Positions 1 through 64,000 of a DNA stretch of 64,000 nucleotides are shown here, one piece after another. The notes beneath the pieces were generated by a model. It was given only the letters and a program-made list of their open reading frames with translations. It searched no databases and was not told the DNA's origin. Every line of letters starts with the position of its first letter. Position 1 is the first letter of the stretch. Source of the DNA: Chitinophaga vietnamensis (lineage in GTDB: Bacteria; Bacteroidota; Bacteroidia; Chitinophagales; Chitinophagaceae); assembly GCF_902167635.1 (NCBI RefSeq), contig NZ_CABHMS010000005.1:459484-523483 (forward strand), given 5' to 3'. The position numbers and the translations under genes are program-made.

Positions 1-1835
1 TGCAGCTGCCTTCTCAACCCGTCAGGTTTCACTTTGGTCGCGGGATTCAGGTTGAGGTTACCGATGTGGAACACATTCGCAAAGGCGAGGTCGCCATCTT
101 TTGAATCCAGGAAAGTACGATCCTGTTTCAGGTCGGTGATGCTGGTACCGGCAGTGAAGTTCAGGCCGAATTTGTCAGACAGCTTTGTGTTACCCAATAA
201 CAACAGATCGCCGTAGTACTGGGTGCTGGTAATATAATCATAGGTATAGCGACCGTTTGCATCAGCAATGGTGGTTTGTGTGCCTGCATTGGCTTTCAGC
301 TCATATTTGTCCCATGACTTGTTGGCATTGCCTCTCGCCTGGATACTGAGCCAGTCGGTGAGTTTGTAACGCAGGGTCAATGAGGCGATGATATTGTCTT
401 TCCTGTTCTCTGTTATATTCCTGTTGAGTATCCAGTAAGGATTTTGTTGGGAATCCTGACCACCTTTACCCTGGTCGTAGTTGATGTTCCACCAGTTTTG
501 CATGTACATGTTACGGGTGGGAGAGAAGTATTCGAAATTATTTTTGTAATCATCGAAATTCAGTCCGCGTGGAAACAGGTACAGGCCGGTGAGCGCGTTG
601 TAATACAAGCCGGAAGAGGGCCTGTTGTGCGCATTCTGCGTGGTGGCCAGCACATTCGCATCGATGTTCAGTTTATCATTGAAGAAGTTGGCATTCTCCC
701 TGAAATTGACGGTATGCTGATAGAACTTGCTGGTGGGCAGGATACCTTTGTTGGAAGTATTGGAATAGGAAAAATAGGTCTGTGATTTTTCTGTGCCACC
801 GGAGAGGTTGATGGAGTTGATCCATGTAGTACCATTCTGGAAGAAGGGTTTCACGTGATCCGGGCTGCTGCCTTTTGGTCCCCAGCTATACAGGTTGTCT
901 TTGTTGGTTTGCAGGTAGGAGAACTGCAAATCGGGGCGGTACGAGGGGCGGTCGAGTGTGAAATCGGAAGAGTAGTTCACTTTCATATTGCCGGCCTTTC
1001 CTTTTTTGGTGGTGATCATGATCACGCCATTGGCGGCCTGGCTACCGTACAAGGCAGATGCAGAGGCGCCTTTGAGCACATTCACGCTTTCGATATCATC
1101 GGGGTTGATGGTGCTGAGAATATCGCCGCCGTCCCGGCCACCGGAAGAGGCGCCGGATGACTGGCCCCAGAGGTCAGTAGGCTGCGCGCTGGTGAAGTTA
1201 GCGATGGGTACGCCGTCTACTACATACAGCGGCTGGTTTTCGCGGATGGATTTCTGTCCGCGAAGGATCACCCTGGAAGACCCTGCCACACCGGATGCGC
1301 TGCGGTTGACCTGCAAGCCGGAGATCTTTCCGGAGAGGCTGTTCACGACGTTGCTTTCTTTTACGGTGGTGAGGTCTTCACTTTTTACGGACTGTGTGGA
1401 ATAGGTCAGTTCTTTTGCTTTACGTTGGATGCCCAGAGCTGTTACCACAAGTTCGTTCAGCCCCTTCACGTTATCGTCCATGGTTACAGTGAGGGCGCTA
1501 TTGGCGCCTACCGGTACTTCTTTCTGTGCGAAGCCAACAGAGCTGAAAACCAGTATGTCGCTGCTTTTTACGTTGCTAAGGTGGAACTTGCCATCGCCAG
1601 TTGTTTGCGTTCCGCGTGCCGTGCCTTTTATCTGTACCGTTACACCAGGCAGCACATTTCCTTTACTATCGCGCACCGTACCAGCTATTTCTTTTTCCTG
1701 GAAAATGCTACGGAATGAAAGCGTGGGAGTGTAAGCATACCTCGCCGCCATCACCTGTGCATTGTCTGCAATTATGGAAGTGATGGCAATACCGGCAGCC
1801 ATACACACTTTCATAAGGCGTAGGTTCTTTTTCAT
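1..1835 (-). CDS. SusC/RagA-type TonB-dependent receptor, 3' part missing
   Basis: Outer-membrane TonB-dependent transporter of the SusC/RagA family, expected to import a ligand captured by a SusD lipoprotein. The ATG at 1835 opens a signal peptide (MKKNLRLMKVCMAAG...). Then come a short spacer, a CarboxypepD_reg-like domain (GTVRDSKGNVLPGVTV), the SusC box LNELVVTALGI and a plug domain (YVVDGVP, NPDDIESVNVLKGASASALY, GVIMITTKKG). The frame stays open to base 1, so the end of the barrel and the stop lie outside the window. It closely resembles the receptor at 3849-7334 but lacks that protein's STN signalling domain, which suggests tandem duplication followed by loss or gain of the domain. The ligand is unknown. 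Confidence 0.93.
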   Translation of the reverse strand, partial: MKKNLRLMKVCMAAGIAITSIIADNAQVMAARYAYTPTLSFRSIFQEKEIAGTVRDSKGNVLPGVTVQIKGTARGTQTTGDGKFHLSNVKSSDILVFSSVGFAQKEVPVGANSALTVTMDDNVKGLNELVVTALGIQRKAKELTYSTQSVKSEDLTTVKESNVVNSLSGKISGLQVNRSASGVAGSSRVILRGQKSIRENQPLYVVDGVPIANFTSAQPTDLWGQSSGASSGGRDGGDILSTINPDDIESVNVLKGASASALYGSQAANGVIMITTKKGKAGNMKVNYSSDFTLDRPSYRPDLQFSYLQTNKDNLYSWGPKGSSPDHVKPFFQNGTTWINSINLSGGTEKSQTYFSYSNTSNKGILPTSKFYQHTVNFRENANFFNDKLNIDANVLATTQNAHNRPSSGLYYNALTGLYLFPRGLNFDDYKNNFEYFSPTRNMYMQNWWNINYDQGKGGQDSQQNPYWILNRNITENRKDNIIASLTLRYKLTDWLSIQARGNANKSWDKYELKANAGTQTTIADANGRYTYDYITSTQYYGDLLLLGNTKLSDKFGLNFTAGTSITDLKQDRTFLDSKDGDLAFANVFHIGNLNLNPATKVKPDGLRRQL

Positions 1836-2078
1836 ACTTGCCTTTTTAGTTTGGTTAATAAATGGGATTTGTATTGATCAGAAAATTATTCGTCACGTTA
1901 AATTGGTCAGCATAGGTCAAAGCCTGCCCCTGGGCCTTTTGAGGCCCTTATCGGGTTGCATGATGTTTGCGGCTGCTGTATTTGAATCCCGGCTTTATAG
2001 TTTTCTCATTACATGAAATTGTTCCGGGTAAGTAGTCGGGTGAGGAGAGAAGAAGTACTATCGGGAGAAAAAAAATTT

Positions 2079-2259
2079 TCGGATTTTTTGATTTTCGGAT
2101 TTATGAATTTAGTTGAAAGGGAGAAGAGCTTATCTCCGCTTCAATCAAATCAAAAAATTCGTAAATCAAAAAATCCGCAAATCCTTGTTGAAAGGGAGAA
2201 GAGCTTATCTCCGCTCCAATCAAATCAAAAAATCCGTAAATCAAAAAATCCGCCAATCC
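2079..2259. repeat. GGATTT-family inverted repeat with a 72-bp tandem duplication
   Basis: This element fills the right part of the 424-base gap between the susC gene at 1-1835 and the susD stop codon. A left arm of ggattt-type units (about 2079-2112) is the imperfect inverse of the right-hand part. A 72-base unit is present twice in direct order, 2113-2184 and 2188-2259, with three differences. Each copy contains a small GGGAGA...TCTCC hairpin. The second copy ends immediately before the susD stop at 2260. It may act as terminator or spacer after susD. The rest of the gap (1836-2078) holds a GGGCC/GGCCC hairpin near 1940 and presumably the promoter of the downstream susC; no gene is visible there. 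Confidence 0.75.
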
Positions 2260-3837
2260 TTAGCGTTGGTCCCACCACAGCGGTGTGCCGCCATTATCAT
2301 CGCCTTTGAGCCATTGCCGGGCGCGCGCCACAGCTTTGGGGTTGGTGATTTGTTCGGCTTGCGGGAAGGGCAGCCGCCGGATAAATTTTTCGGTGGAAAT
2401 GGTACCGCCACTGTTGTTGATCACCACCGGAAATAATTTGGGATAGCCGGTGCGCCGGAATTCGCTCCAGGCTTCCTGACCGTCGGGGAACATGGCAATC
2501 CATTTTTGTGTGATGATCCTTTCCAGCTTGCGTGGCAGCGGGTCGGCATCATTCCACTGGATGGTGATGGTGCTCAGATGCGGATCGCCGGGCGGCACAT
2601 TATTTTGCGGATTGGTAGGGTCTACGTAAGCATTGGGTTTGCTGGTATTGTCATTCGTATAGGCGTCTGCGTTAGTGAGGTTATATTGTTTGAAGGAAGT
2701 AGCGATACCTTGTTCGTAATTACTTCTGGCATCGCCGGCGCCTTTCCAGCCATTGAGCGCCGCTTCGGCCTTCAGAAACCAGGCTTCTGCGGCAGCCATA
2801 AATAATATCTTGCTGTCGAAACGGGTGAGCATGGAAAAACCGGAATATTGTTCTTTCGCCGGAATGTTGATACCATTGCGGATGCCATGATAGATGCCTG
2901 GCCCTTCATCGGTGGGCACAAAATAACGTTGCAGGCGCGGATCTCTATAACCGGTGAGGATGGACTCCATCGGGGCGCTCATGCGTATATCTGCCCAGGT
3001 ATAACACATGATGTTGAGCGGATGGGTAACGGGAGAAATGTTCACCGCGAAATTATCATCCGGCGTTTGCAACAATCCCAGCGGATGATTGAGCGCCGCC
3101 TCTCCTTCCATCTTTGCTTTCTGCGGATCTACGCCGGAAATACGGATCGCCAGCCGCAAACGCAGCGTGTTGGCGAACTTCACCCATTGGGTGTAATCGC
3201 CTTTGTATACGAGGTCGAAGGCGGCAAAACGTTGCGTGGCGCCGCTCTTAATGGAGTCTGTCAATACCTTGATAGCCTGGTCCAGGTCTTTGAAGAAGGC
3301 GTAATACGCTTCCTGCTGTGTATCATAATCGATGCTTTTATCTTCATTGACCTGTCCATAATGTGTGTAGATGATCGGACCGTAGATATCGCTGACGCGG
3401 TGCATGGCCTCTACACGGATGATCTGTGCCAGCGCATAGAAATCCGGATATTTGTCTTTAGCTTTCTGCATCGCGAAATCGCAGGACTTCATCGGGCCGG
3501 TATAGGCCATGGTCCAGGGTTTGTCGTTCCAGTAGTAGAGCAGGCCGTAGTTGGTATTGTTGATATTGCCTTCAAAAGGTGTGGGCGACATCATATATCC
3601 CGAAAAGATATCTGCATTCAGGTTCTGTTGTAACTGCGCCGTAGGCGGATAATTATAGACGATGATGTTGAGCTGCGCCTGCGACAGCGGCTCTCCCATC
3701 AAGCGGTAATCTGCTCTCAGCTCTTCTTCGTCAAAATCATACGGATTTTTGTTGATCTCATCGAAACGCTTGGTACAACTGCTTCCCAGCAAAGCGGCCC
3801 CGACTAATAACAACGATGCATGTTTCCACTTTTTCAT
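2260..3837 (-). CDS. SusD-like nutrient-binding outer-membrane lipoprotein (SusD-like_2 type)
   Basis: Surface lipoprotein that should cap the SusC-type channel encoded just upstream and help capture its ligand. The 525-aa product starts with a lipoprotein signal; the lipobox LGSSC puts the acylated Cys at residue 21. It continues with the FDEINKNP motif typical of the SusD-like_2 group and ends in WWDQR, a tail common in this group. The gene lies 11 bases after the SusC-type receptor stop (3849), so the two are probably co-transcribed. The stop codon abuts a repeat element. The substrate cannot be inferred because no glycosidase is linked. Confidence 0.93.
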   Translation of the reverse strand: MKKWKHASLLLVGAALLGSSCTKRFDEINKNPYDFDEEELRADYRLMGEPLSQAQLNIIVYNYPPTAQLQQNLNADIFSGYMMSPTPFEGNINNTNYGLLYYWNDKPWTMAYTGPMKSCDFAMQKAKDKYPDFYALAQIIRVEAMHRVSDIYGPIIYTHYGQVNEDKSIDYDTQQEAYYAFFKDLDQAIKVLTDSIKSGATQRFAAFDLVYKGDYTQWVKFANTLRLRLAIRISGVDPQKAKMEGEAALNHPLGLLQTPDDNFAVNISPVTHPLNIMCYTWADIRMSAPMESILTGYRDPRLQRYFVPTDEGPGIYHGIRNGINIPAKEQYSGFSMLTRFDSKILFMAAAEAWFLKAEAALNGWKGAGDARSNYEQGIATSFKQYNLTNADAYTNDNTSKPNAYVDPTNPQNNVPPGDPHLSTITIQWNDADPLPRKLERIITQKWIAMFPDGQEAWSEFRRTGYPKLFPVVINNSGGTISTEKFIRRLPFPQAEQITNPKAVARARQWLKGDDNGGTPLWWDQR

Positions 3838-3848
3838 GGGTGAATATT

Positions 3849-6800
3849 TTAAAATCCGAGTTTAAGGTTAAGGCCCATGCTGCGCACGGGTGGCAGCCCG
3901 AATACATCCACGCCTTGCAGGCCGTTGCCGGTGCCCATCGATACTTCCGGATCGAAAGGCGCCTGGAGGTGGAAGAAAAACAGGTTCCTGCCGATCACGC
4001 CTACACGCATGGTGCGCAGCCATTTCCATTTCAGCGGGATGCGGTAACTGAGGCTCAGCTCCCGCAGGCGGATATTGGTGGCGTCGTACATATACATCTC
4101 GCCAATACCGGCCCTGCCGCCAATGGTGGTGTAGTAGGTTTTGGCGTCCATCTTTTTATTGAAAGGCGTACCGTTGCTGTAAACTGCATTGATGTTCACG
4201 CCGCCTTCATCGCGGGCACGGGCGGTATTTTCGCTCACGCCATACCAGTCGAGCACGGCCTGTGTTACGCTCATCACCTTGCCGCCGAAACGGCCATCGA
4301 TGAGGAAGTTGAGCGAAAAATTATGATAGTCGATACCGTTGTTCCAGCCAAGGGTAAAGTCGGGATTGGGATTGCCCACTTTCTTGAAAGCGCTGCGGGT
4401 CATGGGTTTGCCGTTCTCGTCCACGATATATTGCCCCTTGGCATTCGTCACCAGTTCTTTGTTGGAATAAATATCTCCCCAGGAACCGCCCTCCTGTATG
4501 AAGGAGCCGAACATGTTCACGCCAAATTCGGTGAGCACAAAAGTGTTGGTATCATCAGCGCCGGGGATGTTGTTATTACTCAGCTTGATCACCTTGTTAC
4601 GGTTGCTGGCATAATTGATGGTACTGTTCCAGCTAAGCGTTTTATTACGTATAGGCGTTAGCGTTAATACTACTTCCCATCCGGCATTCTGTATATTTCC
4701 CATGTTGAGATAATAGGTGAGATAACCAGAGCCAGGCGGGGCGGGCACTTCCATGTATTGTTTGTAGTTGTTGTTTTTATAGAAAGTAATATCCGCGCTG
4801 ATGCGGTTTTTCAACAACCGGGCTTCGATGCCGGCTTCAAAGGAGCGGTTATCTTCCGGCGCCAGGAATACGCCGGGATATGGTGTGCGCAGGTTCAGCA
4901 CTACGCGCGTTACGCCCGCAATGGTTTGCATGGTAAAGGCTGATGGCCGCGAAGAGTAGCTCGCGATATCATTGCCCACTTTGGCGTAAGAGATGCGGGT
5001 GCGCAACAGGTCTATCTGTTGCGGCATTTTAAAGATATCGCTCCATATTGCGGAAAGGCCCGCCGAATAATAGAAGTAGCCTTTATGTAGCGTGGGTGTG
5101 AATGCAAAAGTGCTGGACCAGTCGTTACGACCGGTAAGATCGAGAAAGAGATAATTCCTGAAGCCCAGTTGCGCATTGGCGAAGAGGGCCTGTAATTGTT
5201 TCTGGTCTATCGAATGCTGGGCATCCATGGAAGTGCTCAGGATATTGGATACCGAGAACTTGTTGGGATAAGCCAAACCCGGACTGGCGTTGGGATTGGC
5301 GCCATTGAAAGTGCGGTCATGCGCTTTCACATCGGTGATGCTGGTGCCGATGTTGCCTGCAATGTGCAGCCAGTCGCCGATCTTGCGGGTAGCATTCACC
5401 ATCAGGTCGCCATATAGCTGGGTATTAAATTCTTTCTCGAGGGTGTAGCGGCCGTTGGCAGCGGCGAGCACCACCTGTGTGCCGGCATAGGCTTCGAGCT
5501 CGTATTGATCGAGCGACTTGTCAAAACTGCCGCGGCCCTGGAGCGACAGCCAGCTGTTGAGCTGCCAGTTCAGCGCGATGGTAGCCATACCACGATAGCG
5601 GGAATCCAGGCGGAGATTGCGTTGCAGCGCCCACATGGGATTTTGCTGGTCATCCTGCCCGATCCAGTTTTTATCATTGCGGATGTTCCACCAGTTTTGC
5701 AGATAGAGGTTGCGGTCTTTGTCGAGATACTCGAAATTATCTTCGTAATCACGGAAATTCTGTCCCCGCGGAAATACATACAGCCCTGAAATGGGGCTGT
5801 AGTAAAGGCCGGAGGAGAGGCGGTTATGTGTTTGTTGCGCAAGGAAAGACACGTTGGCGTCCATCACCAGTTTATCGTTCAGCAGCTTGAGCGTTTCGCG
5901 GAAATTGATAGCATGCCTGTCGAAGCGGTTGGTAGGCAAAATTCCTTTATTTGTTGTATTGGCGTATGATAAATAACTCTGTGCGGTTTCGGTGCCGCCG
6001 CTGAAGGAGATGGTGTTGGTCCAGGTGGAGCCGGTATTGTAGAAGTCTTTTACGTGATCGGGTGCGTGGATAGGTCGGCCCCAGCTGCCGAGTGATCCGG
6101 GTTGCGGGGTGCCTACCCTGTCTACGCCCGGAGTATCGGTTTGTGCGTAGCGGTATTGAAGGGCGGGGAGGAGCGCTGGTTTTTCAATGGTAAAATCTGA
6201 TGATACATCAATTTTACTTCTGCCGGGTTTTCCTTTTTTGGTGGTGATGAGGATGACGCCATTGGCGGCCTGGCTGCCGTACAAAGCGGCGGCGGAAGCG
6301 CCTTTGAGGATGCTGATGCTTTCGATATCATCGGGGTTGATATTGGCGATGCCATCGCCGCCATCGCGGCCGCCGGCGCCGATGATGTTGTTAGACTGTC
6401 CCCATACATCGGTCGGTTGTGCCGGTGTGAAGTTGGCATAGGGCACGCCATCCACAATATAGAGCGGTTGGTTTTCGCGGGTAGATTTGTTGCCGCGCAA
6501 CACTACCCTCACGGAGCCGCCAATGCCGGAGGCGCTGCGGGTAATGGTGACGCCGGCTGTTTTGCCGCTAAGACTGTTGATCGCATTGGCATCTTTTACG
6601 AGCGACATATCATCGCCGCTAAGCTGTTGTGTGGCATAAGGCAGTTCCCTGGATTTTTTCTGGATGCCCAGTGCAGTCACCACCAGTTCGCTCAATGCGC
6701 GGATATTTTCCTGCAATACGATATTGAGATCGTTGCCGGAACCAACGGTCACCTCACGGGTCAGGAACCCTACTGAGCTGAATAGGAGAACATCGCTTGG

Positions 6801-7334
6801 ACCTGCTTTTATTGTGAAATTCGCGTCAGCATCTGATTGCGTGCCTTTGTTGCTGTTCTTGATCTGTATGGTAACTCCCGGAAGCGGCGTGCCTTTGCTA
6901 TCGCGTACCGTGCCTGTGATATCTCTTTCTAGTGAAACATGTTTTTCTAACGCGACGGAGATAGATGTACCGGTATCATCTTCCACTCCTACAATGATCT
7001 TGTTGTTCTTTCGGGTAAACTTTAATCCGGTCTGTTCTTCTAATAACGCTAATACATCATCAATGGGTGTCTTGTTACAATTCAGTGTTACTTTCTTCTT
7101 CAGGTTCAGGTCTGTTTTGTCGTAGTGAAAGTTCAGCCCTGTTTTCACTGAAATTTCCGTCATTACATCTTCCAGGTATTTGTCTTTGACCTGGATACTG
7201 ACGACGATGTTCCCGGGTGGGTCCTGCCTTTGCGTAATCGCGCTGGTCATGGTATTCAGGCTCCCGGCCAACAACAGCGTCAGCATCAGTCCCATGGATA
7301 CAAACCATTTCACGGGACATGGCTTTACCCTCAT
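3849..7334 (-). CDS. SusC/RagA TonB-dependent receptor with N-terminal STN signalling domain
   Basis: Outer-membrane receptor of 1161 aa that both imports a ligand and signals its presence. After a signal peptide (about residues 1-34), an STN domain (about 45-115, IQVKDKYLEDVMTEISVKTG) is followed by a CarboxypepD_reg-like domain (GTVRDSKGTPLPGVTI), the box ALSELVVTALGI, the plug and a long beta-barrel ending in LKLGF. STN domains contact a periplasmic FecR domain, and a fecR-type gene lies only 5 bases upstream (7340-8347), preceded by an ECF sigma gene. This is a FecA/FecR/FecI-like cell-surface signalling cascade. SusD follows after 11 bases. The ligand is unknown. Confidence 0.95.
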   Translation of the reverse strand: MRVKPCPVKWFVSMGLMLTLLLAGSLNTMTSAITQRQDPPGNIVVSIQVKDKYLEDVMTEISVKTGLNFHYDKTDLNLKKKVTLNCNKTPIDDVLALLEEQTGLKFTRKNNKIIVGVEDDTGTSISVALEKHVSLERDITGTVRDSKGTPLPGVTIQIKNSNKGTQSDADANFTIKAGPSDVLLFSSVGFLTREVTVGSGNDLNIVLQENIRALSELVVTALGIQKKSRELPYATQQLSGDDMSLVKDANAINSLSGKTAGVTITRSASGIGGSVRVVLRGNKSTRENQPLYIVDGVPYANFTPAQPTDVWGQSNNIIGAGGRDGGDGIANINPDDIESISILKGASAAALYGSQAANGVILITTKKGKPGRSKIDVSSDFTIEKPALLPALQYRYAQTDTPGVDRVGTPQPGSLGSWGRPIHAPDHVKDFYNTGSTWTNTISFSGGTETAQSYLSYANTTNKGILPTNRFDRHAINFRETLKLLNDKLVMDANVSFLAQQTHNRLSSGLYYSPISGLYVFPRGQNFRDYEDNFEYLDKDRNLYLQNWWNIRNDKNWIGQDDQQNPMWALQRNLRLDSRYRGMATIALNWQLNSWLSLQGRGSFDKSLDQYELEAYAGTQVVLAAANGRYTLEKEFNTQLYGDLMVNATRKIGDWLHIAGNIGTSITDVKAHDRTFNGANPNASPGLAYPNKFSVSNILSTSMDAQHSIDQKQLQALFANAQLGFRNYLFLDLTGRNDWSSTFAFTPTLHKGYFYYSAGLSAIWSDIFKMPQQIDLLRTRISYAKVGNDIASYSSRPSAFTMQTIAGVTRVVLNLRTPYPGVFLAPEDNRSFEAGIEARLLKNRISADITFYKNNNYKQYMEVPAPPGSGYLTYYLNMGNIQNAGWEVVLTLTPIRNKTLSWNSTINYASNRNKVIKLSNNNIPGADDTNTFVLTEFGVNMFGSFIQEGGSWGDIYSNKELVTNAKGQYIVDENGKPMTRSAFKKVGNPNPDFTLGWNNGIDYHNFSLNFLIDGRFGGKVMSVTQAVLDWYGVSENTARARDEGGVNINAVYSNGTPFNKKMDAKTYYTTIGGRAGIGEMYMYDATNIRLRELSLSYRIPLKWKWLRTMRVGVIGRNLFFFHLQAPFDPEVSMGTGNGLQGVDVFGLPPVRSMGLNLKLGF

Positions 7335-7339
7335 ATGAC

Positions 7340-8347
7340 CTAATTTTTATTTTGCAGATAAATAGTATCGTTTTTAATGGTGTAGGATAGTGATTTTGCA
7401 ATGCTGATGACGTCCAGGATGTCTTGCAGGTTTTCATCTTTGAAAGATCCGTTGTAGTGCCATTCCTTTTTATTGCTTTGGTTGATAACGGTAACGCCAA
7501 AACGATTTTCGAGTTCAGTTACAATTTCACTGTAGGGTGCGTCTTTGAATATAATATATCCTTTTCGCCAGCCGCTTACATCGTCGGCCTGGTGGAAGGT
7601 AGATTTGATCATGGCGAGCGAGGACAGGTCATAGCTGAGCTGTTCACTGGGCATGAGGATCATGGATTGTTCCTGGTGGCCGGCTTCATCGATCTTCACT
7701 TTACCGCTTACGAGCGCCACGGTGATTCTTTTTTCGTGGGCATAGGCGCGTACGTTGAATGCGGTGCCGAGCGCGGTGGTGGCGAGTGCGCCGCTATGTG
7801 CGGTGAATCGATTGGCCGGGTCGGGTGCGGCGTTGAAGAAGGCTTCGCCTTCATCCAGGTACACATCGCGGGAGCTGCCGCTGAATGTTTGCGGGACGCG
7901 CAGCTTGCTGGCGGAGTTGATCATGATGAAGCTGCCATCGGCCAGGGTGATGGTATCGGTAGCGCCTCTGGCGGTGGTGATCTCCAGGAATCCGTTGCGG
8001 ATGATGCGGCTGCTTTGATTGATCCTGGCTTGCGCTACCTGTTTGTTGGCAGCGGCATGATCAGATGATCTGTTAAACCAGAAGATGCCAGCTGCCAACA
8101 GTACGATAGCTGCTGCAGCGGCATAATACCAGGGGCGCAGGTTCCTGGCGGGCCTGGCTGGTGAAATATATTCGTTGAGTTGTTGTTTTACGTCGGCCAG
8201 CTGCCGGTCGATGGCAGCATTGTCTGCAATGACAGACTGGTGGCGGTTGATACGTTCAAACCATTGCTCGATGATCTCCGCCTCTTCCGCTGAGCAGGTT
8301 CCCTGGTTGTATTTCTCCAGTAATATTTTAATCTGTTCTGTGTCCAC
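7340..8347 (-). CDS. FecR-family anti-sigma factor
   Basis: Inner-membrane regulator of 335 aa expected to hold the sigma factor encoded upstream and release or activate it when the STN receptor binds ligand. Residues 1-70 are cytoplasmic and anti-sigma-like. A membrane segment lies at about 73-91 (YYAAAAAIVLLAAGIFWF). A FecR domain follows (about 115-215, with FNVRAYAHEKRITVALVSGKVKI). The C-terminal DUF4974-like domain (about 255-330, IIFKDAPYSEIVTELENRFG) is the usual STN-like end of Bacteroidota FecR proteins. It sits between the sigma gene (57-base gap) and the STN receptor (5-base gap), in the order typical of these operons. Confidence 0.95.
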   Translation of the reverse strand: MDTEQIKILLEKYNQGTCSAEEAEIIEQWFERINRHQSVIADNAAIDRQLADVKQQLNEYISPARPARNLRPWYYAAAAAIVLLAAGIFWFNRSSDHAAANKQVAQARINQSSRIIRNGFLEITTARGATDTITLADGSFIMINSASKLRVPQTFSGSSRDVYLDEGEAFFNAAPDPANRFTAHSGALATTALGTAFNVRAYAHEKRITVALVSGKVKIDEAGHQEQSMILMPSEQLSYDLSSLAMIKSTFHQADDVSGWRKGYIIFKDAPYSEIVTELENRFGVTVINQSNKKEWHYNGSFKDENLQDILDVISIAKSLSYTIKNDTIYLQNKN

Positions 8348-8404
8348 CTGTTAGCGTTTTAGATGATATAAGTCGTGATAACGTGGAAAAAGTACTATTT
8401 ACGC

Positions 8405-8998
8405 TTAAAATTTTCCGGCAGTGAGGATAAGGGATATTACGAGCAATATCATATCCGTTTGTGCATAGTTGGCTCTGAGTATCTTCAAGGCTTTGGTGAT
8501 CTGGTTTTTGACGGTTTGTTGTGAGAGCCCCAGGTGGGTAGCGATCTGTTCTACGCTGAGGTTCTCGAATCTGCTGAGCACGAATATTTCTTTCATGCGT
8601 TCCGGCAGGTGGTTGATCGCTGCAAACAGGTCCTGGGTGCGGGCTTTGTAGTCCACCGTTTCCGAAATGGAATGCGGCTGGGCATCAAAGTGTTCGATGA
8701 GCTGTTGCAGGTATTTGCGGTAGGTGGCATTTTTCCGGTAGATATCGATGATCTTGTGCCGGGCGGCCTGGTACAAGTATGATTTCAACGATTCTTTCAG
8801 TACAAGCGAATGACGCTTTTCCCAGAGGGAGATGAAAAGGTCTTGCAACACATCTTTGCTGATCTCTCCGGCATCCAGTTTACTGTAGATGAATAAATAC
8901 AACATTTTGCTGTACCGGTCATAGATGGCATTGAAGGCAGCGTTGTTATCGCTTTTGAGCAGCGATACTAACTCGTTATCTGAATAACTGCTGTACAT
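8405..8998 (-). CDS. ECF RNA polymerase sigma factor (FecI-like)
   Basis: Alternative sigma factor of 197 aa. Region 2 is visible at about residues 20-90 (YDRYSKMLYLFIYSKL, DVLQDLFISLWEKR) and region 4 at about 120-175 (LPERMKEIFVLSRFENLSVEQIA, then the helix-turn-helix LGLSQQTVKNQITKALKIL). The tail ends in a hydrophobic stretch (MILLVISLILTAG) that is common in this Bacteroidota group. It heads the minus-strand signalling operon with fecR, susC and susD, and probably transcribes that operon when the receptor is occupied. Confidence 0.94.
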   Translation of the reverse strand: MYSSYSDNELVSLLKSDNNAAFNAIYDRYSKMLYLFIYSKLDAGEISKDVLQDLFISLWEKRHSLVLKESLKSYLYQAARHKIIDIYRKNATYRKYLQQLIEHFDAQPHSISETVDYKARTQDLFAAINHLPERMKEIFVLSRFENLSVEQIATHLGLSQQTVKNQITKALKILRANYAQTDMILLVISLILTAGKF

Positions 8999-9082
8999 CG
9001 AAAATTACAGGAGTATAAATGGGTTTGGTTGATAAAATTACCAATGATGAAAGTAGGAAATATTTTTGAATTAAGAATTATC

Positions 9083-9961
9083 TTAGTTTGCTTCTTTCAG
9101 GCGTAACTCGTTCTTATACTCTTTAGGCGTCTTTCCAACGATCTCTTTAAAAAAGCGGTTAAAATTGGAGAGGTTTTTAAAGCCGCATGAATAGGCGATT
9201 TCAGCGATCGACCAATCTTCTTCGGTGAGGCGCTTGCAGGCATGCCCGATGCGTACTTCGTTGAGGAACTGCACAAATGATTTTTTGGTGCGGTTCTTAA
9301 AGAAGCGGCAGAACGACTGCGGCGACAGATTAGTGATGCTGGCTACATCCTGCAGGGAGATCTCTTTTGAGAAGTTGTTCATCACATATTTGAACACTTC
9401 ATCGATCTTGTGGTTGTCTTTTACATTGTAGGCATGTGAATAGCCGGTGCTTGCCAGGTAGTAGCAGTCGCGCGTTTCAGATAATGTTTTGAGGATATTG
9501 AGCAGGGAGATGATGCGATCCAGTCCTTCCTTGCGGGGGAGGGAGAGGATTTCCGGCTTGAGTTTGTCGTAGGTGGCGCCGGTGATCTTCATGCCGCGCT
9601 GTGCGCGATGGAAGAGGTCAATGAGCGCTTTGGTTTCCGGCAGCCCGTAAAATTTCTCCCCGAAAATATCTTTCGGAAAATAAATAACTACAGAGCGGGC
9701 TTTCAGTTGTTCATCGCCCTTGTAATAGTCTTCATCATTATACCACACATGCGGTATGTGCGGACCCAGAAACACCATGTCGCCTTCTTCAAAGCTCTCG
9801 ATGCTATCTCCCACAATCCTTTTCCCGTGGCTTTCCGTCACATAAACCAGCTCGCACTCCGGATGGAAGTGAAACGGCGTATTGAAATACGGATCACATC
9901 TTTCGATAATCGTGATCTGGTTATCGGCAAAAGCCCCAACTTTAATAAGAATGGGTTTCAT
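9083..9961 (-). CDS. AraC-family transcriptional regulator with cupin sensor domain
   Basis: DNA-binding regulator of 292 aa. The N-terminal half is a cupin-like small-molecule sensor (FHFHPECELVYVTESHG, then FEEGDMVFLGPHIPHVWYN, about residues 28-97). The C-terminal 100 residues carry two AraC helix-turn-helix motifs (ISLQDVASITNLSPQSFCRFFK; IAEIAYSCGFKNLSNFNRFFK, then GKTPKEYK). Such proteins usually control carbohydrate genes. It is transcribed away from the LacI-type gene at 10268, with a palindrome between them. Its targets are not evident. Confidence 0.93.
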   Translation of the reverse strand: MKPILIKVGAFADNQITIIERCDPYFNTPFHFHPECELVYVTESHGKRIVGDSIESFEEGDMVFLGPHIPHVWYNDEDYYKGDEQLKARSVVIYFPKDIFGEKFYGLPETKALIDLFHRAQRGMKITGATYDKLKPEILSLPRKEGLDRIISLLNILKTLSETRDCYYLASTGYSHAYNVKDNHKIDEVFKYVMNNFSKEISLQDVASITNLSPQSFCRFFKNRTKKSFVQFLNEVRIGHACKRLTEEDWSIAEIAYSCGFKNLSNFNRFFKEIVGKTPKEYKNELRLKEAN

Positions 9962-9991
9962 TCATGTATTAATTTAAAACTACTGTCTGAT

Positions 9992-10073
9992 TATTTGAGG
10001 ATTTATGGATTTACGGATTTACGGATTTGTGGCCACAAATCCGTAAATCCGTAAATCCATAAATCCTCAAATA
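9992..10073. repeat. Perfect 82-bp palindrome of GGATTTAY octamers
   Basis: Two arms of 41 bases (9992-10032 and 10033-10073) are exact reverse complements with no spacer; the centre reads TGTGGCCACA. Each arm is four units of the pattern GGATTTAY in direct order. It lies in the 306-base gap between two divergent regulator genes, so it cannot be a simple terminator for either. The remainder of the gap (10074-10267) is AT-rich and probably contains the promoter of the LacI-type gene; no clear consensus box is claimed. Confidence 0.9.
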
Positions 10074-10267
10074 GCCCTATGAATGTTGCCAAATTATTAA
10101 AAATTGGTTAAAAAAATATCATTCCTGGGAAAATGACATTAAAAGGTCATAAGGATTAAAAACGATCCTCATGTGTAAGTCGGCAGGATGTTTTGGAATA
10201 ATTGATGTAAATTTCAATTTTCATTTTGTAAATTACGCTGGGCTAAATCGATATAGCAATAACTTCT

Positions 10268-11296
10268 ATGAAAGGGATCTCTATCAAAGATATCGCAAAA
10301 CAGGCAGGAGTATCTCCTACAACCGTATCTTTTGTACTCAATGGTAAAGCGAAGGAAAAAAGGATCAGCGACCAGGTAAGCAAGAAAATTCAGAAGATAG
10401 CCGGCAAGCTGAAATATAAACCTAACCAGCTCGCCCGCGGGCTGCGTACCGGAAAAACCAAGACCATCGGCCTTATCGTGGAAGATATCGCCAACAACTT
10501 CTTCGCCACCCTCGCCAAAGTAGTGGAAGACGAGGCCGATAAATACGGTTACAAAGTACTCTATGGCAGCACGGAAGACAATACCGAAAAGGCCCGTGGC
10601 CTGCTCGAAGTACTCAAATACCGGCAGGTAGATGGCTACATCATCACGCCTACCAAAAATCTCGATAAAGAGATCGAGCTGCTCAAAAGCGCTGGTAAGC
10701 CCATCGTATTGATGGACCGCTATTTTCCGCATGTGCCTTCCAACTATGTAGTGGTGGATAACTACAAAGGCGCCTACGATGCCACCGACCATCTCGCACG
10801 GCAAGGCTACAAGAAAATTGTATACATCACTACCACCTCCGACCAGGTACAGATGAAAGATCGCCTCGAAGGCTATACCAAAGCCCTCAAAGATCATCAC
10901 CTGCCCACCGGTAAAACATTGGTGAAACGCTTGCCCTTCGACCTCGACAGACAAGGCTTCAACGAAGAAATAAAAAAATTCCTCCGTACAGTGAAAGATG
11001 TAGACGCTGTACTGTTTGCCACCAACTACCTCGGCATCTATGGCATTGAAAGCATCCGTGCAATGGGTATGGAGATCGGGAAAACGATCGGCGTGGTGAG
11101 CTTCGACGACCACGATATCTTCCGCCTGCACAGCCCCGCTATCACCTGCGTAGCGCAGCCTGTACAGGATATCGGCCAGCACATCGTTTCTGTATTGATG
11201 AAAGAACTGAACCATCCGCAAAACGCCCTGCAGCAGGTAGTATTGCCGCTGCAACTCATCCTGCGAGATTCTTCTTTTGCGAAAGAAAACAAGTGA
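10268..11296 (+). CDS. LacI-family transcriptional regulator
   Basis: Repressor or activator of 342 aa. Residues 4-25 form the LacI helix-turn-helix (SIKDIAKQAGVSPTTVSFVL), followed by the hinge (KYKPNQLARGLRTGKTKTIGL) and a periplasmic-binding-protein-like effector domain (IVEDIANNFFATLAKVVEDEA, VDGYIITPT, VGVVSFDDHD-like IGVVSFDDHD). Sugars or nucleosides are the usual effectors in this family. It is single-gene, with a palindromic repeat just downstream. Whether it controls the susCD pair at 12444-17430 is unknown. Confidence 0.95.
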   Translation: MKGISIKDIAKQAGVSPTTVSFVLNGKAKEKRISDQVSKKIQKIAGKLKYKPNQLARGLRTGKTKTIGLIVEDIANNFFATLAKVVEDEADKYGYKVLYGSTEDNTEKARGLLEVLKYRQVDGYIITPTKNLDKEIELLKSAGKPIVLMDRYFPHVPSNYVVVDNYKGAYDATDHLARQGYKKIVYITTTSDQVQMKDRLEGYTKALKDHHLPTGKTLVKRLPFDLDRQGFNEEIKKFLRTVKDVDAVLFATNYLGIYGIESIRAMGMEIGKTIGVVSFDDHDIFRLHSPAITCVAQPVQDIGQHIVSVLMKELNHPQNALQQVVLPLQLILRDSSFAKENK

Positions 11297-11309
11297 TTTG
11301 GTTATTTAC

Positions 11310-11377
11310 GGATTTACGGATTTGTGGATTTACGGATTTGTGGCCACAAATCCGTAAATCCACAAATCCGTAAATCC
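11310..11377. repeat. Perfect 68-bp palindrome of GGATTTAC/GGATTTGT octamers
   Basis: Arms 11310-11343 and 11344-11377 are exact reverse complements, 34 bases each, with no loop. Units alternate GGATTTAC and GGATTTGT. The centre GTGGCCAC is the same as in the palindrome at 9992-10073. It follows the lacI-type stop (11294-11296) by 13 bases and may help terminate it, but no T-tract follows. Confidence 0.9.
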
Positions 11378-11458
11378 CTCACCACTTTTCTTCCGAAAGA
11401 GAATACGGTGGGCAGCCCTTATCTGTATTCATCATGGGGATACATGTAGCTAGATTCT

Positions 11459-11974
11459 ATGGAGAACAAGCCAGTGAAACGTTCTGTAGTTTACAGGGCT
11501 AACCTCGACCAGGAGAAAAATATGCTGATCATAGAAGGAGGAGATGGCAAGGCATATACGCCGGAATCTAACAATATCCAGGCTTTCCACATGAAACAGG
11601 GTGAGGTGGAAAAAGCATTTGTGAACATAACGATCAATGGACAAAAGAAATTTTATGAGCAGTTGGCAGGTGGTAAATACACCCTGGTAGAAGATGTGAA
11701 AGTAGTTTTTGAGCACGCCAATTTTGAGAACAGAGGAATGATACAGACCGGCAAAAATTACGATGAGTACAAGAAAGAGAGTACTTATTACTTGGTGGAG
11801 AATGGAACTGCTACTAAAATATCGTTGAAGAAAAAAGCCTTTATGTCCGCGCTGGACAAGGACGCCCGGGCAACTGCCGCTGTGCAGCAATACCTGCGGG
11901 ATGTAGCAGGGTATGAACATGGATTTGATGAAGTGGTGGCGGCAGGCGTTATACGTGCAGCAAACGGAAAATAG
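11459..11974 (+). CDS. Uncharacterised 171-aa protein
   Basis: I do not recognise a named family. The protein is 171 aa, has no signal peptide or membrane segment, and is probably cytoplasmic. The middle reads like uncharacterised Bacteroidota proteins with alternating Tyr and Lys-rich beta-strand segments (KFYEQLAGGKYTLVEDVKVV, ESTYYLVENGTATKISLKKK), and a helical tail follows. It stands alone: a palindromic repeat lies upstream and a strong terminator directly downstream. Codon usage is like its neighbours. The function is unknown. Confidence 0.7.
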   Translation: MENKPVKRSVVYRANLDQEKNMLIIEGGDGKAYTPESNNIQAFHMKQGEVEKAFVNITINGQKKFYEQLAGGKYTLVEDVKVVFEHANFENRGMIQTGKNYDEYKKESTYYLVENGTATKISLKKKAFMSALDKDARATAAVQQYLRDVAGYEHGFDEVVAAGVIRAANGK

Positions 11975-11986
11975 TTTTGCTATAAC

Positions 11987-12030
11987 ATAAGAAAGGGGCT
12001 GTGTGTACGTACACACAGCCCCTTTCTTAT
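11987..12030. terminator. Strong 22-bp perfect palindrome, terminator after the 171-aa gene
   Basis: Arms 11987-12008 and 12009-12030 are exact reverse complements centred on GTACGTAC, with a G/C-rich GGGGCTGTGTG core and a TTTCTTAT tail. The position 13 bases after the stop codon fits an intrinsic terminator. Confidence 0.75.
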
Positions 12031-12182
12031 ACTATTTTATTCTTCCTTCGTATTATTTTAACGCGATTAACGAAGTGTTAACCAATTATAAAAAAAATGT
12101 TAATTCTTTTTTGTCCGTATAACAATTATGCCTAAGTTTGAGACCATAATTTTTTACATCAAGAGCAAACTTGTACGTGAAG

Positions 12183-12314
12183 ATGAAAAAAAGTGAAGTT
12201 TGGGATATACAGGTTTTTTTTATTAGTAGTCTGCTAAAACGTTTTACTACTGGTATTGTAGCGAAAGATGAAATGAGATATGCCAATTGGAGTAATTCCA
12301 TGCACGCTTTTTAA
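12183..12314 (+). other. Possible 43-aa ORF upstream of susC (doubtful)
   Basis: The 413-base gap 12031-12443 contains one short open frame starting MKKSEVWDIQVFFISS and ending at 12314. It has a plausible start but no recognisable domain or supporting conservation that I can see. The rest of the gap is AT-rich and should contain the promoter and 5' leader of the susC gene at 12444. This could equally be chance. Confidence 0.2.
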
Positions 12315-12443
12315 GGATACGGAAACCACGCAAACTTAACCTGTATTGCTGCCAACACTCAGTATACACCGGTAGGCGCTGACCGTGAGTTTATTTACTT
12401 ATGTGACTGATTCACTCGTTATAATTTAAACCAAAAGGAAGCT

Positions 12444-15400
12444 ATGCGAAGATCACTTCTTCTCACCACGTTGCTTTTCTTATGCTGCTGTATTACTGCA
12501 TGGGCGCAGGATAAGAAAGCTGTTACGGGAACCGTAAAAGATGAAAAAGGAACGCTGTTACCAGGCGTAACAGTGAAAGAAAAAGGAACAACCAATGGAG
12601 CCATGACCGTAGCCGATGGTTCCTTCAAAATCCAGGTAGCTCCCAATGCCACACTGGTACTGTCTTACATAGGATACGCCGTTCAGGAAGTACCCGTAAA
12701 TGGACAGAGCACTTTATCTATTGTTTTGAAAGAAGATAACCAGAAACTGAACGAAGTAGTGGTAACTGCACTCGGTATGAAACGCGAACAGCGTAAACTG
12801 GGATATGCCGTTACTGAACTGAAAGGTGCTGAAGTAGCCAAAACCAACTCCATCAACCCGGTAGCTGCCTTGCAAGGTAAGGTGCCCGGCGTGGATATCT
12901 CCGGCGCAGCCGGTGGTCCGCAGGCCGCTCCACGTATCATTCTCCGCGGCGCCAAATCACTCACCGGTAAAGACCAGCCCATCTTCGTAATCGACGGGGT
13001 GATCTTCGAAAATGATGTGACAGCAAATGATGTTAACTTCGGTAACGTACTGAAGAACTTCAACCCGGATGACTACGAATCAGTATCTGTGCTGAAAGGC
13101 GCCGCCGCTACTGCATTGTACGGCTCCCGCGCTATCAACGGCGCCATCCTCATCACCACCAAAAAAGGTACTTCCAGAAAAGGTTTAGGCGTTACCGTTA
13201 GTCAGACCGCGCAAATCGAACAGGTATATCGCTCTCCGATAGCCATGCAGAACAGCTACGGACAAGGCGTTGACGGTACCTACGATAACACCGCCGGCGG
13301 TTACAGCTTCGGTCCCAAAATGGATGGCCGCGAAGTAACACTGGCAAATGGCTCCAAAGCCAAGTTCGTTCCACGTCCTAACAACGTGACCGACCTGTAT
13401 CAAACCGGTAAATATTTCAATACCAACGTTGCTGTGGAAGGCGGTTCCGACAAAGGAACTTTCCGTTTGTCTTACTCCCACCTCGACAACAACAGCGTTT
13501 CTCCGAACAATAGCTTCGGCAGGAACACCTTCTCATTCCGCGGTTCCTCTGTGATCTCTAAAGTGCTGAGCGCAGATGCAGGTGTTACTTACTCCACCAG
13601 TAAAACACTGAACCCCGACCGTCAGGGCGGCGACTACACCAGCTACAACATCGGCCGTAAATGGGTGTATGTATTCCCTCGTAACTACGATCCTTCTTAC
13701 TGGAACCGTCCGGAAAACTATACTGATCCTGTCAATGGTGGCCGTGCTAACCTCAGCACACACCCCGGTGCAGATTATTTCTTCCAGAATGCTTATAACA
13801 GCTGGACGCGCAGGGAGTCGCTCATCATGGGTAACTTCGCTATCAACGCCAGCGCTACCGACTGGCTGCGCCTGACCATGAAAGCTAACTTCAGCAATGA
13901 GCAGAGCGCAGACGAACGCAAAGAAGCCGGCACAGACGCCAACTTCGGCGGCAGCAACGGTTTCTACTCACAGGCAGGTGTAAACAAAACACAATACACC
14001 TTCACTGGTTTGGCTACCATCACTCCGAAGCTCGGTAAGAAATTCGATGGTAACCTCGTACTCGGCGCGGAAACATGGAACAGCGGAATCGGTAAACAAT
14101 ACAACAACTATACAGATGGCGGCTTACGCATGCCTTTCCTGTATGATATCAGCAACAGTATTAACGCCGCAAGGGTGAGTAACGATCCGCTGCTGCGCAA
14201 ACGTATCAACTCCCTGTTCTTCGCTGCCAGCCTGGCTTACAACAATGAACTGTTCCTGGATGTTACCGGCCGTAACGACTGGTCATCTGCACTTACCTAT
14301 CCCAGTTCCGGCGTAGGACATACTACCAACTCTTATTTTTATCCTTCTGTGAGTGCTGCCTGGGAATTCACCCAGACACTGAAAGAGTCAATACCTTCCT
14401 GGCTGAGTTACGGTAAACTCCGCGCTTCCTGGGCAATTGTTGGTGGTGATACTGATCCTTACAGCATCAATACAGGTTATTATACCTCCGATTATTTCAG
14501 AGGTGCCTCTACCAATAACAACCTGCCACTGATCAACTTCTATAATCCGACTATCTTACCCAATCTCCAGTTGGTACCTTCCCTTTCTGGTAGCTGGGAA
14601 TTCGGGACTAACCTGCGATTCTTCAATAACCGCCTTGGCCTTGACTTTGCCTGGTATCGCACTGTTATCAACGACCAGATCATTTCATTGAAAACCACTC
14701 CTGAAACAGGTGTATCTATGCGCATGATCAACGCGGGTAAGATGATGAACAGAGGTATAGAGATCGCGATCAATGGTACACCAATCCAGAAGAAGAATTT
14801 CACCTGGGATGTAACGTTGAATGGCAGTCGCAACAGAAATAAAATCCTGGCGCTCGCTCCAGGTGTTAGCCAATACCAGCTGAGTGAAGATCAGGGCGTA
14901 CGTGCAGTGGCTAACGTAGGCGGCGCTTATGGCGACCTCGTTACCGACTACGGCTATACCCGCGATGCACAAGGCCGTCCCATGATCACACTGAACGGTT
15001 CCGATCAACCTTATAAATATGTACGTGGCTATTCAGTAGTAGGTAATATCCAACCCGACTTCAACCTCGGCCTGGCTAACAACTTCACGTACAAAAACTG
15101 GACACTGGGCGTACTGGTACAGGCACGTATCGGTGGCGACTTCTTCTCTGCTTCCCACCAATACGGTACCGGTCGTGGTACTACCGCCAACACCGAGTTT
15201 GGCCGCGATGCCGCTCATGGTGGTATCACCTACACTGATGCTTCCGGCGCTAAACGCGACGATGGCATGCTGCCGGATGGCGTGTTCCAGAAAGGAACAA
15301 CTATCAATAAAGATGGTAAAGACATCGTACTTGATGGCCTGACTTACAGAGAAGCATACGACAAAGGTTATGTATCTCCGCTCACTCCTTATCAATATTA

Positions 15401-15698
15401 CAGCATGATCGGCGACTGGGGTATCGGTATCCGCGAAGCTTCTGTATTCGATGCATCTTATGTATCCCTGCGCGAAGTTTCACTGGGCTACTCACTGCCA
15501 ACCGAACTGGTACAACGCTGGAAACTCAACAGCCTCCGTGTTTCGCTCGTAGGCCGCAACCTCTGCTACCTGTTCAACAACCTGCCGGATCATATCAATC
15601 CTGAAGCAGTACGTAACAACGCTACCTCCGCATTCTCTGAATACGGCGCGGTACCGTTCATCCGTAACATGGGTATCACTGTGAACGTTGGATTCTAA
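12444..15698 (+). CDS. SusC/RagA TonB-dependent receptor
   Basis: Outer-membrane importer of 1084 aa. The signal peptide ends near residue 21 (CCCITAWAQ). A CarboxypepD_reg-like domain follows (GTVKDEKGTLLPGVTV), then the box LNEVVVTALGM, the plug (GVDISGAAG, FVIDGVIFEND, NPDDYESVSVLKGAAATALY, GAILITTKKG) and the barrel, ending in a C-terminal strand (NMGITVNVGF). It has no STN domain, so it is not expected to signal to a FecR protein. A SusD partner starts 25 bases downstream. The start ATG at 12444 directly precedes a good signal peptide. Confidence 0.95.
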   Translation: MRRSLLLTTLLFLCCCITAWAQDKKAVTGTVKDEKGTLLPGVTVKEKGTTNGAMTVADGSFKIQVAPNATLVLSYIGYAVQEVPVNGQSTLSIVLKEDNQKLNEVVVTALGMKREQRKLGYAVTELKGAEVAKTNSINPVAALQGKVPGVDISGAAGGPQAAPRIILRGAKSLTGKDQPIFVIDGVIFENDVTANDVNFGNVLKNFNPDDYESVSVLKGAAATALYGSRAINGAILITTKKGTSRKGLGVTVSQTAQIEQVYRSPIAMQNSYGQGVDGTYDNTAGGYSFGPKMDGREVTLANGSKAKFVPRPNNVTDLYQTGKYFNTNVAVEGGSDKGTFRLSYSHLDNNSVSPNNSFGRNTFSFRGSSVISKVLSADAGVTYSTSKTLNPDRQGGDYTSYNIGRKWVYVFPRNYDPSYWNRPENYTDPVNGGRANLSTHPGADYFFQNAYNSWTRRESLIMGNFAINASATDWLRLTMKANFSNEQSADERKEAGTDANFGGSNGFYSQAGVNKTQYTFTGLATITPKLGKKFDGNLVLGAETWNSGIGKQYNNYTDGGLRMPFLYDISNSINAARVSNDPLLRKRINSLFFAASLAYNNELFLDVTGRNDWSSALTYPSSGVGHTTNSYFYPSVSAAWEFTQTLKESIPSWLSYGKLRASWAIVGGDTDPYSINTGYYTSDYFRGASTNNNLPLINFYNPTILPNLQLVPSLSGSWEFGTNLRFFNNRLGLDFAWYRTVINDQIISLKTTPETGVSMRMINAGKMMNRGIEIAINGTPIQKKNFTWDVTLNGSRNRNKILALAPGVSQYQLSEDQGVRAVANVGGAYGDLVTDYGYTRDAQGRPMITLNGSDQPYKYVRGYSVVGNIQPDFNLGLANNFTYKNWTLGVLVQARIGGDFFSASHQYGTGRGTTANTEFGRDAAHGGITYTDASGAKRDDGMLPDGVFQKGTTINKDGKDIVLDGLTYREAYDKGYVSPLTPYQYYSMIGDWGIGIREASVFDASYVSLREVSLGYSLPTELVQRWKLNSLRVSLVGRNLCYLFNNLPDHINPEAVRNNATSAFSEYGAVPFIRNMGITVNVGF

Positions 15699-15723
15699 TC
15701 ATGCTGTTTAACAACAAAAAGAA

Positions 15724-17430
15724 ATGAAAATGAAAGCTATTAATAAATGGGGGATAGGAGCTGTACTCGCCGGTCTGGCACTTAGCTCATGTACCAAAGG
15801 TTTTGAGGATCTTAACAAGAGTCCTGTTATTAGCGATAAAACAAATCCGGAACTGCTGATCACCCAATCGGTGAAAAGCATCGTAGACCGTGATTTCGAC
15901 TGGTTCTACGATTGCTACCAGTATGAAATGCAGTGGATGCAGTTTGTAACAGCTGCGCCTACTTCTTCTGTGGGCGGCCTTTTCAGCCCTACCAACACCA
16001 ACGATTTCTACAATGCCCTGTATAAAAACATCGGTCCTAACCTGGTAGAGATCGAGCAGATGGTAAAAAAAATGCCACAGGACCAGCAGGCAAAATATGC
16101 CGAAATCGTGGCGATCGCCAAGATCATCAAAGTATATGCTTCCTGGAGAGTATCCGACGCGAATGGCAGCATCGCTTACAAAGATGCCTGGGCTTCCCGC
16201 TATGGCGGCACCTTTACGCCTGCTTACGACAACCAGGAAACATTGTTCGCTACCTGGGATGCTGAGCTGAAAGCCGCGCTGGATGTGCTGATCAAGAAAC
16301 AGCAAGGCCAGGTGAGCTTCGGTGCAGGCGATATCTTCTATAACGGCGTTTCTGCCAACTGGGCCAAAGCCGGTAACGTGCTCCGTCTGAAACTGGCCAT
16401 GCGCCTGCTGAAAAGAGCGCCTGAAAAAGTTGCGCCTATTGCTAAAGAAGTGATGACCAGCGCTGCAGGCCTCTTCACCAGCATCGACGATGAATGGAAA
16501 TTTGTATCTGCTGAAACCAACTTCGCCCGCGGTGGCAACTGGTCAATGGATAACAGCCCGATCGTAGCTGCCAAGAACATGGTAGATTACATGAATGCTA
16601 ACAATGACCCACGTCTGCCCCTGTTCTTTGAAAAGAACAGCTTCACACAGGCTGCCTTCGACAGCCTGAAAGCCGGCGGTGCTTTGTCTGCCAGCGCTAC
16701 GTATAATGGTGTACGTTATGTGGGTCTGCCTGCAAGCCCTGACCAGCGCAAGAATCCGGCCTATGCCGAGCTGTTCAAGAAGAAGACTTACAACCTGAAC
16801 TTCAACGGTACTACCGTAGTGAAAAACTATGATACCGTTTCCAATATCCAGAAACGCCTGTTCGACCTGAACCAGGAAGGTAATACGCCCGGACGTTATA
16901 CACAGCCCATCCTCACGTATGCGGAAATGTGCTTCATGATCTCCGAGCTGTCTGTTCGTGGTATCCTCTCTGAAGATGCAAAATCATGGTACGAAAAAGG
17001 TATCACTGCTTCTGTGAGCGCTTACGACAGAATGGGTCAGCTGGCTGCCATCCAGGATTACAAACCGCTAGATGCCGCTGCTGTTCAGGCTTACATCGCT
17101 ATGCCAAATGTAGCTTTCACCGGTAGCACTGATGTGCTGCTCGAAAAGATCAACATCCAGAACTTCCTGAACCATTACAAATCCCCTTGGGAAGCATGGG
17201 GCGCATGGAAAAGAGCGGATGTACCTAAAGTAGGTGGTATCCTTGCTTTCGAGCCATTCGTTTCACTGGGTCAGAACGTACAGGTGCCACGCCGTTGGGC
17301 CCTGCCTCAGCCTACTACCAACGAAAACATCGCCAACTATCGCAGCGCTATCAGCGATATGCAGAAAACCGGCGAATACGGTAATGATCCTAATGATTAT
17401 ACCGGCCGTGTATGGTGGGATAAAAAATAG
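15724..17430 (+). CDS. SusD-like outer-membrane lipoprotein (SusD-like_2 type)
   Basis: Surface nutrient-binding lipoprotein of 568 aa, partner of the SusC-type receptor immediately upstream. The signal sequence ends at the lipobox LSSC with the acylated Cys at residue 23. The motif FEDLNKSP follows, and the C-terminus ends in RVWWDKK, a pattern shared with the other SusD of this window. A second Met two codons in (15730) is an alternative start. No enzymes are linked, so the ligand is unknown. Confidence 0.94.
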   Translation: MKMKAINKWGIGAVLAGLALSSCTKGFEDLNKSPVISDKTNPELLITQSVKSIVDRDFDWFYDCYQYEMQWMQFVTAAPTSSVGGLFSPTNTNDFYNALYKNIGPNLVEIEQMVKKMPQDQQAKYAEIVAIAKIIKVYASWRVSDANGSIAYKDAWASRYGGTFTPAYDNQETLFATWDAELKAALDVLIKKQQGQVSFGAGDIFYNGVSANWAKAGNVLRLKLAMRLLKRAPEKVAPIAKEVMTSAAGLFTSIDDEWKFVSAETNFARGGNWSMDNSPIVAAKNMVDYMNANNDPRLPLFFEKNSFTQAAFDSLKAGGALSASATYNGVRYVGLPASPDQRKNPAYAELFKKKTYNLNFNGTTVVKNYDTVSNIQKRLFDLNQEGNTPGRYTQPILTYAEMCFMISELSVRGILSEDAKSWYEKGITASVSAYDRMGQLAAIQDYKPLDAAAVQAYIAMPNVAFTGSTDVLLEKINIQNFLNHYKSPWEAWGAWKRADVPKVGGILAFEPFVSLGQNVQVPRRWALPQPTTNENIANYRSAISDMQKTGEYGNDPNDYTGRVWWDKK

Positions 17431-17440
17431 TAATCAGATA

Positions 17441-17482
17441 AAAAGAGATGGCCCGCGGTGTATACCGCGGGCCATCTCTTTT
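17441..17482. terminator. Bidirectional terminator between susD and mutS
   Basis: The 19-base arms 17441-17459 and 17464-17482 pair perfectly around the loop GTAT. They have a GGCCCGCGG core flanked by an A-run on one side and a T-run on the other, so they can serve the convergent susD (+) and mutS (-) genes. Confidence 0.88.
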
Positions 17483-17493
17483 TTATTCAATAA

Positions 17494-20103
17494 CTACCCC
17501 AACAACTGTTTTATTTCATTCAGCTTCAGCAAAGCCTCTACCGGCGTAAGCCGGTTAATATCCACAATTTCCAGTTTTTCACGTATCTGTTTAAAGGTAT
17601 CGCTGTGCGCATCAAAGATATTCAGTTGCAGCTGTTGGGTAGGCGTAGCGATATTTTTGATGTTTTGCTGCAATGGTGCATCGATATGTTTTTCTTCGAG
17701 ATGGGATAATACCTCATTGGCCCTGTTGATCAGTTCCGGTGGCATGCCAGCCATGCGCGCTACGTGGATACCAAAGCTGTGGCGACTTCCGCCGCGTGCG
17801 AGCTTGCGCAGGAAGATGATCTTGTTGCCGGATTCCATGTTGGTGATATGATAGTTTTTCACGCGGGCATGTTTGTTCTCCAGTTCATTCAACTCATGAT
17901 AGTGCGTGGCGAACAGTGTTTTAGGGCGATGCGGCGTCATGTCGTGGAGATATTCCACGATGCTCCAGGCGATGGAGATGCCATCGTAGGTGCTGGTGCC
18001 ACGGCCGATTTCGTCGAGTATCACCAGGCTGCGGGGCGTGATGCTGTTGATGATGCTGGCGGTTTCATTCATCTCCACCATAAAGGTAGATTCGCCGCCG
18101 CTGAGGTTATCGGAAGCGCCTACGCGGGTGAATATTTTGTCTGTAAGCCCGATCTCTGCGCTGGCGGCGGGCACAAAGCTGCCCATGTGCGCCATCAGGG
18201 TGATGAGGGCCGTTTGGCGCAGCAGCGCCGATTTACCGCTCATGTTAGGACCGGTAAGGATGATGATCTGTTGTTCGTCTTCACCCAGTGTGATATCATT
18301 GGCTACATAGGCTTCGCCGGGCGGCAGGCCTCTTTCGATCACGGGGTGGCGCCCTTCTTTGATATGCAGGGCATAGCCGTCGGTGATCACCGGGCGGCGG
18401 TACTTGTATTGCACGGCATTGTGCGCAAAACAGAGGAGACAGTCGATCCGGGCAAACAGCTGTGCATCCTGCTGTATGGGTTGGATATACGGTTGCAGGG
18501 CCGCCAGCAGCTCGTCGAACAGGCGCGCTTCCAGCGCCAGTATTTTATCTTCCGCCCCTACGATCTTCTCTTCGTATTCTTTCAGTTCGGGCGTGATATA
18601 CCGTTCTGCGTTAGCCAGTGTTTGTTTGCGTATCCAGGTATCGGGTACTTTGTTCTTGTGGGTGTTGGTCACTTCGAGATAGTAGCCGAAAACGTTGTTG
18701 AAAGCGATCTTCAGCGAGGGGATGCCGGTGGCTTCGGATTCTTTCTGCTGTATTTGCAGGAGATAATCTTTGCCTTTGGTGGCAATGCCGCGCAGTTCGT
18801 CGAGCTCGGCATTCACGCCATCGCGGATCACGCCGCCTTTGCTGATCAGCACGGCGGGGTTCTCCATCACTTCATGAAGGATGCGGTCGAGGATAGGAGT
18901 ACAGGCATCCAGTTTTTCGTTTAGCCGTTTCAGGTAGTCGCTGCTGGTGTCTATAAGCAGTGCCTGCACAGCCTGTACCTGTTGCAGGGCGCGGGCCAGC
19001 TGCATCACCTCGCGCGGGTTGATCTTGCGCAGCGGTATCTTGGATACCAGTCTTTCAAGATCGCCGGTTTGTTTGAGGTGATGATGCAGGGAGCGGGAGA
19101 GGTCCGTTTCCTTGATGAAATATTCAACAGTGTCGAGGCGTTCGTTGATGGGCTTTTCATTGCGCAAAGGGAATACCAGCCAGCGTTTGAGCAGGCGGGC
19201 GCCCATGGGCGTAACGGTATTGTCCAGCACTTTCAGCAGGGTATGACCGTTCTCCACGCTGCTGTTGAGCAGCTCGAGGTTACGAACAGTGAAGCGGTCC
19301 ATCCACAGGAAATCATCCTGGTCGATGCGCTGCATGCGCGTGATATGCTGTAAATTCGGATGTTCGGTATCCTTGAGGTAGTGCATGGTGGCGCCTGCCG
19401 CGATGATGGCTGCCGGCAAACCTTCCACGCCAAAGCCTTTGAGGGAGTGGGTCTGGAAATGTTTCAGCAGGATATCTTCTGCATAGGTGGTGGTGAAGAT
19501 CCATTCATCGAGCGTATAGGTGTAGAAGCGGGTACCGAAGGTAGCCTTGAAATTTTTCTGCTGTTGTTTGGCAAACACCACTTCTGCGGGACGGAAGCTT
19601 TGCAGCAGTTTATCTACATATTCTATGCTGCCTTCCGCCACGAAAAATTCGCCGGTGGAGATATCGAGGAAAGATACGCCGGTGGTATCTCCTGCGAAAT
19701 GCACGGCGGCGAGGAAGTTATTGCTGGCGTTTTCCAGGAGCTTGTCGTTGATGGCAACACCGGGTGTCACCATTTCGGTGACGCCGCGTTTCACGATGCC
19801 TTTCACCATTTTGGGGTCTTCCAGCTGGTCGCATACGGCCACACGATGGCCGGCTTTCACCAGTTTGTGCAGGTAGGTATCCAGCGCATGGTGCGGGAAT
19901 CCTGCAAGGTCAACATAAGAGGCCGATCCGTTAGCTCTTTTTGTCAACACGATGCCCAGCACCTGGGCGGCGATGACAGCGTCTTCATTGAACGTTTCAT
20001 AAAAATCACCTACACGGAACAGCAGTACGGCATCCGGGTATCGCTCCTTGATGGCCTTATGCTGTTGCATAAGCGGGGTTTCTTCTGATTTGTTTTTTGC
20101 CAT
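17494..20103 (-). CDS. mutS: DNA mismatch repair ATPase MutS
   Basis: MutS recognises mismatches in newly replicated DNA and recruits MutL. The 869-aa length is normal. The N-terminal mismatch-reading motif Phe-x-Glu is present (GDFYETF, residues 32-38). The C-terminal ABC-type ATPase has Walker A (TGPNMSGKS), Walker B (LVILDEIGRGTST) and the FATHYHEL switch. The C-terminus has the usual dimerisation helices (VEALLKLNEIKQLL). The start at 20103 is supported by a -7 box only four bases upstream, so the mRNA may be leaderless. It diverges from the methyltransferase gene at 20150. Confidence 0.98.
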   Translation of the reverse strand: MAKNKSEETPLMQQHKAIKERYPDAVLLFRVGDFYETFNEDAVIAAQVLGIVLTKRANGSASYVDLAGFPHHALDTYLHKLVKAGHRVAVCDQLEDPKMVKGIVKRGVTEMVTPGVAINDKLLENASNNFLAAVHFAGDTTGVSFLDISTGEFFVAEGSIEYVDKLLQSFRPAEVVFAKQQQKNFKATFGTRFYTYTLDEWIFTTTYAEDILLKHFQTHSLKGFGVEGLPAAIIAAGATMHYLKDTEHPNLQHITRMQRIDQDDFLWMDRFTVRNLELLNSSVENGHTLLKVLDNTVTPMGARLLKRWLVFPLRNEKPINERLDTVEYFIKETDLSRSLHHHLKQTGDLERLVSKIPLRKINPREVMQLARALQQVQAVQALLIDTSSDYLKRLNEKLDACTPILDRILHEVMENPAVLISKGGVIRDGVNAELDELRGIATKGKDYLLQIQQKESEATGIPSLKIAFNNVFGYYLEVTNTHKNKVPDTWIRKQTLANAERYITPELKEYEEKIVGAEDKILALEARLFDELLAALQPYIQPIQQDAQLFARIDCLLCFAHNAVQYKYRRPVITDGYALHIKEGRHPVIERGLPPGEAYVANDITLGEDEQQIIILTGPNMSGKSALLRQTALITLMAHMGSFVPAASAEIGLTDKIFTRVGASDNLSGGESTFMVEMNETASIINSITPRSLVILDEIGRGTSTYDGISIAWSIVEYLHDMTPHRPKTLFATHYHELNELENKHARVKNYHITNMESGNKIIFLRKLARGGSRHSFGIHVARMAGMPPELINRANEVLSHLEEKHIDAPLQQNIKNIATPTQQLQLNIFDAHSDTFKQIREKLEIVDINRLTPVEALLKLNEIKQLLG

Positions 20104-20107
20104 GGCG

Positions 20108-20143
20108 CAAATATATAAAACTCATCCCATCCCGTTATCTTTG
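20108..20143. promoter_or_regulatory. Divergent -7 boxes for mutS and the TrmH-type gene
   Basis: On the minus strand TATATTTG (20115-20108) lies four bases before the mutS ATG. On the plus strand TATCTTTG (20136-20143) lies six bases before the ATG at 20150. Both match the Bacteroidota -7 consensus TAnnTTTG. A good -33 box is not evident for either. Such short distances imply leaderless or nearly leaderless transcripts. Confidence 0.55.
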
Positions 20144-20149
20144 CAGGTG

Positions 20150-20683
20150 ATGAGAAAATTAAGCATGGATGAACTGGGCCGCAAAACGGTAGCCGAGTTC
20201 AAGGCGGCGGATAAAACGCCGCTGGTATTGGTGCTGGACAATATACGCAGCATGCACAACGTAGGTTCCGTGTTCCGCACGGCCGATGCTTTCCTGGTAC
20301 AGGGTATTATCCTTTGTGGCTATACGCCGGTGCCGCCGCATCGTGATATCCACAAAACGGCGCTGGGAGCCACTGATACGGTGGAATGGCAGTACTTTCC
20401 CACTACCCTGGAGGCGGTGAAGGAATTGCAGGCGGCTGGTTACCGGGTGCTGGCGATTGAACAGGCGGTGAACAGCCAGCTGCTCGATCATTTCACGCCG
20501 CCGGCAGATCAGCCACTGGCGCTGGTTTTCGGCAATGAGGTCACGGGCGTGGATACCGAAGTGATGAAAGTGGTGGATGGCTGTATCGAAATTCCGCAAC
20601 AAGGCATGAAACATTCCCTGAATATTTCTGTGAGCACGGGTATCGTGGTTTGGGATATCTTTGTAAAATTGAAAAAGGCATAA
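20150..20683 (+). CDS. TrmH/SpoU-family RNA 2'-O-methyltransferase
   Basis: SPOUT methyltransferase of 177 aa that should transfer a methyl group from S-adenosylmethionine to a ribose in tRNA or rRNA. The three family motifs are visible: VLDNIRSMHNVGSVFRTADA (motif 1), LALVFGNEVTGVD (motif 2) and IEIPQQGMKHSLNISVSTGI (motif 3), which together build the trefoil-knot cofactor site. The start at 20150 (MRKLSMDELGRK) matches the usual beginning of Bacteroidota members; a longer open frame upstream overlaps mutS and is discounted. The exact RNA target cannot be told. Confidence 0.9.
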   Translation: MRKLSMDELGRKTVAEFKAADKTPLVLVLDNIRSMHNVGSVFRTADAFLVQGIILCGYTPVPPHRDIHKTALGATDTVEWQYFPTTLEAVKELQAAGYRVLAIEQAVNSQLLDHFTPPADQPLALVFGNEVTGVDTEVMKVVDGCIEIPQQGMKHSLNISVSTGIVVWDIFVKLKKA

Positions 20684-20698
20684 AGCGCTTCTTATTCT

Positions 20699-21565
20699 AT
20701 GATTAGCACGATCAATAAATATCTTTCCCTGGTGAAGTTCGCACATACGATCTTCGCCATGCCCTTTGCCCTCATCGGTTTTTTTATGGCGATCACCCGT
20801 GGCGGCGGCGCCTTCAGCTGGCAGCTCTTTGGCCTGGTGATCCTCTGCATGGTGTTTGCCCGCAGTGCGGCCATGGCCTTCAATCGCTGGTTGGACGTGG
20901 ATATCGACAAGCTCAATCCGCGCACTGCAAAAAGGGAGATCCCCGCGGGTATTATCTCCCGCAGGAATGCGATGTATTTCATTATCGGTAATGTGGTGCT
21001 GTTCATGGCGGCCACTTACTTCATCAACCGTATCTGTTTTTATCTCTCGCCCATCGCATTGTTCGTGGTGCTGGGATATAGCTATACCAAGCGTTTTACG
21101 GCGCTCTGCCACCTGGTGCTGGGGGTGGGCCTGTCGCTCGCGCCAATCGGGGCTTACCTGGCGGTGACGGGGCAATTTGCCACGCTGCCGGTGCTGGTGA
21201 GCATGCTGGTGCTCTGCTGGGTATCGGGCTTCGATATCATCTATTCCTTGCAGGATGAGGATTTTGATAAATCGCAACAGCTGAATTCCATTCCGGCCTG
21301 GCTGGGCCTGAGCGGCGCTTTGCGCTTCTCCGAGCTGCTGCATGTGATCACGGCGGCGCTGGTGATCACGATCGGTATCTCCGGGCATTTCCATTGGGTA
21401 TATTGGATCGGGGCGGCCGTATTTGTGAGCATGCTGGTATCACAGCATTTACTGGTAAAACCGGCTGACCTCAGCAGGATCAATATTATGTTCATGACCA
21501 CCAACGGCATTGCCAGCGTGGTATTTGCCGTATTTGCCATCGCCGATATGCTCATCTTCCAATAA
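20699..21565 (+). CDS. UbiA-family aromatic prenyltransferase
   Basis: Membrane prenyltransferase of 288 aa with about eight or nine transmembrane segments. It attaches a polyprenyl chain to an aromatic acid during quinone synthesis. The two Asp-rich motifs that bind the Mg-diphosphate are present: NRWLDVDIDKLNPRT and YSLQDEDFDK. It resembles the group annotated UbiA in Bacteroidota, which can act as MqnP in the futalosine menaquinone route; which substrate it uses here is not decided by the sequence. It lies 15 bases after the methyltransferase. Its stop codon is the first codon of a repeat arm. Confidence 0.9.
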   Translation: MISTINKYLSLVKFAHTIFAMPFALIGFFMAITRGGGAFSWQLFGLVILCMVFARSAAMAFNRWLDVDIDKLNPRTAKREIPAGIISRRNAMYFIIGNVVLFMAATYFINRICFYLSPIALFVVLGYSYTKRFTALCHLVLGVGLSLAPIGAYLAVTGQFATLPVLVSMLVLCWVSGFDIIYSLQDEDFDKSQQLNSIPAWLGLSGALRFSELLHVITAALVITIGISGHFHWVYWIGAAVFVSMLVSQHLLVKPADLSRINIMFMTTNGIASVVFAVFAIADMLIFQ

Positions 21566-21600
21566 ATCCATAAATCCGTAAATCCATAAATCCTCAAATA
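21563..21600. repeat. Single arm of the GGATTTAY repeat family
   Basis: A solo arm of AAATCC-type octamers. A stretch of 29 bases, ending TCCTCAAATA, is identical to the right arm of the palindrome at 9992-10073. No matching left arm is present. The TAA stop of the UbiA gene is part of the element. Confidence 0.8.
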
Positions 21601-21604
21601 AATC

Positions 21605-22015
21605 ATGGCGCGAATAATGGCGATAGACTACGGGAAAAAGAGAACAGGCCTGGCGGTGACCGACCCCCTGCAGCTGATCGCAAGCGGCCTTACCACGGTA
21701 CCTACGCATGAGCTGATCCCTTTCCTGAAAAAATATTTTGCCGCCGAGCCGGTGGAAACCATCGTGATAGGAGAGCCTAAAAACCTTGATGGCAGCGCCA
21801 CAGACGCTACTGCGCTGGTAACGGAATGTATCCGTATCATCGGCAAAAATTTCCCGGCTATCCGCATCGTCAAAATAGACGAACGCTTCACCTCCAGGAT
21901 GGCCTTCCAGAGCATGATCGACAGCGGCCTGAAAAAGAAGGACCGCCAGAACAAAGGCCTGGTAGACGAGATCAGCGCCACGATCATTTTACAGGAATAC
22001 CTCCAATCCAGGTAA
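21605..22015 (+). CDS. ruvX: RuvX/YqgF-type Holliday junction resolvase-like nuclease
   Basis: RNase H-fold protein of 136 aa, the typical size of the family that processes the 5' end of pre-16S rRNA and was first proposed as a Holliday junction resolvase. Key segments are IDYGKKRTGLAVTD with the first catalytic Asp, IVIGEPKNLDGS, KIDERFTSRMA and a C-terminal VDEISATIILQEYL with the last acidic residue. A terminator follows directly. Confidence 0.94.
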   Translation: MARIMAIDYGKKRTGLAVTDPLQLIASGLTTVPTHELIPFLKKYFAAEPVETIVIGEPKNLDGSATDATALVTECIRIIGKNFPAIRIVKIDERFTSRMAFQSMIDSGLKKKDRQNKGLVDEISATIILQEYLQSR

Positions 22016-22026
22016 ATAATGTAACA

Positions 22027-22068
22027 GCATTGCGGCTCCACTGCCATAGGGCGGTGGAGCCGCAATGC
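22027..22068 (+). terminator. Terminator after ruvX
   Basis: The 19-base arms 22027-22045 and 22050-22068 pair with one mismatch around ATAG, followed by TTATTTTG. It lies 11 bases after the ruvX stop. Confidence 0.8.
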
Positions 22069-22111
22069 TTATTTTGTTTATTTTTGTTGTTTGAATAAAG
22101 AATTTAAGCAT

Positions 22112-22690
22112 ATGATATTGCCAATAGTAGCATACGGGCATCCGGTACTTAGAAAGGTGGCCGAAGATATTACCCCCGATTATCCCGGCCTGAAAGAACT
22201 GATCGCCAACATGTGGGAAACGATGTATGGCTCCAGTGGCGTGGGTATTGCCGCACCGCAGGTGAACAAAGCGATCCGCCTTTTTGTTGTAGATAGTAAG
22301 CAGATCATCGATAACCTGGAAGATGATGAGAAAGATGCCTATCCCGGCGACGCGGGCGTGAAGGAAGTATTTATCAACGCGCATATTGTTAGCACAGGCG
22401 GTGAAGACTGGCCCTATAACGAAGGCTGCCTGAGCATTCCCAAGATCAGGGAAGATGTGGAACGTCCTGAAACCGTAACACTCCGGTATGTAAATGAAAA
22501 TTTCGAGCCGCAGGAGAAAACATTTACCGGCGTAACAGCCCGCGTGATCCTGCACGAATACGATCATATTGATGGTAAACTGTTCATCGATCATCTCAAG
22601 CCACTAAAGCGGAGAATGTTGAAAAGCAAACTCGATGATATCAGCAAAGGCAAGGTAAGAGTGGATTACAAAATGTCTTTCCCGAAATAG
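22112..22690 (+). CDS. def: Peptide deformylase
   Basis: Metalloenzyme of 192 aa that removes the N-formyl group from nascent proteins. The three family motifs are intact: GSSGVGIAAPQ (motif 1), EGCLSIP with the metal Cys (motif 2) and HEYDHIDGK with the two metal His and catalytic Glu (motif 3). The ATG at 22112 gives the normal start MILPIVAYGHPVLR; a TTG seven codons upstream is less likely. It has its own upstream region after the ruvX terminator, with a TATTTTTG box at 22079-22086. Confidence 0.96.
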   Translation: MILPIVAYGHPVLRKVAEDITPDYPGLKELIANMWETMYGSSGVGIAAPQVNKAIRLFVVDSKQIIDNLEDDEKDAYPGDAGVKEVFINAHIVSTGGEDWPYNEGCLSIPKIREDVERPETVTLRYVNENFEPQEKTFTGVTARVILHEYDHIDGKLFIDHLKPLKRRMLKSKLDDISKGKVRVDYKMSFPK

Positions 22691-22698
22691 GAAAAAAT

Positions 22699-22728
22699 TT
22701 TGTAATGTAAAGAAAAGCTGTTATTTTG
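22699..22728 (+). promoter_or_regulatory. Promoter candidate for the first sigma/anti-sigma pair
   Basis: TTTG (22699-22702), 19 bases, then TATTTTG (22722-22728). The spacing is exactly that of the Bacteroidota consensus; the -7 box is one base short of TAnnTTTG. The sigma gene starts 30 bases downstream. Confidence 0.5.
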
Positions 22729-22757
22729 GTCTAACAAAGATTAACATCCATATCCTC

Positions 22758-23309
22758 TTGGGAGCTACCTTAACATATACTGAAGCCGAACTTGTTCAGG
22801 GTCTTAAAGCCAGGGATGAAAAAGTTTTTAGTTATTTGTACGACCATTATTCCCCCGCATTATATGGAGTGGCCCTGAAAGTACTTACAGACGAATCTTC
22901 CGCAGGCGACGTTTTGCAGGAGGTGTTTGTAAAGATCTGGCGCAGTATTGAACGCTATGATCCTTCGAAGGGCCGCCTCTTTACCTGGATGTTAAACATC
23001 GCCCGCAACACCGCCATCGATAGTTTGCGGTCCAAAGCGTACAAGCTGGAACAACGCGTAACGGATGTTACCAGCGGCGCGCTGATGTACGAGCCCCAGC
23101 TGGCCGTACACCAGTCAGTAGATCACCTCGGCCTCACCAAGGTGATAGAAAGTCTCAACAAAGAACAACGAATTATTATCGATCTTGCCTATTTCAAAGG
23201 ATGTACACAGGAAGAAATAGCCAAAGTCTTGGATATACCGCTGGGCACCGTGAAAACCCGTATGCGCAATGCTATCATACAATTGAGGATATTGCTTAAA
23301 CAGTTGTAA
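22758..23309 (+). CDS. ECF sigma factor A of a tandem pair
   Basis: Sigma-70 family factor of 183 aa. Region 2 is at about residues 15-85 (VFSYLYDHYSPALYGVALKVL, DVLQEVFVKIWRSIERYD, GRLFTWMLNIARNTAIDSLRSK), and region 4 ends in the helix-turn-helix CTQEEIAKVLDIPLGTVKTRM. It starts at a TTG (22758); its paralogue at 24410 also starts at TTG and shares the next residues (TYTEAELVQGL), which supports the start. The anti-sigma gene follows after three bases. It looks like the SigK type that is paired with RskA-like anti-sigma factors. The stimulus is unknown. Confidence 0.93.
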   Translation: MGATLTYTEAELVQGLKARDEKVFSYLYDHYSPALYGVALKVLTDESSAGDVLQEVFVKIWRSIERYDPSKGRLFTWMLNIARNTAIDSLRSKAYKLEQRVTDVTSGALMYEPQLAVHQSVDHLGLTKVIESLNKEQRIIIDLAYFKGCTQEEIAKVLDIPLGTVKTRMRNAIIQLRILLKQL

Positions 23310-23312
23310 AAC

Positions 23313-24188
23313 GTGGATGTTAATCGTTACATATCATCCGGTATTTTAGAGAGCTATGTATTCGGTCTCCTTCCAGAAGAAGAAAATGGAGAAGTTGAAA
23401 GCATAGCATTACATTACCCCGAAGTGCAGGCCGCAGTAAATGCTTTACAGCACGACAAAGAACGTTTTGTAAAACTCTATTCCACCACTCCTCCTACCGC
23501 CATCAAAGACCGTTTGATGGATATTATCCGCTATGAGAGTACGGCAGAGGGGAATGGTAAACTGCCGGAAGAATTACGTATAGCCGACACCGTGCCTGCC
23601 GCGCCTGTGATGCTGAAAACAACGCCCGCCGCCACCAACGGCCATAGCAAGCCCATCAACCATATTAAAAAGAACGCCGGCACTGACCGCGTCTGGAAAT
23701 ACCTCGCTGCCGCTTTCATCGCATTGCTCATCGGCAGCGTGATCATGAATTTCTTTTTCTTCCAGAAATCCACCGACTATAAAAGCCGTTATCAATCATT
23801 GATCGCCGCCAGGGAAAAACTGAGCGAAGAACAGAAAGAACAGGCCGACCATAGCCATAGTACCAGTCTTCATGAAGAAGAAGATATACTGACTTTGGAG
23901 AAAGATACTTCCTTCATCCATGTGAATATGAAAGGCAGCGGGCCATTTGCCGGTCATGCCGTGAATGTATCCTGGAATCCACATACACATGTGGTATACC
24001 TCATTGCAAAGCTGCTGCCAGTACCGCCGCCAGGCAAGCAGTTCCAGCTCTGGGCCATCGTCAATAAGAAAATGATCGATGCCGGCATCTTCGAAAGCGG
24101 CGCCGCCGTATCCGGAAAAATACAATTGATGAAAGCAGTGGATGTTGCAGATGCTTTTGCCGTTACATTGGAAAAAAAAAGGCGGTAG
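23313..24188 (+). CDS. RskA-like membrane anti-sigma factor A, reading frame shifted near the 3' end
   Basis: Anti-sigma factor that should bind sigma A at the membrane. GTG start; residues 1-75 are the cytoplasmic sigma-binding part (ISSGILESYVFGLLPEEE), the membrane segment is about 129-150, and the periplasmic RskA domain contains GKQFQLWAIVNKKMIDAGIF. The frame ends abruptly as VTLEKKRR at 24188. A run of nine A (24172-24180) precedes this; reading it as eight A restores GGSAKPSMDQLY and an end at 24240, which matches the paralogue's GGAVAPTMDQMY. The gene therefore carries a one-base frameshift, slips during expression, or contains a sequence error. Confidence 0.88.
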   Translation: MDVNRYISSGILESYVFGLLPEEENGEVESIALHYPEVQAAVNALQHDKERFVKLYSTTPPTAIKDRLMDIIRYESTAEGNGKLPEELRIADTVPAAPVMLKTTPAATNGHSKPINHIKKNAGTDRVWKYLAAAFIALLIGSVIMNFFFFQKSTDYKSRYQSLIAAREKLSEEQKEQADHSHSTSLHEEEDILTLEKDTSFIHVNMKGSGPFAGHAVNVSWNPHTHVVYLIAKLLPVPPPGKQFQLWAIVNKKMIDAGIFESGAAVSGKIQLMKAVDVADAFAVTLEKKRR

Positions 24189-24409
24189 CGCCAAACCCAG
24201 CATGGATCAGCTGTATATGACAGAGAAAACGCATGGCTGAAAACAACATTTCATCAGGAAAATAGTATCTTGCTATATATCACCCCGGTTTAACCATTTT
24301 TTTGAGCGCTAAATCATTCGGACAACCAATTTGAAACACCCGTGCCGAGGCATTGATTGTTTCTCATGTTATGAATGTAAATTAAAGACACTAACGATCT
24401 TAATACTGT

Positions 24410-24946
24410 TTGTTGGAATCTGCTATTACATATACAGAAGCTGAACTGGTACAGGGTTTACGTAACCGCGACCAGAAAGTATTTAGTTATGTTTATGACA
24501 AATACTCACCGGCATTGTACGGCGTAGTAGTGAAAGTGCTGAATGATCAGGGAGCGGCAGGAGATACCTTGCAAGAGATCTACCTGAAGATATGGCGCAA
24601 CTTCGACCATTATGATGAAAGCAAAGGACGCCTCTTCACCTGGATGCTGAACATCGCCAGGAATACGGCTATCGACGTGCTGCGTTCCCGCGCGCACAAG
24701 CTGGAAGAAAGAGTGCAACCCATTACAGAAGACACCGCGCTGACCGTAAACCCCGCCGTAGACCACGTCGGATTCGCCAAAGTGCTGGAAAAACTGAACA
24801 AAGAACAACGAACACTCATCGACCTGGCGTACTACAAAGGCTGTACCCAGGAAGAGATAGCAAAAATATTGGAGATTCCCCTCGGCACCGTGAAAACCAG
24901 GATGAGAAATGCCATCATCCAACTGAGGAATATCATCAGAAAATAG
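24410..24946 (+). CDS. ECF sigma factor B of a tandem pair
   Basis: Paralogue of the factor at 22758-23309, 178 aa. Region 2 (VFSYVYDKYSPALYGVVVKVL, GRLFTWMLNIARNTAIDVLRSR) and region 4 (CTQEEIAKILEIPLGTVKTRM) are nearly identical to sigma A, so the promoters recognised may overlap. A TTG start is used again. The anti-sigma N-terminal ORF begins 15 bases later. The 169-base gap before it shows no gene. Confidence 0.93.
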   Translation: MLESAITYTEAELVQGLRNRDQKVFSYVYDKYSPALYGVVVKVLNDQGAAGDTLQEIYLKIWRNFDHYDESKGRLFTWMLNIARNTAIDVLRSRAHKLEERVQPITEDTALTVNPAVDHVGFAKVLEKLNKEQRTLIDLAYYKGCTQEEIAKILEIPLGTVKTRMRNAIIQLRNIIRK

Positions 24947-24961
24947 AACATCACTCATATC

Positions 24962-25237
24962 TTGGACGCACAACAAACCATATCATCCGGATTGATAGAA
25001 CTATATGTGACCGGTATGGCCACCGAGCATGATGTGAAAGAGCTGGAAGCCGCTATCCGCCAGTTCCCCGAGCTTGCCGCTGAAGTAGACAGGTGCCAGC
25101 GTGATATGGAAGAATATGTGCTTTTGCATGGATTGATACCGGGAAACGACGTTAAAACACGTTTATTTAACCAAATCAATAATGAAATCGCTTCGCGGGG
25201 TCACACCGCTCCGGCTGACCAGTCCCCGCAGCAATAA
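24962..25237 (+). CDS. Anti-sigma factor B, cytoplasmic part (separate ORF)
   Basis: A 91-aa ORF starting at TTG that corresponds to the N-terminal sigma-binding part of anti-sigma A (TISSGLIELYVTGMATEHD compared with YISSGILESYVFGLLPEEE). It stops at TAA (25235-25237). The following ORF (25253) is in the same reading frame, and together they match the full-length paralogue, so one in-frame stop separates the soluble sigma-binding half from the membrane and periplasmic half. This is either a natural gene split or a nonsense mutation. Confidence 0.75.
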   Translation: MDAQQTISSGLIELYVTGMATEHDVKELEAAIRQFPELAAEVDRCQRDMEEYVLLHGLIPGNDVKTRLFNQINNEIASRGHTAPADQSPQQ

Positions 25238-25252
25238 CCAAATGCACTACCC

Positions 25253-25813
25253 ATGGAAGAACAAAAACGCCTATCCTGGAAATTGATCGCCGTAGTCGCC
25301 GCCGTGCTGCTACTGGGCAGCCTGATCCTCAACTATGTATTCTTTAACCGGTACAAAGAGTTCCGGGAATACAAAGACAAATATCAGTCGCTGCTAGTAT
25401 CTCAAAACTCCATACTGTCAAAGAGCAATCTGTATAAGACACGTATGGAACAGCTGGAATCCTCTATAGAAGTGATGGAAGATCCTGCTGTATTGAAAGT
25501 GAAAATGCCTGGTACCAAACCATTCCCTGAAGCGGTAGCCACCGTATTCTGGAACCAGAGCAGCCAACAGGTATACCTCAAGGTGAACAACCTGCCGGAA
25601 CCTGCGGCCGACAAGCAATATCAACTGTGGGCTATCGTAGATGGCAAACCAGTGGATATGGGCGTGTTCGAAATGGGCGATACCGCCAAAGTATTACAGA
25701 AGATGAAGACCACCGGCAAAGCACAAATGTTTGCGGTCACACTCGAGAAGAAAGGCGGTGCTGTTGCGCCAACAATGGATCAGATGTATGTTGCCGGAAA
25801 AATCCCCGGATAA
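25253..25813 (+). CDS. Anti-sigma factor B, membrane and RskA part (separate ORF)
   Basis: 186 aa, starting MEEQKRLSWK. A single membrane segment lies at about residues 10-31 (LIAVVAAVLLLGSLILNYVF), followed by a coiled region and a periplasmic RskA-type domain with KQYQLWAIVDGKPVDMGVF and the conserved end FAVTLEKKGGAVAPTMDQMY. It lacks the sigma-binding part, which is on the preceding 91-aa ORF in the same frame, 15 bases upstream. It could still assemble with that part, or could be the inert half of a broken gene. Confidence 0.8.
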   Translation: MEEQKRLSWKLIAVVAAVLLLGSLILNYVFFNRYKEFREYKDKYQSLLVSQNSILSKSNLYKTRMEQLESSIEVMEDPAVLKVKMPGTKPFPEAVATVFWNQSSQQVYLKVNNLPEPAADKQYQLWAIVDGKPVDMGVFEMGDTAKVLQKMKTTGKAQMFAVTLEKKGGAVAPTMDQMYVAGKIPG

Positions 25814-25848
25814 CAAACGCCGGTAGCGTATAGCTGCCTGCCATAACA

Positions 25849-25892
25849 GAAAGCTGACAAGAGCGGATAATTTTCCGCTTTTGCCAGCTTTC
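25849..25892 (+). terminator. Terminator after anti-sigma B
   Basis: The 19-base arms 25849-25867 and 25874-25892 pair with two mismatches (GAAAGCTG...AGCGGA), followed by a T-rich, C-interrupted stretch. Confidence 0.6.
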
Positions 25893-25928
25893 TGCTTTCT
25901 GCTTTCCCCTTTATCCTTAACTTGCAGT

Positions 25929-26870
25929 ATGTCACATGTTTGGAAAAGTATAGCCGCTACCGTTATCATACTGCTGTCCGTAAGGCCCGTACAGGCACAG
26001 GATACCGCCCGCTACAAAGGCATGACAGTGAACCTGGATGAATTTATCGTTGCCGCTAAACGTATAGGCTTCGACGTTAACAGCTTTATAAAAAGGGTGG
26101 AAGAAGATACCACCTTTTACCGCGCGTTTAAAAACCTGCACATCGTAGGATTCAATTCCGATAACGATATCCGCATATTCGACAAGGCAGGGCAGGTGCA
26201 GGCCTCCCTCAAAAGTCAGACCCATCAACAGATGCAGGGCCGCTGCCGCACCATGCAGGTACTTGATGAAAAAGTGACCGGCGACTTCTACGACCGCAAA
26301 GGCCGATATAACTACTACACAGCCGAACTATATGGCAACCTCTTTTTTACCAAAGGCACCGCCTGCGTAGATGATAACGGTGAATCCACCGAACGCTCCA
26401 GCGGCAGCCTCGCGCGGCATAAATCACAACTCAAGCAACTCATCTTCAATCCCGGCAAACCCATCAGGGGCGTACCGATCGTAGGTACCAAAGTGGCCAT
26501 CTTCAGCGATGAAGTGATCCGCTTCTACGATTTCTCCATCTCCGCACAAAACTATATCGACGGCACCCCCTGCTACGTTTTTACCGCCAAAGCCAAGCCA
26601 GGCCTCAGCCGCATCGATCGGGCCGACGTAGTGATCGACGAACTCGTGACCTGGTTCAACAAAGAAAATTTCGAGATCGTAGGCAGAAAATACGCGCTCT
26701 CCTACAAAACAATGCTCTTCGATTTCAACGTGAAAATGAACGTGCAAATGACCAAACAATTCGGCCTGCTCATCCCCGCCCTCGTTACCTATAGCGGCAC
26801 CTGGAACGTGGCTTTCAAAAAGCGCGAAACCGCCTCGTTCATCGCGAAGTTTTATGATTTTAGCAAGTGA
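25929..26870 (+). CDS. Secreted or periplasmic protein of unknown function
   Basis: 313 aa with a clear signal peptide (residues 1-23, IILLSVRPVQAQ), so exported. I do not recognise the family. The sequence is rich in beta-strand pattern, with segments such as CYVFTAKAKPGLSRIDRADV and VGRKYALSYKTMLFDFNVKM that resemble LolA/LppX-like curved sheets; this is only an impression. The ATG at 25929 places the signal peptide correctly; a longer frame upstream adds an unlikely hydrophobic extension. Its TGA stop is the first three bases of the large palindrome at 26868. Confidence 0.8.
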   Translation: MSHVWKSIAATVIILLSVRPVQAQDTARYKGMTVNLDEFIVAAKRIGFDVNSFIKRVEEDTTFYRAFKNLHIVGFNSDNDIRIFDKAGQVQASLKSQTHQQMQGRCRTMQVLDEKVTGDFYDRKGRYNYYTAELYGNLFFTKGTACVDDNGESTERSSGSLARHKSQLKQLIFNPGKPIRGVPIVGTKVAIFSDEVIRFYDFSISAQNYIDGTPCYVFTAKAKPGLSRIDRADVVIDELVTWFNKENFEIVGRKYALSYKTMLFDFNVKMNVQMTKQFGLLIPALVTYSGTWNVAFKKRETASFIAKFYDFSK

Positions 26871-27089
26871 TTATCGCGAAGGTTGTCTGGCTCAGGATTT
26901 AAGGATTGAAAGGATTACCAGGATTTTCGAATTTATTGATTTTCGGATTTATTGATTTAATCGAAGCGGAGATAAGGTTGTTCATCTCCGCTTCGATTAA
27001 ATCAATAAATCCGAAAATCAATAAATTCGAAAATCCTGGTAATCCTTTCAATCCTTAAATCCTGAGCCAGACAACCTTCGCGATAATCA
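26868..27089. repeat. 222-bp palindrome with perfect 106-bp arms, from stop codon to stop codon
   Basis: The left arm 26868-26973 and right arm 26984-27089 are exact reverse complements over 106 bases with a 10-base loop (26974-26983). The outermost three bases are the TGA stop of the plus-strand gene on one side and the TGA stop of the minus-strand gene on the other; the identity ends exactly there. The arms contain AGGATT/GGATTT-type units, including GATTGAAAGGATTACCAGG, also found at 63935-63953. It would form a very stable bidirectional hairpin. Confidence 0.97.
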
Positions 27090-28727
27090 GTACAACACCG
27101 TCACCATGCCCGTTTTGTGTACCCGCTGGTTGGTGTTGCCATCTGTGTAATCAAGTATCCATACATACGTGCCGATATCGACGGGGCGGCCTTGGTAGGT
27201 GCCGGTCCAAGCGAATTGCGGATCGGTGGTGAAGAAGAGACGGTTGCCCCAACGGTTGTAGATGCTCAATGTGTATTGGTTCATCGGGCAGCGGAAGATG
27301 GGCCGGAAGATATCGTTGCGCCCGTCGCCATTGGGCGTGAAGGCGTTGGGGAAGTAAACGTTGCAGGCGCAGTCACGGAAGTTCACCATCACGGAGTCGG
27401 TAGTTTTACCGCAGGTGTTGTAGGCTACGATGGCATACAGGCCTGCTTTGGTGATGGGATAGAAAGGTACGGTGGTGCTGTCCTGCCATTTGTAGTTGCC
27501 GCCGGCGCCTGCGGGATACAGCGTATAGGGCTCACCGTTACACAGGATGGTATCGCGGCCCAGATTAACGTGCAGGGTGTCATCGTAGCTCACATGGATG
27601 GTATCGGTGGATTCGCATCGCCCGATCTGTGCATGCACCCAGTAGTTGCCGGGCTTGGTCACGTAATAGGTGGCCTGGTCGGAGCCGTCCTGCCAAAGGT
27701 ATTGCCCATTGCCGAAATTGGCGTTGAGCACGAGGAAATTGCCTCTGCAGATGGTGGTATCATTGCCCAGGTGGATCTTGTGCAGGCGGTTATAGTTGAT
27801 GAAGACGGTATCTATTACATTGCAGATATGATTGATCTCTACCAGTGCCCAAACATTGCCTTCATTGCTCACCGTGATAGCTGGCGTAGTGGCGCCGGTG
27901 CTCCATTTCCAGGCGGTGGCCTGCGGTACGTTGGGCGCCAGTGTAATGCTTTCGCCCGGGCATAATAAAGTATCAGGGCCTAATGAAAACGGATAAGGCG
28001 GACCGTTGAAGGTGATGGTCGCCTGTGCATCAATTTCTGCGCATCCTTTCGGGAATACCCGTACGCGGTAGGTGCCGGAGCTGTTTACATCCTGCGTGGG
28101 CTGGGTGTTGCCGGTATTCCATAGATAGGTGCAGTTCTGTGCGGTGGCGTCCAGCGCAATGTGCTGGCCGGTGCACAGCACGAGGTCGGGGCCAAGATCG
28201 ATCTTTGGTATGGGTGTGAAGAATACATTGACAGAATCAGGAATGAGACATCCATTCACTTTCACTTTGTAGGTGATGGAAGTATCGGCCACGATAGAAG
28301 CATTGGTGGAGCTGTCTTGCCAGAGGTATTGCGCACCGGGTATCACGGGGGCCTGTAAGATGATTTTGTTACCCTGGCACAGCGTAGTGTCCTGTGGGCC
28401 TAGCTTCCAGGCGATCGGCGTTACAATGGTGATGGGCTGGACAGTGGTATCAGCCACGCCTTTGCGCCACGCGATGAGTGTATCATTGTAGGTACCTGTG
28501 GTATGATAAACATGCCAGGGATTTTTTTTCCGGGAGGAGTCCGCCACACCGGAGGCGGGATCGCCAAAGAACCATTTTACAGAGTCGATGCCTGCGCTGT
28601 TCCTGATGCCGAAATAAACAGTATCATTTACACAGGTAGAGGAAGTGTTGAACGGCGTTTGCTGTGCGGCGGCATGCCTGGGCAATGCCAGCATAAGTAA
28701 CAGTAAAAGTATGGATAGGCTTCGCAT
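27087..28727 (-). CDS. Secreted PKD-type repeat protein with T9SS type B sorting domain
   Basis: Exported protein of 546 aa for secretion by the type IX system used by gliding Bacteroidota. A signal peptide is at residues 1-21 (LLLLLMLALPRHAAAQ). The body has a PKD-like segment (WFFGDPASGVADSSRKKN) and about five Ig-like repeats with the pattern LGPDTTLC...YLWQDGS...I...G.Y. The C-terminal 90 residues are the gliding-motility-associated (CHU_C, type B) sorting domain: NVYFPNAFTPNGDGRNDIF, YNRWGNRLF and GTYVWILDYTD. It is probably surface-anchored or released. The stop codon lies at the edge of the palindrome. Confidence 0.92.
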   Translation of the reverse strand: MRSLSILLLLLMLALPRHAAAQQTPFNTSSTCVNDTVYFGIRNSAGIDSVKWFFGDPASGVADSSRKKNPWHVYHTTGTYNDTLIAWRKGVADTTVQPITIVTPIAWKLGPQDTTLCQGNKIILQAPVIPGAQYLWQDSSTNASIVADTSITYKVKVNGCLIPDSVNVFFTPIPKIDLGPDLVLCTGQHIALDATAQNCTYLWNTGNTQPTQDVNSSGTYRVRVFPKGCAEIDAQATITFNGPPYPFSLGPDTLLCPGESITLAPNVPQATAWKWSTGATTPAITVSNEGNVWALVEINHICNVIDTVFINYNRLHKIHLGNDTTICRGNFLVLNANFGNGQYLWQDGSDQATYYVTKPGNYWVHAQIGRCESTDTIHVSYDDTLHVNLGRDTILCNGEPYTLYPAGAGGNYKWQDSTTVPFYPITKAGLYAIVAYNTCGKTTDSVMVNFRDCACNVYFPNAFTPNGDGRNDIFRPIFRCPMNQYTLSIYNRWGNRLFFTTDPQFAWTGTYQGRPVDIGTYVWILDYTDGNTNQRVHKTGMVTVLY

Positions 28728-28825
28728 GTATCGACATGGTATAGAAGTACTAAATTATGGAAAAATATAATGTGATTATGTGAAATTTTTGTGTACGCGA
28801 TACCAGGCCGGTATCGTGTACAAGG

Positions 28826-29890
28826 CTATTCTTCCAGTGGCCTGGCCGTAGTGTAGCGTTTCCACTTTTCCAATACTGTGGTGAAGTCGGTGGGCAGCTG
28901 GCTTTCAAAGCGCATCTCCTGGCGCGTGCGTGGATGTATGAACCCGAGCTGCTGTGCATGCAGGGCATGGCGCGGCATGATCTCGAAACAGTTTTCCACA
29001 AACTGTTTGTATTTCGCGAAGATGGTACCTTTTACAATGCGGTTGCCGCCATAGGTATCATCGTTGAAGAGAGAATGTCCGATATGTTGCATATGCACAC
29101 GGATCTGGTGCGTGCGGCCGGTTTCGAGGCGGCATTCGATCAGCGATACATAGTTGTAGCGTTCCAGTACGCGGTAATGGGTGATGGCTTCTTTGCCATG
29201 TTCGCCATCGGGGTAGGCGTCCATGATCTTGCGCAGGCGCTGGTGGCGGCCTACGTGGGCGATCACCGTTCCTTCTTCTTCTTCAAAATCTCCCCATACC
29301 AGCGCAATATACCTGCGATGAACGGTGTGGTCAAAGAATTGTTTGGCGAGATCACTCATCGCCTTTTCTGATTTGGCTACTACCAGCAAGCCGCTGGTGT
29401 TTTTATCGATACGGTGTACGAGGCCGAAACGCGGTATCACCGGCTCTGTAGCTTGTGTTTTATCACCAAGGTACCAGGAGAGGCCATTGACCAGCGTGCC
29501 GGTATAGTTGCCGCATCCCGGGTGTACTACCATGCCGGCGGGTTTGTCGATGATCATCACATCCTCATCTTCATACACAATATTCAAAGGCAATTCTTCC
29601 GGCAGCACTTCGGTGCTCTCCGGGTTTTTGTTGGAGTACACGATGATCCTGTCCAGCGGTCTTATCTTGTAGTTAGACTTAACGGGTTTGTCGTTGACGA
29701 GCACCATTTCGCTATCGAGGGCTTGTTGTATTTTATTGCGGGTGGCGCCTTCGATACGGTTAGTGAGGAATTTGTCAATACGGACAGGCTCCTGGCCTTT
29801 GTCTACCACCATATTGATCTTCTCATACAGTTCTTCACTGCCATCGCCGTTTTCCAGCTCGTCTTCCAGTTCCAGCAATTCTTCCGCCAT
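28826..29890 (-). CDS. RluD-family 23S rRNA pseudouridine synthase
   Basis: 354-aa enzyme that isomerises uridine to pseudouridine in RNA. An acidic N-terminus precedes an S4 RNA-binding domain (VRIDKFLTNRIEGATRNKIQ, about residues 37-95) and the RluA/RluD catalytic domain with GLVHRIDKNTSGLLVVAKS, where the Asp is catalytic, and ETGRTHQIRVHM. I chose the ATG at 29890 because a -7 box (TACCTTTG, 29913-29906) lies just upstream; the frame is open further, but that part overlaps lipB's promoter. It is divergent from lipB. Confidence 0.94.
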   Translation of the reverse strand: MAEELLELEDELENGDGSEELYEKINMVVDKGQEPVRIDKFLTNRIEGATRNKIQQALDSEMVLVNDKPVKSNYKIRPLDRIIVYSNKNPESTEVLPEELPLNIVYEDEDVMIIDKPAGMVVHPGCGNYTGTLVNGLSWYLGDKTQATEPVIPRFGLVHRIDKNTSGLLVVAKSEKAMSDLAKQFFDHTVHRRYIALVWGDFEEEEGTVIAHVGRHQRLRKIMDAYPDGEHGKEAITHYRVLERYNYVSLIECRLETGRTHQIRVHMQHIGHSLFNDDTYGGNRIVKGTIFAKYKQFVENCFEIMPRHALHAQQLGFIHPRTRQEMRFESQLPTDFTTVLEKWKRYTTARPLEE

Positions 29891-29905
29891 TAATATAAAT
29901 TTTTG

Positions 29906-29923
29906 CAAAGGTACGTATCTTTG
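29906..29923. promoter_or_regulatory. Overlapping divergent -7 boxes for the RluD-type gene and lipB
   Basis: The minus-strand TACCTTTG (29913-29906) and plus-strand TATCTTTG (29916-29923) both fit TAnnTTTG and are separated by two bases. The lipB ATG lies seven bases after its box. Polymerase binding at the two promoters would be mutually exclusive. Confidence 0.6.
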
Positions 29924-29930
29924 CGGGCTA

Positions 29931-30632
29931 ATGAGTAAACAACAGATTGTAGTAAGAGAACTCGGCATTATCGGTTACCAGGAAGCCTGGGATTACCAGG
30001 AGCAGTTGTTGAAAGATAATGTACAACGCAAGATGCAGCCTGGAGGCGCTCCCACCTCTCATTACCTGCTCTTCTGCGAACATCCTCCCGTATATACGAT
30101 AGGTAAAAGCGGTCATATCGAACACTTGCTGCTCAACGAAGCGCAGCTGGCAGAAAAAGGTATCGGCTTTTTTAATACCAACCGTGGCGGCGATATTACG
30201 TTTCATGGGCCCGGACAAATCGTAGCTTATCCCATCCTCGACCTGGAGCTGTTTTACCGCGATCTAGGTAAATATTTGCGCAATTTGGAAGAGGTCGTGA
30301 TCCGCACATTGGCAGAATATGGCGTGAAGGGCGATCGCTCCGCGGGAGAAACCGGCGTGTGGCTGGACCCTCAGCATTTACCGCTCGCCCGTAAGATATG
30401 CGCCATGGGCGTACGTTGCAGCCGCTGGGTTACCATGCACGGCTTTGCATTGAATGCAAATACTCCGCTTACTTACTTCGATAATATCATTCCCTGTGGT
30501 ATCAGCGGCAAACAGGTAGCTGCACTCAACCGCGAGCTAGGCCACGATGTGAACATAGCTGAGGTGAAAAGCAAGCTGGTAAAGCATTTCGGAGAAGTGT
30601 TCGAAGCGGAGATGATTACATCCGGTAATTGA
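29931..30632 (+). CDS. lipB: Octanoyl-[ACP]:protein N-octanoyltransferase LipB
   Basis: Transfers octanoate from acyl carrier protein to the lipoyl domains of 2-oxoacid dehydrogenases, the first step of lipoate synthesis. The 233-aa product has the family motifs GGDITFHGPGQIVAYPI, RKICAMGVRCSRWVTMHGFALN (with the catalytic Lys) and IPCGISGK (with the catalytic Cys). The start at 29931 (MSKQQIVVREL) is preceded by TATCTTTG seven bases upstream. The 3' end overlaps the convergent gene at 30616 by 17 bases. Confidence 0.96.
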   Translation: MSKQQIVVRELGIIGYQEAWDYQEQLLKDNVQRKMQPGGAPTSHYLLFCEHPPVYTIGKSGHIEHLLLNEAQLAEKGIGFFNTNRGGDITFHGPGQIVAYPILDLELFYRDLGKYLRNLEEVVIRTLAEYGVKGDRSAGETGVWLDPQHLPLARKICAMGVRCSRWVTMHGFALNANTPLTYFDNIIPCGISGKQVAALNRELGHDVNIAEVKSKLVKHFGEVFEAEMITSGN

Positions 30633-31341
30633 GCGGAATAAAGAAATTCCATTTCTCTTTCAGTTTACCATCTTCATACAGTTCGAAATTGAACCATCCG
30701 GCATGCAGGAAGATAGCTTTTTCCAGGATGAGGGAGGTGGCTTTCACATGCTCTATATCAAACAGGTAAGTGCCGTTGGATTCGAAGAACTTCACAGAGT
30801 ACCTTTTCTGCAAAGCCTCTGGCAGCTTGATGTTTACGTTACCGTCGGCGGTAGTGTAGATGAAGTTCGACGGGTGCCATACAATCCTTTCAGCCTCTTT
30901 ATTTTCTTGTTCTTTGCCGCGCATGCCTCTGGCGGCGTCTTTGATATCGGCGTATTGCAATTTCTGGTCGGCGCGGAAAAGGCTGTCGGTTACGGCCAGC
31001 ATGGTTTTACTAAAGAGGAAACGGCCATTGTTGAACAGGATGAAGAGGCGGTAATAGTTGGTGCCTGGCAATGGTTTATTATCGAGGTAAGCGTTGCGCA
31101 GGTTGTTGGGCGCCACGGCATAGCCAATGGTATTGAAGTTCAGGACACTGTCGAGCGACCGCTGGATGCCGATCTCTTTAACGTCGCGAAAGCCGGATAT
31201 CCAGTCCAGCTGGATCTTGCCCGTCTTGATAACGGCGGAAAACTGTGGCAGTACTGGCGCCGTTTGCTCCTGTGCCTTCGTGGCAAATGCTGTCAATAAT
31301 AACAATCCGATAGCAATAAAAAATCTCACTGCTTGCTTCAT
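30616..31341 (-). CDS. Exported protein with fibronectin-III-like segment, function unknown
   Basis: 241 aa. The ATG at 31341 gives a clean signal peptide (MKQAVRFFIAIGLLLLTAFA...KAQ). The next 90 residues (IQLDWISGFRDVKEIGIQRS, then NYYRLFILFNNGRFLFSKTM) look like the single Fn3-type domain common in Bacteroidota secreted proteins. No sorting domain or catalytic motif is seen. It overlaps lipB tail to tail by 17 bases, an unusually tight convergent arrangement without a terminator between them. Confidence 0.8.
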   Translation of the reverse strand: MKQAVRFFIAIGLLLLTAFATKAQEQTAPVLPQFSAVIKTGKIQLDWISGFRDVKEIGIQRSLDSVLNFNTIGYAVAPNNLRNAYLDNKPLPGTNYYRLFILFNNGRFLFSKTMLAVTDSLFRADQKLQYADIKDAARGMRGKEQENKEAERIVWHPSNFIYTTADGNVNIKLPEALQKRYSVKFFESNGTYLFDIEHVKATSLILEKAIFLHAGWFNFELYEDGKLKEKWNFFIPLNYRM

Positions 31342-31404
31342 ACAAAAATCCGTATCTCTTAAAGTTGGCAAAAATACAAACCGTTCAAATATAACGAACA
31401 GTTT

Positions 31405-32292
31405 TTAAAAGGATAAAACGCCGGGAGTTTGTGAAAGATTGCCCTGAAGGCCTCCGGTATGGATCAGCAATACCTTGCTGCCGGCCGGAAACGCTTGCTG
31501 CTGGAGCATTTCCCGGAAAGCCATCACCAATTTACCGGTATAGATAATATCGGTAGGGATAGCGGTTTCAGCATAAAGATGGTTCATGAAATCGATGAGG
31601 CCGGGGCTGATTTTTGCATAGCCGCCGCCGTGATAGTCGTGCAATAGCTCCCAAGTGGCGCTGGCAGTGGGTTTGAGCAGATCGGTGATTTCTTTTTCAA
31701 GGTATTGGGCGCCTTTGAGCACGGCTACGCCCATCACGTGTTGCTGTGGCAATGCGCTGTTAATCAGCCCTGCAAGGGTAGTGCCGGTGCCTGTTGCACA
31801 AAGGATATGCGTGAAATCGCCGGTAGGGAAGAGGGAGAGGATTTCTTCGCAACCGAGCGCCCCAAGGGCATTGTGGCCGCCTTCAGGGATCACATAATAG
31901 TTATCGGTAAGGCCGGTGATGCGCGTGGTATCGGCTTTGGAGTGATAGTCAGTTCTGGGAACAAAGATCAGGTGCATGCCATTTTCCTGTGCCTGTATAA
32001 GGGTATGACTCAGCACCGGAGCGCGTTCCCCGCGTATGATCCCTACGCTTTTCAATCCTGCAATATTACAAGCTACAGCAGTAGCGGCAATATGATTGGA
32101 ATAGGCACCGCCAAAAGTGACGATCGTATCTTTTCCTGCCGCCTTTGCCGCTTCCAGATTATGTTTCAGCTTGAACCATTTGTTACCGGATATCTCGGGG
32201 TGCAGCAGGTCCAGACGCAGCATGGCAGCGCTGATGGAGGCCGGCATCCAGCTGCGAAATGATTGCAGGGTGATGTTGCTGTAAGAAAACAT
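31405..32292 (-). CDS. PLP-dependent ACC deaminase/D-cysteine desulfhydrase family protein
   Basis: Fold-type II PLP enzyme of 295 aa. The PLP Lys is in SGNKWFKLKHNL near residue 40, and the Asn-binding loop is FGGAYSNHIAATA. The C-terminal KVLLIHTGGLQG matches the family end. Members act on 1-aminocyclopropane-1-carboxylate, D-cysteine or related amino acids, and the substrate cannot be fixed from sequence. It follows the fucosidase gene in the same direction after 61 bases, but no functional link is evident. Confidence 0.88.
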   Translation of the reverse strand: MFSYSNITLQSFRSWMPASISAAMLRLDLLHPEISGNKWFKLKHNLEAAKAAGKDTIVTFGGAYSNHIAATAVACNIAGLKSVGIIRGERAPVLSHTLIQAQENGMHLIFVPRTDYHSKADTTRITGLTDNYYVIPEGGHNALGALGCEEILSLFPTGDFTHILCATGTGTTLAGLINSALPQQHVMGVAVLKGAQYLEKEITDLLKPTASATWELLHDYHGGGYAKISPGLIDFMNHLYAETAIPTDIIYTGKLVMAFREMLQQQAFPAGSKVLLIHTGGLQGNLSQTPGVLSF

Positions 32293-32353
32293 AAGATGAA
32301 ATACTAATAAGGAGATGGCCGCCCCGTTTCGCGGCCGGCCATCCTCAATCTGT

Positions 32354-33694
32354 TTATTCGTTGGTCAGAAATCCGCCTTTACCACGGTATAACTTCACAG
32401 GTTTATCCAGTTGTACTTTTAAAACGGTAACGTATTTGTCCTGTACGTTTTCCGGTACATCGATGTAAACCAGCCCTGGTACAGGGCTCCAGGATATCTT
32501 GCCTACTACTTTGTGCGTTAGCTTGGTACCATTGCCTACTACACTGATATCTTTGATAGCGTTATTGAGCCCTTTGATCACTACCTGGCCACTGGTTTTG
32601 CCGGGGAGGAAGAGATACAGGGTGCTGGAATCTTTCGACAGGGTAGTAGGGCCATAGAAGTGGCCTTGCGGGATGCCGCCGATAGTGTTGAAGATCGCTT
32701 CTCCATTCTTTTTATTCCAGGCGCCGAGTTCTTTCAGCACATGCACTTGCTCTGCCGGGATGCTGCCATCGGCCCTGGGGCCTATATCCAGCAGGAGGTT
32801 ACCGCCATTGCTCACGGCATCAACGAAGATGGTGATGATCTCGTAAGGCGTTTTCCAGTTGGTATCCTGTGGCTGCCAGCCCCAGTTGTTGTTGATGGTC
32901 ATGCACAGCTCCCACCAGTGATAATGCGGGCGCGTAACGGGGAAGTTCTGTTCTGGCGTATCGTAATCGCCATAGCCCTGTAAACGGCCATTGATAATGG
33001 TATTCGGGTTATGGGTGGTGAGCATGTTGCGCATTTTGGCGGCTTCCCATTCATCGGCGGAGTGTTCCCAATCGCCGTCAAACCACCACAGGTCGGGGTT
33101 GAAGCGGTTCATCACTTCTGCCATTTGTCCTTCATAGAATTTGAGGAAGCGCTGCCAGCGGGCCGGGTCGTTCTTGATTTCATACCGGTTGCTGTCTTTC
33201 AGGAACTGCGGATAATCCGGATAGCTCCAGTCGATCAGGGAAAAGTAGGCACCACATTTGATACTATCGCGGCGCAATGCGGCGTAGAGGGGCGTGAGCA
33301 CATCTCTTTTGGCGGGCGTGCCGCTGGCTACATTGAGCTTACCGAATTTGCTGTCCCACAGGGCCACGCCATCATGGTGTTTGGTGGTCATGACTGCATA
33401 GCGGGCGCCTGATTCTTTGATAAGGTCGGCCCAGGCTTGCGGGTTGTAATTGGCCGCGGTAAAGCCTTTGAGCTGCTTCATGTAATCAGGGTAAGCGATT
33501 TTTTTGTTGTGGAAAGACCAGGATTCATCGATTCCGTTAACGGAGTAGATGCCCCAGTGGATAAAGATGCCCAGCTTGGCATCGGCAAACCACTGCATTT
33601 TCGATTGAATGTCTTGCGGATTGGTTTTCTGTTGCGCCCTGGCGCTTGAGAAAAGCTGCATGGCACAGGCTCCCAGCACTAATAATCTTTTCAT
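32354..33694 (-). CDS. Alpha-L-fucosidase, glycoside hydrolase family 29
   Basis: Exported enzyme of 446 aa that removes alpha-linked L-fucose from glycans. Signal peptide residues are about 1-21 (MQLFSSARAQ). The GH29 landmarks are FIHWGIYSV (about 44-52), KHHDGVALWDSKF and the nucleophile region NPDLWWFDGDWE. The C-terminal 90 residues form the usual beta-sandwich. I prefer the ATG at 33694 because it starts a complete signal peptide; an upstream ATG at 33733 would add 13 residues. A nested inverted repeat lies in its promoter region. Confidence 0.92.
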   Translation of the reverse strand: MKRLLVLGACAMQLFSSARAQQKTNPQDIQSKMQWFADAKLGIFIHWGIYSVNGIDESWSFHNKKIAYPDYMKQLKGFTAANYNPQAWADLIKESGARYAVMTTKHHDGVALWDSKFGKLNVASGTPAKRDVLTPLYAALRRDSIKCGAYFSLIDWSYPDYPQFLKDSNRYEIKNDPARWQRFLKFYEGQMAEVMNRFNPDLWWFDGDWEHSADEWEAAKMRNMLTTHNPNTIINGRLQGYGDYDTPEQNFPVTRPHYHWWELCMTINNNWGWQPQDTNWKTPYEIITIFVDAVSNGGNLLLDIGPRADGSIPAEQVHVLKELGAWNKKNGEAIFNTIGGIPQGHFYGPTTLSKDSSTLYLFLPGKTSGQVVIKGLNNAIKDISVVGNGTKLTHKVVGKISWSPVPGLVYIDVPENVQDKYVTVLKVQLDKPVKLYRGKGGFLTNE

Positions 33695-33699
33695 TGTCC

Positions 33700-33763
33700 C
33701 GATTAAAACGTATTTAAAATAAGTGTTCTTCACAAAAAGAAAGTGTGAAAATAGTTTTAATCG
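33700..33763. promoter_or_regulatory. Nested inverted repeats between fucosidase and nucleotidyltransferase genes
   Basis: CGATTAAAAC (33700-33709) and GTTTTAATCG (33754-33763) are perfect inverse copies, and inside them TTCACA (33729-33734) and TGTGAA (33744-33749) form a second pair. The position in a divergent intergenic region suggests regulator binding. This is inference only. Confidence 0.4.
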
Positions 33764-33825
33764 TTTAAATTTATCGCCAATATTTTAGGTAAATAGTTGA
33801 AAATTATAAAACTAATATCAAAAAG

Positions 33826-34728
33826 ATGCAACCGACTTTATTGATTCTGGCGGCCGGAATGGCCAGTCGATACGGCAGTTTGAAGCAAATCCAGCAATTT
33901 GGCCCCAGTGGAGAAACAATCATTGATTATTCTATCTACGATGCCATCCGCGCCGGTTTCGGGAAAATAGTATTTATTATCCGCGAAAATTTTGCAGCCG
34001 AGTTCAAAGAAATTTTTGAACCCAAGCTGAAAGGCCGTGTGGCAACGGATTATGTATACCAGGAAATGAATGCATTTGTGGGCGGACATGCCGTTCCGGC
34101 CGACAGGACCAAGCCCTGGGGGACTGCACATGCAGTGTTATGCGCCAAGAACGCCATCAACGAGCCATTTGCGGTGATTAACGCGGATGATTTCTACGGC
34201 GCAGATGCTTTTGTGAAGATGGCAGCCTTCCTCAATGGAGAGTGCAAATCCGATATCTACAGCGTGGTAGGTTATGAGCTGGGAAAAACGATCAGTGAAC
34301 ATGGTTCCGTTTCCCGCGGCGTATGCGCAGTAGATGCCAGCGGTAACCTCTCTGCGATCAACGAACGTACAAAGATCTATACAGATAATGGCCAGATCGT
34401 TTACGAAGAGGCCGATGGCAGCAAACACCCGCTGCCAGCCACTACTCCGGTATCCATGAACTTCTGGGGTTTTGACCCCAGCGTGTTCACGCTGAGCCAG
34501 GAACTGTTCAACGAGTTCCTCGATAAAAATATCGGCAATCCGAAATCAGAGTTCTTTATTCCGATCGTTGCCGACGAATTTATCCGTCGTGGCAAAGGTC
34601 AGGTAAAGGTATTGCCTACCAGCTCTCAATGGTTTGGCGTTACTTACAAGGAAGATGCGCCAGGCGTGCAGGCTTCCCTGTCGGCCCTGGTTCAACAAGG
34701 TGCATATCCCGACAATTTATGGAAATAA
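33826..34728 (+). CDS. Sugar-1-phosphate nucleotidyltransferase family protein
   Basis: NTP-transferase of 300 aa that should make a nucleotide-sugar from a sugar-1-phosphate. The N-terminal signature LLILAAGMASRYGSLKQIQQF is a variant of the GxGxRxxxLTxxxPK loop, and the metal-binding motif is INADDFYG. The last base of its stop TAA is the first base of the next gene's ATG, and that gene encodes a sugar-kinase-like protein. The pair suggests a salvage route in which a free sugar is phosphorylated at C1 and then activated, as with NahK- or AmgK-like kinases and their partner transferases. The actual sugar is unknown. Confidence 0.88.
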   Translation: MQPTLLILAAGMASRYGSLKQIQQFGPSGETIIDYSIYDAIRAGFGKIVFIIRENFAAEFKEIFEPKLKGRVATDYVYQEMNAFVGGHAVPADRTKPWGTAHAVLCAKNAINEPFAVINADDFYGADAFVKMAAFLNGECKSDIYSVVGYELGKTISEHGSVSRGVCAVDASGNLSAINERTKIYTDNGQIVYEEADGSKHPLPATTPVSMNFWGFDPSVFTLSQELFNEFLDKNIGNPKSEFFIPIVADEFIRRGKGQVKVLPTSSQWFGVTYKEDAPGVQASLSALVQQGAYPDNLWK

Positions 34729-35810
34729 TGCCCAACACACTCATCCTTCAGGCTTTCGGACTGGAGCCTGAAGGATTGAATGTCCGACGATTCGGATCAG
34801 GACATATCAACAACACTTTTCTGCTCGAAAAGAAACAGGATGGCAGTAAATATGTATTACAAAAGATCAATGTGAACGTATTTAAGGAACCAGGTATCAT
34901 TGCTGCGAATCAACGCATGGCTGCAGACTATCTGGCTGCTCATCATCCCGGCTATCTGTTCATCACGCCCATCCCCACAATAGAAGGGGAAGAGCTCTAT
35001 GTGCTGGACAACGAATACTGGCGCATGATTCCTTTCATTGCTAATTCCGTTACGGTAGATCAGGCCGACAACCCAAAGCAGGCATATGAAGCGGCCAAAC
35101 AATTCGGCCGCCTGGCCAGTTACCTTTCGGGTATTGATCTGAAGCCGTTCAAAGCTTCTATTCCGAACTTCCACAACCTCACCCTTCGCTATGCCGCTTT
35201 CCAGGAAGCGATCCGCCACGCGAAAGATGACAGGAAGGAGGCAGCAGAAGAGATGATTGAAGAATTCCTCCGCTACTCAGACATCGCGGTGACGTATGAA
35301 CAACTGAAAACAAATCCTGAATTCAGAGATCATCTCATGCATCACGATACCAAGATCAACAACGTGTTGCTCAACAAAGATTCGTTTGAAGGTATTTGTG
35401 TCTGCGATCTCGATACCCTGATGCCAGGAAAGATCATCTCCGATCTGGGCGATATGGTACGCACCTATGTTTGCCCTGTATCTGAAGAGGAGCGCGACTT
35501 CAGCCAGATCACCATCCGCGACGAATATTTCGAAGCCCTCATGCAGGGGTACCTCGAAGAGATCGGCGGCACTTTAACAAAAGTGGAAAAAGAACAACTG
35601 TTCTTCGCAGGAAAGTTCATGATCTACATGCAGGGAATACGGTTCCTCACCGATTATCTCAATGGTGATGTGTATTACCCGATCAAGTATCCAACACACA
35701 ATTACGACCGCGCCATGAACCAGCTCGTGCTGTTACAGCGCCTCATCGAAAAACAAGACGCATTGCAGGAGATCATCAACAAATGCCTGCAGGTAAGCGA
35801 ACAGGTTTAG
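34728..35810 (+). CDS. APH-family sugar kinase (NahK-like)
   Basis: Protein-kinase-like phosphotransferase of 360 aa. It shows the APH fold: a nucleotide loop (FGSGHINNTFLLEK), the catalytic motif LMHHDTKINNVLL (HxDxxxxN) and the metal motif ICVCDLDTLMPG. Related proteins phosphorylate N-acetylhexosamines at C1 (NahK) and are often mislabelled as mucin-desulfating sulfatases in Bacteroidota. The start at 34728 overlaps the preceding stop (TAATG), implying translational coupling. An ATG at 34719 in the same frame is possible. Confidence 0.88.
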   Translation: MPNTLILQAFGLEPEGLNVRRFGSGHINNTFLLEKKQDGSKYVLQKINVNVFKEPGIIAANQRMAADYLAAHHPGYLFITPIPTIEGEELYVLDNEYWRMIPFIANSVTVDQADNPKQAYEAAKQFGRLASYLSGIDLKPFKASIPNFHNLTLRYAAFQEAIRHAKDDRKEAAEEMIEEFLRYSDIAVTYEQLKTNPEFRDHLMHHDTKINNVLLNKDSFEGICVCDLDTLMPGKIISDLGDMVRTYVCPVSEEERDFSQITIRDEYFEALMQGYLEEIGGTLTKVEKEQLFFAGKFMIYMQGIRFLTDYLNGDVYYPIKYPTHNYDRAMNQLVLLQRLIEKQDALQEIINKCLQVSEQV

Positions 35811-35839
35811 AACGTGAACAAACGAAATGAAAACATTTC

Positions 35840-35867
35840 AAAACCCGGCGCACAGGCGCCGGGTTTT
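35840..35867 (+). terminator. Terminator after the kinase gene
   Basis: The 12-base arms AAAACCCGGCGC (35840-35851) and GCGCCGGGTTTT (35856-35867) pair perfectly, followed by more T. It lies 29 bases after the stop. Confidence 0.9.
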
Positions 35868-35871
35868 TTAT

Positions 35872-35935
35872 TTGCGGATTTGCGGATTTAGGGATTTAGG
35901 AATTTGGGGATTTGAGGATTTTTTGATTTGGGAAA
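35872..35935. repeat. GGATTT-family repeat arm upstream of the ilv promoter
   Basis: Eight degenerate units (GCGGATTT, AGGGATTT, GGGGATTT, GAGGATTT and so on) in direct order. An inverse set of AAATCC-type units lies at 36098-36177, so the two flank the ilv promoter region as an interrupted inverted pair. Confidence 0.7.
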
Positions 35936-36048
35936 ATGGCTAAATGTTTTGTATTTTATTTAGAAATAGGCTAACATTCAAAAGGTTTTTTTGAATATTT
36001 TCAAAATCTCTTAAAGAGATTAATTTTTCACGAAATATTCCACCCTGT

Positions 36049-36080
36049 ATTGTTTTTTATTTTTTTCACAGATACTTTTG
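36049..36080 (+). promoter_or_regulatory. ilvE: Promoter of the ilv leader and operon
   Basis: ATTG (36049-36052), 20 bases, then TACTTTTG (36073-36080), matching the Bacteroidota -33/-7 arrangement. The transcript should begin near 36086, about 95 bases before the leader peptide ATG at 36181. Confidence 0.6.
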
Positions 36081-36097
36081 TATCGATATGGAGCGCA

Positions 36098-36177
36098 ACC
36101 TCCAAATCAATCAAAAAATCCGGAAATCAAAAATTCAAAATTCAAAAATCGAAAATCCGGAAATTCGAAAATTCTCC
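36098..36177. repeat. AAATCC-type repeat inside the ilv 5' untranslated region
   Basis: Degenerate units such as AAATCCGG, AAATCAAA and AAATTCAA in direct order, the inverse orientation of the arm at 35872-35935. It lies between the promoter and the leader peptide. It is free of stop codons in the leader's frame, so an ATG at 36088 gives an in-frame 69-aa extended leader ORF. Confidence 0.65.
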
Positions 36178-36180
36178 ATT

Positions 36181-36297
36181 ATGTGGATCAATAAAGACAA
36201 CATAAAACTTAATCACATCGTACCCCAGCTCAACTGGGCTATCACGAAGGTCGTGATTATCGTCGTTGTCATTATTAGCCACCACCATGGAGGATAG
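36181..36297 (+). CDS. ilv operon leader peptide (38 aa, Val/Ile-rich)
   Basis: Short ORF beginning MWINKDNIKLNH and ending SHHHGG. Residues 24-32 are nine consecutive branched-chain residues (VVIIVVVII), encoded at 36250-36276. It is directly followed by an antiterminator/terminator and the branched-chain operon, as expected for a transcription attenuator in which ribosomes stall when charged Val- or Ile-tRNA is scarce. The three His codons after the run are unexplained. A start at 36088 in the same frame is possible, but most of the extra 31 codons would derive from a repeat element. Confidence 0.9.
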   Translation: MWINKDNIKLNHIVPQLNWAITKVVIIVVVIISHHHGG

Positions 36298-36361
36298 GTA
36301 CACGTGCATATTCACAAAATGATATAACGCCTTCCTCCGCCAAGAGGAAGGCTTTTTTTTT
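36289..36361 (+). terminator. ilv attenuator: antiterminator and intrinsic terminator
   Basis: The terminator has arms GCCTTCCTC (36329-36337) and GAGGAAGGC (36344-36352), followed by nine T (36353-36361). An upstream segment GGAGGATAGG (36289-36298), covering the leader stop codon at 36295-36297, can pair with CCTTCCTCC (36330-36338) if one base is bulged. A ribosome that finishes the leader masks it and termination occurs; a ribosome stalled in the Val/Ile run leaves it free and the operon is read. A 7-bp hairpin (36241-36257) inside the leader ORF may be a pause hairpin. Confidence 0.85.
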
Positions 36362-36392
36362 GATCACTTTTTACTGCTAATAATTCAATTTT

Positions 36393-37295
36393 ATGTATAG
36401 CTATTACAACGACAACACCATTCTTTACCTCAACGGAGAATTCCGTAAAGCCACCACTGCCAGCGCTGATCTGTTTGGGCAGTCATTACACTACGGCTAT
36501 GCCGTATTTGAAGGTATCCGCGCCTACAAAACTGCCAGCGGAGAAGTGAAGATCTTCAAGGCCAAAGAACACTTCGACCGTTTGCAGCGCTCCTGCGAGC
36601 TGATACACATCCCGTACAAATTCAATAACGAGGAGCTCATCGCCGCCTGTTACAAGGTGCTGGAGCTGAACAATATGGAAGAAGCCTACATCAGGCCGCT
36701 GGTGTTCTGTCCGCCCAATATGACCCTGAAAGCCGCATCCGAGGCCTATATCCTCATATGCGCATGGGAATGGGGCGCCTATCTCGGGGAGAAACTGCTG
36801 CGGGTAATGACCTCCTCCTTTGAACGACCGAATCCCAAGGCATTCAAGATAGAATCGAAATCGGCCGGCCTGTACGTAAACTCGATACTCGCCTCGCAGG
36901 AAGCAAAAGATAAGGGCTACGACGAAGCATTATTACTCGATATGAATGGTTACGTAGCAGAAGGCCCCGGCGCCAACGTATTCTTTGAAAAAGACGGTAA
37001 AATCTTCACCCCACCCCTCGGCAACATCCTCGCCGGCATCACCCGCGCCACCGTTATAGAACTTTGCCAGGAACTCGGCATCCCCCTCGAAGAAAAATTA
37101 TTCACCATCGATGAACTGAAACAAGCGGATGCCGCCTTCTTCTGCGGTACCGCCGCAGAGGTGATCGGCCTCGAATCCCTCGACGGACAAGCATTTGCCA
37201 AACCATGGGCAGAATCCCTCGGTAAAGTGCTCCAGCAAGCCTACAAAGCAAGAGTGCTCGAAAAAACTTTCGAACGCCAGGCGCAATTAGCATAA
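36393..37295 (+). CDS. ilvE: Branched-chain amino acid aminotransferase IlvE
   Basis: PLP fold-type IV enzyme of 300 aa that performs the last, reversible step of Val, Leu and Ile synthesis with glutamate as amino donor. Typical segments are SLHYGYAVFEGIRAY near residue 30, KIESKSAGLYVNSILASQEAKDKGYDEALLLD carried in two pieces around the PLP region, VAEGPGANVFF and PPLGNILAGITRATVIEL. It is the first structural gene after the attenuator. Confidence 0.96.
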   Translation: MYSYYNDNTILYLNGEFRKATTASADLFGQSLHYGYAVFEGIRAYKTASGEVKIFKAKEHFDRLQRSCELIHIPYKFNNEELIAACYKVLELNNMEEAYIRPLVFCPPNMTLKAASEAYILICAWEWGAYLGEKLLRVMTSSFERPNPKAFKIESKSAGLYVNSILASQEAKDKGYDEALLLDMNGYVAEGPGANVFFEKDGKIFTPPLGNILAGITRATVIELCQELGIPLEEKLFTIDELKQADAAFFCGTAAEVIGLESLDGQAFAKPWAESLGKVLQQAYKARVLEKTFERQAQLA

Positions 37296-37301
37296 AACAG
37301 G

Positions 37302-37547
37302 ATGGATCGGTATATCACACCGGCGATATACCGATCCACAAAATTCTTTGAACAATGTAAAACGAAAAAGTCAAAATCCACTACCACCAAGGGTTTTGAA
37401 GAGATCAAGCCGAATTTGAAGACCGGTAATCACGCAATTGTTGGTTTGAATTTAAACACACTACCGGGTAATTTGGTGAAACTTTTAGAAAAAGGACGAT
37501 CACCCATTCCCTGCAACACGGGAGAAATCATCAAGCAATGGAATTAA
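37302..37547 (+). other. Possible 81-aa ORF between ilvE and ilvD (doubtful)
   Basis: An open frame beginning MDRYITPAIYRSTKFF that overlaps the ilvD start by ten bases. No family is recognised, and its first codons lie within a hairpin. The 242-base ilvE-ilvD gap is unusually long for this operon. The frame may be chance or a small unknown protein. Confidence 0.25.
37303..37338 (+). other. Intercistronic hairpin between ilvE and ilvD
   Basis: The 14-base arms 37303-37316 and 37325-37338 pair perfectly (TGGATCGGTATATC) around an 8-base loop. No T-tract follows, so it looks like an mRNA stability or processing element rather than a terminator. Confidence 0.6.
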
Positions 37548-39217
37548 ACAAATACAGCAAAACGATCACGCAGGATCCTACACAACCCGCTGCACAGGCT
37601 ATGTTGCACGGGATCGGATTAACAGACGAAGATCTGAAGAAAGCACAGGTAGGCGTTGTGAGCATGGGATATGATGGCAACACCTGTAATATGCACCTGA
37701 ACGACCTCGCCAACGACGTCAAAAAAGGCGTGTGGGCAAACGGACTGGTAGGCCTGAATTTCCATACTATCGGCGTCAGCGATGGTATCAGCAATGGTAC
37801 CGAAGGTATGCGCTATTCGCTCGTGAGCCGCGATCTGATTGCAGATTCCATTGAAACCGTATGCGGTGCGCAATACTATGATGGCCTCATCACCGTGCCT
37901 GGCTGCGATAAGAACATGCCCGGCTCCCTGATGGCCATGGGCCGCCTCAACCGCCCTGCTATCATGGTATACGGCGGTACGATCGCACCCGGTAAATACA
38001 AAGGTCAGGACCTCAACATCATCTCCGCATTTGAAGCGCTCGGTCAGAAAATGGCCGGCCAGCTGAATGAAGAAGATTTCAAAGGCATCGTGCACAATGC
38101 CTGCCCCGGCGCCGGCGCCTGTGGCGGGATGTACACCGCCAATACCATGTCTTCTGCCGCAGAAGCACTCGGTATGAGCCTGCCCTACAGCTCATCCAAC
38201 CCCGCCCTGAGCAAGGAAAAACGCGATGAATGCGCCGCTGCCGGCAAATACATCCGCCTGCTCCTGGAAAAAGATATCAAACCCCGCGATATCATGACCA
38301 AAGAAGCATTCGAAAATGCCATCACCGTCATCATCGCGCTGGGAGGCAGCACCAACGCCGTTCTCCACCTGATCGCCATCGCGAAATCCGTAGGCGTGAA
38401 AGTGACGCTGGAAGATTTTCAACGCATCAGCGACAACACGCCGCTCATCGCCGATCTGAAGCCCAGCGGCAAATACCTGATGGAAGACCTCCACAACATC
38501 GGCGGTGTGCCGCTGGTAATGAAATACTTACTCAAACAAGGACGCCTGCATGGCCATTGCATCACCGTTACCGGCAAAACCATCGCAGAGAACCTGGAAT
38601 CCGTTGCTGACATAGATTTCAGCCAACAGGACATTATCGTTCCACTGGAAAAACCATTGAAAGCAAATGGTCATATCCAGATATTATACGGTAACCTCGC
38701 CGAACAAGGCTCTGTTGCCAAAATAACCGGTAAGGAAGGCGAACGATTCAAAGGCCCTGCCCGCGTGTTCGACGGTGAGTTTGAACTCATCGCCGGTATT
38801 CAATCCGGCCGCGTACAAAAAGGCGACGTAGTAGTGATCCGCCAGGTAGGCCCCAAAGGCGCACCCGGCATGCCTGAAATGCTGAAGCCCACCAGCGCCA
38901 TCATGGGCGTAGGCCTGGGCAAGAGCGTAGCGCTCATCACCGATGGCCGCTTCTCCGGTGGCACGCACGGTTTCGTGGTAGGCCATATCACACCGGAAGC
39001 ATTCGAAGGCGGCACCATCGCACTGGTACAAGACAACGATATCATCGAAATAGATGCAGTGAACAACTCGATCAATGTGGAAGTGAGCGATGAAGAGCTG
39101 GCAGCACGCCGTGCAAAATGGGTACAGCCTGCATTGAAAGTATCCAATGGAATCTTATTTAAGTACGCAAAACTTGTAAAAAATGCAACAGAAGGATGTG
39201 TTACCGATGAAGGCTGA
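37538..39217 (+). CDS. ilvD: Dihydroxy-acid dehydratase IlvD
   Basis: Iron-sulfur dehydratase of 559 aa that forms the 2-oxo acid precursors of Val and Ile. The cluster-binding Cys motifs are present: [19 protein letters not shown] and [19 protein letters not shown], and the C-terminal signature is [21 protein letters not shown]. It overlaps the ilvB start by 35 bases, which implies translational coupling. Confidence 0.98.
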
Positions 39218-40931
39218 ACCAGCCGATAAACGGCTAGCCGCTAAACCTGTTATCACCGGCTCCGAAGCCGTGATCCGCTCGCTCATCGCAGAAGGAGTGG
39301 AAACGATTTTCGGTTACCCCGGTGGTGCGATCATGCCTATTTATGATGCCCTGTACGATTTTCAGGACCAGGTACATCATATCCTCGTGCGGCATGAACA
39401 GGGCGCCACGCATGCTGCACAAGGTTATGCAAGAAGCTCCGGTAAAGTAGGCGTAGCCTTCGCTACCTCCGGCCCCGGCGCTACCAACCTCGTTACCGGC
39501 CTGGCAGACGCTTATATGGACAGCACGCCCATGGTATGTATTACCGGCCAGGTAGCAGCCTCGCTGCTCGGTACCGACGCTTTCCAGGAAACAGACGTGA
39601 TCGGCATCACCATGCCTATCACCAAATGGAACATACAGGTCACCCGCCAGGAAGATATTCCCGGCGCCATTGCCAAAGCATTCTATATCGCCCGCAGTGG
39701 CCGTCCAGGCCCGGTTTTGGTGGACATCACCAAAAATGCGCAGGTAGGTACCTTCGAGTTCGAGTACAAGAAATGTGAACATATCCGCAGTTACCAACCA
39801 GTGCCTGTGCTCAGGCAGGAAGCTATTGTTGATGCGGCTGCGCTGATCAACGGCGCGAAAAAGCCCTTCATTCTTTGCGGTCATGGCGTACTCCTCGCAG
39901 GCGCTGAAAAAGCATTGCTGGCAGTGGCTGAAAAAGCGCAGATACCGGTAGCTTCCACATTGCTGGGCCTTTCCGCCGTACCCGTACAACACCCGCTGTA
40001 CACCGGTATGCTGGGTATGCACGGTAACTACGGCCCCAACGTGCTCACCGGCGAATGTGATGTGCTCATCGCCGTAGGTATGCGCTTCGATGATCGTGTA
40101 ACCGGCGACGTGAACACCTATGCCAACAAAGCAAAAGTGATCCACATCGAGATCGATGCCGCAGAGATCAACAAGATCATCAAGGCAGATGTAGCCGTAC
40201 ACGCCGACGCAAGAACCGCGCTGGAAGCGCTGTTGCAGCATATACAGCCCGCCCGACACGATGAATGGCTGGAAGAATTTAAAGCGGCACACCAGAAAGA
40301 ATACGATAAGGTACAGCATAAAGAACTGTTCCCGGAAAGCGGCGAACTGAAGATGGCAGAAGTGATCCGCCTCATCTCCGAAAAAACAAAAGGAGAAGCA
40401 GTGCTGGTAACAGATGTAGGGCAACACCAGATGATAGCCTCCCGCTATTATGGTTTTAAAAATCCAAATACCAACATCACCTCCGGTGGTATGGGTACGA
40501 TGGGCTTTTCGCTGCCAGCCGCCATGGGCGCTAAAATGGGCACGCCCGAAAAAGAAGTGATCGCTATCATTGGCGACGGTTGCTTCCAGATGACCTTGCA
40601 GGAACTGGGCACCATCTATCAATCCCAGATTGGAGTGAAGATTGTGATCCTCAACAACAACTTCCTCGGCATGGTAAGACAATGGCAGCAACTGTTCTTC
40701 GACAAACGCTATTCATCTACCGAAATGATCAACCCGGATTTCGTTCAGATCGCCAAAGGTTTTTATATACCGGGTCAAAAAGTCAATGCCAGGGAAAATA
40801 TTTCCGCCGCAATCGATGAAATGCTGGCCCACAAAGGCGCTTACCTGCTGGAAGTGGTGGTGGAAAAAGAAGACAACGTATTCCCGATGGTGCCGGCCGG
40901 CGCTCCCGTTGCTTCCATCAGGCTGGAGTAG
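39183..40931 (+). CDS. ilvB: Acetolactate synthase large subunit IlvB
   Basis: Thiamine-diphosphate enzyme of up to 582 aa that condenses pyruvate with pyruvate or 2-oxobutyrate. The N-terminal TPP domain has [16 protein letters not shown] and the catalytic Glu in [16 protein letters not shown]. The C-terminal TPP motif is [13 protein letters not shown] with NNN downstream. The start at 39183 overlaps ilvD; a second Met at 39207 is an alternative. The ilvN regulatory subunit follows after 49 bases. Confidence 0.97.
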
Positions 40932-40980
40932 CAGGCTTACAGCGACAATCATTTGATCATTTGAAATTCACAACAGGTAT

Positions 40981-41520
40981 ATGCAAAAAGAATATACAGT
41001 AACGGTATATACGGAGGATCGTATCGGTATCACCAATCGTATCACCATCATCTTCACCCGCAGGGGCATCAATATCACCAGTCTTACCACTGCTGAAACA
41101 GAGATCCCCGGCGTGTACAAGTTCATCATAACGGTGATGTCTACACGTGAAAAGCTGGATAAGGTGGTCGGCCAGATCGAAAGGCTGATAGAGATACACC
41201 GTGCATTTGTACATGAAGAAGAAGAAGTGGTATACCAGGAACTGGCTTTATACAAGATATCCACCAAGTCATTACATACCGGAGATATAGAACGTTTGAT
41301 CCGTGATAACAATGCGCGGATACTCACGATCACGGCAGATTATTTCGTGATAGAGAAAACGGGCCACCAGCAGGAGCTGACAGATTTCATCAAGAAGCTG
41401 GAACCCTACGGGCTGATCGAATACTCCAAGAGTGGCCGCGTAGCCATCGTGAAATGGAGCCGCCGCTTCCACGAGCATCTCAAAGAGCTCTCCGGTGTGG
41501 AATCTGATAATCTTAGTTAA
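40981..41520 (+). CDS. ilvN: Acetolactate synthase small (regulatory) subunit IlvN
   Basis: Regulatory partner of IlvB, 179 aa. The N-terminal ACT domain (YTVTVYTEDRIGITNRITII, RRGINITSLT) binds valine for feedback control, and a C-terminal ACT-like half follows. The order ilvB-ilvN is typical. Confidence 0.95.
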   Translation: MQKEYTVTVYTEDRIGITNRITIIFTRRGINITSLTTAETEIPGVYKFIITVMSTREKLDKVVGQIERLIEIHRAFVHEEEEVVYQELALYKISTKSLHTGDIERLIRDNNARILTITADYFVIEKTGHQQELTDFIKKLEPYGLIEYSKSGRVAIVKWSRRFHEHLKELSGVESDNLS

Positions 41521-41567
41521 TAAAAAAACAACATCATCTTTTTAAAAAAAACAAACACTATCAAAAC

Positions 41568-42611
41568 ATGGCAACCATCAATTTTGGCGGGGTACTCGAA
41601 GAAGTAGTAACCAGAGAAGAATTCCCAATGGAAAAAGCCAGGGAAGTGCTGAAGAACGAAGTGATTGCAGTGATCGGTTACGGCGTACAAGGCCCGGGCC
41701 AGGCGCTGAACCTGAAAGACAATGGCTTCAACGTGATCGTTGGTCAGCGTAAAAATTCCAAAACCTGGGATAAAGCTGTTGCTGACGGCTGGGTACCTGG
41801 TGAAACGCTGTTCGATATCGAAGAAGCAGCAACCAAAGGTACGATCATTCAGTTCCTTCTCTCTGATGCCGGACAGATCTCCCTCTGGCCTACTTTAAAA
41901 CAGCACCTGACGCCAGGTAAAGCACTGTATTTCTCCCATGGCTTTGGTATCACCTATAAAGATCAGACAGGCATCGTGCCTCCGGCAGATGTAGATGTGA
42001 TCCTGGTAGCGCCTAAAGGTTCCGGTACATCCCTGCGCCGCCTGTTCCTCGCAGGTCAGGGCCTGAACTCCAGCTACGCTATCTTCCAGGATGCTACCGG
42101 CCGCGCAAAAGAGCGTGTAGTAGCACTCGGTATCGGCGTAGGCTCCGGCTACCTGTTCGAAACAGATTTCAAAAAAGAAGTATTCTCCGACCTCACCGGC
42201 GAACGTGGTTCCCTGATGGGTTGTATCCAGGGTATCTTCGCTGCACAATACGAAACACTGCGCAGAAATGGTCACTCGCCTTCTGAAGCATTCAACGAAA
42301 CCGTAGAAGAACTGACGCAGTCGCTCATGCCACTGGTAGCTGAAAACGGTATGGACTGGATGTATGCTAACTGCTCTACCACTGCACAGCGCGGCGCGCT
42401 CGACTGGTGGAAGAAATTCAAAGACGCTACCCAGCCTGTATTCGATGAGCTGTACGCCAGCGTTGCCGCCGGTAAAGAAGCTGCCCGCTCTATTGCTTCC
42501 AACAGCACTCCCGACTACCGCGAGCGCCTGAACGAAGAACTCAGAGAACTCCGCGAAAGCGAAATGTGGCAAGCCGGTGCAGCCGTTCGCAAGCTGCGCC
42601 CGAACGCATAG
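41568..42611 (+). CDS. ilvC: Ketol-acid reductoisomerase IlvC
   Basis: NADPH enzyme of 347 aa that rearranges and reduces acetolactate or acetohydroxybutyrate. The Rossmann loop is VIGYGVQGPGQALNLKDNG. The catalytic C-terminal part contains DLTGERGSLMGCIQG and a C-terminal RELRESEMWQAG. It is followed by a repeat palindrome and ilvA. Confidence 0.97.
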   Translation: MATINFGGVLEEVVTREEFPMEKAREVLKNEVIAVIGYGVQGPGQALNLKDNGFNVIVGQRKNSKTWDKAVADGWVPGETLFDIEEAATKGTIIQFLLSDAGQISLWPTLKQHLTPGKALYFSHGFGITYKDQTGIVPPADVDVILVAPKGSGTSLRRLFLAGQGLNSSYAIFQDATGRAKERVVALGIGVGSGYLFETDFKKEVFSDLTGERGSLMGCIQGIFAAQYETLRRNGHSPSEAFNETVEELTQSLMPLVAENGMDWMYANCSTTAQRGALDWWKKFKDATQPVFDELYASVAAGKEAARSIASNSTPDYRERLNEELRELRESEMWQAGAAVRKLRPNA

Positions 42612-42621
42612 TTAAATATTT

Positions 42622-42718
42622 TCGGATTTCTTGATTTTTGAATTTAGGGATTTGTTTTTCCGAAGTGTTCCGGAAAAACAAATCCCCAAATTCAGAAATC
42701 AAGAAATTCACAAATCCT
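42622..42718. repeat. Imperfect GGATTT-family palindrome between ilvC and ilvA
   Basis: The left arm (ggatttcttg... to GTTTTTCCG near 42663) and the right arm (CCGGAAAAAC... to caaatcc) are inverse with a few mismatches around a short loop near 42664-42670. It lies inside the operon. It may reduce ilvA transcription or protect the upstream mRNA end. Confidence 0.75.
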
Positions 42719-42722
42719 TTTT

Positions 42723-43982
42723 ATGTCCACTCATCTCAGTACGGGCGTCAGCCCTTTAAACATCCTCGATGCGGCGGTGAAGCTCAAACCCGTGATCACC
42801 CGCACGCCGCTTACTTATAGCGCTACGCTCTCGCGCCGCTATAACTGTGACGTATATCTGAAAAGAGAGGATATGCAGATTGTACGCTCCTACAAACTCC
42901 GTGGCGCCTACAACCTGATCAGCAGCCTGCCTGCCGACGTACTGGCCAAAGGCGTTACCTGCGCCAGCGCCGGCAACCATGCACAAGGCTTTGCCTATGC
43001 CTGCAAAGCCATGAACATCAAAGGCGTAGTGTTCATGCCCATCATCACCCCCAAACAAAAGGTGAACCAGGTGAATATGTTCGGTGGCGAGAATATCGAG
43101 ATCAGACTGATCGGCGATACCTTCGACGATTGCTCCGCCGAAGCACAGGCCTTTACCAAGGCCAACGGCATGACTTTCATCCCACCGTTTGATAACGAAA
43201 AAATTATTGAAGGCCAGGGAACCGTAGCCGTAGAGATACTGGAAGATCAACAACAGATCGATTTCCTCTTCGTGCCGGTTGGCGGCGGCGGCCTCGCTGC
43301 CGGCGTAGGCACCTACTTCAAAACTTACAGCCCTAAAACACGCATCATCGGCGTGGAACCCGAAGGCGCTCCCTCCATGCTACGCGCCTTCGAAAACGGC
43401 GGCCCCCTTACACTGGATGAAATTGAACGCTTTGTTGACGGCGCTGCCGTAAAGCGTGTAGGCGCCCTTAACTACGATATCTGCAAGGAAGTGCTGGAGA
43501 AAATGCACCTCGTACCCGAAGGCAAAGTATGCTCCACCATCCTCAAATTATATAACGAAGACGCCATCGTGGTAGAACCCGCCGGCGCCCTCTCCATCGC
43601 TGTTCTCGACGATTTCGCCGAAGAGATCCGCGGCAAAAAAGTAGTGTGCGTGATCAGCGGCAGCAACAATGATATCGACCGCATGCAGGAGATCAAAGAA
43701 AGATCACTCCTGTATGAAGGCCTCAAACATTATTTTATTGTACGCTTCGCACAACGGCCCGGCGCGCTGAAAGAATTTGTAAATCATATTCTCGGCCCTA
43801 CCGACGATATCACGCGATTTGAATTTATACAGAAACATAATAAAGAAACCGGCCCCGCACTTGTAGGTGTGGAGCTGAAATCCAGGGAAGACTACGACAA
43901 ACTGATCGACAATTTCCGCAAGTATAATTTCCATTATACCGAGCTGAATAAAGACGATAATTTGTTTGGCTACCTGGTATAA
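42723..43982 (+). CDS. ilvA: Threonine ammonia-lyase (threonine dehydratase) IlvA
   Basis: PLP enzyme of 419 aa that makes 2-oxobutyrate for isoleucine. The PLP Lys is in RSYKLRGAYNL near residue 55, followed by SAGNHAQGFAYA and the glycine loop PVGGGGLAAGV. The C-terminal 90 residues are a single ACT-like regulatory domain (FAQRPGALKEFVNHIL), so isoleucine feedback is likely. The start at 42723 follows the repeat directly. Confidence 0.96.
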   Translation: MSTHLSTGVSPLNILDAAVKLKPVITRTPLTYSATLSRRYNCDVYLKREDMQIVRSYKLRGAYNLISSLPADVLAKGVTCASAGNHAQGFAYACKAMNIKGVVFMPIITPKQKVNQVNMFGGENIEIRLIGDTFDDCSAEAQAFTKANGMTFIPPFDNEKIIEGQGTVAVEILEDQQQIDFLFVPVGGGGLAAGVGTYFKTYSPKTRIIGVEPEGAPSMLRAFENGGPLTLDEIERFVDGAAVKRVGALNYDICKEVLEKMHLVPEGKVCSTILKLYNEDAIVVEPAGALSIAVLDDFAEEIRGKKVVCVISGSNNDIDRMQEIKERSLLYEGLKHYFIVRFAQRPGALKEFVNHILGPTDDITRFEFIQKHNKETGPALVGVELKSREDYDKLIDNFRKYNFHYTELNKDDNLFGYLV

Positions 43983-44004
43983 GGAGCAAATAAGTAAACA
44001 AAAG

Positions 44005-44027
44005 GCCTCGCATCCGCGAGGCTTTTT
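44005..44027 (+). terminator. Terminator after the ilv operon
   Basis: GCCTCGC (44005-44011) pairs with GCGAGGC (44016-44022), followed by TTTTT. It ends the operon 23 bases after ilvA. A second palindrome, AAGCAGCTGC/GCAGCTGCTT-like, follows at about 44046-44068. Confidence 0.85.
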
Positions 44028-44151
44028 CATGAGCCATCAATAAAAAAGCAGCTGCGTGAGCAGCTGCCTTGTCTTTCTCGCCATAGGATGTAACTATGAG
44101 GGCACGTGCACGGTCTGCAAAAAGCAGGATAGTGATACCCTGCTTTCTGGC

Positions 44152-44445
44152 CTATACTATATTTTTTAACAACGTTTTTGCCCGGCTGATCTCTTCATCC
44201 AGGATATCCGCTTCATCCTCATCTACCTCCGCACTGGTAGCCATTTCCAGGCATTGCCGCGCCGCAGCGATATCTCCTGTATTAAAATAATGTTCACCTA
44301 AAACGGTGCTCGTACGCACCACATACACCAGGTCATCTTCCTCCTTACTCTCCGCCAATATGGTATTTAACAGGATCACCGCCTCCTCGGAACGCTGCGC
44401 ATCCAGCAAATACAAAGCTTTTGTAAATTCCAGTTTCCGGCTCAT
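44152..44445 (-). CDS. Small helical (TPR-like) protein, function unknown
   Basis: 97 aa, acidic and predicted all-helical. Residues 5-70 read like two degenerate tetratricopeptide units (EFTKALYLLDAQRSEEAVIL, LGEHYFNTGDIAAARQCLEM). No signal peptide. It stands alone on the minus strand between the ilv operon and the dehydrogenase gene. A scaffold role is a guess. Confidence 0.65.
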   Translation of the reverse strand: MSRKLEFTKALYLLDAQRSEEAVILLNTILAESKEEDDLVYVVRTSTVLGEHYFNTGDIAAARQCLEMATSAEVDEDEADILDEEISRAKTLLKNIV

Positions 44446-44553
44446 ATTGAGGATTAAATGGGAAGGGCTAAAGAAGACAAATCGACTGATACATCAATAA
44501 TATGGTATCATAAATATAAGGAATCCTGATCAGGAATAAGCGAGGTGAGGAGC

Positions 44554-44675
44554 AGTTTAAAGATTTGATTATTTTGTTATTTGGTTATTTTGATATTTAG
44601 GTTCAGAGGAGTATTTCCTTGAACCTAAATATCAAAATAACCAAATAACAAAATAATCAATTTTTTAAACTGGCT
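44554..44675. repeat. Long AT-rich palindrome overlapping the dehydrogenase stop
   Basis: A perfect 41-base arm pair (about 44565-44605 and 44620-44660) made of TTATTTKG-like units extends outward with few mismatches to about 44554 and 44675. The last codons and TGA stop (44657-44659) of the minus-strand dehydrogenase lie in the right arm. Its unit differs from GGATTTAY but the architecture is the same. Confidence 0.85.
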
Positions 44676-45706
44676 ATATCGATTACGAAACGGTATTTCA
44701 CGTCTCCTTTCAGCATGCGCTCATAGGCCGTGTTGATGTCTTTGATATCGATCACTTCCACATCTGAAGTGATGTTGTGTTCCGCGCAGTAGTCGAGCAT
44801 TTCCTGTGTTTCGCGGATGCCGCCTATCAGCGATCCGGCGATGCTCCTGCGGCCCATGATGAGGTTGAAAGCTGGTACAGCAGAAGGTTCTGGCGGTACG
44901 CCCAGGCATATCATGGTGCCATCAAGGTTCAGCAAATTGAGGAACTGATTGTAATCATGCGGTGCAGATACTGTGTTGATGATAAAATCAAAATGACCGC
45001 GCAGCGCTTTCATCTGGTCTTTGTCGTTGATCAGCGCAAAGTGATGGGCGCCCAGTTTTTTGGCATCGGCTTCTTTAGATGGCGAGGTGCTGAGCATGGT
45101 CACTTCCGCGCCCATGGAAGAGGCGAGCTTCACCGCCATATGCCCTAATCCGCCGAGGCCAAGTACCGCCAGCTTATGGCCTTTGCCTACTTTCCAGTGC
45201 CGCAGCGGCGAATAGGTGGTGATACCGGCGCAAAGCAAGGGCGCCACACCTTCCAGCGGCAGCTTGTCGGAAATATGCAGCGTATATTTTTCATCGGCTA
45301 CAATGGTAGTGGAATAGCCGCCATAGGTAGGCGTTTGCCGGTCCATCTCATAACCATTATACGTAGAAGCGCCACCGGTAACACAATATTGTTCCTCGCC
45401 TTTTTTGCAAGGGTCGCAAACCCGGCAGGAGTCTACCATACAGCCAATACCCGCCAGGTCGCCGGGTTTGAAGGAAGTCACCTGATCGCCTACTTTTATT
45501 ACACGGCCTACAATCTCATGGCCCGGTACCATCGGGTAGATGGAGTTCCCCCATTCATTACGTACCTGGTGAATATCAGAGTGACATACACCGCAATACA
45601 ATATCTCAATCTGAACATCGTGCGGGCCTACTTCCCGCCGCTCAAAGTTCCAGGGGCCTAAAGGTGAAGCGGCATCCTGAACTGCATATGCTTTAGTTGC
45701 AATCAT
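44657..45706 (-). CDS. Zinc-dependent NAD(P) alcohol dehydrogenase (YahK/CAD type)
   Basis: Medium-chain dehydrogenase of 349 aa. Catalytic zinc ligands are in CGVCHSDIHQV and PGHEIVGRV. The structural zinc Cys cluster is CMVDSCRVCDPCKKGEEQYC. The NAD(P) loop is VLGLGGLGHMAVKLA. This is the aldehyde reductase/cinnamyl-alcohol-dehydrogenase branch (YahK-like), broad in substrate. The C-terminal residues SLKN are encoded within a repeat arm. Confidence 0.94.
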   Translation of the reverse strand: MIATKAYAVQDAASPLGPWNFERREVGPHDVQIEILYCGVCHSDIHQVRNEWGNSIYPMVPGHEIVGRVIKVGDQVTSFKPGDLAGIGCMVDSCRVCDPCKKGEEQYCVTGGASTYNGYEMDRQTPTYGGYSTTIVADEKYTLHISDKLPLEGVAPLLCAGITTYSPLRHWKVGKGHKLAVLGLGGLGHMAVKLASSMGAEVTMLSTSPSKEADAKKLGAHHFALINDKDQMKALRGHFDFIINTVSAPHDYNQFLNLLNLDGTMICLGVPPEPSAVPAFNLIMGRRSIAGSLIGGIRETQEMLDYCAEHNITSDVEVIDIKDINTAYERMLKGDVKYRFVIDIASLKN

Positions 45707-45742
45707 TGGGAAAGATTTTGCACCGAAGCTACGGAATTTATC

Positions 45743-45793
45743 ATAAGTAGCCGGGAACGCCTGCCCGCCGGGCAGGCGTTCCCGGCTACTTAT
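45743..45793. repeat. Perfect 24-bp-arm hairpin in a divergent intergenic region
   Basis: Arms 45743-45766 and 45770-45793 pair perfectly around GCC, with core CCGGGAACGCCTGCCC. It lies between the divergent dehydrogenase and FAD-oxidoreductase genes, so termination is not its obvious role. It would form at the 5' end of the FAD gene mRNA or act as a protein site. Confidence 0.85.
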
Positions 45794-45812
45794 AAATCTT
45801 GTATATTGCTAT

Positions 45813-46949
45813 ATGCTTAGTTATTGGGAAAAACAAAGCCTGTTGCAATATGATTACATCATCATCGGCAGCGGCATCGTGGGGCTGTCTACCGCCATCA
45901 GCCTGAAGGAGGAAGCGCCCGGCGCCCGCGTGCTCGTGCTGGAGCGCGAGATACTGCCTACCGGCGCCAGCACCAAAAATGCCGGCTTCGCCTGCATCGG
46001 CAGTCTTACCGAAATACTTGCCGACCTCCAGACGATGCCGGAAGAAGTGGTAATGCAACTGGTGGCACTACGCTACGAAGGCCTGCGCCTGCTGCGACAC
46101 CGCCTCGGTGACGACAACATCGGCTACCAGGAAAACGGCAGCTATGAGCTGATCAGCACACACGAAGAATGGGCGCTGCATCATCTTGATGAAGTAAATC
46201 GTAAAATGAGCGACGTCTTCGGACAGCCCGCCTATTCCATCGCCACCGACCAGCTGGATGCCTTCGGCTTCAACCGCAGTCATATCAAAGCCGTGATCCG
46301 CAACCGCCTGGAAGGAGAGCTCCACACCGGCCGGATGATGCGCCGCCTCATCGATCTCGCCATCGCCAAAGGGATAGAAATAAAAACCGGTTGCACTGTG
46401 AAAGCAGTGGAAGATCTTCATACAGCCGTTAACGTGATCGTACCCCATCACCTGCTGAAAGAGGAGATCGTTTTCTCCGCCCGCAAACTGGTCATCTGCA
46501 CCAATGCCTTTACGCAACAACTACTGCCCGGTGAAGATGTGACGCCCGGCCGCGGGCAAGTGCTCATCACACATCCCATAGCCGGCCTGCCTTTCAAAGG
46601 CATCTTCCATTTTGAAGAAGGCTATTATTATTTCCGGGAACTTAACGGTTGTGTACTTTTTGGTGGCGGCCGCCAGCTCGATTTCTCCGGCGAAACATCC
46701 ACCGAATTTCATTATAATGACCGTATCCAGCACGAACTGGAAACATTGCTGCGCACCCGTATCCTGCCCGGAAGGTCCTTTACCATCGCCGACCGCTGGA
46801 CCGGCATCATGGCTTTCGGTAAAACCAAGCAACCTATCGTGCGCGCCTATACGAAAAACATCACCCTCGCCGTACGTATGGGCGGCATGGGCGTAGCCAT
46901 CGGCTCAAAGATAGGAGAGCAGGTCGCCGCCCTCGCGCTGGAAATGTAA
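45813..46949 (+). CDS. FAD-dependent amino-acid oxidoreductase (DAO/DadA type)
   Basis: Flavoenzyme of 378 aa. The dinucleotide loop YDYIIIGSGIVGLSTAISL lies at residues 14-32, followed by GASTKNAGFACIGS, and the C-terminal FAD site is TLAVRMGGMGVAIGSKIGE. The family oxidises glycine, D-amino acids or sarcosine-like amines; the substrate is unknown. It stands between the dehydrogenase (divergent) and the xylose operon. Confidence 0.9.
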   Translation: MLSYWEKQSLLQYDYIIIGSGIVGLSTAISLKEEAPGARVLVLEREILPTGASTKNAGFACIGSLTEILADLQTMPEEVVMQLVALRYEGLRLLRHRLGDDNIGYQENGSYELISTHEEWALHHLDEVNRKMSDVFGQPAYSIATDQLDAFGFNRSHIKAVIRNRLEGELHTGRMMRRLIDLAIAKGIEIKTGCTVKAVEDLHTAVNVIVPHHLLKEEIVFSARKLVICTNAFTQQLLPGEDVTPGRGQVLITHPIAGLPFKGIFHFEEGYYYFRELNGCVLFGGGRQLDFSGETSTEFHYNDRIQHELETLLRTRILPGRSFTIADRWTGIMAFGKTKQPIVRAYTKNITLAVRMGGMGVAIGSKIGEQVAALALEM

Positions 46950-46989
46950 ATAATAAGGGTATCAAATGTTTCTTTTTTTGTTAATACCC

Positions 46990-47019
46990 TTTGATAAATA
47001 ATTAAAATGTATAGTTTTG
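46990..47019 (+). promoter_or_regulatory. Promoter of the xylose operon
   Basis: TTTG (46990-46993), 18 bases, then TAGTTTTG (47012-47019), a good Bacteroidota promoter. Around the -33 box AAGGGTAT and ATACCCTT form an inverted pair (about 46956-46991), as do TATCAAA and TTTGATA, so a regulator site may overlap the promoter. Confidence 0.65.
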
Positions 47020-47030
47020 GTGCAATGAAG

Positions 47031-47055
47031 AACCGCGGCGCCAGTCGCGGTTTTT
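47031..47055 (+). terminator. Hairpin with T-tract just after the xylose promoter
   Basis: AACCGCG (47031-47037) pairs with CGCGGTT (47046-47052), followed by TTT. It starts within about ten bases of the expected transcript start. It may end readthrough from the FAD gene or be a 5' stability or attenuation hairpin. Confidence 0.55.
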
Positions 47056-47138
47056 AGTTTAAGGAAAATGTAAGCGTATTTTTTACATTTATTTATTATA
47101 TTGGTCCGCTAAATATTTTATAACCACGTTTGAACATT

Positions 47139-48818
47139 ATGCAACCAAACTCACTTCACTATGTCGACTACCTGGTATTCCTGGTGTATTTTGTAATTGT
47201 GGCCGGATACGGATTTTACATTTATAACAGGAAGAAGAAATCGACTACTGATACCAAAGACTTCTTCCTGGCGGAAGGTTCCCTTACCTGGTGGGCTATT
47301 GGCGCATCGCTGATCGCTTCCAACATTTCGGCAGAACAGTTTATCGGTATGTCCGGCAACGGTTTCAACATCGGGCTGGCCATCTCCACCTATGAATGGA
47401 TGGCGGCAGCAACCTTGATAGTGGTAGCCGTTTTCTTCCTGCCCATCTATCTCAAGAACAAGATCTACACCATGCCGCAGTTCCTGGAACGCAGGTACAA
47501 CCAAACGGTAAGTACGATCATGGCGGTGTTCTGGCTGCTCCTGTACGTAATCGTGAACCTCACGTCTATCCTGTATCTGGGCGCACTGGCCATTACCACC
47601 ATCTCTGGTATCAACTTCTATGTTTGTATGATAATGCTTGCGGCTTTCGCCATCATCATCACATTGGGAGGGATGAAAGTGATCGGTTATACAGATGTGA
47701 TACAGGTATTTTTCCTGATCCTCGGCGGTCTGGCTACTACTTACCTCGCGCTGGAACTGGTGTCCTCACACTTCGGTACCAACGGTGTGCTCAAAGGTTT
47801 CAAACTGATGACCGAACATGCCAGCGATCATTTCCATATGATCCTGCATAAAGAAAATCCAAAGTATCTTGATCTCCCCGGCCTGAGCGTATTGATCGGC
47901 GGTATGTGGATCGTGAACCTCAACTACTGGGGCTGTAACCAATATATCACGCAACGCGCGCTGGGAGCGGATTTGAAGACCGCCCGCAACGGCCTGCTGT
48001 TTGCCGGCTTCCTGAAACTGCTAATGCCCATCATCGTAGTATTGCCTGGTATTGCTGCATATGTGCTGTATCAGGAAGGCATGTTCCAGCAAGCCATGTT
48101 GAAAGATGGCGCGCTCAACGCAGATAACGCTTACCCGGTATTGCTCAACCTCCTGCCCACCGGCCTGAAAGGCCTGGCATTCGCCGCGCTCACCGCCGCA
48201 GTGGTAGCCTCGCTGGCAGGTAAGGCCAACAGCATCTCCACCATTTTTTCTTTAGATATTTATAAGAAGATTTATAATAAAGAGGCAGATGAGAAGAAGG
48301 TAGTGGGAGTGGGACGCACTGTGGTGATCGTGACGATGATCATCGCCATCGTGATCTCCAATTTCCTCGGCATCGATAAGAAGGGCGGTTTCCAGTTTAT
48401 CCAGGAATATACGGGCTTTGTATCTCCTGGCGTTTTCGCCATGTTCATCATGGGCTTCTTCTGGAAACGCACTACCTCCAATGCCGCGCTGTTCGCGATG
48501 ATCGGCGGTTTGCTGTTGTCGTTCTTGTTCAAGTTCATGCCTGCCTGGGTAGACTTGCAGCCGCTGCACGCAGTAGGATTGTCGGCCCTCAACCCGGATA
48601 GTCATCTCTACGAAATGCCTTTCATCGACCGTATGGGCTTTGTATTCCTCATCTGTGTGATGGGTATGGTGATCATCACCCTTGCCGATCCGAAGAGCGC
48701 CAACAATCCGAAAGGTCTTGCCATTGATGGCGCGATGTTCAAACCCTCTCTGGGCTTTACTGTGGGCGCCTTGCTGATTTGTGGTGTGCTGATGGCGTTA
48801 TATACAGTGTTCTGGTAA
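47139..48818 (+). CDS. Sodium/solute symporter (SSS family), probable xylose transporter
   Basis: Inner-membrane symporter of 559 aa with about 14 membrane segments, of the SGLT/SSS family. Visible family regions include DYLVFLVYFVIVAGYGFYIY, DTKDFFLAEGSLTWWAIGAS and SNISAEQFIGMSGNGF. It lies 15 bases before xylB and is followed by xylA, so xylose or a related pentose is the likely substrate. The ATG at 47139 is preferred over a TTG three codons upstream. Confidence 0.92.
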   Translation: MQPNSLHYVDYLVFLVYFVIVAGYGFYIYNRKKKSTTDTKDFFLAEGSLTWWAIGASLIASNISAEQFIGMSGNGFNIGLAISTYEWMAAATLIVVAVFFLPIYLKNKIYTMPQFLERRYNQTVSTIMAVFWLLLYVIVNLTSILYLGALAITTISGINFYVCMIMLAAFAIIITLGGMKVIGYTDVIQVFFLILGGLATTYLALELVSSHFGTNGVLKGFKLMTEHASDHFHMILHKENPKYLDLPGLSVLIGGMWIVNLNYWGCNQYITQRALGADLKTARNGLLFAGFLKLLMPIIVVLPGIAAYVLYQEGMFQQAMLKDGALNADNAYPVLLNLLPTGLKGLAFAALTAAVVASLAGKANSISTIFSLDIYKKIYNKEADEKKVVGVGRTVVIVTMIIAIVISNFLGIDKKGGFQFIQEYTGFVSPGVFAMFIMGFFWKRTTSNAALFAMIGGLLLSFLFKFMPAWVDLQPLHAVGLSALNPDSHLYEMPFIDRMGFVFLICVMGMVIITLADPKSANNPKGLAIDGAMFKPSLGFTVGALLICGVLMALYTVFW

Positions 48819-48833
48819 ACAGGTATAATAACA

Positions 48834-50312
48834 ATGTATTTCATAGGCTACGATATCGGTTCTTCCTCTATCAAGGCGGCCTTGCTGGATGCGGCCAGTG
48901 GCAGATGTATCGCGTCTGCCACCAGCCCCTCCCGTGAAATGCCCATGCAGGCGCCGCATCCGGGCTGGGCAGAGCAAGACCCCGAAAGCTGGTGGAAAGA
49001 AGTGATCAACGCTACACAACTGCTCCGGCAACAATATACTTTTGATCCGCAACAGGTGAAAGGCATCGGCATCGCTTACCAGATGCACGGCCTCGTTTGT
49101 GTGGACCAGCAACAACAGGTGCTGCGCCCCGCGATCATCTGGTGCGACAGTCGCGCCGTGGAAACCGGCCAGGAAGCCTTCCATGCACTCGGCCAGGAAT
49201 ACTGCCTCTCGCATCTGCTGAACTCACCAGGCAATTTCACCGCCTCCAAACTGCGCTGGGTACAACAGCACGAACCTCATGTATACGAACGTATCCACAA
49301 AGTGATGCTGCCCGGCGATTACATCGCTATGCGCCTCACCGGGGAAATCGCTACCACGGTTACCGGTCTCTCCGAAGGAACTTTCTGGGACTTTGAACGT
49401 AAAACAGTGGCCACCGAACTGCTGCAACATTACCAGATCGACGCGGCCTTGCTTGCCAGCGTAGTGCCTGTATTCGGCCACCAGGGCGCGCTCACGACCC
49501 AGGCCGCTGCCACGCTTGGCCTGGCGGCAGGTACGCCGGTCACCTATCGCGCCGGTGATCAACCCAACAACGCGTTTTCATTGAATGTGCTGCAACCCGG
49601 CGAAGCCGCCACCACAGCGGGCACCTCGGGAGTGGTATATGCTGTGCACGACAAAAATGCCTACGACCGACAGAGCCGCGTAAACACTTTCGTGCATGTG
49701 AATAACGGAGACGAAGGCATCCGCAACGGTGTGCTTATGTGCCTCAACGGCACAGGCATCGCCAACAGCTGGCTGAAAAACCTGATCGGTAATATCACTT
49801 ATCCGGAAATGAATGCCCTGGCCGCCGCAGCCCCTCCGGGCGCCGCCGGCTTACAGGTGTTTCCATTCGGCAATGGCGCCGAACGTATCCTGAACAATCA
49901 GCGTATAGGCGCTACCGTTAGTAACCTGGATTTCAATATCCACGGCCGTGAACATATGCTCCGCGCGGTACAGGAGGGCATCGTGTTCGGCCTAAGCTAC
50001 GGCATGGACATCATGAAGGAAATGGACCTCCGCATCCACCGCGTGCGCGCAGGCAATGCCAATATGTTCCTCAGCCCGCTCTTCCGCGAAGCCTTCGCCA
50101 ACACTACCGGCGTAGTCATAGAATTATATGATACCGACGGCGCGCAAGGCGCTGCCCGCGGCGCTGCAACAGGCGCCGGATGCTATACGCCGGCTACCGC
50201 CTTCCAGGGAATGGAACGCCTGGCCGTCATAGAACCAGAACCGGCGCTACAGCGCCAGTACCGCGATTGCTATGGGCAATGGCTGCAAAGCCTGCAAGCG
50301 CGGCTGCAATAA
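48834..50312 (+). CDS. xylB: Xylulokinase XylB
   Basis: FGGY-family kinase of 492 aa that phosphorylates D-xylulose to xylulose 5-phosphate. The N-terminal phosphate loop is IGYDIGSSSIKAALLDA. The substrate region is GIAYQMHGLVCVD, and the ATP site includes TAGTSGVVYAVHDK. It sits between the symporter and xylose isomerase in one operon. Confidence 0.93.
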   Translation: MYFIGYDIGSSSIKAALLDAASGRCIASATSPSREMPMQAPHPGWAEQDPESWWKEVINATQLLRQQYTFDPQQVKGIGIAYQMHGLVCVDQQQQVLRPAIIWCDSRAVETGQEAFHALGQEYCLSHLLNSPGNFTASKLRWVQQHEPHVYERIHKVMLPGDYIAMRLTGEIATTVTGLSEGTFWDFERKTVATELLQHYQIDAALLASVVPVFGHQGALTTQAAATLGLAAGTPVTYRAGDQPNNAFSLNVLQPGEAATTAGTSGVVYAVHDKNAYDRQSRVNTFVHVNNGDEGIRNGVLMCLNGTGIANSWLKNLIGNITYPEMNALAAAAPPGAAGLQVFPFGNGAERILNNQRIGATVSNLDFNIHGREHMLRAVQEGIVFGLSYGMDIMKEMDLRIHRVRAGNANMFLSPLFREAFANTTGVVIELYDTDGAQGAARGAATGAGCYTPATAFQGMERLAVIEPEPALQRQYRDCYGQWLQSLQARLQ

Positions 50313-50351
50313 CGGTCATCACTATACGTTATTTTAAAATCCACATAAGTT

Positions 50352-51680
50352 ATGAGTATTACATTAGGAAACCACGAGTATTTCAAAGGGATCGGAAAGA
50401 TCAGCTACGAAGGGCCGCACTCAGACAATCCACTGGCTTACAAGTGGTATGATGAGAACCGCGTCATCGCCGGCAAAACCATGAAAGAACTTTTCCGCTT
50501 TGCAGTGGCCTATTGGCATACGTTCTGCGGCGTCGGCGGCGATCCTTTCGGCCCCGGTACCAAACAATTCCCATGGCTCGGCGCCGCCAATGATGAACAA
50601 CGTGCAAAAGACAAGATGGACGCCGCTTTTGAGTTCATCACAAAAATGGGCTTGCCCTATTATTGTTTTCACGATATAGACCTGGTAGATGAAGGCGCTT
50701 CCATCGCGGAATATGAAAGCCGCATGCAAAATATTGTGGCATATGCAAAACAGAAACAGCAAGCCAGCGGCGTGAAACTCCTCTGGGGCACTGCCAATGT
50801 TTTCAGCAATCCGCGCTATATGAACGGCGCTTCCACCAATCCCGATTTCTCCGTACTGGCCTACGCAGGCACACAGGTGAAAAATTCCCTCGACGCCACG
50901 ATCGCGCTCAATGGCGAAAACTATGTGTTCTGGGGCGGACGCGAAGGTTATATGACCCTGCTCAACACCAATATGAAACGGGAGCAGGAACATCTTGCAC
51001 GCTTCCTCGCCATGGCCCGCGATTATGCGCGCAAACAGGGTTTCAAAGGTACTTTCTTCATTGAGCCGAAACCTTGCGAGCCTACCAAACACCAGTATGA
51101 TTACGATAGCGCCACTGTGATCGGCTTCCTCCGTCACTACGGCCTTGATAAGGATTTTAAATTGAACATCGAGGTAAACCATGCTACCCTGGCGGGTCAC
51201 ACCTTCCAGCATGAATTGCAGGTGGCCGTCGATGCCGGCATGCTCGGCAGCATCGATGCCAACCGCGGCGACGCCCAGAACGGATGGGATACCGACCAGT
51301 TTCCCACCAGCCTCAATGAGCTGATCGAAAGTATGCTCATCATTCTCGAAGCCGGCGGCTTCGGCAGTGGCGGCGTTAACTTCGATGCCAAAACGCGCCG
51401 CAACTCCACCGACCTTGAAGATATTTTCTACGCGCACATCGGCGGTATCGATACTTTCGCGCGCGCCGCAGTGGTAGCAGAAAAAGTACTCACTACCACG
51501 CCATATAAAAAATTCAGGAACGAACGCTATGCTTCTTTTGATACTGGCAAAGGCAAAGAATTTGAGAACGGACAGCTGAGCCTCGAAGACCTCCGCACTT
51601 TCGCCATCGCCAATGGCGAACCGCACCAGATCAGCGGCAGGCAGGAATGGCTGGAAAATCTGATCAACAATTGTATTTAA
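50352..51680 (+). CDS. xylA: Xylose isomerase XylA
   Basis: Metal-dependent isomerase of 442 aa that converts D-xylose to D-xylulose. Key sites are [13 protein letters not shown] (catalytic His-Asp), [16 protein letters not shown] (metal Glu), [18 protein letters not shown] and SIDANRGD. The length and KWYDENRV start match the class II enzymes. The TAA stop is part of the following terminator stem. Confidence 0.97.
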
Positions 51681-51710
51681 AATTTCTCCCCCTGGCGGGG
51701 AGAAATTTTA
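51678..51710 (+). terminator. Terminator overlapping the xylA stop
   Basis: The 14-base arms 51678-51691 and 51697-51710 pair perfectly with a CTCCCC/GGGGAG core; the first three bases are the xylA TAA. It ends or reduces transcription before the epimerase gene. Confidence 0.82.
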
Positions 51711-51751
51711 TTGCTTATTTTTTCTATTTTGTTCTTTCAAAATAACACATC

Positions 51752-52702
51752 ATGGCTTTTGATATTAAAACCTTCCATGACGCAGGATTTGATATAGTAG
51801 CATTGACCGATGAAAAAAGTGGTACACAGGTAGAGATCATTCCCGCGCATGGCGCATTGCTGCATGCGTTCAAGGTGCAGCGCAACAGTGAAACAATGAA
51901 CCTGATCGACAGCTACACCAGCTTGTCTGATCTCGAAAAAGATTTGCGTAACAGCTTCAAGAACGTAAAACTCAGTCCCTATGCCTGCCGCATCAAAGAT
52001 GCGCAATACAACTGGGCCGGACAATCCTACACGCTCGAAAAAACGATCGCCCCCGGAAATGCCATCCATGGCCTGTTATACAATGCCGCCTTCCAGTTGA
52101 GCAGCCAGCATGCCGGAGATGACAGCGCCTCCATCACACTGTCCTGCACTTATCAACAGGAAGATCCGGGCTATCCTTTCACTTACGATTGCACAGCCAC
52201 CTACACGCTGCTGCCTGGCAACGAACTGAAAGTGACCACTACCATCACGAACCGCAGCAACACCACCATTCCGCTGATGGATGGCTGGCATCCTTATTTC
52301 AGCACCGGCACCCCGGTGGATGAGCTGGAACTAACCTTCGCCTCCAAAGAGATCGTGGAGTTCAATGCCGCCCTGATCCCGACAGGTAACGTGCTCCCCT
52401 ATACGGAGTTTGTAAAAGGCAAACTGCTGGCAGGCGTAGAACTGGATAACTCTTTCATCCTGGATTTTACACAGCCACAGCCGCTGGCCACACTCCACGA
52501 TCCGAAGAAGAATATCAGCATTTCCTTCCTCCCGGATCAAAGCTACCCGATCTTGCAGGTGTATATTCCGCCTCACCGGAACAGCATTGCTGTTGAAAAC
52601 CTGAGCGGCGCCCCTAATGCCTTTAACAACGGCCTGGGACTGGTGCAGCTGGCAGCGGGCGACAGTAAAACGTTTGAAACCAGGCTACAGGTAAGCGTAT
52701 AA
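51752..52702 (+). CDS. Aldose 1-epimerase (galactose mutarotase family)
   Basis: 316-aa enzyme that interconverts alpha and beta anomers of free sugars. The beta-sandwich pattern is clear, with PYACRIKDAQYNW, GNAIHGLLYN (with the catalytic His), DGWHPYFSTG (second His) and the C-terminal NAFNNGLGLVQL. It follows xylA after a terminator, so it may be partly co-expressed and supply the anomer used by the isomerase. Confidence 0.9.
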   Translation: MAFDIKTFHDAGFDIVALTDEKSGTQVEIIPAHGALLHAFKVQRNSETMNLIDSYTSLSDLEKDLRNSFKNVKLSPYACRIKDAQYNWAGQSYTLEKTIAPGNAIHGLLYNAAFQLSSQHAGDDSASITLSCTYQQEDPGYPFTYDCTATYTLLPGNELKVTTTITNRSNTTIPLMDGWHPYFSTGTPVDELELTFASKEIVEFNAALIPTGNVLPYTEFVKGKLLAGVELDNSFILDFTQPQPLATLHDPKKNISISFLPDQSYPILQVYIPPHRNSIAVENLSGAPNAFNNGLGLVQLAAGDSKTFETRLQVSV

Positions 52703-52761
52703 CGCTGGCTGTACTGGCATAGTCTTTGGGCGTTTCGTTGTTGAAACAACTCGCTACAGCT

Positions 52762-52911
52762 ATGGGTTCAATACTTTATCTTATCGCCGTGATCCTGATT
52801 ATCGGATGGTTACTTGGAGTATTTGTATATTCACTGGGCGGACTGATACACATTCTGCTGGTGTTGGCGATCATCGCCGTAATACTGCAAGTGATCAAGA
52901 AAGCAGCTTAA
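52762..52911 (+). CDS. Lmo0937-family small membrane protein
   Basis: 49 aa with two membrane segments (MGSILYLIAVILIIGWLLGV and GGLIHILLVLAIIAVILQVI), a pattern characteristic of the Lmo0937 family of unknown function. The ATG at 52762 gives the family-typical start; a TTG 12 codons upstream is less likely. A terminator follows 20 bases after the stop. Confidence 0.85.
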   Translation: MGSILYLIAVILIIGWLLGVFVYSLGGLIHILLVLAIIAVILQVIKKAA

Positions 52912-52931
52912 TAAACCTAAAATTGAAGCAC

Positions 52932-52964
52932 AATCCTTCTGCCGCATGGTAGAAGGATTTTTAT
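52932..52964 (+). terminator. Terminator after the small membrane protein
   Basis: AATCCTTCTGCC (52932-52943) pairs with GGTAGAAGGATT (52948-52959) around GCAT, followed by TTTTT-like sequence. Confidence 0.88.
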
Positions 52965-53008
52965 TTTATTTAATTTGTAGCTTGCAGTAGGAATAAACCA
53001 TTTGCTTT

Positions 53009-53728
53009 ATGAAGTTTTTCGCACGAATTGTCGTACTGTGCTGTATTTTAGGAGGAGCCGCACAACTGGTACAAGCTCAGGTAACTGTTACCGGGATGAT
53101 ATCAGATACGAATAAGCTTGTCCTGCCCTATGCCACAGTCACGAACCTGAATACCGGCAAGCATGCTCTGTCCGACCAGGGCGGTTTTTACAGGGTTACC
53201 GCCAATCGTAACGACAGGCTGGTTTTTTCCTTTGTTGGTTACCGGACCGATACCGTGTTTGTAACACAGTCGAGCGGCACACAAACCATCAATGTAAAAA
53301 TGATTGTACTGGGTAAGTTCCTGAAAGGTGTGGATATCTCTTCGCAGTATACGCCTTACCAGCTGGATTCTATTGAACGGCGCAATCAATATGCTTACCT
53401 GCTGGATATTCCGAACAAGCCGCTGGTAGGGGATAACACGCCTACCGGTGCAGGTATCGTGTTCAGTCCGATCACCCGTTTTTCCAAACGGGAAAAACAG
53501 AAGCGCCAGTTTAAAGAGAATTATGATAAGATGGAGCGGGAGAAATATATTGATTCGCGGTTCACTCCTTTGCTCGTGAGCCAGGTAACAGGCCTCAAAG
53601 GCGAAACCCTCCAGCATTTCATGCGGGATAATTACCCCGATTACAATACCATGCGGACAATGGGCCAGAATGACCTGATCTATTGGATCACTGACAGATA
53701 CAAGGCCTGGTCCAAACAAAATAAATAA
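53009..53728 (+). CDS. Exported protein with CarboxypepD_reg-like domain
   Basis: 239 aa with a signal peptide (residues 1-23, GAAQLVQAQ). Residues 25-105 form a CarboxypepD_reg-like beta domain (VTGMISDTNKLVLPYATVTN, FSFVGYRTDTVFV), as found at the N-terminus of SusC proteins, but no barrel follows. The C-terminal 130 residues are charged and helical. It probably stays in the periplasm. The function is unknown; it faces the sigma/anti-sigma-protease pair tail to tail. Confidence 0.82.
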   Translation: MKFFARIVVLCCILGGAAQLVQAQVTVTGMISDTNKLVLPYATVTNLNTGKHALSDQGGFYRVTANRNDRLVFSFVGYRTDTVFVTQSSGTQTINVKMIVLGKFLKGVDISSQYTPYQLDSIERRNQYAYLLDIPNKPLVGDNTPTGAGIVFSPITRFSKREKQKRQFKENYDKMEREKYIDSRFTPLLVSQVTGLKGETLQHFMRDNYPDYNTMRTMGQNDLIYWITDRYKAWSKQNK

Positions 53729-53733
53729 AAAAA

Positions 53734-53818
53734 TCCGGCGATTGGGTGTAGCTGACCATCTTGTTACTGGTGCAAAGCCGTCAACAGTGCAAGATAGGCA
53801 GGTAACTCAATCACCGGA
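53734..53818. terminator. Structured element between convergent genes
   Basis: An outer 14-base stem (53734-53747 with 53805-53818, one mismatch and one wobble) encloses a second stem (ATCTTG 53758-53763 with CAAGAT 53790-53795) and a short ACTG/CAGT pair. On the minus strand a T-run follows (complement of 53727-53733), so it can terminate the protease gene. The internal structure is more elaborate than a usual terminator and might be an RNA element. Confidence 0.5.
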
Positions 53819-53834
53819 CAATTTTATAAGAAGA

Positions 53835-54929
53835 TCAGTTATAGACTTTAACGAGATATACGAAGTCTTCCAGTTTCTTGATCTGGTCCACTCTGTTCAG
53901 TCCTTCCAGGTGGCTTTTATAGTGCCAGTCTTTTTTCAGTTGTTTTTCTTTTGGCATTTCATCGAGCAGGCGTTTCAGGTGTGCTGATTTCACTGCGAAG
54001 GCAATACCATCGGAGGTGGTTTGTTTGCCGGTGATGATGCCTACAACGTCGCCTTTGCTGTCCAGCAGCGGCGCGCCGCTATTGCCCGGATTCACAGGGA
54101 TAGATACCTGGTAGGCGGTTGTATCGCCGGCGAAGCCGGTTTTAGCGCTGATGTAGCCTTTGCCGTAAACGATCTCGTCGCGGGGAAAGCCCATGGTGAA
54201 CACTTCTTCACCCAGTTTCACACTTTGCGGTTTGAGGGCGTAGGGCAATGCTTGTCCTTTGAAAGTAGAGTCTGCGATTTTCAGTACGGCGAGGTCGCTG
54301 GAGATATCTTCAAAAACGCTCACTGCTTTGAAGGCTTCGCCTTTGTTATTTTGTACATATACAGAATCAGCGCCGGCTACTACATGCAGGTTGGTAACAA
54401 TGTAACCGTTACCGGAAACGGCAAAGCCGGTGCCTCCGTAGGTGCCGGGATTGGCGGGCGGCTTGCTTTTGCTGTTGATATCATTGATGAGGGCGTTCTG
54501 AGAACGTTGAATGTTGTTCAGTACGCGTCTTACATCTTCGTATTGAGCGGTGGATTTGTTGCGGGCGGCGTTTTGTATCACAGCGATGGTGGAGAGGGAC
54601 GTCACCAGGGCGATACAGGCAGCGGCAGCCAGGTTGGTGATGGTGCGGCGGCGGATGGAGATCCTCTTTGCTTTGAGGTTATCTTCCATGGCTTGTTTGC
54701 GCATCAGCGGGAGGTCGAGTTGCTTGTGGATACTGTTCATTTTTTCCTGCAAAGCCTGGCGTTGGCCATAATGGCGGAATTGCAGTAAAAACAGTTGGTG
54801 TTCCTCTACTTGTTTATTGATCTGCGGATTGGTACGGCGCAGTTCATCAAAGGCAGCCTTCTCCTGGGTGTTCATTTCACCTTCCAGGTAGCGTTCAATT
54901 TCACGTAATAAGATCATGTCGTCGTTCAT
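53835..54929 (-). CDS. Anti-sigma-like N-terminus fused to a trypsin-like (S1C) serine protease
   Basis: 364 aa in three parts. Residues 1-95 are a cytoplasmic, helical segment that reads like a sigma-binding domain (LREIERYLEGEMNTQEKAAF). Residues 98-119 are a membrane segment. Residues 160-340 are a periplasmic HtrA-like protease with a complete triad: His182 (TNLHVVAGA), Asp212 (ISSDLAVLKI) and Ser284 (NPGNSGAPLLD). No PDZ domain is seen. The sigma gene lies nine bases upstream. The fusion suggests a membrane protease that also restrains its sigma factor and may regulate itself by cleavage. Confidence 0.88.
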   Translation of the reverse strand: MNDDMILLREIERYLEGEMNTQEKAAFDELRRTNPQINKQVEEHQLFLLQFRHYGQRQALQEKMNSIHKQLDLPLMRKQAMEDNLKAKRISIRRRTITNLAAAACIALVTSLSTIAVIQNAARNKSTAQYEDVRRVLNNIQRSQNALINDINSKSKPPANPGTYGGTGFAVSGNGYIVTNLHVVAGADSVYVQNNKGEAFKAVSVFEDISSDLAVLKIADSTFKGQALPYALKPQSVKLGEEVFTMGFPRDEIVYGKGYISAKTGFAGDTTAYQVSIPVNPGNSGAPLLDSKGDVVGIITGKQTTSDGIAFAVKSAHLKRLLDEMPKEKQLKKDWHYKSHLEGLNRVDQIKKLEDFVYLVKVYN

Positions 54930-54938
54930 GGCTGCTGC

Positions 54939-55514
54939 TTATAATGATGTATTGTATTGATCGAAAAAAAGTTTCTTGAGGCGCATCAGACATTTATACT
55001 TTTGGTTCTTTGCGTTTTCGGCGTTGGTATAGCCGAATTTGTCTGCTATTTCCTGCATGGTCCTTTTATGGAGATAATAATCTTCCAGGATGGATTTGCA
55101 GGGCTGGCCTATATTGCTCATGGCGCTTTCCATGATGCGGAACTGTTCGTCTTTAGCGTCGTGTTCGTCCAGGGCCTCGGTGGCGGGTATGATCTCTTCA
55201 ATTTCCGGTGGCAGGGCATGGAGGCCATAAGAGGCCTGTACTTTTTTCAGCCATAAATGTCGGCACACCGAATAGAGAAAAGTTTTCAGCCGGCTGGTCA
55301 ATATAAAATTATCGCCACAGGCCTTTTCATACAGCACGATAATCGCTTCCTGGAACACATCTTTGGCATCATCTTCCGATCCGTTGTGCTGTAGTATCAT
55401 CCTGAGCACAGCCGGAAAATTCTCTGAATAGATGATTTCCAACGACTTATCATCACTTCTTGCCAGTCCCAGCAATAATTCCCTGTCTCTTGTTATGTCT
55501 TGATTTTGCTTCAC
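54939..55514 (-). CDS. ECF-type sigma factor partnered with the membrane protease
   Basis: Sigma-70 family factor of 191 aa from the GTG at 55514 (MKQNQDITRDRELLLGLARS). Region 2 includes DVFQEAIIVLYEKA and LKTFLYSVCRHLWLKKV, and region 4 ends in MQEIADKFGYTNAENAKNQKYKCL. The open frame extends 14 codons further to a TTG (55556), but that part overlaps an inverted repeat and promoter-like sequence. It is transcribed with the protease fusion gene nine bases downstream. Confidence 0.88.
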   Translation of the reverse strand: MKQNQDITRDRELLLGLARSDDKSLEIIYSENFPAVLRMILQHNGSEDDAKDVFQEAIIVLYEKACGDNFILTSRLKTFLYSVCRHLWLKKVQASYGLHALPPEIEEIIPATEALDEHDAKDEQFRIMESAMSNIGQPCKSILEDYYLHKRTMQEIADKFGYTNAENAKNQKYKCLMRLKKLFFDQYNTSL

Positions 55515-55538
55515 TCTTAATACGGTTATAAGGCATTT

Positions 55539-55586
55539 GGTAACCCAAAGTACCAAAAAAAATATTTTTTAAAACATTGGGTTACC
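55539..55586. promoter_or_regulatory. Inverted repeat GGTAACCCAA/TTGGGTTACC in divergent promoter region
   Basis: A perfect 10-base inverse pair (55539-55548 and 55577-55586) separated by 28 bases of AT-rich sequence. The motif points outward to the sigma gene on one side and the lipoprotein gene on the other. A related TTGGGTGATCC follows at about 55589. It could be the -35 element recognised by this sigma factor (autoregulation) or an operator. Confidence 0.45.
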
Positions 55587-55646
55587 TTTTGGGTGATCCC
55601 GGTATAAAGGTTAAATCATTCAAAAAACACCTTAAATTATTGTACA

Positions 55647-55889
55647 ATGAAGAACGTAATCAAAATCGGTTTCTTAGCTCTGTCTATCGGTATTTTCGCA
55701 GTTGCTTGCGGTGGTGGTGAAAACAAAACTGCTACTGACTCTACTGCTACTGCTGCTACTTCTGCCATTGATTCTGCTGCTCACGTAGCTGATTCAGCTG
55801 TTGCTAAAGTTGCTGACTCTGCTAAAGCTATCGTTGATTCAGCTGCTAAGAAAGTTGACTCTGCTGCTGCTAAAGCTGTAAAACACTAA
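55647..55889 (+). CDS. Small lipoprotein with Asp-Ser-Ala repeats
   Basis: 80 aa. A lipoprotein signal (GIFAVACGGGENK, acylated Cys at residue 21) is followed by a low-complexity Ala/Asp/Ser/Lys tail with a repeated DSAxxxV pattern about every 7-8 residues (IDSAAHVADSAVAKVADSA), consistent with an amphipathic helix such as a coiled coil. Codons are strongly biased to GCT. A terminator follows. It may be abundant and envelope-associated. The function is unknown. Confidence 0.8.
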   Translation: MKNVIKIGFLALSIGIFAVACGGGENKTATDSTATAATSAIDSAAHVADSAVAKVADSAKAIVDSAAKKVDSAAAKAVKH

Positions 55890-55915
55890 TTAGAAGATCG
55901 TTAGCATTTATAAAT

Positions 55916-55946
55916 AACCGCCTCGGCAACCCCGGGGCGGTTTTTT
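55916..55946 (+). terminator. Terminator after the small lipoprotein
   Basis: AACCGCCTCGG (55916-55926) pairs with CCCGGGGCGGTT-type sequence ending at 55942, followed by six T. Confidence 0.88.
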
Positions 55947-56038
55947 ATTGTCTCTTCACCTCGCTTTTGCTTGTTTTTTGAATTATTTTCAACGATAGTA
56001 CTTATTTATTGAAAAAAGTATATTTTTCGATATTGGGT

Positions 56039-56069
56039 ATTGGATAATTAAAATCGTGCCGTATTTTTG
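56039..56069 (+). promoter_or_regulatory. pheA: Promoter of the aromatic operon
   Basis: ATTG (56039-56042), exactly 19 bases, then TATTTTTG (56062-56069). This matches the Bacteroidota consensus. The transcript should start near 56075, about 24 bases before the first leader ATG. Confidence 0.7.
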
Positions 56070-56098
56070 TTCTACATTCAAAGCAATAACAGATAAAC

Positions 56099-56158
56099 AT
56101 GATACCGCAAGCGACTTTTGGTTTTTTTGGCTTTTATTATTTCTGGTACCAGGAATAG
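56099..56158 (+). CDS. Aromatic operon leader peptide 1 (19 aa, Phe/Tyr/Trp)
   Basis: MIPQATFGFFGFYYFWYQE, stop TAG at 56156-56158. Nine of the eleven residues 7-17 are aromatic: Phe, Tyr and one Trp (codons 56117-56149). The ORF lies just after the promoter and directly before an antiterminator/terminator pair. As all three aromatic amino acids are represented, scarcity of any should stall the ribosome. Confidence 0.88.
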   Translation: MIPQATFGFFGFYYFWYQE

Positions 56159-56232
56159 GGAGGTCGTTTGCAAGTAACAAAATATAAAAAGAAACTTCAA
56201 AAAGGCCTCCCGCGAAAACGGGAGGCCTTTTT
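56158..56232 (+). terminator. Attenuator 1 of the aromatic operon
   Basis: The terminator is a perfect 14-base stem, 56199-56212 with 56219-56232 (AAAAAGGCCTCCCG), loop CGAAAA, ending in five T. An antiterminator GGGAGGTCGTTT (56158-56169), beginning on the last base of the leader stop, can pair with AAAGGCCTCCC of the 5' arm, allowing one G-U pair and one bulged base. Confidence 0.85.
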
Positions 56233-56242
56233 GATTCAAGAA

Positions 56243-56335
56243 ATGTATCATATGACCAGCATTCACAACAATTACTTTTTTTATTACTACGCCTACTTCT
56301 TCTATGCGGAGAAGCCAGGGACTCATTTGCAATAA
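56243..56335 (+). CDS. Aromatic operon leader peptide 2 (30 aa, Phe/Tyr)
   Basis: Begins MYHMTSIHNN, then residues 11-21 are YFFYYYAYFFY (ten of eleven aromatic; codons 56273-56305), and ends AEKPGTHLQ. The ATG lies 11 bases after terminator 1, so it is made only when that terminator is bypassed. No Trp codon is present. A later ATG at 56252 is in the same frame. Confidence 0.88.
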   Translation: MYHMTSIHNNYFFYYYAYFFYAEKPGTHLQ

Positions 56336-56391
56336 TCAAACTTTACATATCAAAGTTTTTCCAGCAAAGGGTCCCGCAGGCGGGGCCCTTT
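56318..56391 (+). terminator. Attenuator 2 of the aromatic operon
   Basis: The terminator stem is 11 base pairs, 56366-56376 with 56381-56391 (AAAGGGTCCCG, one G-U pair), followed by TCTGTTT; its T-tract is weaker than in attenuator 1. The antiterminator GGGACTCATTT (56318-56328), in the last codons of leader 2, can pair with AAAGGGTCCC with one G-U pair and one bulged A. pheA starts 60 bases downstream. Confidence 0.78.
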
Positions 56392-56450
56392 CTGTTTCCG
56401 GTAGCTAGTTGCTACAGCAACTATAAATAAATAAAATCAATCACATACAC

Positions 56451-57275
56451 ATGAAAATTGCGATACAGGGGTTTGAAGGATGTTTTCACCAGGTGGCAGC
56501 CCGGGAATATTTCGGTAAACAGGTCGAAATAGAATCCTGTGCCTCCTTCGCCGAGCTGGTCAGGAAAGTGAAACAACAGCCCGATGTTGATGCCGGTATT
56601 ATGGCCATAGAAAACTCCATCGCCGGCAGCATTCTCCCGAACTACAGCCTGATCAAGAACTCCGGCCTGCATGTTACCGGCGAAGTATACCTGCAAATCA
56701 ACCAGCACCTCGTGGTGCTGCCCGGCCAAACCATGGAAGATATCCGGGAAGTACATTCCCATCCCATGGCGCTCTTACAGTGTATGGACTTCCTGGAGAA
56801 ATACCCGCATATCAAACTTGTGGAAACAGAAGATACCGCCCTCAGCGCCCGCCATGTAAGACAGAAGAAACTCAAATCCACCGCTGCCATCGCTGGTAAG
56901 CTCGCCGCTGAAATATTTGAACTGGATATCATCGCGCCCAATATCCACACCAACAAAAACAACTATACCCGCTTCCTGGCCGTATCCCGCAATGGCGTTG
57001 CCACCGCGCCTGATGCCAACAAAGCCTCCGTATATTTCCAGACCAGCCACGAACGCGGCAGCCTGGCTAAAGTGCTCACCAAAATTGCAGATGCCGGCAT
57101 CAACCTGTCGAAACTGCAATCATTTCCCATCCCGGCGAAAGAATGGAACTACTACTTCCACGCCGATATGGAATTTGATAACCTGGACCATTTCCAGAAA
57201 GCGCTCACGAAAATTGAACCATTAACCGAACACCTGAAAGTGCTGGGTATTTATAAAAAAGGTAAAACACATTAA
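56451..57275 (+). CDS. pheA: Prephenate dehydratase PheA
   Basis: 274-aa enzyme that converts prephenate to phenylpyruvate. The catalytic domain (about residues 1-180) has IAIQGFEGCFHQVAAREYF, MAIENSIAGSI and DTALSARHV-like TEDTALSARH. The C-terminal ACT domain (GSLAKVLTKIADAGINLSKL) should bind Phe; the usual ESRP motif is replaced by QSFP, a variation seen in Bacteroidota. There is no chorismate mutase part, because that is fused to DAHP synthase downstream. Confidence 0.95.
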   Translation: MKIAIQGFEGCFHQVAAREYFGKQVEIESCASFAELVRKVKQQPDVDAGIMAIENSIAGSILPNYSLIKNSGLHVTGEVYLQINQHLVVLPGQTMEDIREVHSHPMALLQCMDFLEKYPHIKLVETEDTALSARHVRQKKLKSTAAIAGKLAAEIFELDIIAPNIHTNKNNYTRFLAVSRNGVATAPDANKASVYFQTSHERGSLAKVLTKIADAGINLSKLQSFPIPAKEWNYYFHADMEFDNLDHFQKALTKIEPLTEHLKVLGIYKKGKTH

Positions 57276-57284
57276 TCAGGAGCT

Positions 57285-58451
57285 ATGCAGATAAAGGTTG
57301 CTAACAGACTACAAGGCACAGAAGAATACTATTTCTCCAAAAAGCTGAGAGAGATAGATGAGATGAACCAGCAGGGCACCCGGGTGATCAACCTCGGCAT
57401 CGGAAGCCCTGACCTGCCGCCACATCCCGATGTGGTGAAGGTGCTGAACGAACAGGCCTCCCTGCCCAATACCCATGCGTACCAGGGCTACAAAGGTATC
57501 CCGGCATTGCGTAAAGCCATCGCCGGCTGGTACGAGCGCTACTACCAGGTAACACTCAACCCTGATACAGAAGTGCTGCCACTCATCGGCTCCAAGGAAG
57601 GTATCATGCACATCTGCATGACCTACCTGCAACAAGGCGATGAGGCGCTGATCCCGAACCCGGGCTACCCTACCTATCGTTCGGCGGTACATCTCAGCGG
57701 CGCCACTGTAGTGGATTACGACCTGCATGCTGCCAATGGCTGGCTGCCCGATCTCGATGCATTGGCCAAAAAAGACCTGAGCCGCGTGAAGCTCATGTGG
57801 GTAAACTACCCGCATATGCCTACCGGCGCTAAAGTGAATAAAGCCTTCGCTAAAGACCTCATCGCTTTCGCGAAACAACATAACATTCTCATCTGCCATG
57901 ATAATCCTTACAGCTTCATCCTCAACGACCAGCCGGAAAGCCTGCTGCAAGTGGAAGGAGCCAAAGAGGTGGTGCTTGAACTCAACTCCCTCAGCAAATC
58001 CTCCAATATGGCGGGCTGGCGCATAGGGATGCTCTGCGGCAAAGCAGAATGGATCGCGGAAGTGTTGCGCTTCAAAAGCAATATGGACTCCGGTATGTTC
58101 CAGCCCCTGCAAATGGCCGCTGTAAAGGCTTTGGAGCTGGGTAAAGACTGGTACGACCAACTGAATAACATCTACAAAGGCCGCCGTGAAAAAGTATTCC
58201 AGCTGCTTGATCTGCTGGGATGCAACTACGACAAAAACCAGGTAGGCATGTTCGTTTGGGCGAAAATACCGGATACTAACGCAGACGGATATACGCTGAG
58301 CGACGCCGTATTGCATAAAGCACGCGTGTTCATCACACCGGGCGGCATCTTCGGCAGTAACGGTAACGGCTATATCAGGGTGAGCCTCTGCCAGGACGAA
58401 AAAGTTTTCCAGGAGGCAATAGACCGTATACAATCATCAATTAATCAATAA
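57285..58451 (+). CDS. Class I/II aminotransferase of the aromatic operon
   Basis: PLP fold-type I aminotransferase of 388 aa. Key segments are INLGIGSPDLPPHPDV, YPTYRSAVHLSG, CHDNPYSFILND and the PLP Lys motif SLSKSSNMAGWRIGM. It lies nine bases after pheA and four before tyrA, so it probably converts phenylpyruvate and hydroxyphenylpyruvate to Phe and Tyr. By sequence alone it could be an LL-diaminopimelate-type enzyme; the operon argues for aromatic substrates. Confidence 0.9.
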   Translation: MQIKVANRLQGTEEYYFSKKLREIDEMNQQGTRVINLGIGSPDLPPHPDVVKVLNEQASLPNTHAYQGYKGIPALRKAIAGWYERYYQVTLNPDTEVLPLIGSKEGIMHICMTYLQQGDEALIPNPGYPTYRSAVHLSGATVVDYDLHAANGWLPDLDALAKKDLSRVKLMWVNYPHMPTGAKVNKAFAKDLIAFAKQHNILICHDNPYSFILNDQPESLLQVEGAKEVVLELNSLSKSSNMAGWRIGMLCGKAEWIAEVLRFKSNMDSGMFQPLQMAAVKALELGKDWYDQLNNIYKGRREKVFQLLDLLGCNYDKNQVGMFVWAKIPDTNADGYTLSDAVLHKARVFITPGGIFGSNGNGYIRVSLCQDEKVFQEAIDRIQSSINQ

Positions 58452-58455
58452 CAGG

Positions 58456-59298
58456 ATGATCGCAACCATCATAGGAACAGGATTGATCGGCGGATCCATG
58501 GCTATCAGCCTGAAAGAGAAAGGCGCAGTAGATCGCGTGATAGGAGTAGACCAACAGGAAGAACACCTGAAACGCGCACTGGAACTGCATATCATAGACG
58601 AAGCAGCTACGATCGATGAGGCCATGCAACGTGCCGACCTTGTGATACTGGCCATCCCTGTGGATGCCGTTTTACAAGTGCTGCCCCGGCTGATGGATCA
58701 GGTACGCCCCGGCCAGGTGATCATGGACGTTGGTTCTACCAAACAAAAAATATTACAACTCGTTGCCGGTCATCCCAACAGGGGCCGCTTTGTGGCCGCC
58801 CACCCGATGGCCGGCACCGAGTATTCCGGCCCCGATGCGGCTATCCGGAATCTCTTCACCCACAAAACCATGGTGCTGTGCGATGTGAAGAACAGCGACG
58901 AAGACGCGCTGGAAATGGTGGAGAACGTGGTAGACCAATTGCAGATGCGCACCGTGTACATGAATGCAGAAGAGCATGACCTGCACACCGCCTACGTATC
59001 TCATATCTCCCACATTACCTCCTTCGCGCTGGCGCTCACCGTGCTCAAGAAGGAAAAAGAGCAGGGACGCATCTTTGAGCTGGCCAGCGGTGGTTTTGAA
59101 TCTACCGTGCGCCTGGCAAAAAGTTCGCCCGATATGTGGGTGCCCATCTTCAAACACAACCGCAACAATGTGCTGGACGTATTGGACGAGCATATCAACC
59201 AGCTACAACAGATGAAAACATTGTTGGAAGAAGAAGATTACGACACCTTTTACAAATTGATTCAAAAATCCAATAAAATCAGGAAGATCCTGAAATAA
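58456..59298 (+). CDS. tyrA: Prephenate dehydrogenase TyrA
   Basis: NAD(P)-dependent enzyme of 280 aa that makes 4-hydroxyphenylpyruvate. The Rossmann loop is IIGTGLIGGSMAISL, the catalytic region is AHPMAGTEYSGPDAA, and the C-terminal dimer helix includes HDLHTAYVSHISHITSFAL with the catalytic His. No ACT domain is fused. Confidence 0.95.
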   Translation: MIATIIGTGLIGGSMAISLKEKGAVDRVIGVDQQEEHLKRALELHIIDEAATIDEAMQRADLVILAIPVDAVLQVLPRLMDQVRPGQVIMDVGSTKQKILQLVAGHPNRGRFVAAHPMAGTEYSGPDAAIRNLFTHKTMVLCDVKNSDEDALEMVENVVDQLQMRTVYMNAEEHDLHTAYVSHISHITSFALALTVLKKEKEQGRIFELASGGFESTVRLAKSSPDMWVPIFKHNRNNVLDVLDEHINQLQQMKTLLEEEDYDTFYKLIQKSNKIRKILK

Positions 59299-59330
59299 AC
59301 AATCTTGATAAATCTCGTTAACTTAATACT

Positions 59331-60440
59331 ATGGAACAGCATACTACAATGGAGCAAATTCTTGCAAACACAAAATTCTCAGATCCTTCTTCAGATAAGA
59401 AGCCGCTGATCATCTCCGGTCCCTGCAGTGCAGAAACAGAGGAGCAAGTACTGGCCACCGCGCTGGCATTACAGAAAACAGGTAAGGTAGACGTATTACG
59501 CGCCGGTATCTGGAAACCCCGTACCCGTCCGGGTTCTTTCGAAGGTATCGGTACCAAAGGTTTGCCCTGGTTACAGAAAGCCCGCGAGCTCACTGGTTTG
59601 CCGCTGGCTGTGGAAGTAGCTACCGCCAAACAAGTAGAAGATGCCCTGCATTTTGGTGTGGATATCCTTTGGGTAGGAGCCCGAACTACTGTGAACCCTT
59701 TCTCTGTACAGGAAGTGGCCGATGCGCTGAAAGGCGTAGATACTACTGTATTGATCAAGAACCCGATCAACCCTGATCTGGAACTGTGGATCGGTGCGGT
59801 GGAAAGGATCCAGAAAGCAGGTATCTCCAAAGTAGGCCTGATCCACCGCGGCTTCTCCAGCTACGGTAACACACAATACCGCAACGCGCCCATGTGGCAC
59901 CTGGCCATCGAGCTGAAACGCCGTATGCCTGAATTGCCGATGATCTGCGATCCCAGCCACATCTCCGGCCGCCGCGATATCCTGCAGGAAGTATCCCAGG
60001 AAGCGATCGATCTGGATTACGATGGCCTGATGCTGGAAACGCACGTTGATCCGGACAACGCCTGGAGCGATGCCAAACAACAGGTTACGCCGGAGAAACT
60101 GGCCGAACTCCTCGATGGCATTGTATGGCGCCGTGAACATACCGACAAGAAAGATTTCAATAGTGCACTGGAAAAACTGCGTGCGCAGATCAACCAGGTA
60201 GATGACGAGATCATGCTGCTGTTGGGCAATCGTATGAAGATCGCTGAGAAGATCGGTATGTACAAGAAAGAAAACAACATCACCATCCTGCAAACCAACC
60301 GCTGGAACGAAATACTGGAACGTAACATCGCCAAAGGCGAGAAACTGGGCCTCACCAAGGAGTTCATCCTGAAATATTTCGATGCGGTGCACCTGGAATC
60401 CATCAACCGTCAGAACAAGGTGATGAACGAAGAGAAATAG
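59331..60440 (+). CDS. Bifunctional DAHP synthase / chorismate mutase
   Basis: 369-aa fusion. Residues about 1-265 are 3-deoxy-7-phosphoheptulonate synthase (GPCSAETEEQV, KPRTRPGSFEGIG, MICDPSHISGRRDI), the entry step of the shikimate pathway. The C-terminal 90 residues are an AroQ chorismate mutase helix bundle (LRAQINQVDDEIMLLLGNRM, KIGMYKKENN). The mutase may serve as the allosteric sensor of the synthase, as in related fusions. A second ATG at 59349 is an alternative start. Confidence 0.94.
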   Translation: MEQHTTMEQILANTKFSDPSSDKKPLIISGPCSAETEEQVLATALALQKTGKVDVLRAGIWKPRTRPGSFEGIGTKGLPWLQKARELTGLPLAVEVATAKQVEDALHFGVDILWVGARTTVNPFSVQEVADALKGVDTTVLIKNPINPDLELWIGAVERIQKAGISKVGLIHRGFSSYGNTQYRNAPMWHLAIELKRRMPELPMICDPSHISGRRDILQEVSQEAIDLDYDGLMLETHVDPDNAWSDAKQQVTPEKLAELLDGIVWRREHTDKKDFNSALEKLRAQINQVDDEIMLLLGNRMKIAEKIGMYKKENNITILQTNRWNEILERNIAKGEKLGLTKEFILKYFDAVHLESINRQNKVMNEEK

Positions 60441-60454
60441 CGCTATCGGTAGCG

Positions 60455-60483
60455 TAGCTGCCAGCCCTTGCTGCTGGCGGCTA
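60455..60483 (+). other. Intercistronic hairpin before aroB
   Basis: TAGCTGCCAGC (60455-60465) pairs with GCTGGCGGCTA (60473-60483) with one G-U pair; no T-tract. A related GGTAGCGTA-TAGCTGCC stretch occurs at about 25822-25839. Confidence 0.45.
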
Positions 60484-60505
60484 TGCGGCCTACAACATCT
60501 GCATC

Positions 60506-61531
60506 ATGAAAAAAGTAACGAATCAGTTTCAAACGCAGGACACTACCTATTTTTTAGGAGCGAGCCTGCAACAATTAGGGGATCATGTAGACAGGAACAG
60601 GGCTGTGCTGGTGGTAGATGAAAATGTGGAGCGGTATCACGGCCATGACCTGCAAGGCTGGAAGAAGATCGTAGTGCCGGCGGGAGAAGAGGAGAAGCAC
60701 ATGGCCACCATCGAGCGCATCATCGATGGGCTGGTAGCACATGAGGCCGACCGCAAAACCACGCTGGTAGGCATTGGCGGCGGTATGATGACAGATGTGG
60801 CCGGTTTTGCCGCCAGCATTTATATGCGCGGTATTCCTTTCGGTTTTGTACCCAGCACTTTGCTGGCACAGGTGGATGCTTCCATCGGCGGCAAGAATGG
60901 CGTGAGCCATGGCAAGCACAAAAACCTGCTGGGCGTGATCCGTCAGCCTGAATTTATTCTCTTCGATTATGCGTTACCGTTAACCATGCCCGATGAAGAA
61001 TGGCATAATGGTTTTGCAGAGATCATCAAATATGCGTGCATCATGGATGCCGCGCTGTTCGATTACCTGGAGGCCAACCGCAGCAAAGCGCTGGCCCGCG
61101 ATGTGAACGTACTGGAATACCTGGTGGAAAAATCCGTTGCGGCCAAAACGAAAGTAGTGCTGGAAGACGAGTTTGAGACAGGCCCGCGCCGCTGGCTGAA
61201 CTTCGGCCATACATTGGGGCACGCCGTAGAAAAGCTGGAACACATCGCCCACGGAAAAGCAGTGGCCATCGGCATGGTGGCGGCAGCGCGCTTCTCCGAA
61301 AAGCTGATGAACCTGCCCAATGCGCAAACCCTGCGCCTCATCAAACTGATCAACGACTATCAATTGCCCGTGGCTTTCACATCAGACAAAGCAGCGGTAT
61401 TCGATATCTTCAAACTGGATAAAAAAAGAGAGAAGGACGTGATACATTTTGTTTTGCTGGAAGAGATAGGCAAGGCTACCACCATGCCTGTGCCCATTGC
61501 AGAACTGAACGGCTTATTGCAGGAGTTGTAA
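60506..61531 (+). CDS. aroB: 3-dehydroquinate synthase AroB
   Basis: NAD- and metal-dependent cyclase of 341 aa, second step of the shikimate pathway. Landmarks are GIGGGMMTDVAGFAASIYMRG, PSTLLAQVDASIGGKNGVSHG and the metal His motif FGHTLGHAVEKL. The length is normal for the family. Confidence 0.97.
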   Translation: MKKVTNQFQTQDTTYFLGASLQQLGDHVDRNRAVLVVDENVERYHGHDLQGWKKIVVPAGEEEKHMATIERIIDGLVAHEADRKTTLVGIGGGMMTDVAGFAASIYMRGIPFGFVPSTLLAQVDASIGGKNGVSHGKHKNLLGVIRQPEFILFDYALPLTMPDEEWHNGFAEIIKYACIMDAALFDYLEANRSKALARDVNVLEYLVEKSVAAKTKVVLEDEFETGPRRWLNFGHTLGHAVEKLEHIAHGKAVAIGMVAAARFSEKLMNLPNAQTLRLIKLINDYQLPVAFTSDKAAVFDIFKLDKKREKDVIHFVLLEEIGKATTMPVPIAELNGLLQEL

Positions 61532-61568
61532 TTTTTTAAACATTAAAACGGCTACACCACATATACAT

Positions 61569-62837
61569 ATGCAAGTTACTGTATCACCAGCCATCATACG
61601 GGGCACGGTTACGGCCAATCCCTCCAAGAGTGCCATGCAACGCGCTGTGGCAGCGGCTTTGCTGGCAAAGGGCAAAAGTATTATCCGTAACCCGGGCCTT
61701 AGCAACGATTGTCTGGCCGCCCTGGAGGTGGCAGAAAACCTCGGCGCAAAGATCAAAAGGGAAGCAGACTATTTTGAGATCACCAGCAATGGTGTACATC
61801 CGTTTTATGATGAGATCAACTGCGGAGAGTCTGGCCTCGGTATCCGCATGTTCACGCCCATAGCGGCTTTGGCATCTATCCCCATCACCATCAGCGGGCA
61901 TGGTAGCTTAACCACGCGCCCGATGAACTTCTTTGAAGAGGTGCTGCCCCAGCTGGATGTGAAATGCACTACGCAGGAAGGCAAGCTGCCCCTGCACATC
62001 GAAGGGCCTTTACAACCGAAGAATATCACCATCGACGGCTCGCTCAGTTCGCAGTTCCTCACAGGCCTGCTGATGGCCTATGGCGCTGCTGCCGAAGAGG
62101 TGACCATCACCGTAAAAGATCTTAAAAGCAAACCATATATCGCGTTAACCCTGCAACTGATGGAGCTTTTCGGCGTAAAGGTGGAAGAAACCAATTTCGA
62201 ACAGTTCCGCTTCGGCAAAAAGCAAGCGTACAAAGCGCAGGATTATACGGTAGAAGGCGATTGGAGTGGAGCAGCTTTCCTGCTGGTAGCCGCCGCGGTG
62301 GCCGGAAAGGCGGAAGTGCATCATATCAATACACAGTCTGCACAATCAGATAAAGCCATCCTGGAGGCTTTGCAGAAAGCCGGCGCTTCCATCCTGCCGG
62401 GCATGTTCACCATGGTCATCGAAAAGCATGGCCTGAATGCCTTTGAATTTGACGCTACCGATTGTCCGGATCTCTTCCCGCCGCTCGTAGCGCTCGCTGC
62501 TAACTGTAACGGTACTACGAAAATACAAGGCGTGAGTCGCCTTGCCCACAAAGAGAGCGACCGTGGTCTCACCTTGCAGGAAGAATTTGGCAAGATGGGT
62601 ATCCGCATCGATCTGCAAGGCGATGAAATGCTGGTGCATGGCGGCACCGGCCTCAAAGGCGCTACCGTACATTCGCATAACGATCACCGCATCGCGATGG
62701 CCTGCGCCATCGCAGCGCTCACCGCCGACGGACCAGTAGTGATCGAAAATGCGGAAGCGATCAACAAATCATATCCCGAATTTTATGATCATTTGCAGCA
62801 ACTTGGCGGTAAAGTGGCCATCGCGGCAAATGCATAA
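61569..62837 (+). CDS. aroA: EPSP synthase AroA
   Basis: 3-phosphoshikimate 1-carboxyvinyltransferase of 422 aa, sixth step of the shikimate pathway. The PEP/shikimate region is NPSKSAMQRAVAAALLAKG, followed by NCGESGLGIRMFTPIAAL, SSQFLTGLLMA and the C-terminal HSHNDHRIAMACAIAAL. It follows aroB after 37 bases. Confidence 0.96.
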   Translation: MQVTVSPAIIRGTVTANPSKSAMQRAVAAALLAKGKSIIRNPGLSNDCLAALEVAENLGAKIKREADYFEITSNGVHPFYDEINCGESGLGIRMFTPIAALASIPITISGHGSLTTRPMNFFEEVLPQLDVKCTTQEGKLPLHIEGPLQPKNITIDGSLSSQFLTGLLMAYGAAAEEVTITVKDLKSKPYIALTLQLMELFGVKVEETNFEQFRFGKKQAYKAQDYTVEGDWSGAAFLLVAAAVAGKAEVHHINTQSAQSDKAILEALQKAGASILPGMFTMVIEKHGLNAFEFDATDCPDLFPPLVALAANCNGTTKIQGVSRLAHKESDRGLTLQEEFGKMGIRIDLQGDEMLVHGGTGLKGATVHSHNDHRIAMACAIAALTADGPVVIENAEAINKSYPEFYDHLQQLGGKVAIAANA

Positions 62838-62863
62838 TCATTTTCATTTTAAATCATCAGTGT

Positions 62864-63874
62864 GTGAATAGTTTTGGCAGAATATTCAGGGTAAATGTTT
62901 TTGGCGAGAGCCACGGCGCCAGCGTAGGAGTGAATATCGACGGTATTCCTGCCGGTATCCCTTTGAAGCAGGAAGATTTTCTGGCTGACCTCGAACGCCG
63001 TAAGGGCGGCGCACGGGGCACCACGCCGCGTAAGGAGGAAGACCTGCCCTTTATCAAATCGGGCGTGTTCAACGATCATACCACCGGTGCGCCTGTAACC
63101 ATCCTCTTTGAAAATAACAATACCCGCAGCACCGACTACGAAAAGCTGCGCGAGTTTCCACGGCCGGGCCATGCCGATTTTGTAGCGACCAAAAAATTCG
63201 GCGGTTTTGAAGATTACCGTGGTGGCGGGCATTTCAGCGGCAGGCTTACCCTTAACCTGGTAGCCGCCGGCGTGATCGCGAAGAAGATACTGGGTGATGA
63301 TATCCAGGTGAATGCGCGCATCACGGAAGTGGGCGGTTATGCCAACCCGGAAGAAGGACTGGAAGCGGCGATAGCGGCCAAAGACTCCGTTGGCGGCATC
63401 GTGGAATGTGTGGTCACCGGCCTGCCTATCGGCCTCGGCGAGCCTTTCTTTGACTCGCTGGAATCATCACTGGCGCATGCAGTATTTGCTATCCCCGCTA
63501 TCAAAGGCATCGAATTTGGCGCAGGCTTCGCCGCGGCCAAAATGAAAGGCCTCGAACACAACGACCCGATCGTGGATGCCAGCGGCAAAACCGCTACTAA
63601 TCACGCCGGCGGCATTGTGGGCGGTATCAGCAACGGTAATCCGCTCGTTTTTCGTATAGCCGTGAAGCCTACTTCCAGTACACCGAAAGAACAGCATACT
63701 TTAAATATCAAAAGCGGCGAGGTGGAAACCTTCAGCGTAAAAGGCCGTCATGACCTTTGCATCGCGCTGCGGGTGCCGGTGGTGCTGGAAGCCGTAACAG
63801 CCATGGTGCTGGCGGATTTCGTGCTGCTCGAGCAGCGCAGGCCGCGGGTATTTTCACGCAAAGACGCTAAGTAG
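62864..63874 (+). CDS. aroC: Chorismate synthase AroC
   Basis: FMN-dependent lyase of 336 aa, final step to chorismate. GTG start with the normal beginning MNSFGRIFRVNVFGESHGAS. Further motifs are RPGHADFVATKKFGG, YRGGGHFSGRLTLN and NHAGGIVGGISNG. After the family's usual end (AMVLADFVLLEQR) about ten extra residues (RPRVFSRKDAK) appear. The last of these, with the TAG stop, are encoded by a GCAAAG-type repeat, so the native 3' end seems to have been replaced. Confidence 0.95.
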   Translation: MNSFGRIFRVNVFGESHGASVGVNIDGIPAGIPLKQEDFLADLERRKGGARGTTPRKEEDLPFIKSGVFNDHTTGAPVTILFENNNTRSTDYEKLREFPRPGHADFVATKKFGGFEDYRGGGHFSGRLTLNLVAAGVIAKKILGDDIQVNARITEVGGYANPEEGLEAAIAAKDSVGGIVECVVTGLPIGLGEPFFDSLESSLAHAVFAIPAIKGIEFGAGFAAAKMKGLEHNDPIVDASGKTATNHAGGIVGGISNGNPLVFRIAVKPTSSTPKEQHTLNIKSGEVETFSVKGRHDLCIALRVPVVLEAVTAMVLADFVLLEQRRPRVFSRKDAK

Positions 63875-63889
63875 CAAAGGCGCAAAGCG
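63855..63889. repeat. GCAAAG-type short tandem repeat
   Basis: Degenerate octamer units ACGCAAAG, ACGCTAAG, TAGCAAAG, GCGCAAAG in direct order. This type of intergenic repeat occurs in many bacterial phyla. The first two units encode the last residues of AroC. Confidence 0.7.
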
Positions 63890-63917
63890 CAGAGGCTCGC
63901 TTCGCTCGCATTAATTT

Positions 63918-63990
63918 GGCTCAGGATTATAATGATTGAAAGGATTACCAGGATTTTTTTACAGGATTAATAAAGATTAAAGGAGATTGA
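63918..63990. repeat. AGGATT-type repeat at the right edge
   Basis: Begins GGCTCAGGATT and contains GATTGAAAGGATTACCAGG (63935-63953) in the same order as in the arm of the big palindrome (26889-26927). More AGGATTAA/AGATTAAA units follow. The inverse arm, if any, lies outside the window. Confidence 0.7.
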
Positions 63991-64000
63991 TGAGAAGATC

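Follow-up and report, generated by a model that had tools for sequence, protein, structure and literature searches.

The aromatic operon of Chitinophaga vietnamensis

The window, the whole 64,000-nucleotide stretch of the C. vietnamensis genome that was analysed, carries an operon for the synthesis of aromatic amino acids at its downstream end:

56451–57275, plus strand: pheA, prephenate dehydratase, the first structural gene
57285–58451, plus strand: PLP aminotransferase, class I/II
58456–59298, plus strand: tyrA, prephenate dehydrogenase
59331–60440, plus strand: DAHP synthase with a C-terminal chorismate mutase
60506–61531, plus strand: aroB, 3-dehydroquinate synthase
61569–62837, plus strand: aroA, EPSP synthase
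62864–63874, plus strand: aroC, chorismate synthase; the window ends at 64000

As an earlier, sequence-only reading of this DNA had stated, the operon mixes common-pathway genes (DAHP synthase, aroB, aroA and aroC) with Phe/Tyr-specific ones. Its DAHP synthase is the only one found in the genome: the second PF00793 protein is a KDO8P synthase, and a search for a type II enzyme (PF01474) found none. The trp operon of the same genome (L200:702–830) is preceded by a single leader with a WWW run, MQNIMTNNKHWWWHGINS, and a terminator. The gene that follows is trpE-like (TIGR00564, under its cut-off), and the leader scores 26.4 bits against the Bacteroid-trp model (RF01692), under the cut-off of 49.

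Several other features lie nearby in the window. The stretch 53835–55556 on the minus strand, divergent from the aromatic operon, gives a weak Sigma70_r2 match (ECF-like) and adjoins a trypsin-like protease gene. An 80-residue protein with a lipoprotein-like start, an Ala/Asp/Ser-rich stretch and no Pfam match is encoded at 55647–55889, and a terminator-like site follows its gene at 55916–55942. A xylose-like set of genes (kinase, isomerase and epimerase, named by eye) occupies 48834–52702.

Layout of the leader region

The region upstream of pheA contains two leader ORFs, each followed by a terminator-like hairpin; we refer to each such unit as a gate and number the pairing segments of each gate as arms 1–4:

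56040–56069, plus strand: promoter motif TTG (56040–56042)-N19-TATTTTTG (56062–56069), conserved in Chitinophaga-type upstreams
56099–56158, plus strand: leader ORF 1, MIPQATFGFFGFYYFWYQE, 19 aa, with Phe/Tyr and one Trp
56107–56118, plus strand: gate 1 arm 1, codons 3–7 of leader 1; its partner is arm 2 at 56160–56171
56158–56171, plus strand: gate 1 arm 2, its first base being the last base of the leader 1 stop codon
56197–56234, plus strand: terminator hairpin T1, with arm 3 core 56204–56211 and arm 4 core 56220–56227, then T5
56252–56335, plus strand: leader ORF 2, MTSIHNNYFFYYYAYFFYAEKPGTHLQ, 27 aa, with Phe and Tyr only
56296–56314, plus strand: small hairpin within leader 2, CTTCTTC with GGAGAAG
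56318–56330, plus strand: gate 2 arm 2, GGGACTC and TTTGC, whose partner is arm 3
56364–56399, plus strand: terminator hairpin T2, with arm 3 56364–56375 and arm 4 core 56382–56388, the T tract interrupted

The sequence at 56040–56069 is what we take to be a Bacteroidota-type promoter motif. The consensus promoter of the sequence-only reading needs correcting as to its type; a scan for E. coli-type promoters gave 2 sites versus 1.6 in shuffles, which is the chance level. Leader 1 is as had been described, a 19-residue peptide in which codons 7–17 are rich in Phe, Tyr and Trp (9 of 11 aromatic). The aromatic run of leader 2, YFFYYYAYFFY, likewise has the ten aromatic codons out of eleven claimed for it, but the 30-residue start assigned at first (ATG 56243) probably gives way to the second in-frame ATG at 56252, which relatives favour and which yields 27 residues.

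The T1 stem has 17 pairs in one scan and 16 in another, and so is longer than the 14 bp originally given. Bases 56158–56165 of gate 1 arm 2 pair with arm 3. The second terminator stands where it had been placed, before pheA, with its stem spanning about 56366–56391. Its U-tract is broken in the window (TTTCTGTTT), which explains its failure in the strict scan of the window for further leader–terminator units, passed by leader 1 alone; T2 was also absent from two stricter terminator scans of the window. A simple scan found 2 terminator-like sites versus 1.0 expected from shuffles, and registered T1 on the minus strand only, the plus-strand T-run falling within the stem. Both T1 and T2 were accepted by the ORF-plus-terminator classifier applied below. 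The leader region as a whole (56040–56450) folds with a z of −6.1, and none of 100 shuffles folded equally well.

In a T-box, uncharged tRNA is bound by the RNA itself and no leader peptide takes part. A T-box or riboswitch was considered here and set aside, since no Rfam match reached threshold and the 30 matches with E up to 5 included no T-box. No Rfam family reached its gathering threshold in the window. The Phe_leader family (RF01859) scored 40.8 bits at 56108–56235, under its gathering cut-off of 55, and Thr_leader scored 34.9 on the same stretch, the leader 1 region; gate 2 was unmatched by RF01859.

Both leaders are conserved in Chitinophaga

PheA is present in all 60 genomes of the genus, 59 of which were usable upstream of the gene; in the remaining one (G006) the contig starts too close. 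Alignment and arm listing of these 59 loci showed the two leaders, and the arms of each gate, throughout. Leader 2 of two loci (L037 and L056) was missed by a simple first filter and detected in the later ORF count. For counting we used a Chitinophaga-type set of 107 loci with 71 distinct upstreams, in which some genomes are present via two collections and which includes two differently named records, L282 (uncultured Flavihumibacter) and L301 ([Flexibacter]).

Both leader ORFs occur in 71/71 of these upstreams, and the best 11-codon window holds 8–9 aromatic codons in leader 1 and 7–11 in leader 2. The alignment that had been suggested as a check thus reveals conserved aromatic codon runs in both leaders throughout the set. 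The restriction of Trp to the first leader, seen originally in one sequence, extends across the set as well: leader 1 has exactly one Trp codon in 70/71 upstreams (none in L020, which has Cys instead), versus 0/71 for leader 2. Folds such as those of L018 and L020 place the Trp codon's third base in a hairpin loop, which favours its upkeep for Trp over upkeep for RNA shape. In L299 (Chitinophaga sedimenti) the leader 2 frame is shifted past the first aromatic codons, by natural variation or sequencing error.

Relative to the Trp codon, leader 1 has Gly at position −5 in 66/71 upstreams and Tyr at −3 in 71/71. This rather constant amino acid sequence is what one might expect if the peptides, or the leader RNAs left by termination, acted in trans, as a small protein, sRNA or arrest peptide, besides or instead of in cis, and for another leader peptide a role in trans is reported in the part of PMC7298713 consulted. 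On the other hand, Phe and Tyr swap freely at some leader 1 positions (36 Tyr and 35 Phe at −2), as would be expected if nothing but the codon class mattered. We consider action in trans unlikely, and favour a role for the leaders in cis.

The ORF-plus-terminator classifier was run on 281 distinct upstreams from all lineages, representing 325 loci; six loci were excluded because their upstreams were short (L060, L100, L249, L291, L328 and L334). It assigned two units to 77 upstreams, one unit to 169 and none to 35. Units were found in 0/281 dinucleotide shuffles (one per upstream), and the reverse complements gave one unit in 3/281. Within the Chitinophaga-type set, two units were recognised in 64/71 upstreams and one in 7/71.

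Arms match within each gate

In an in silico arm-swap test, each arm was paired with its own partner and with the partners from other Chitinophaga species, using 36 to 44 distinct pairs. Native pairings were the more stable for every helix, the mean of none of 2000 permutations being as low: −13.17 versus −11.29 kcal/mol for gate 1 arms 1:2, −16.20 versus −13.70 kcal/mol for gate 1 arms 2:3, −20.39 versus −18.06 kcal/mol for gate 1 arms 3:4, −20.92 versus −18.23 kcal/mol for gate 2 arms 2:3 and −20.69 versus −19.72 kcal/mol for gate 2 arms 3:4. Cross-talk between the gates, in which arm 2 of one would pair with arm 3 of the other, gave no signal (180 and 1723 of 2000 permutations). A repeat with the classifier's arms from 64 Chitinophaga-type upstreams returned 0/1000 for each of 2:3 and 3:4, and 882 and 999 of 1000 for the cross-gate pairs. 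In 12 Hymenobacteraceae-like upstreams with two units, described below, the 2:3 pairing was again supported (0 and 6 of 1000); 3:4 was less so in gate 1 (29/1000) than in gate 2 (0/1000), and the cross-gate pairs gave 745 and 825 of 1000. These permutations, like those of alignment columns, ignore relatedness between sequences.

Column covariation was counted in 30 sequences for gate 1 and 28 for gate 2, hand-picked from 44 references. None of the 500 shuffles came up to the covariation score of gate 1 2:3, gate 1 3:4 or gate 2 2:3. It was weak for gate 2 3:4 (112/500 shuffles as high) and was reached by 1/500 shuffles for the small hairpin in leader 2, and covariation was absent for gate 1 1:2 (266/500 as high). 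Two stricter column measures count the pairs in which both bases have changed and the additional pair types; across the six helices, between 46 and 500 of the 500 shuffles did as well. The compensatory stem changes that the sequence-only reading had named as a check are visible in part: they appear in the covariation score, for three helices, and do not clearly go beyond shuffles by the stricter measures. A shift in the 1:2 register between species may hide the gate 1 pairing from the column count; in two of nine loci listed, L052 and L043, its arms pair weakly. In gate 2, the protector (1:2) role would be filled only by a short local hairpin.

A single promoter motif and the geometry of the ribosome

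Among the 64 Chitinophaga-type upstreams with two units, TAnnTTTG occurs before leader 1 in 64/64, and the fuller motif TTG-N17–23-TAnnTTTG in 62/64. Between T1 and leader 2 TAnnTTTG is found in 1/64, and between T2 and pheA in 0/64. These counts bear on the suggestion that the two leaders serve two promoters and are alternatives rather than serial gates. Bacterial operons commonly have several start sites, which lends that suggestion some prior plausibility. Nevertheless, a separate promoter for leader 2 is unlikely as far as motifs of the TAnnTTTG type are concerned, and T1 and leader 2 are separated by a median of 26 nt. We regard the two-promoter arrangement as very improbable and proceed with serial gates on one transcript.

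To model ribosome positions in the window, the footprint was taken to be about 30 nt, extending 15 bases in each direction from the first base of the P site. A ribosome stalled with an aromatic codon, whichever one, in its A site would leave gate 2 arm 2 wholly free, together with the 1:2 segment of arm 2 in gate 1. A ribosome that has reached the stop codon would cover 9 of the 12 bases of that segment, and 13 of 13 bases of gate 2 arm 2. The antiterminator pairing 2:3 has the expected properties at each gate, in that it excludes the terminator and would be covered by a ribosome at the stop. In leader 1, ribosomes stalled at the early Phe codons would also cover arm 1, while stalls at codons 14–17, which include Trp, would leave arm 1 uncovered, and a stall at codon 17 would reach two bases into the 2:3 segment. 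For these reasons, stalling at Trp may work less well.

The gates in related bacteria

PheA loci were fetched by family, class and order searches (93 of 103, 47 of 53 and 30 of 39, respectively). The other Chitinophagaceae comprise 114 distinct upstreams, including some from named metagenome-assembled genomes whose label goes no further than Bacteroidetes, Sphingobacteriales or Chitinophagales. One leader ORF or more was found in 113/114 of these upstreams, and the classifier assigned one leader–terminator unit to 109/114 and two to 0/114. Trp is present in 22/113 of these single leaders, and so is no general mark of a first gate. TCCCGG is found in the terminator 5′ arm of 85/109 single-unit upstreams. 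TCCCG was also considered as a mark of gate 2, and rejected because it occurs in 24/64 T1 arms as well as in 58/64 T2 arms. Leader 2 resembles the single leaders in its place and, by eye, in its ending, from which gate 2 is probably the older of the two.

A second group with two leaders is family f50, represented by the best 30 of its 79 PheA loci together with L329 and L331, 32 in all. We take it to be Hymenobacteraceae because L329, from Hymenobacter, shares 72–81% DNA identity with the 24 f50 loci shown, and because L329 and L331 fall in the f50 PheA clade; the placement of L331 comes from a tree without 24 minus-strand loci, and L329 is also in a hand-picked tree of 64 rows. Within this sample of 32, 24 have two leader ORFs and eight have one, and the classifier recognised two units in 12. 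Seven retain, by eye, a lone gate-1-like leader with its terminator (L217, L220, L221, L224, L225, L329 and L331); the other, L204, has leader 2 and a weaker first leader that is below threshold.

These distributions bear on the proposal that gate 2 alone regulates the operon, leader 1 and T1 being a relic or mainly a source of short RNA or peptide. Gate 2 does occupy the place of the relatives' single gate, with a similar ending by eye, and that single gate, whose leader ORF is so widespread in other Chitinophagaceae, is presumably the regulator there. Against this, leader 1 is kept in every Chitinophaga-type upstream, its arms match within species, and the seven Hymenobacteraceae-like loci have kept precisely the gate-1-like unit. 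Regulation by gate 2 alone is in our judgement quite improbable, and a working gate 1 is the reading that we retain.

The PheA proteins of the Hymenobacteraceae-like loci (L090, L093, L201–L228) and those of the Chitinophagaceae form one clade with support of 100/99, which in the 64-row tree excludes nearly all rows of other families. This placement hints at transfer of the operon. As to whether the double gate arose once or several times, a grouping of the Hymenobacteraceae-like PheA with that of Chitinophaga is not rejected (AU p 0.378), the bootstrap being not fully settled. In the other groups the classifier found two units in 1/64 upstreams, that of L242 (family f2, same order), which hints that the arrangement arose one further time, in another family. 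Both leader–terminator units of L242 contain Trp. In the same family, L104 has two leader-like ORFs and one unit.

Two attenuators in series: a model

The anatomy of the leader region, its conservation, the matching of arms, the single promoter motif and the geometry are all computational observations. Our reading of the locus, to which we assign a probability of about 80%, is that two complete ribosome-mediated attenuators stand in series before the aromatic operon. The way in which they would operate, through stalling and termination to a multiplied response, we infer as follows. The attenuation model assumes that transcription and translation are coupled in Bacteroidota. A ribosome that reaches the stop codon of a leader would cover arm 2, leaving arms 3 and 4 to pair and RNA polymerase to terminate. 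A ribosome stalled at an aromatic codon when the charged tRNA is scarce would instead leave arm 2 free to take arm 3, and readthrough would follow.

Gate 1 would read Phe, Tyr and Trp codons and gate 2 only Phe and Tyr codons. With amino acids plentiful, both gates would be shut; a shortage of Phe or Tyr would open both, and a shortage of Trp would open gate 1 alone and bring about a small rise. Since Trp shortage alone could not open gate 2, the Trp codon would give partial rather than full derepression. Because both gates lie on one transcript, with one promoter and two serial terminators, their readthroughs would multiply. This agrees with the sequential gating and combined response proposed in the sequence-only reading, which the comparison of relatives largely supports. 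Taking 0.1 for a shut gate and 0.8 for an open one, purely as an illustration, the products are 0.01 in replete conditions, 0.08 when Trp is short and 0.64 when Phe or Tyr is short.

Such a scheme would suit this operon, since it holds chorismate-pathway genes together with pheA, tyrA and the only DAHP synthase found. The last point makes sense of the Trp codon in gate 1; with a second DAHP synthase in the genome, control of the aromatic operon by Trp would be pointless. We lean, with some reserve, towards a further interpretation, a two-input gate in which gate 1 would report demand on the common pathway and gate 2 demand on the branch, their product setting three levels (replete, Trp-short and Phe/Tyr-short), and in which gates would be gained and lost as modules. 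Two complete copies in series would show that leader-peptide switches can be stacked, with a wider range and with common-pathway demand weighed against branch demand. The natural one-gate relatives make the contribution of the second gate directly testable.

Comparison with known systems

Our literature search, which covered few subscription papers, found no two leader-peptide attenuators placed back to back before an amino acid biosynthetic operon. The published systems are compared here as they appear in the portions of the cited papers that we consulted. Single pheA attenuators are among the closest systems. Besides E. coli pheL (RF01859), a putative attenuator is listed for the pheA operon of Bacteroides thetaiotaomicron (PMC1173090, Table 7), and for flavobacteria PMC9723704 reports clues to leader-peptide attenuation as well as a 5′ element that is conserved at pheA. 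Like the Chitinophaga gates, these have an aromatic leader, a terminator and an antiterminator; they have one gate, however, whereas Chitinophaga has two. The Bacteroid-trp leader (RF01692; PMC2864571) is likewise a leader attenuator of Bacteroidetes, and is a single one for Trp.

Double arrangements of other sorts are already in print. The Phe/Tyr supraoperon of Streptococcus pneumoniae displays ‘two attenuator units’ (PMC1173090), so that here too two predicted attenuators are linked to a Phe/Tyr operon, although these units may be T-boxes or stand apart from each other. Tandem T-boxes in trp operons of Bacillota (PMC12452182) are likewise two serial transcription gates that sense tRNA, and a pseudo-cooperative response is expected of them; their ligands are identical, as described in that account, unlike the two codon sets of Chitinophaga. 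In several Gammaproteobacteria, the rimP-leader (PMC2965389) also places tandem terminators ahead of a gene, and a potential antiterminator accompanies the first of them; this leader is described in the sections consulted without an amino-acid leader peptide.

Two leader ORFs on one RNA are known as well. The Salmonella mgtCBR leader (PMC3641672) has tandem leader ORFs with signals of their own. The signals reported there are ATP and proline, with additive effects, whereas both Chitinophaga leaders hold aromatic codons; the mgtCBR stem-loops are, by that description, unlike intrinsic terminators, whereas each Chitinophaga leader has a terminator-like hairpin. The mefA/msrD ‘double-lock’ (PMC10314930) combines two leader-peptide transcription attenuators within a single operon, of which msrDL carries an intrinsic terminator. 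According to the portion consulted, it belongs to a macrolide-sensing resistance operon, and its second attenuator controls msrD alone. The ermB leader similarly contains two leader peptides, ermBL and ermBL2 (PMC8274638); it is presented there as an erythromycin-induced translational attenuator, whereas the Chitinophaga gates are predicted transcription attenuators.

What appears to be new here, in the literature searched, is the predicted arrangement of two leader-peptide attenuators in series before a biosynthetic operon, and it adds to the scant literature that we found on attenuation in Bacteroidota. Leader-peptide attenuation of the textbook kind is a single switch; here the predicted switch is present in two copies, with different codon sets, that are kept across a genus.
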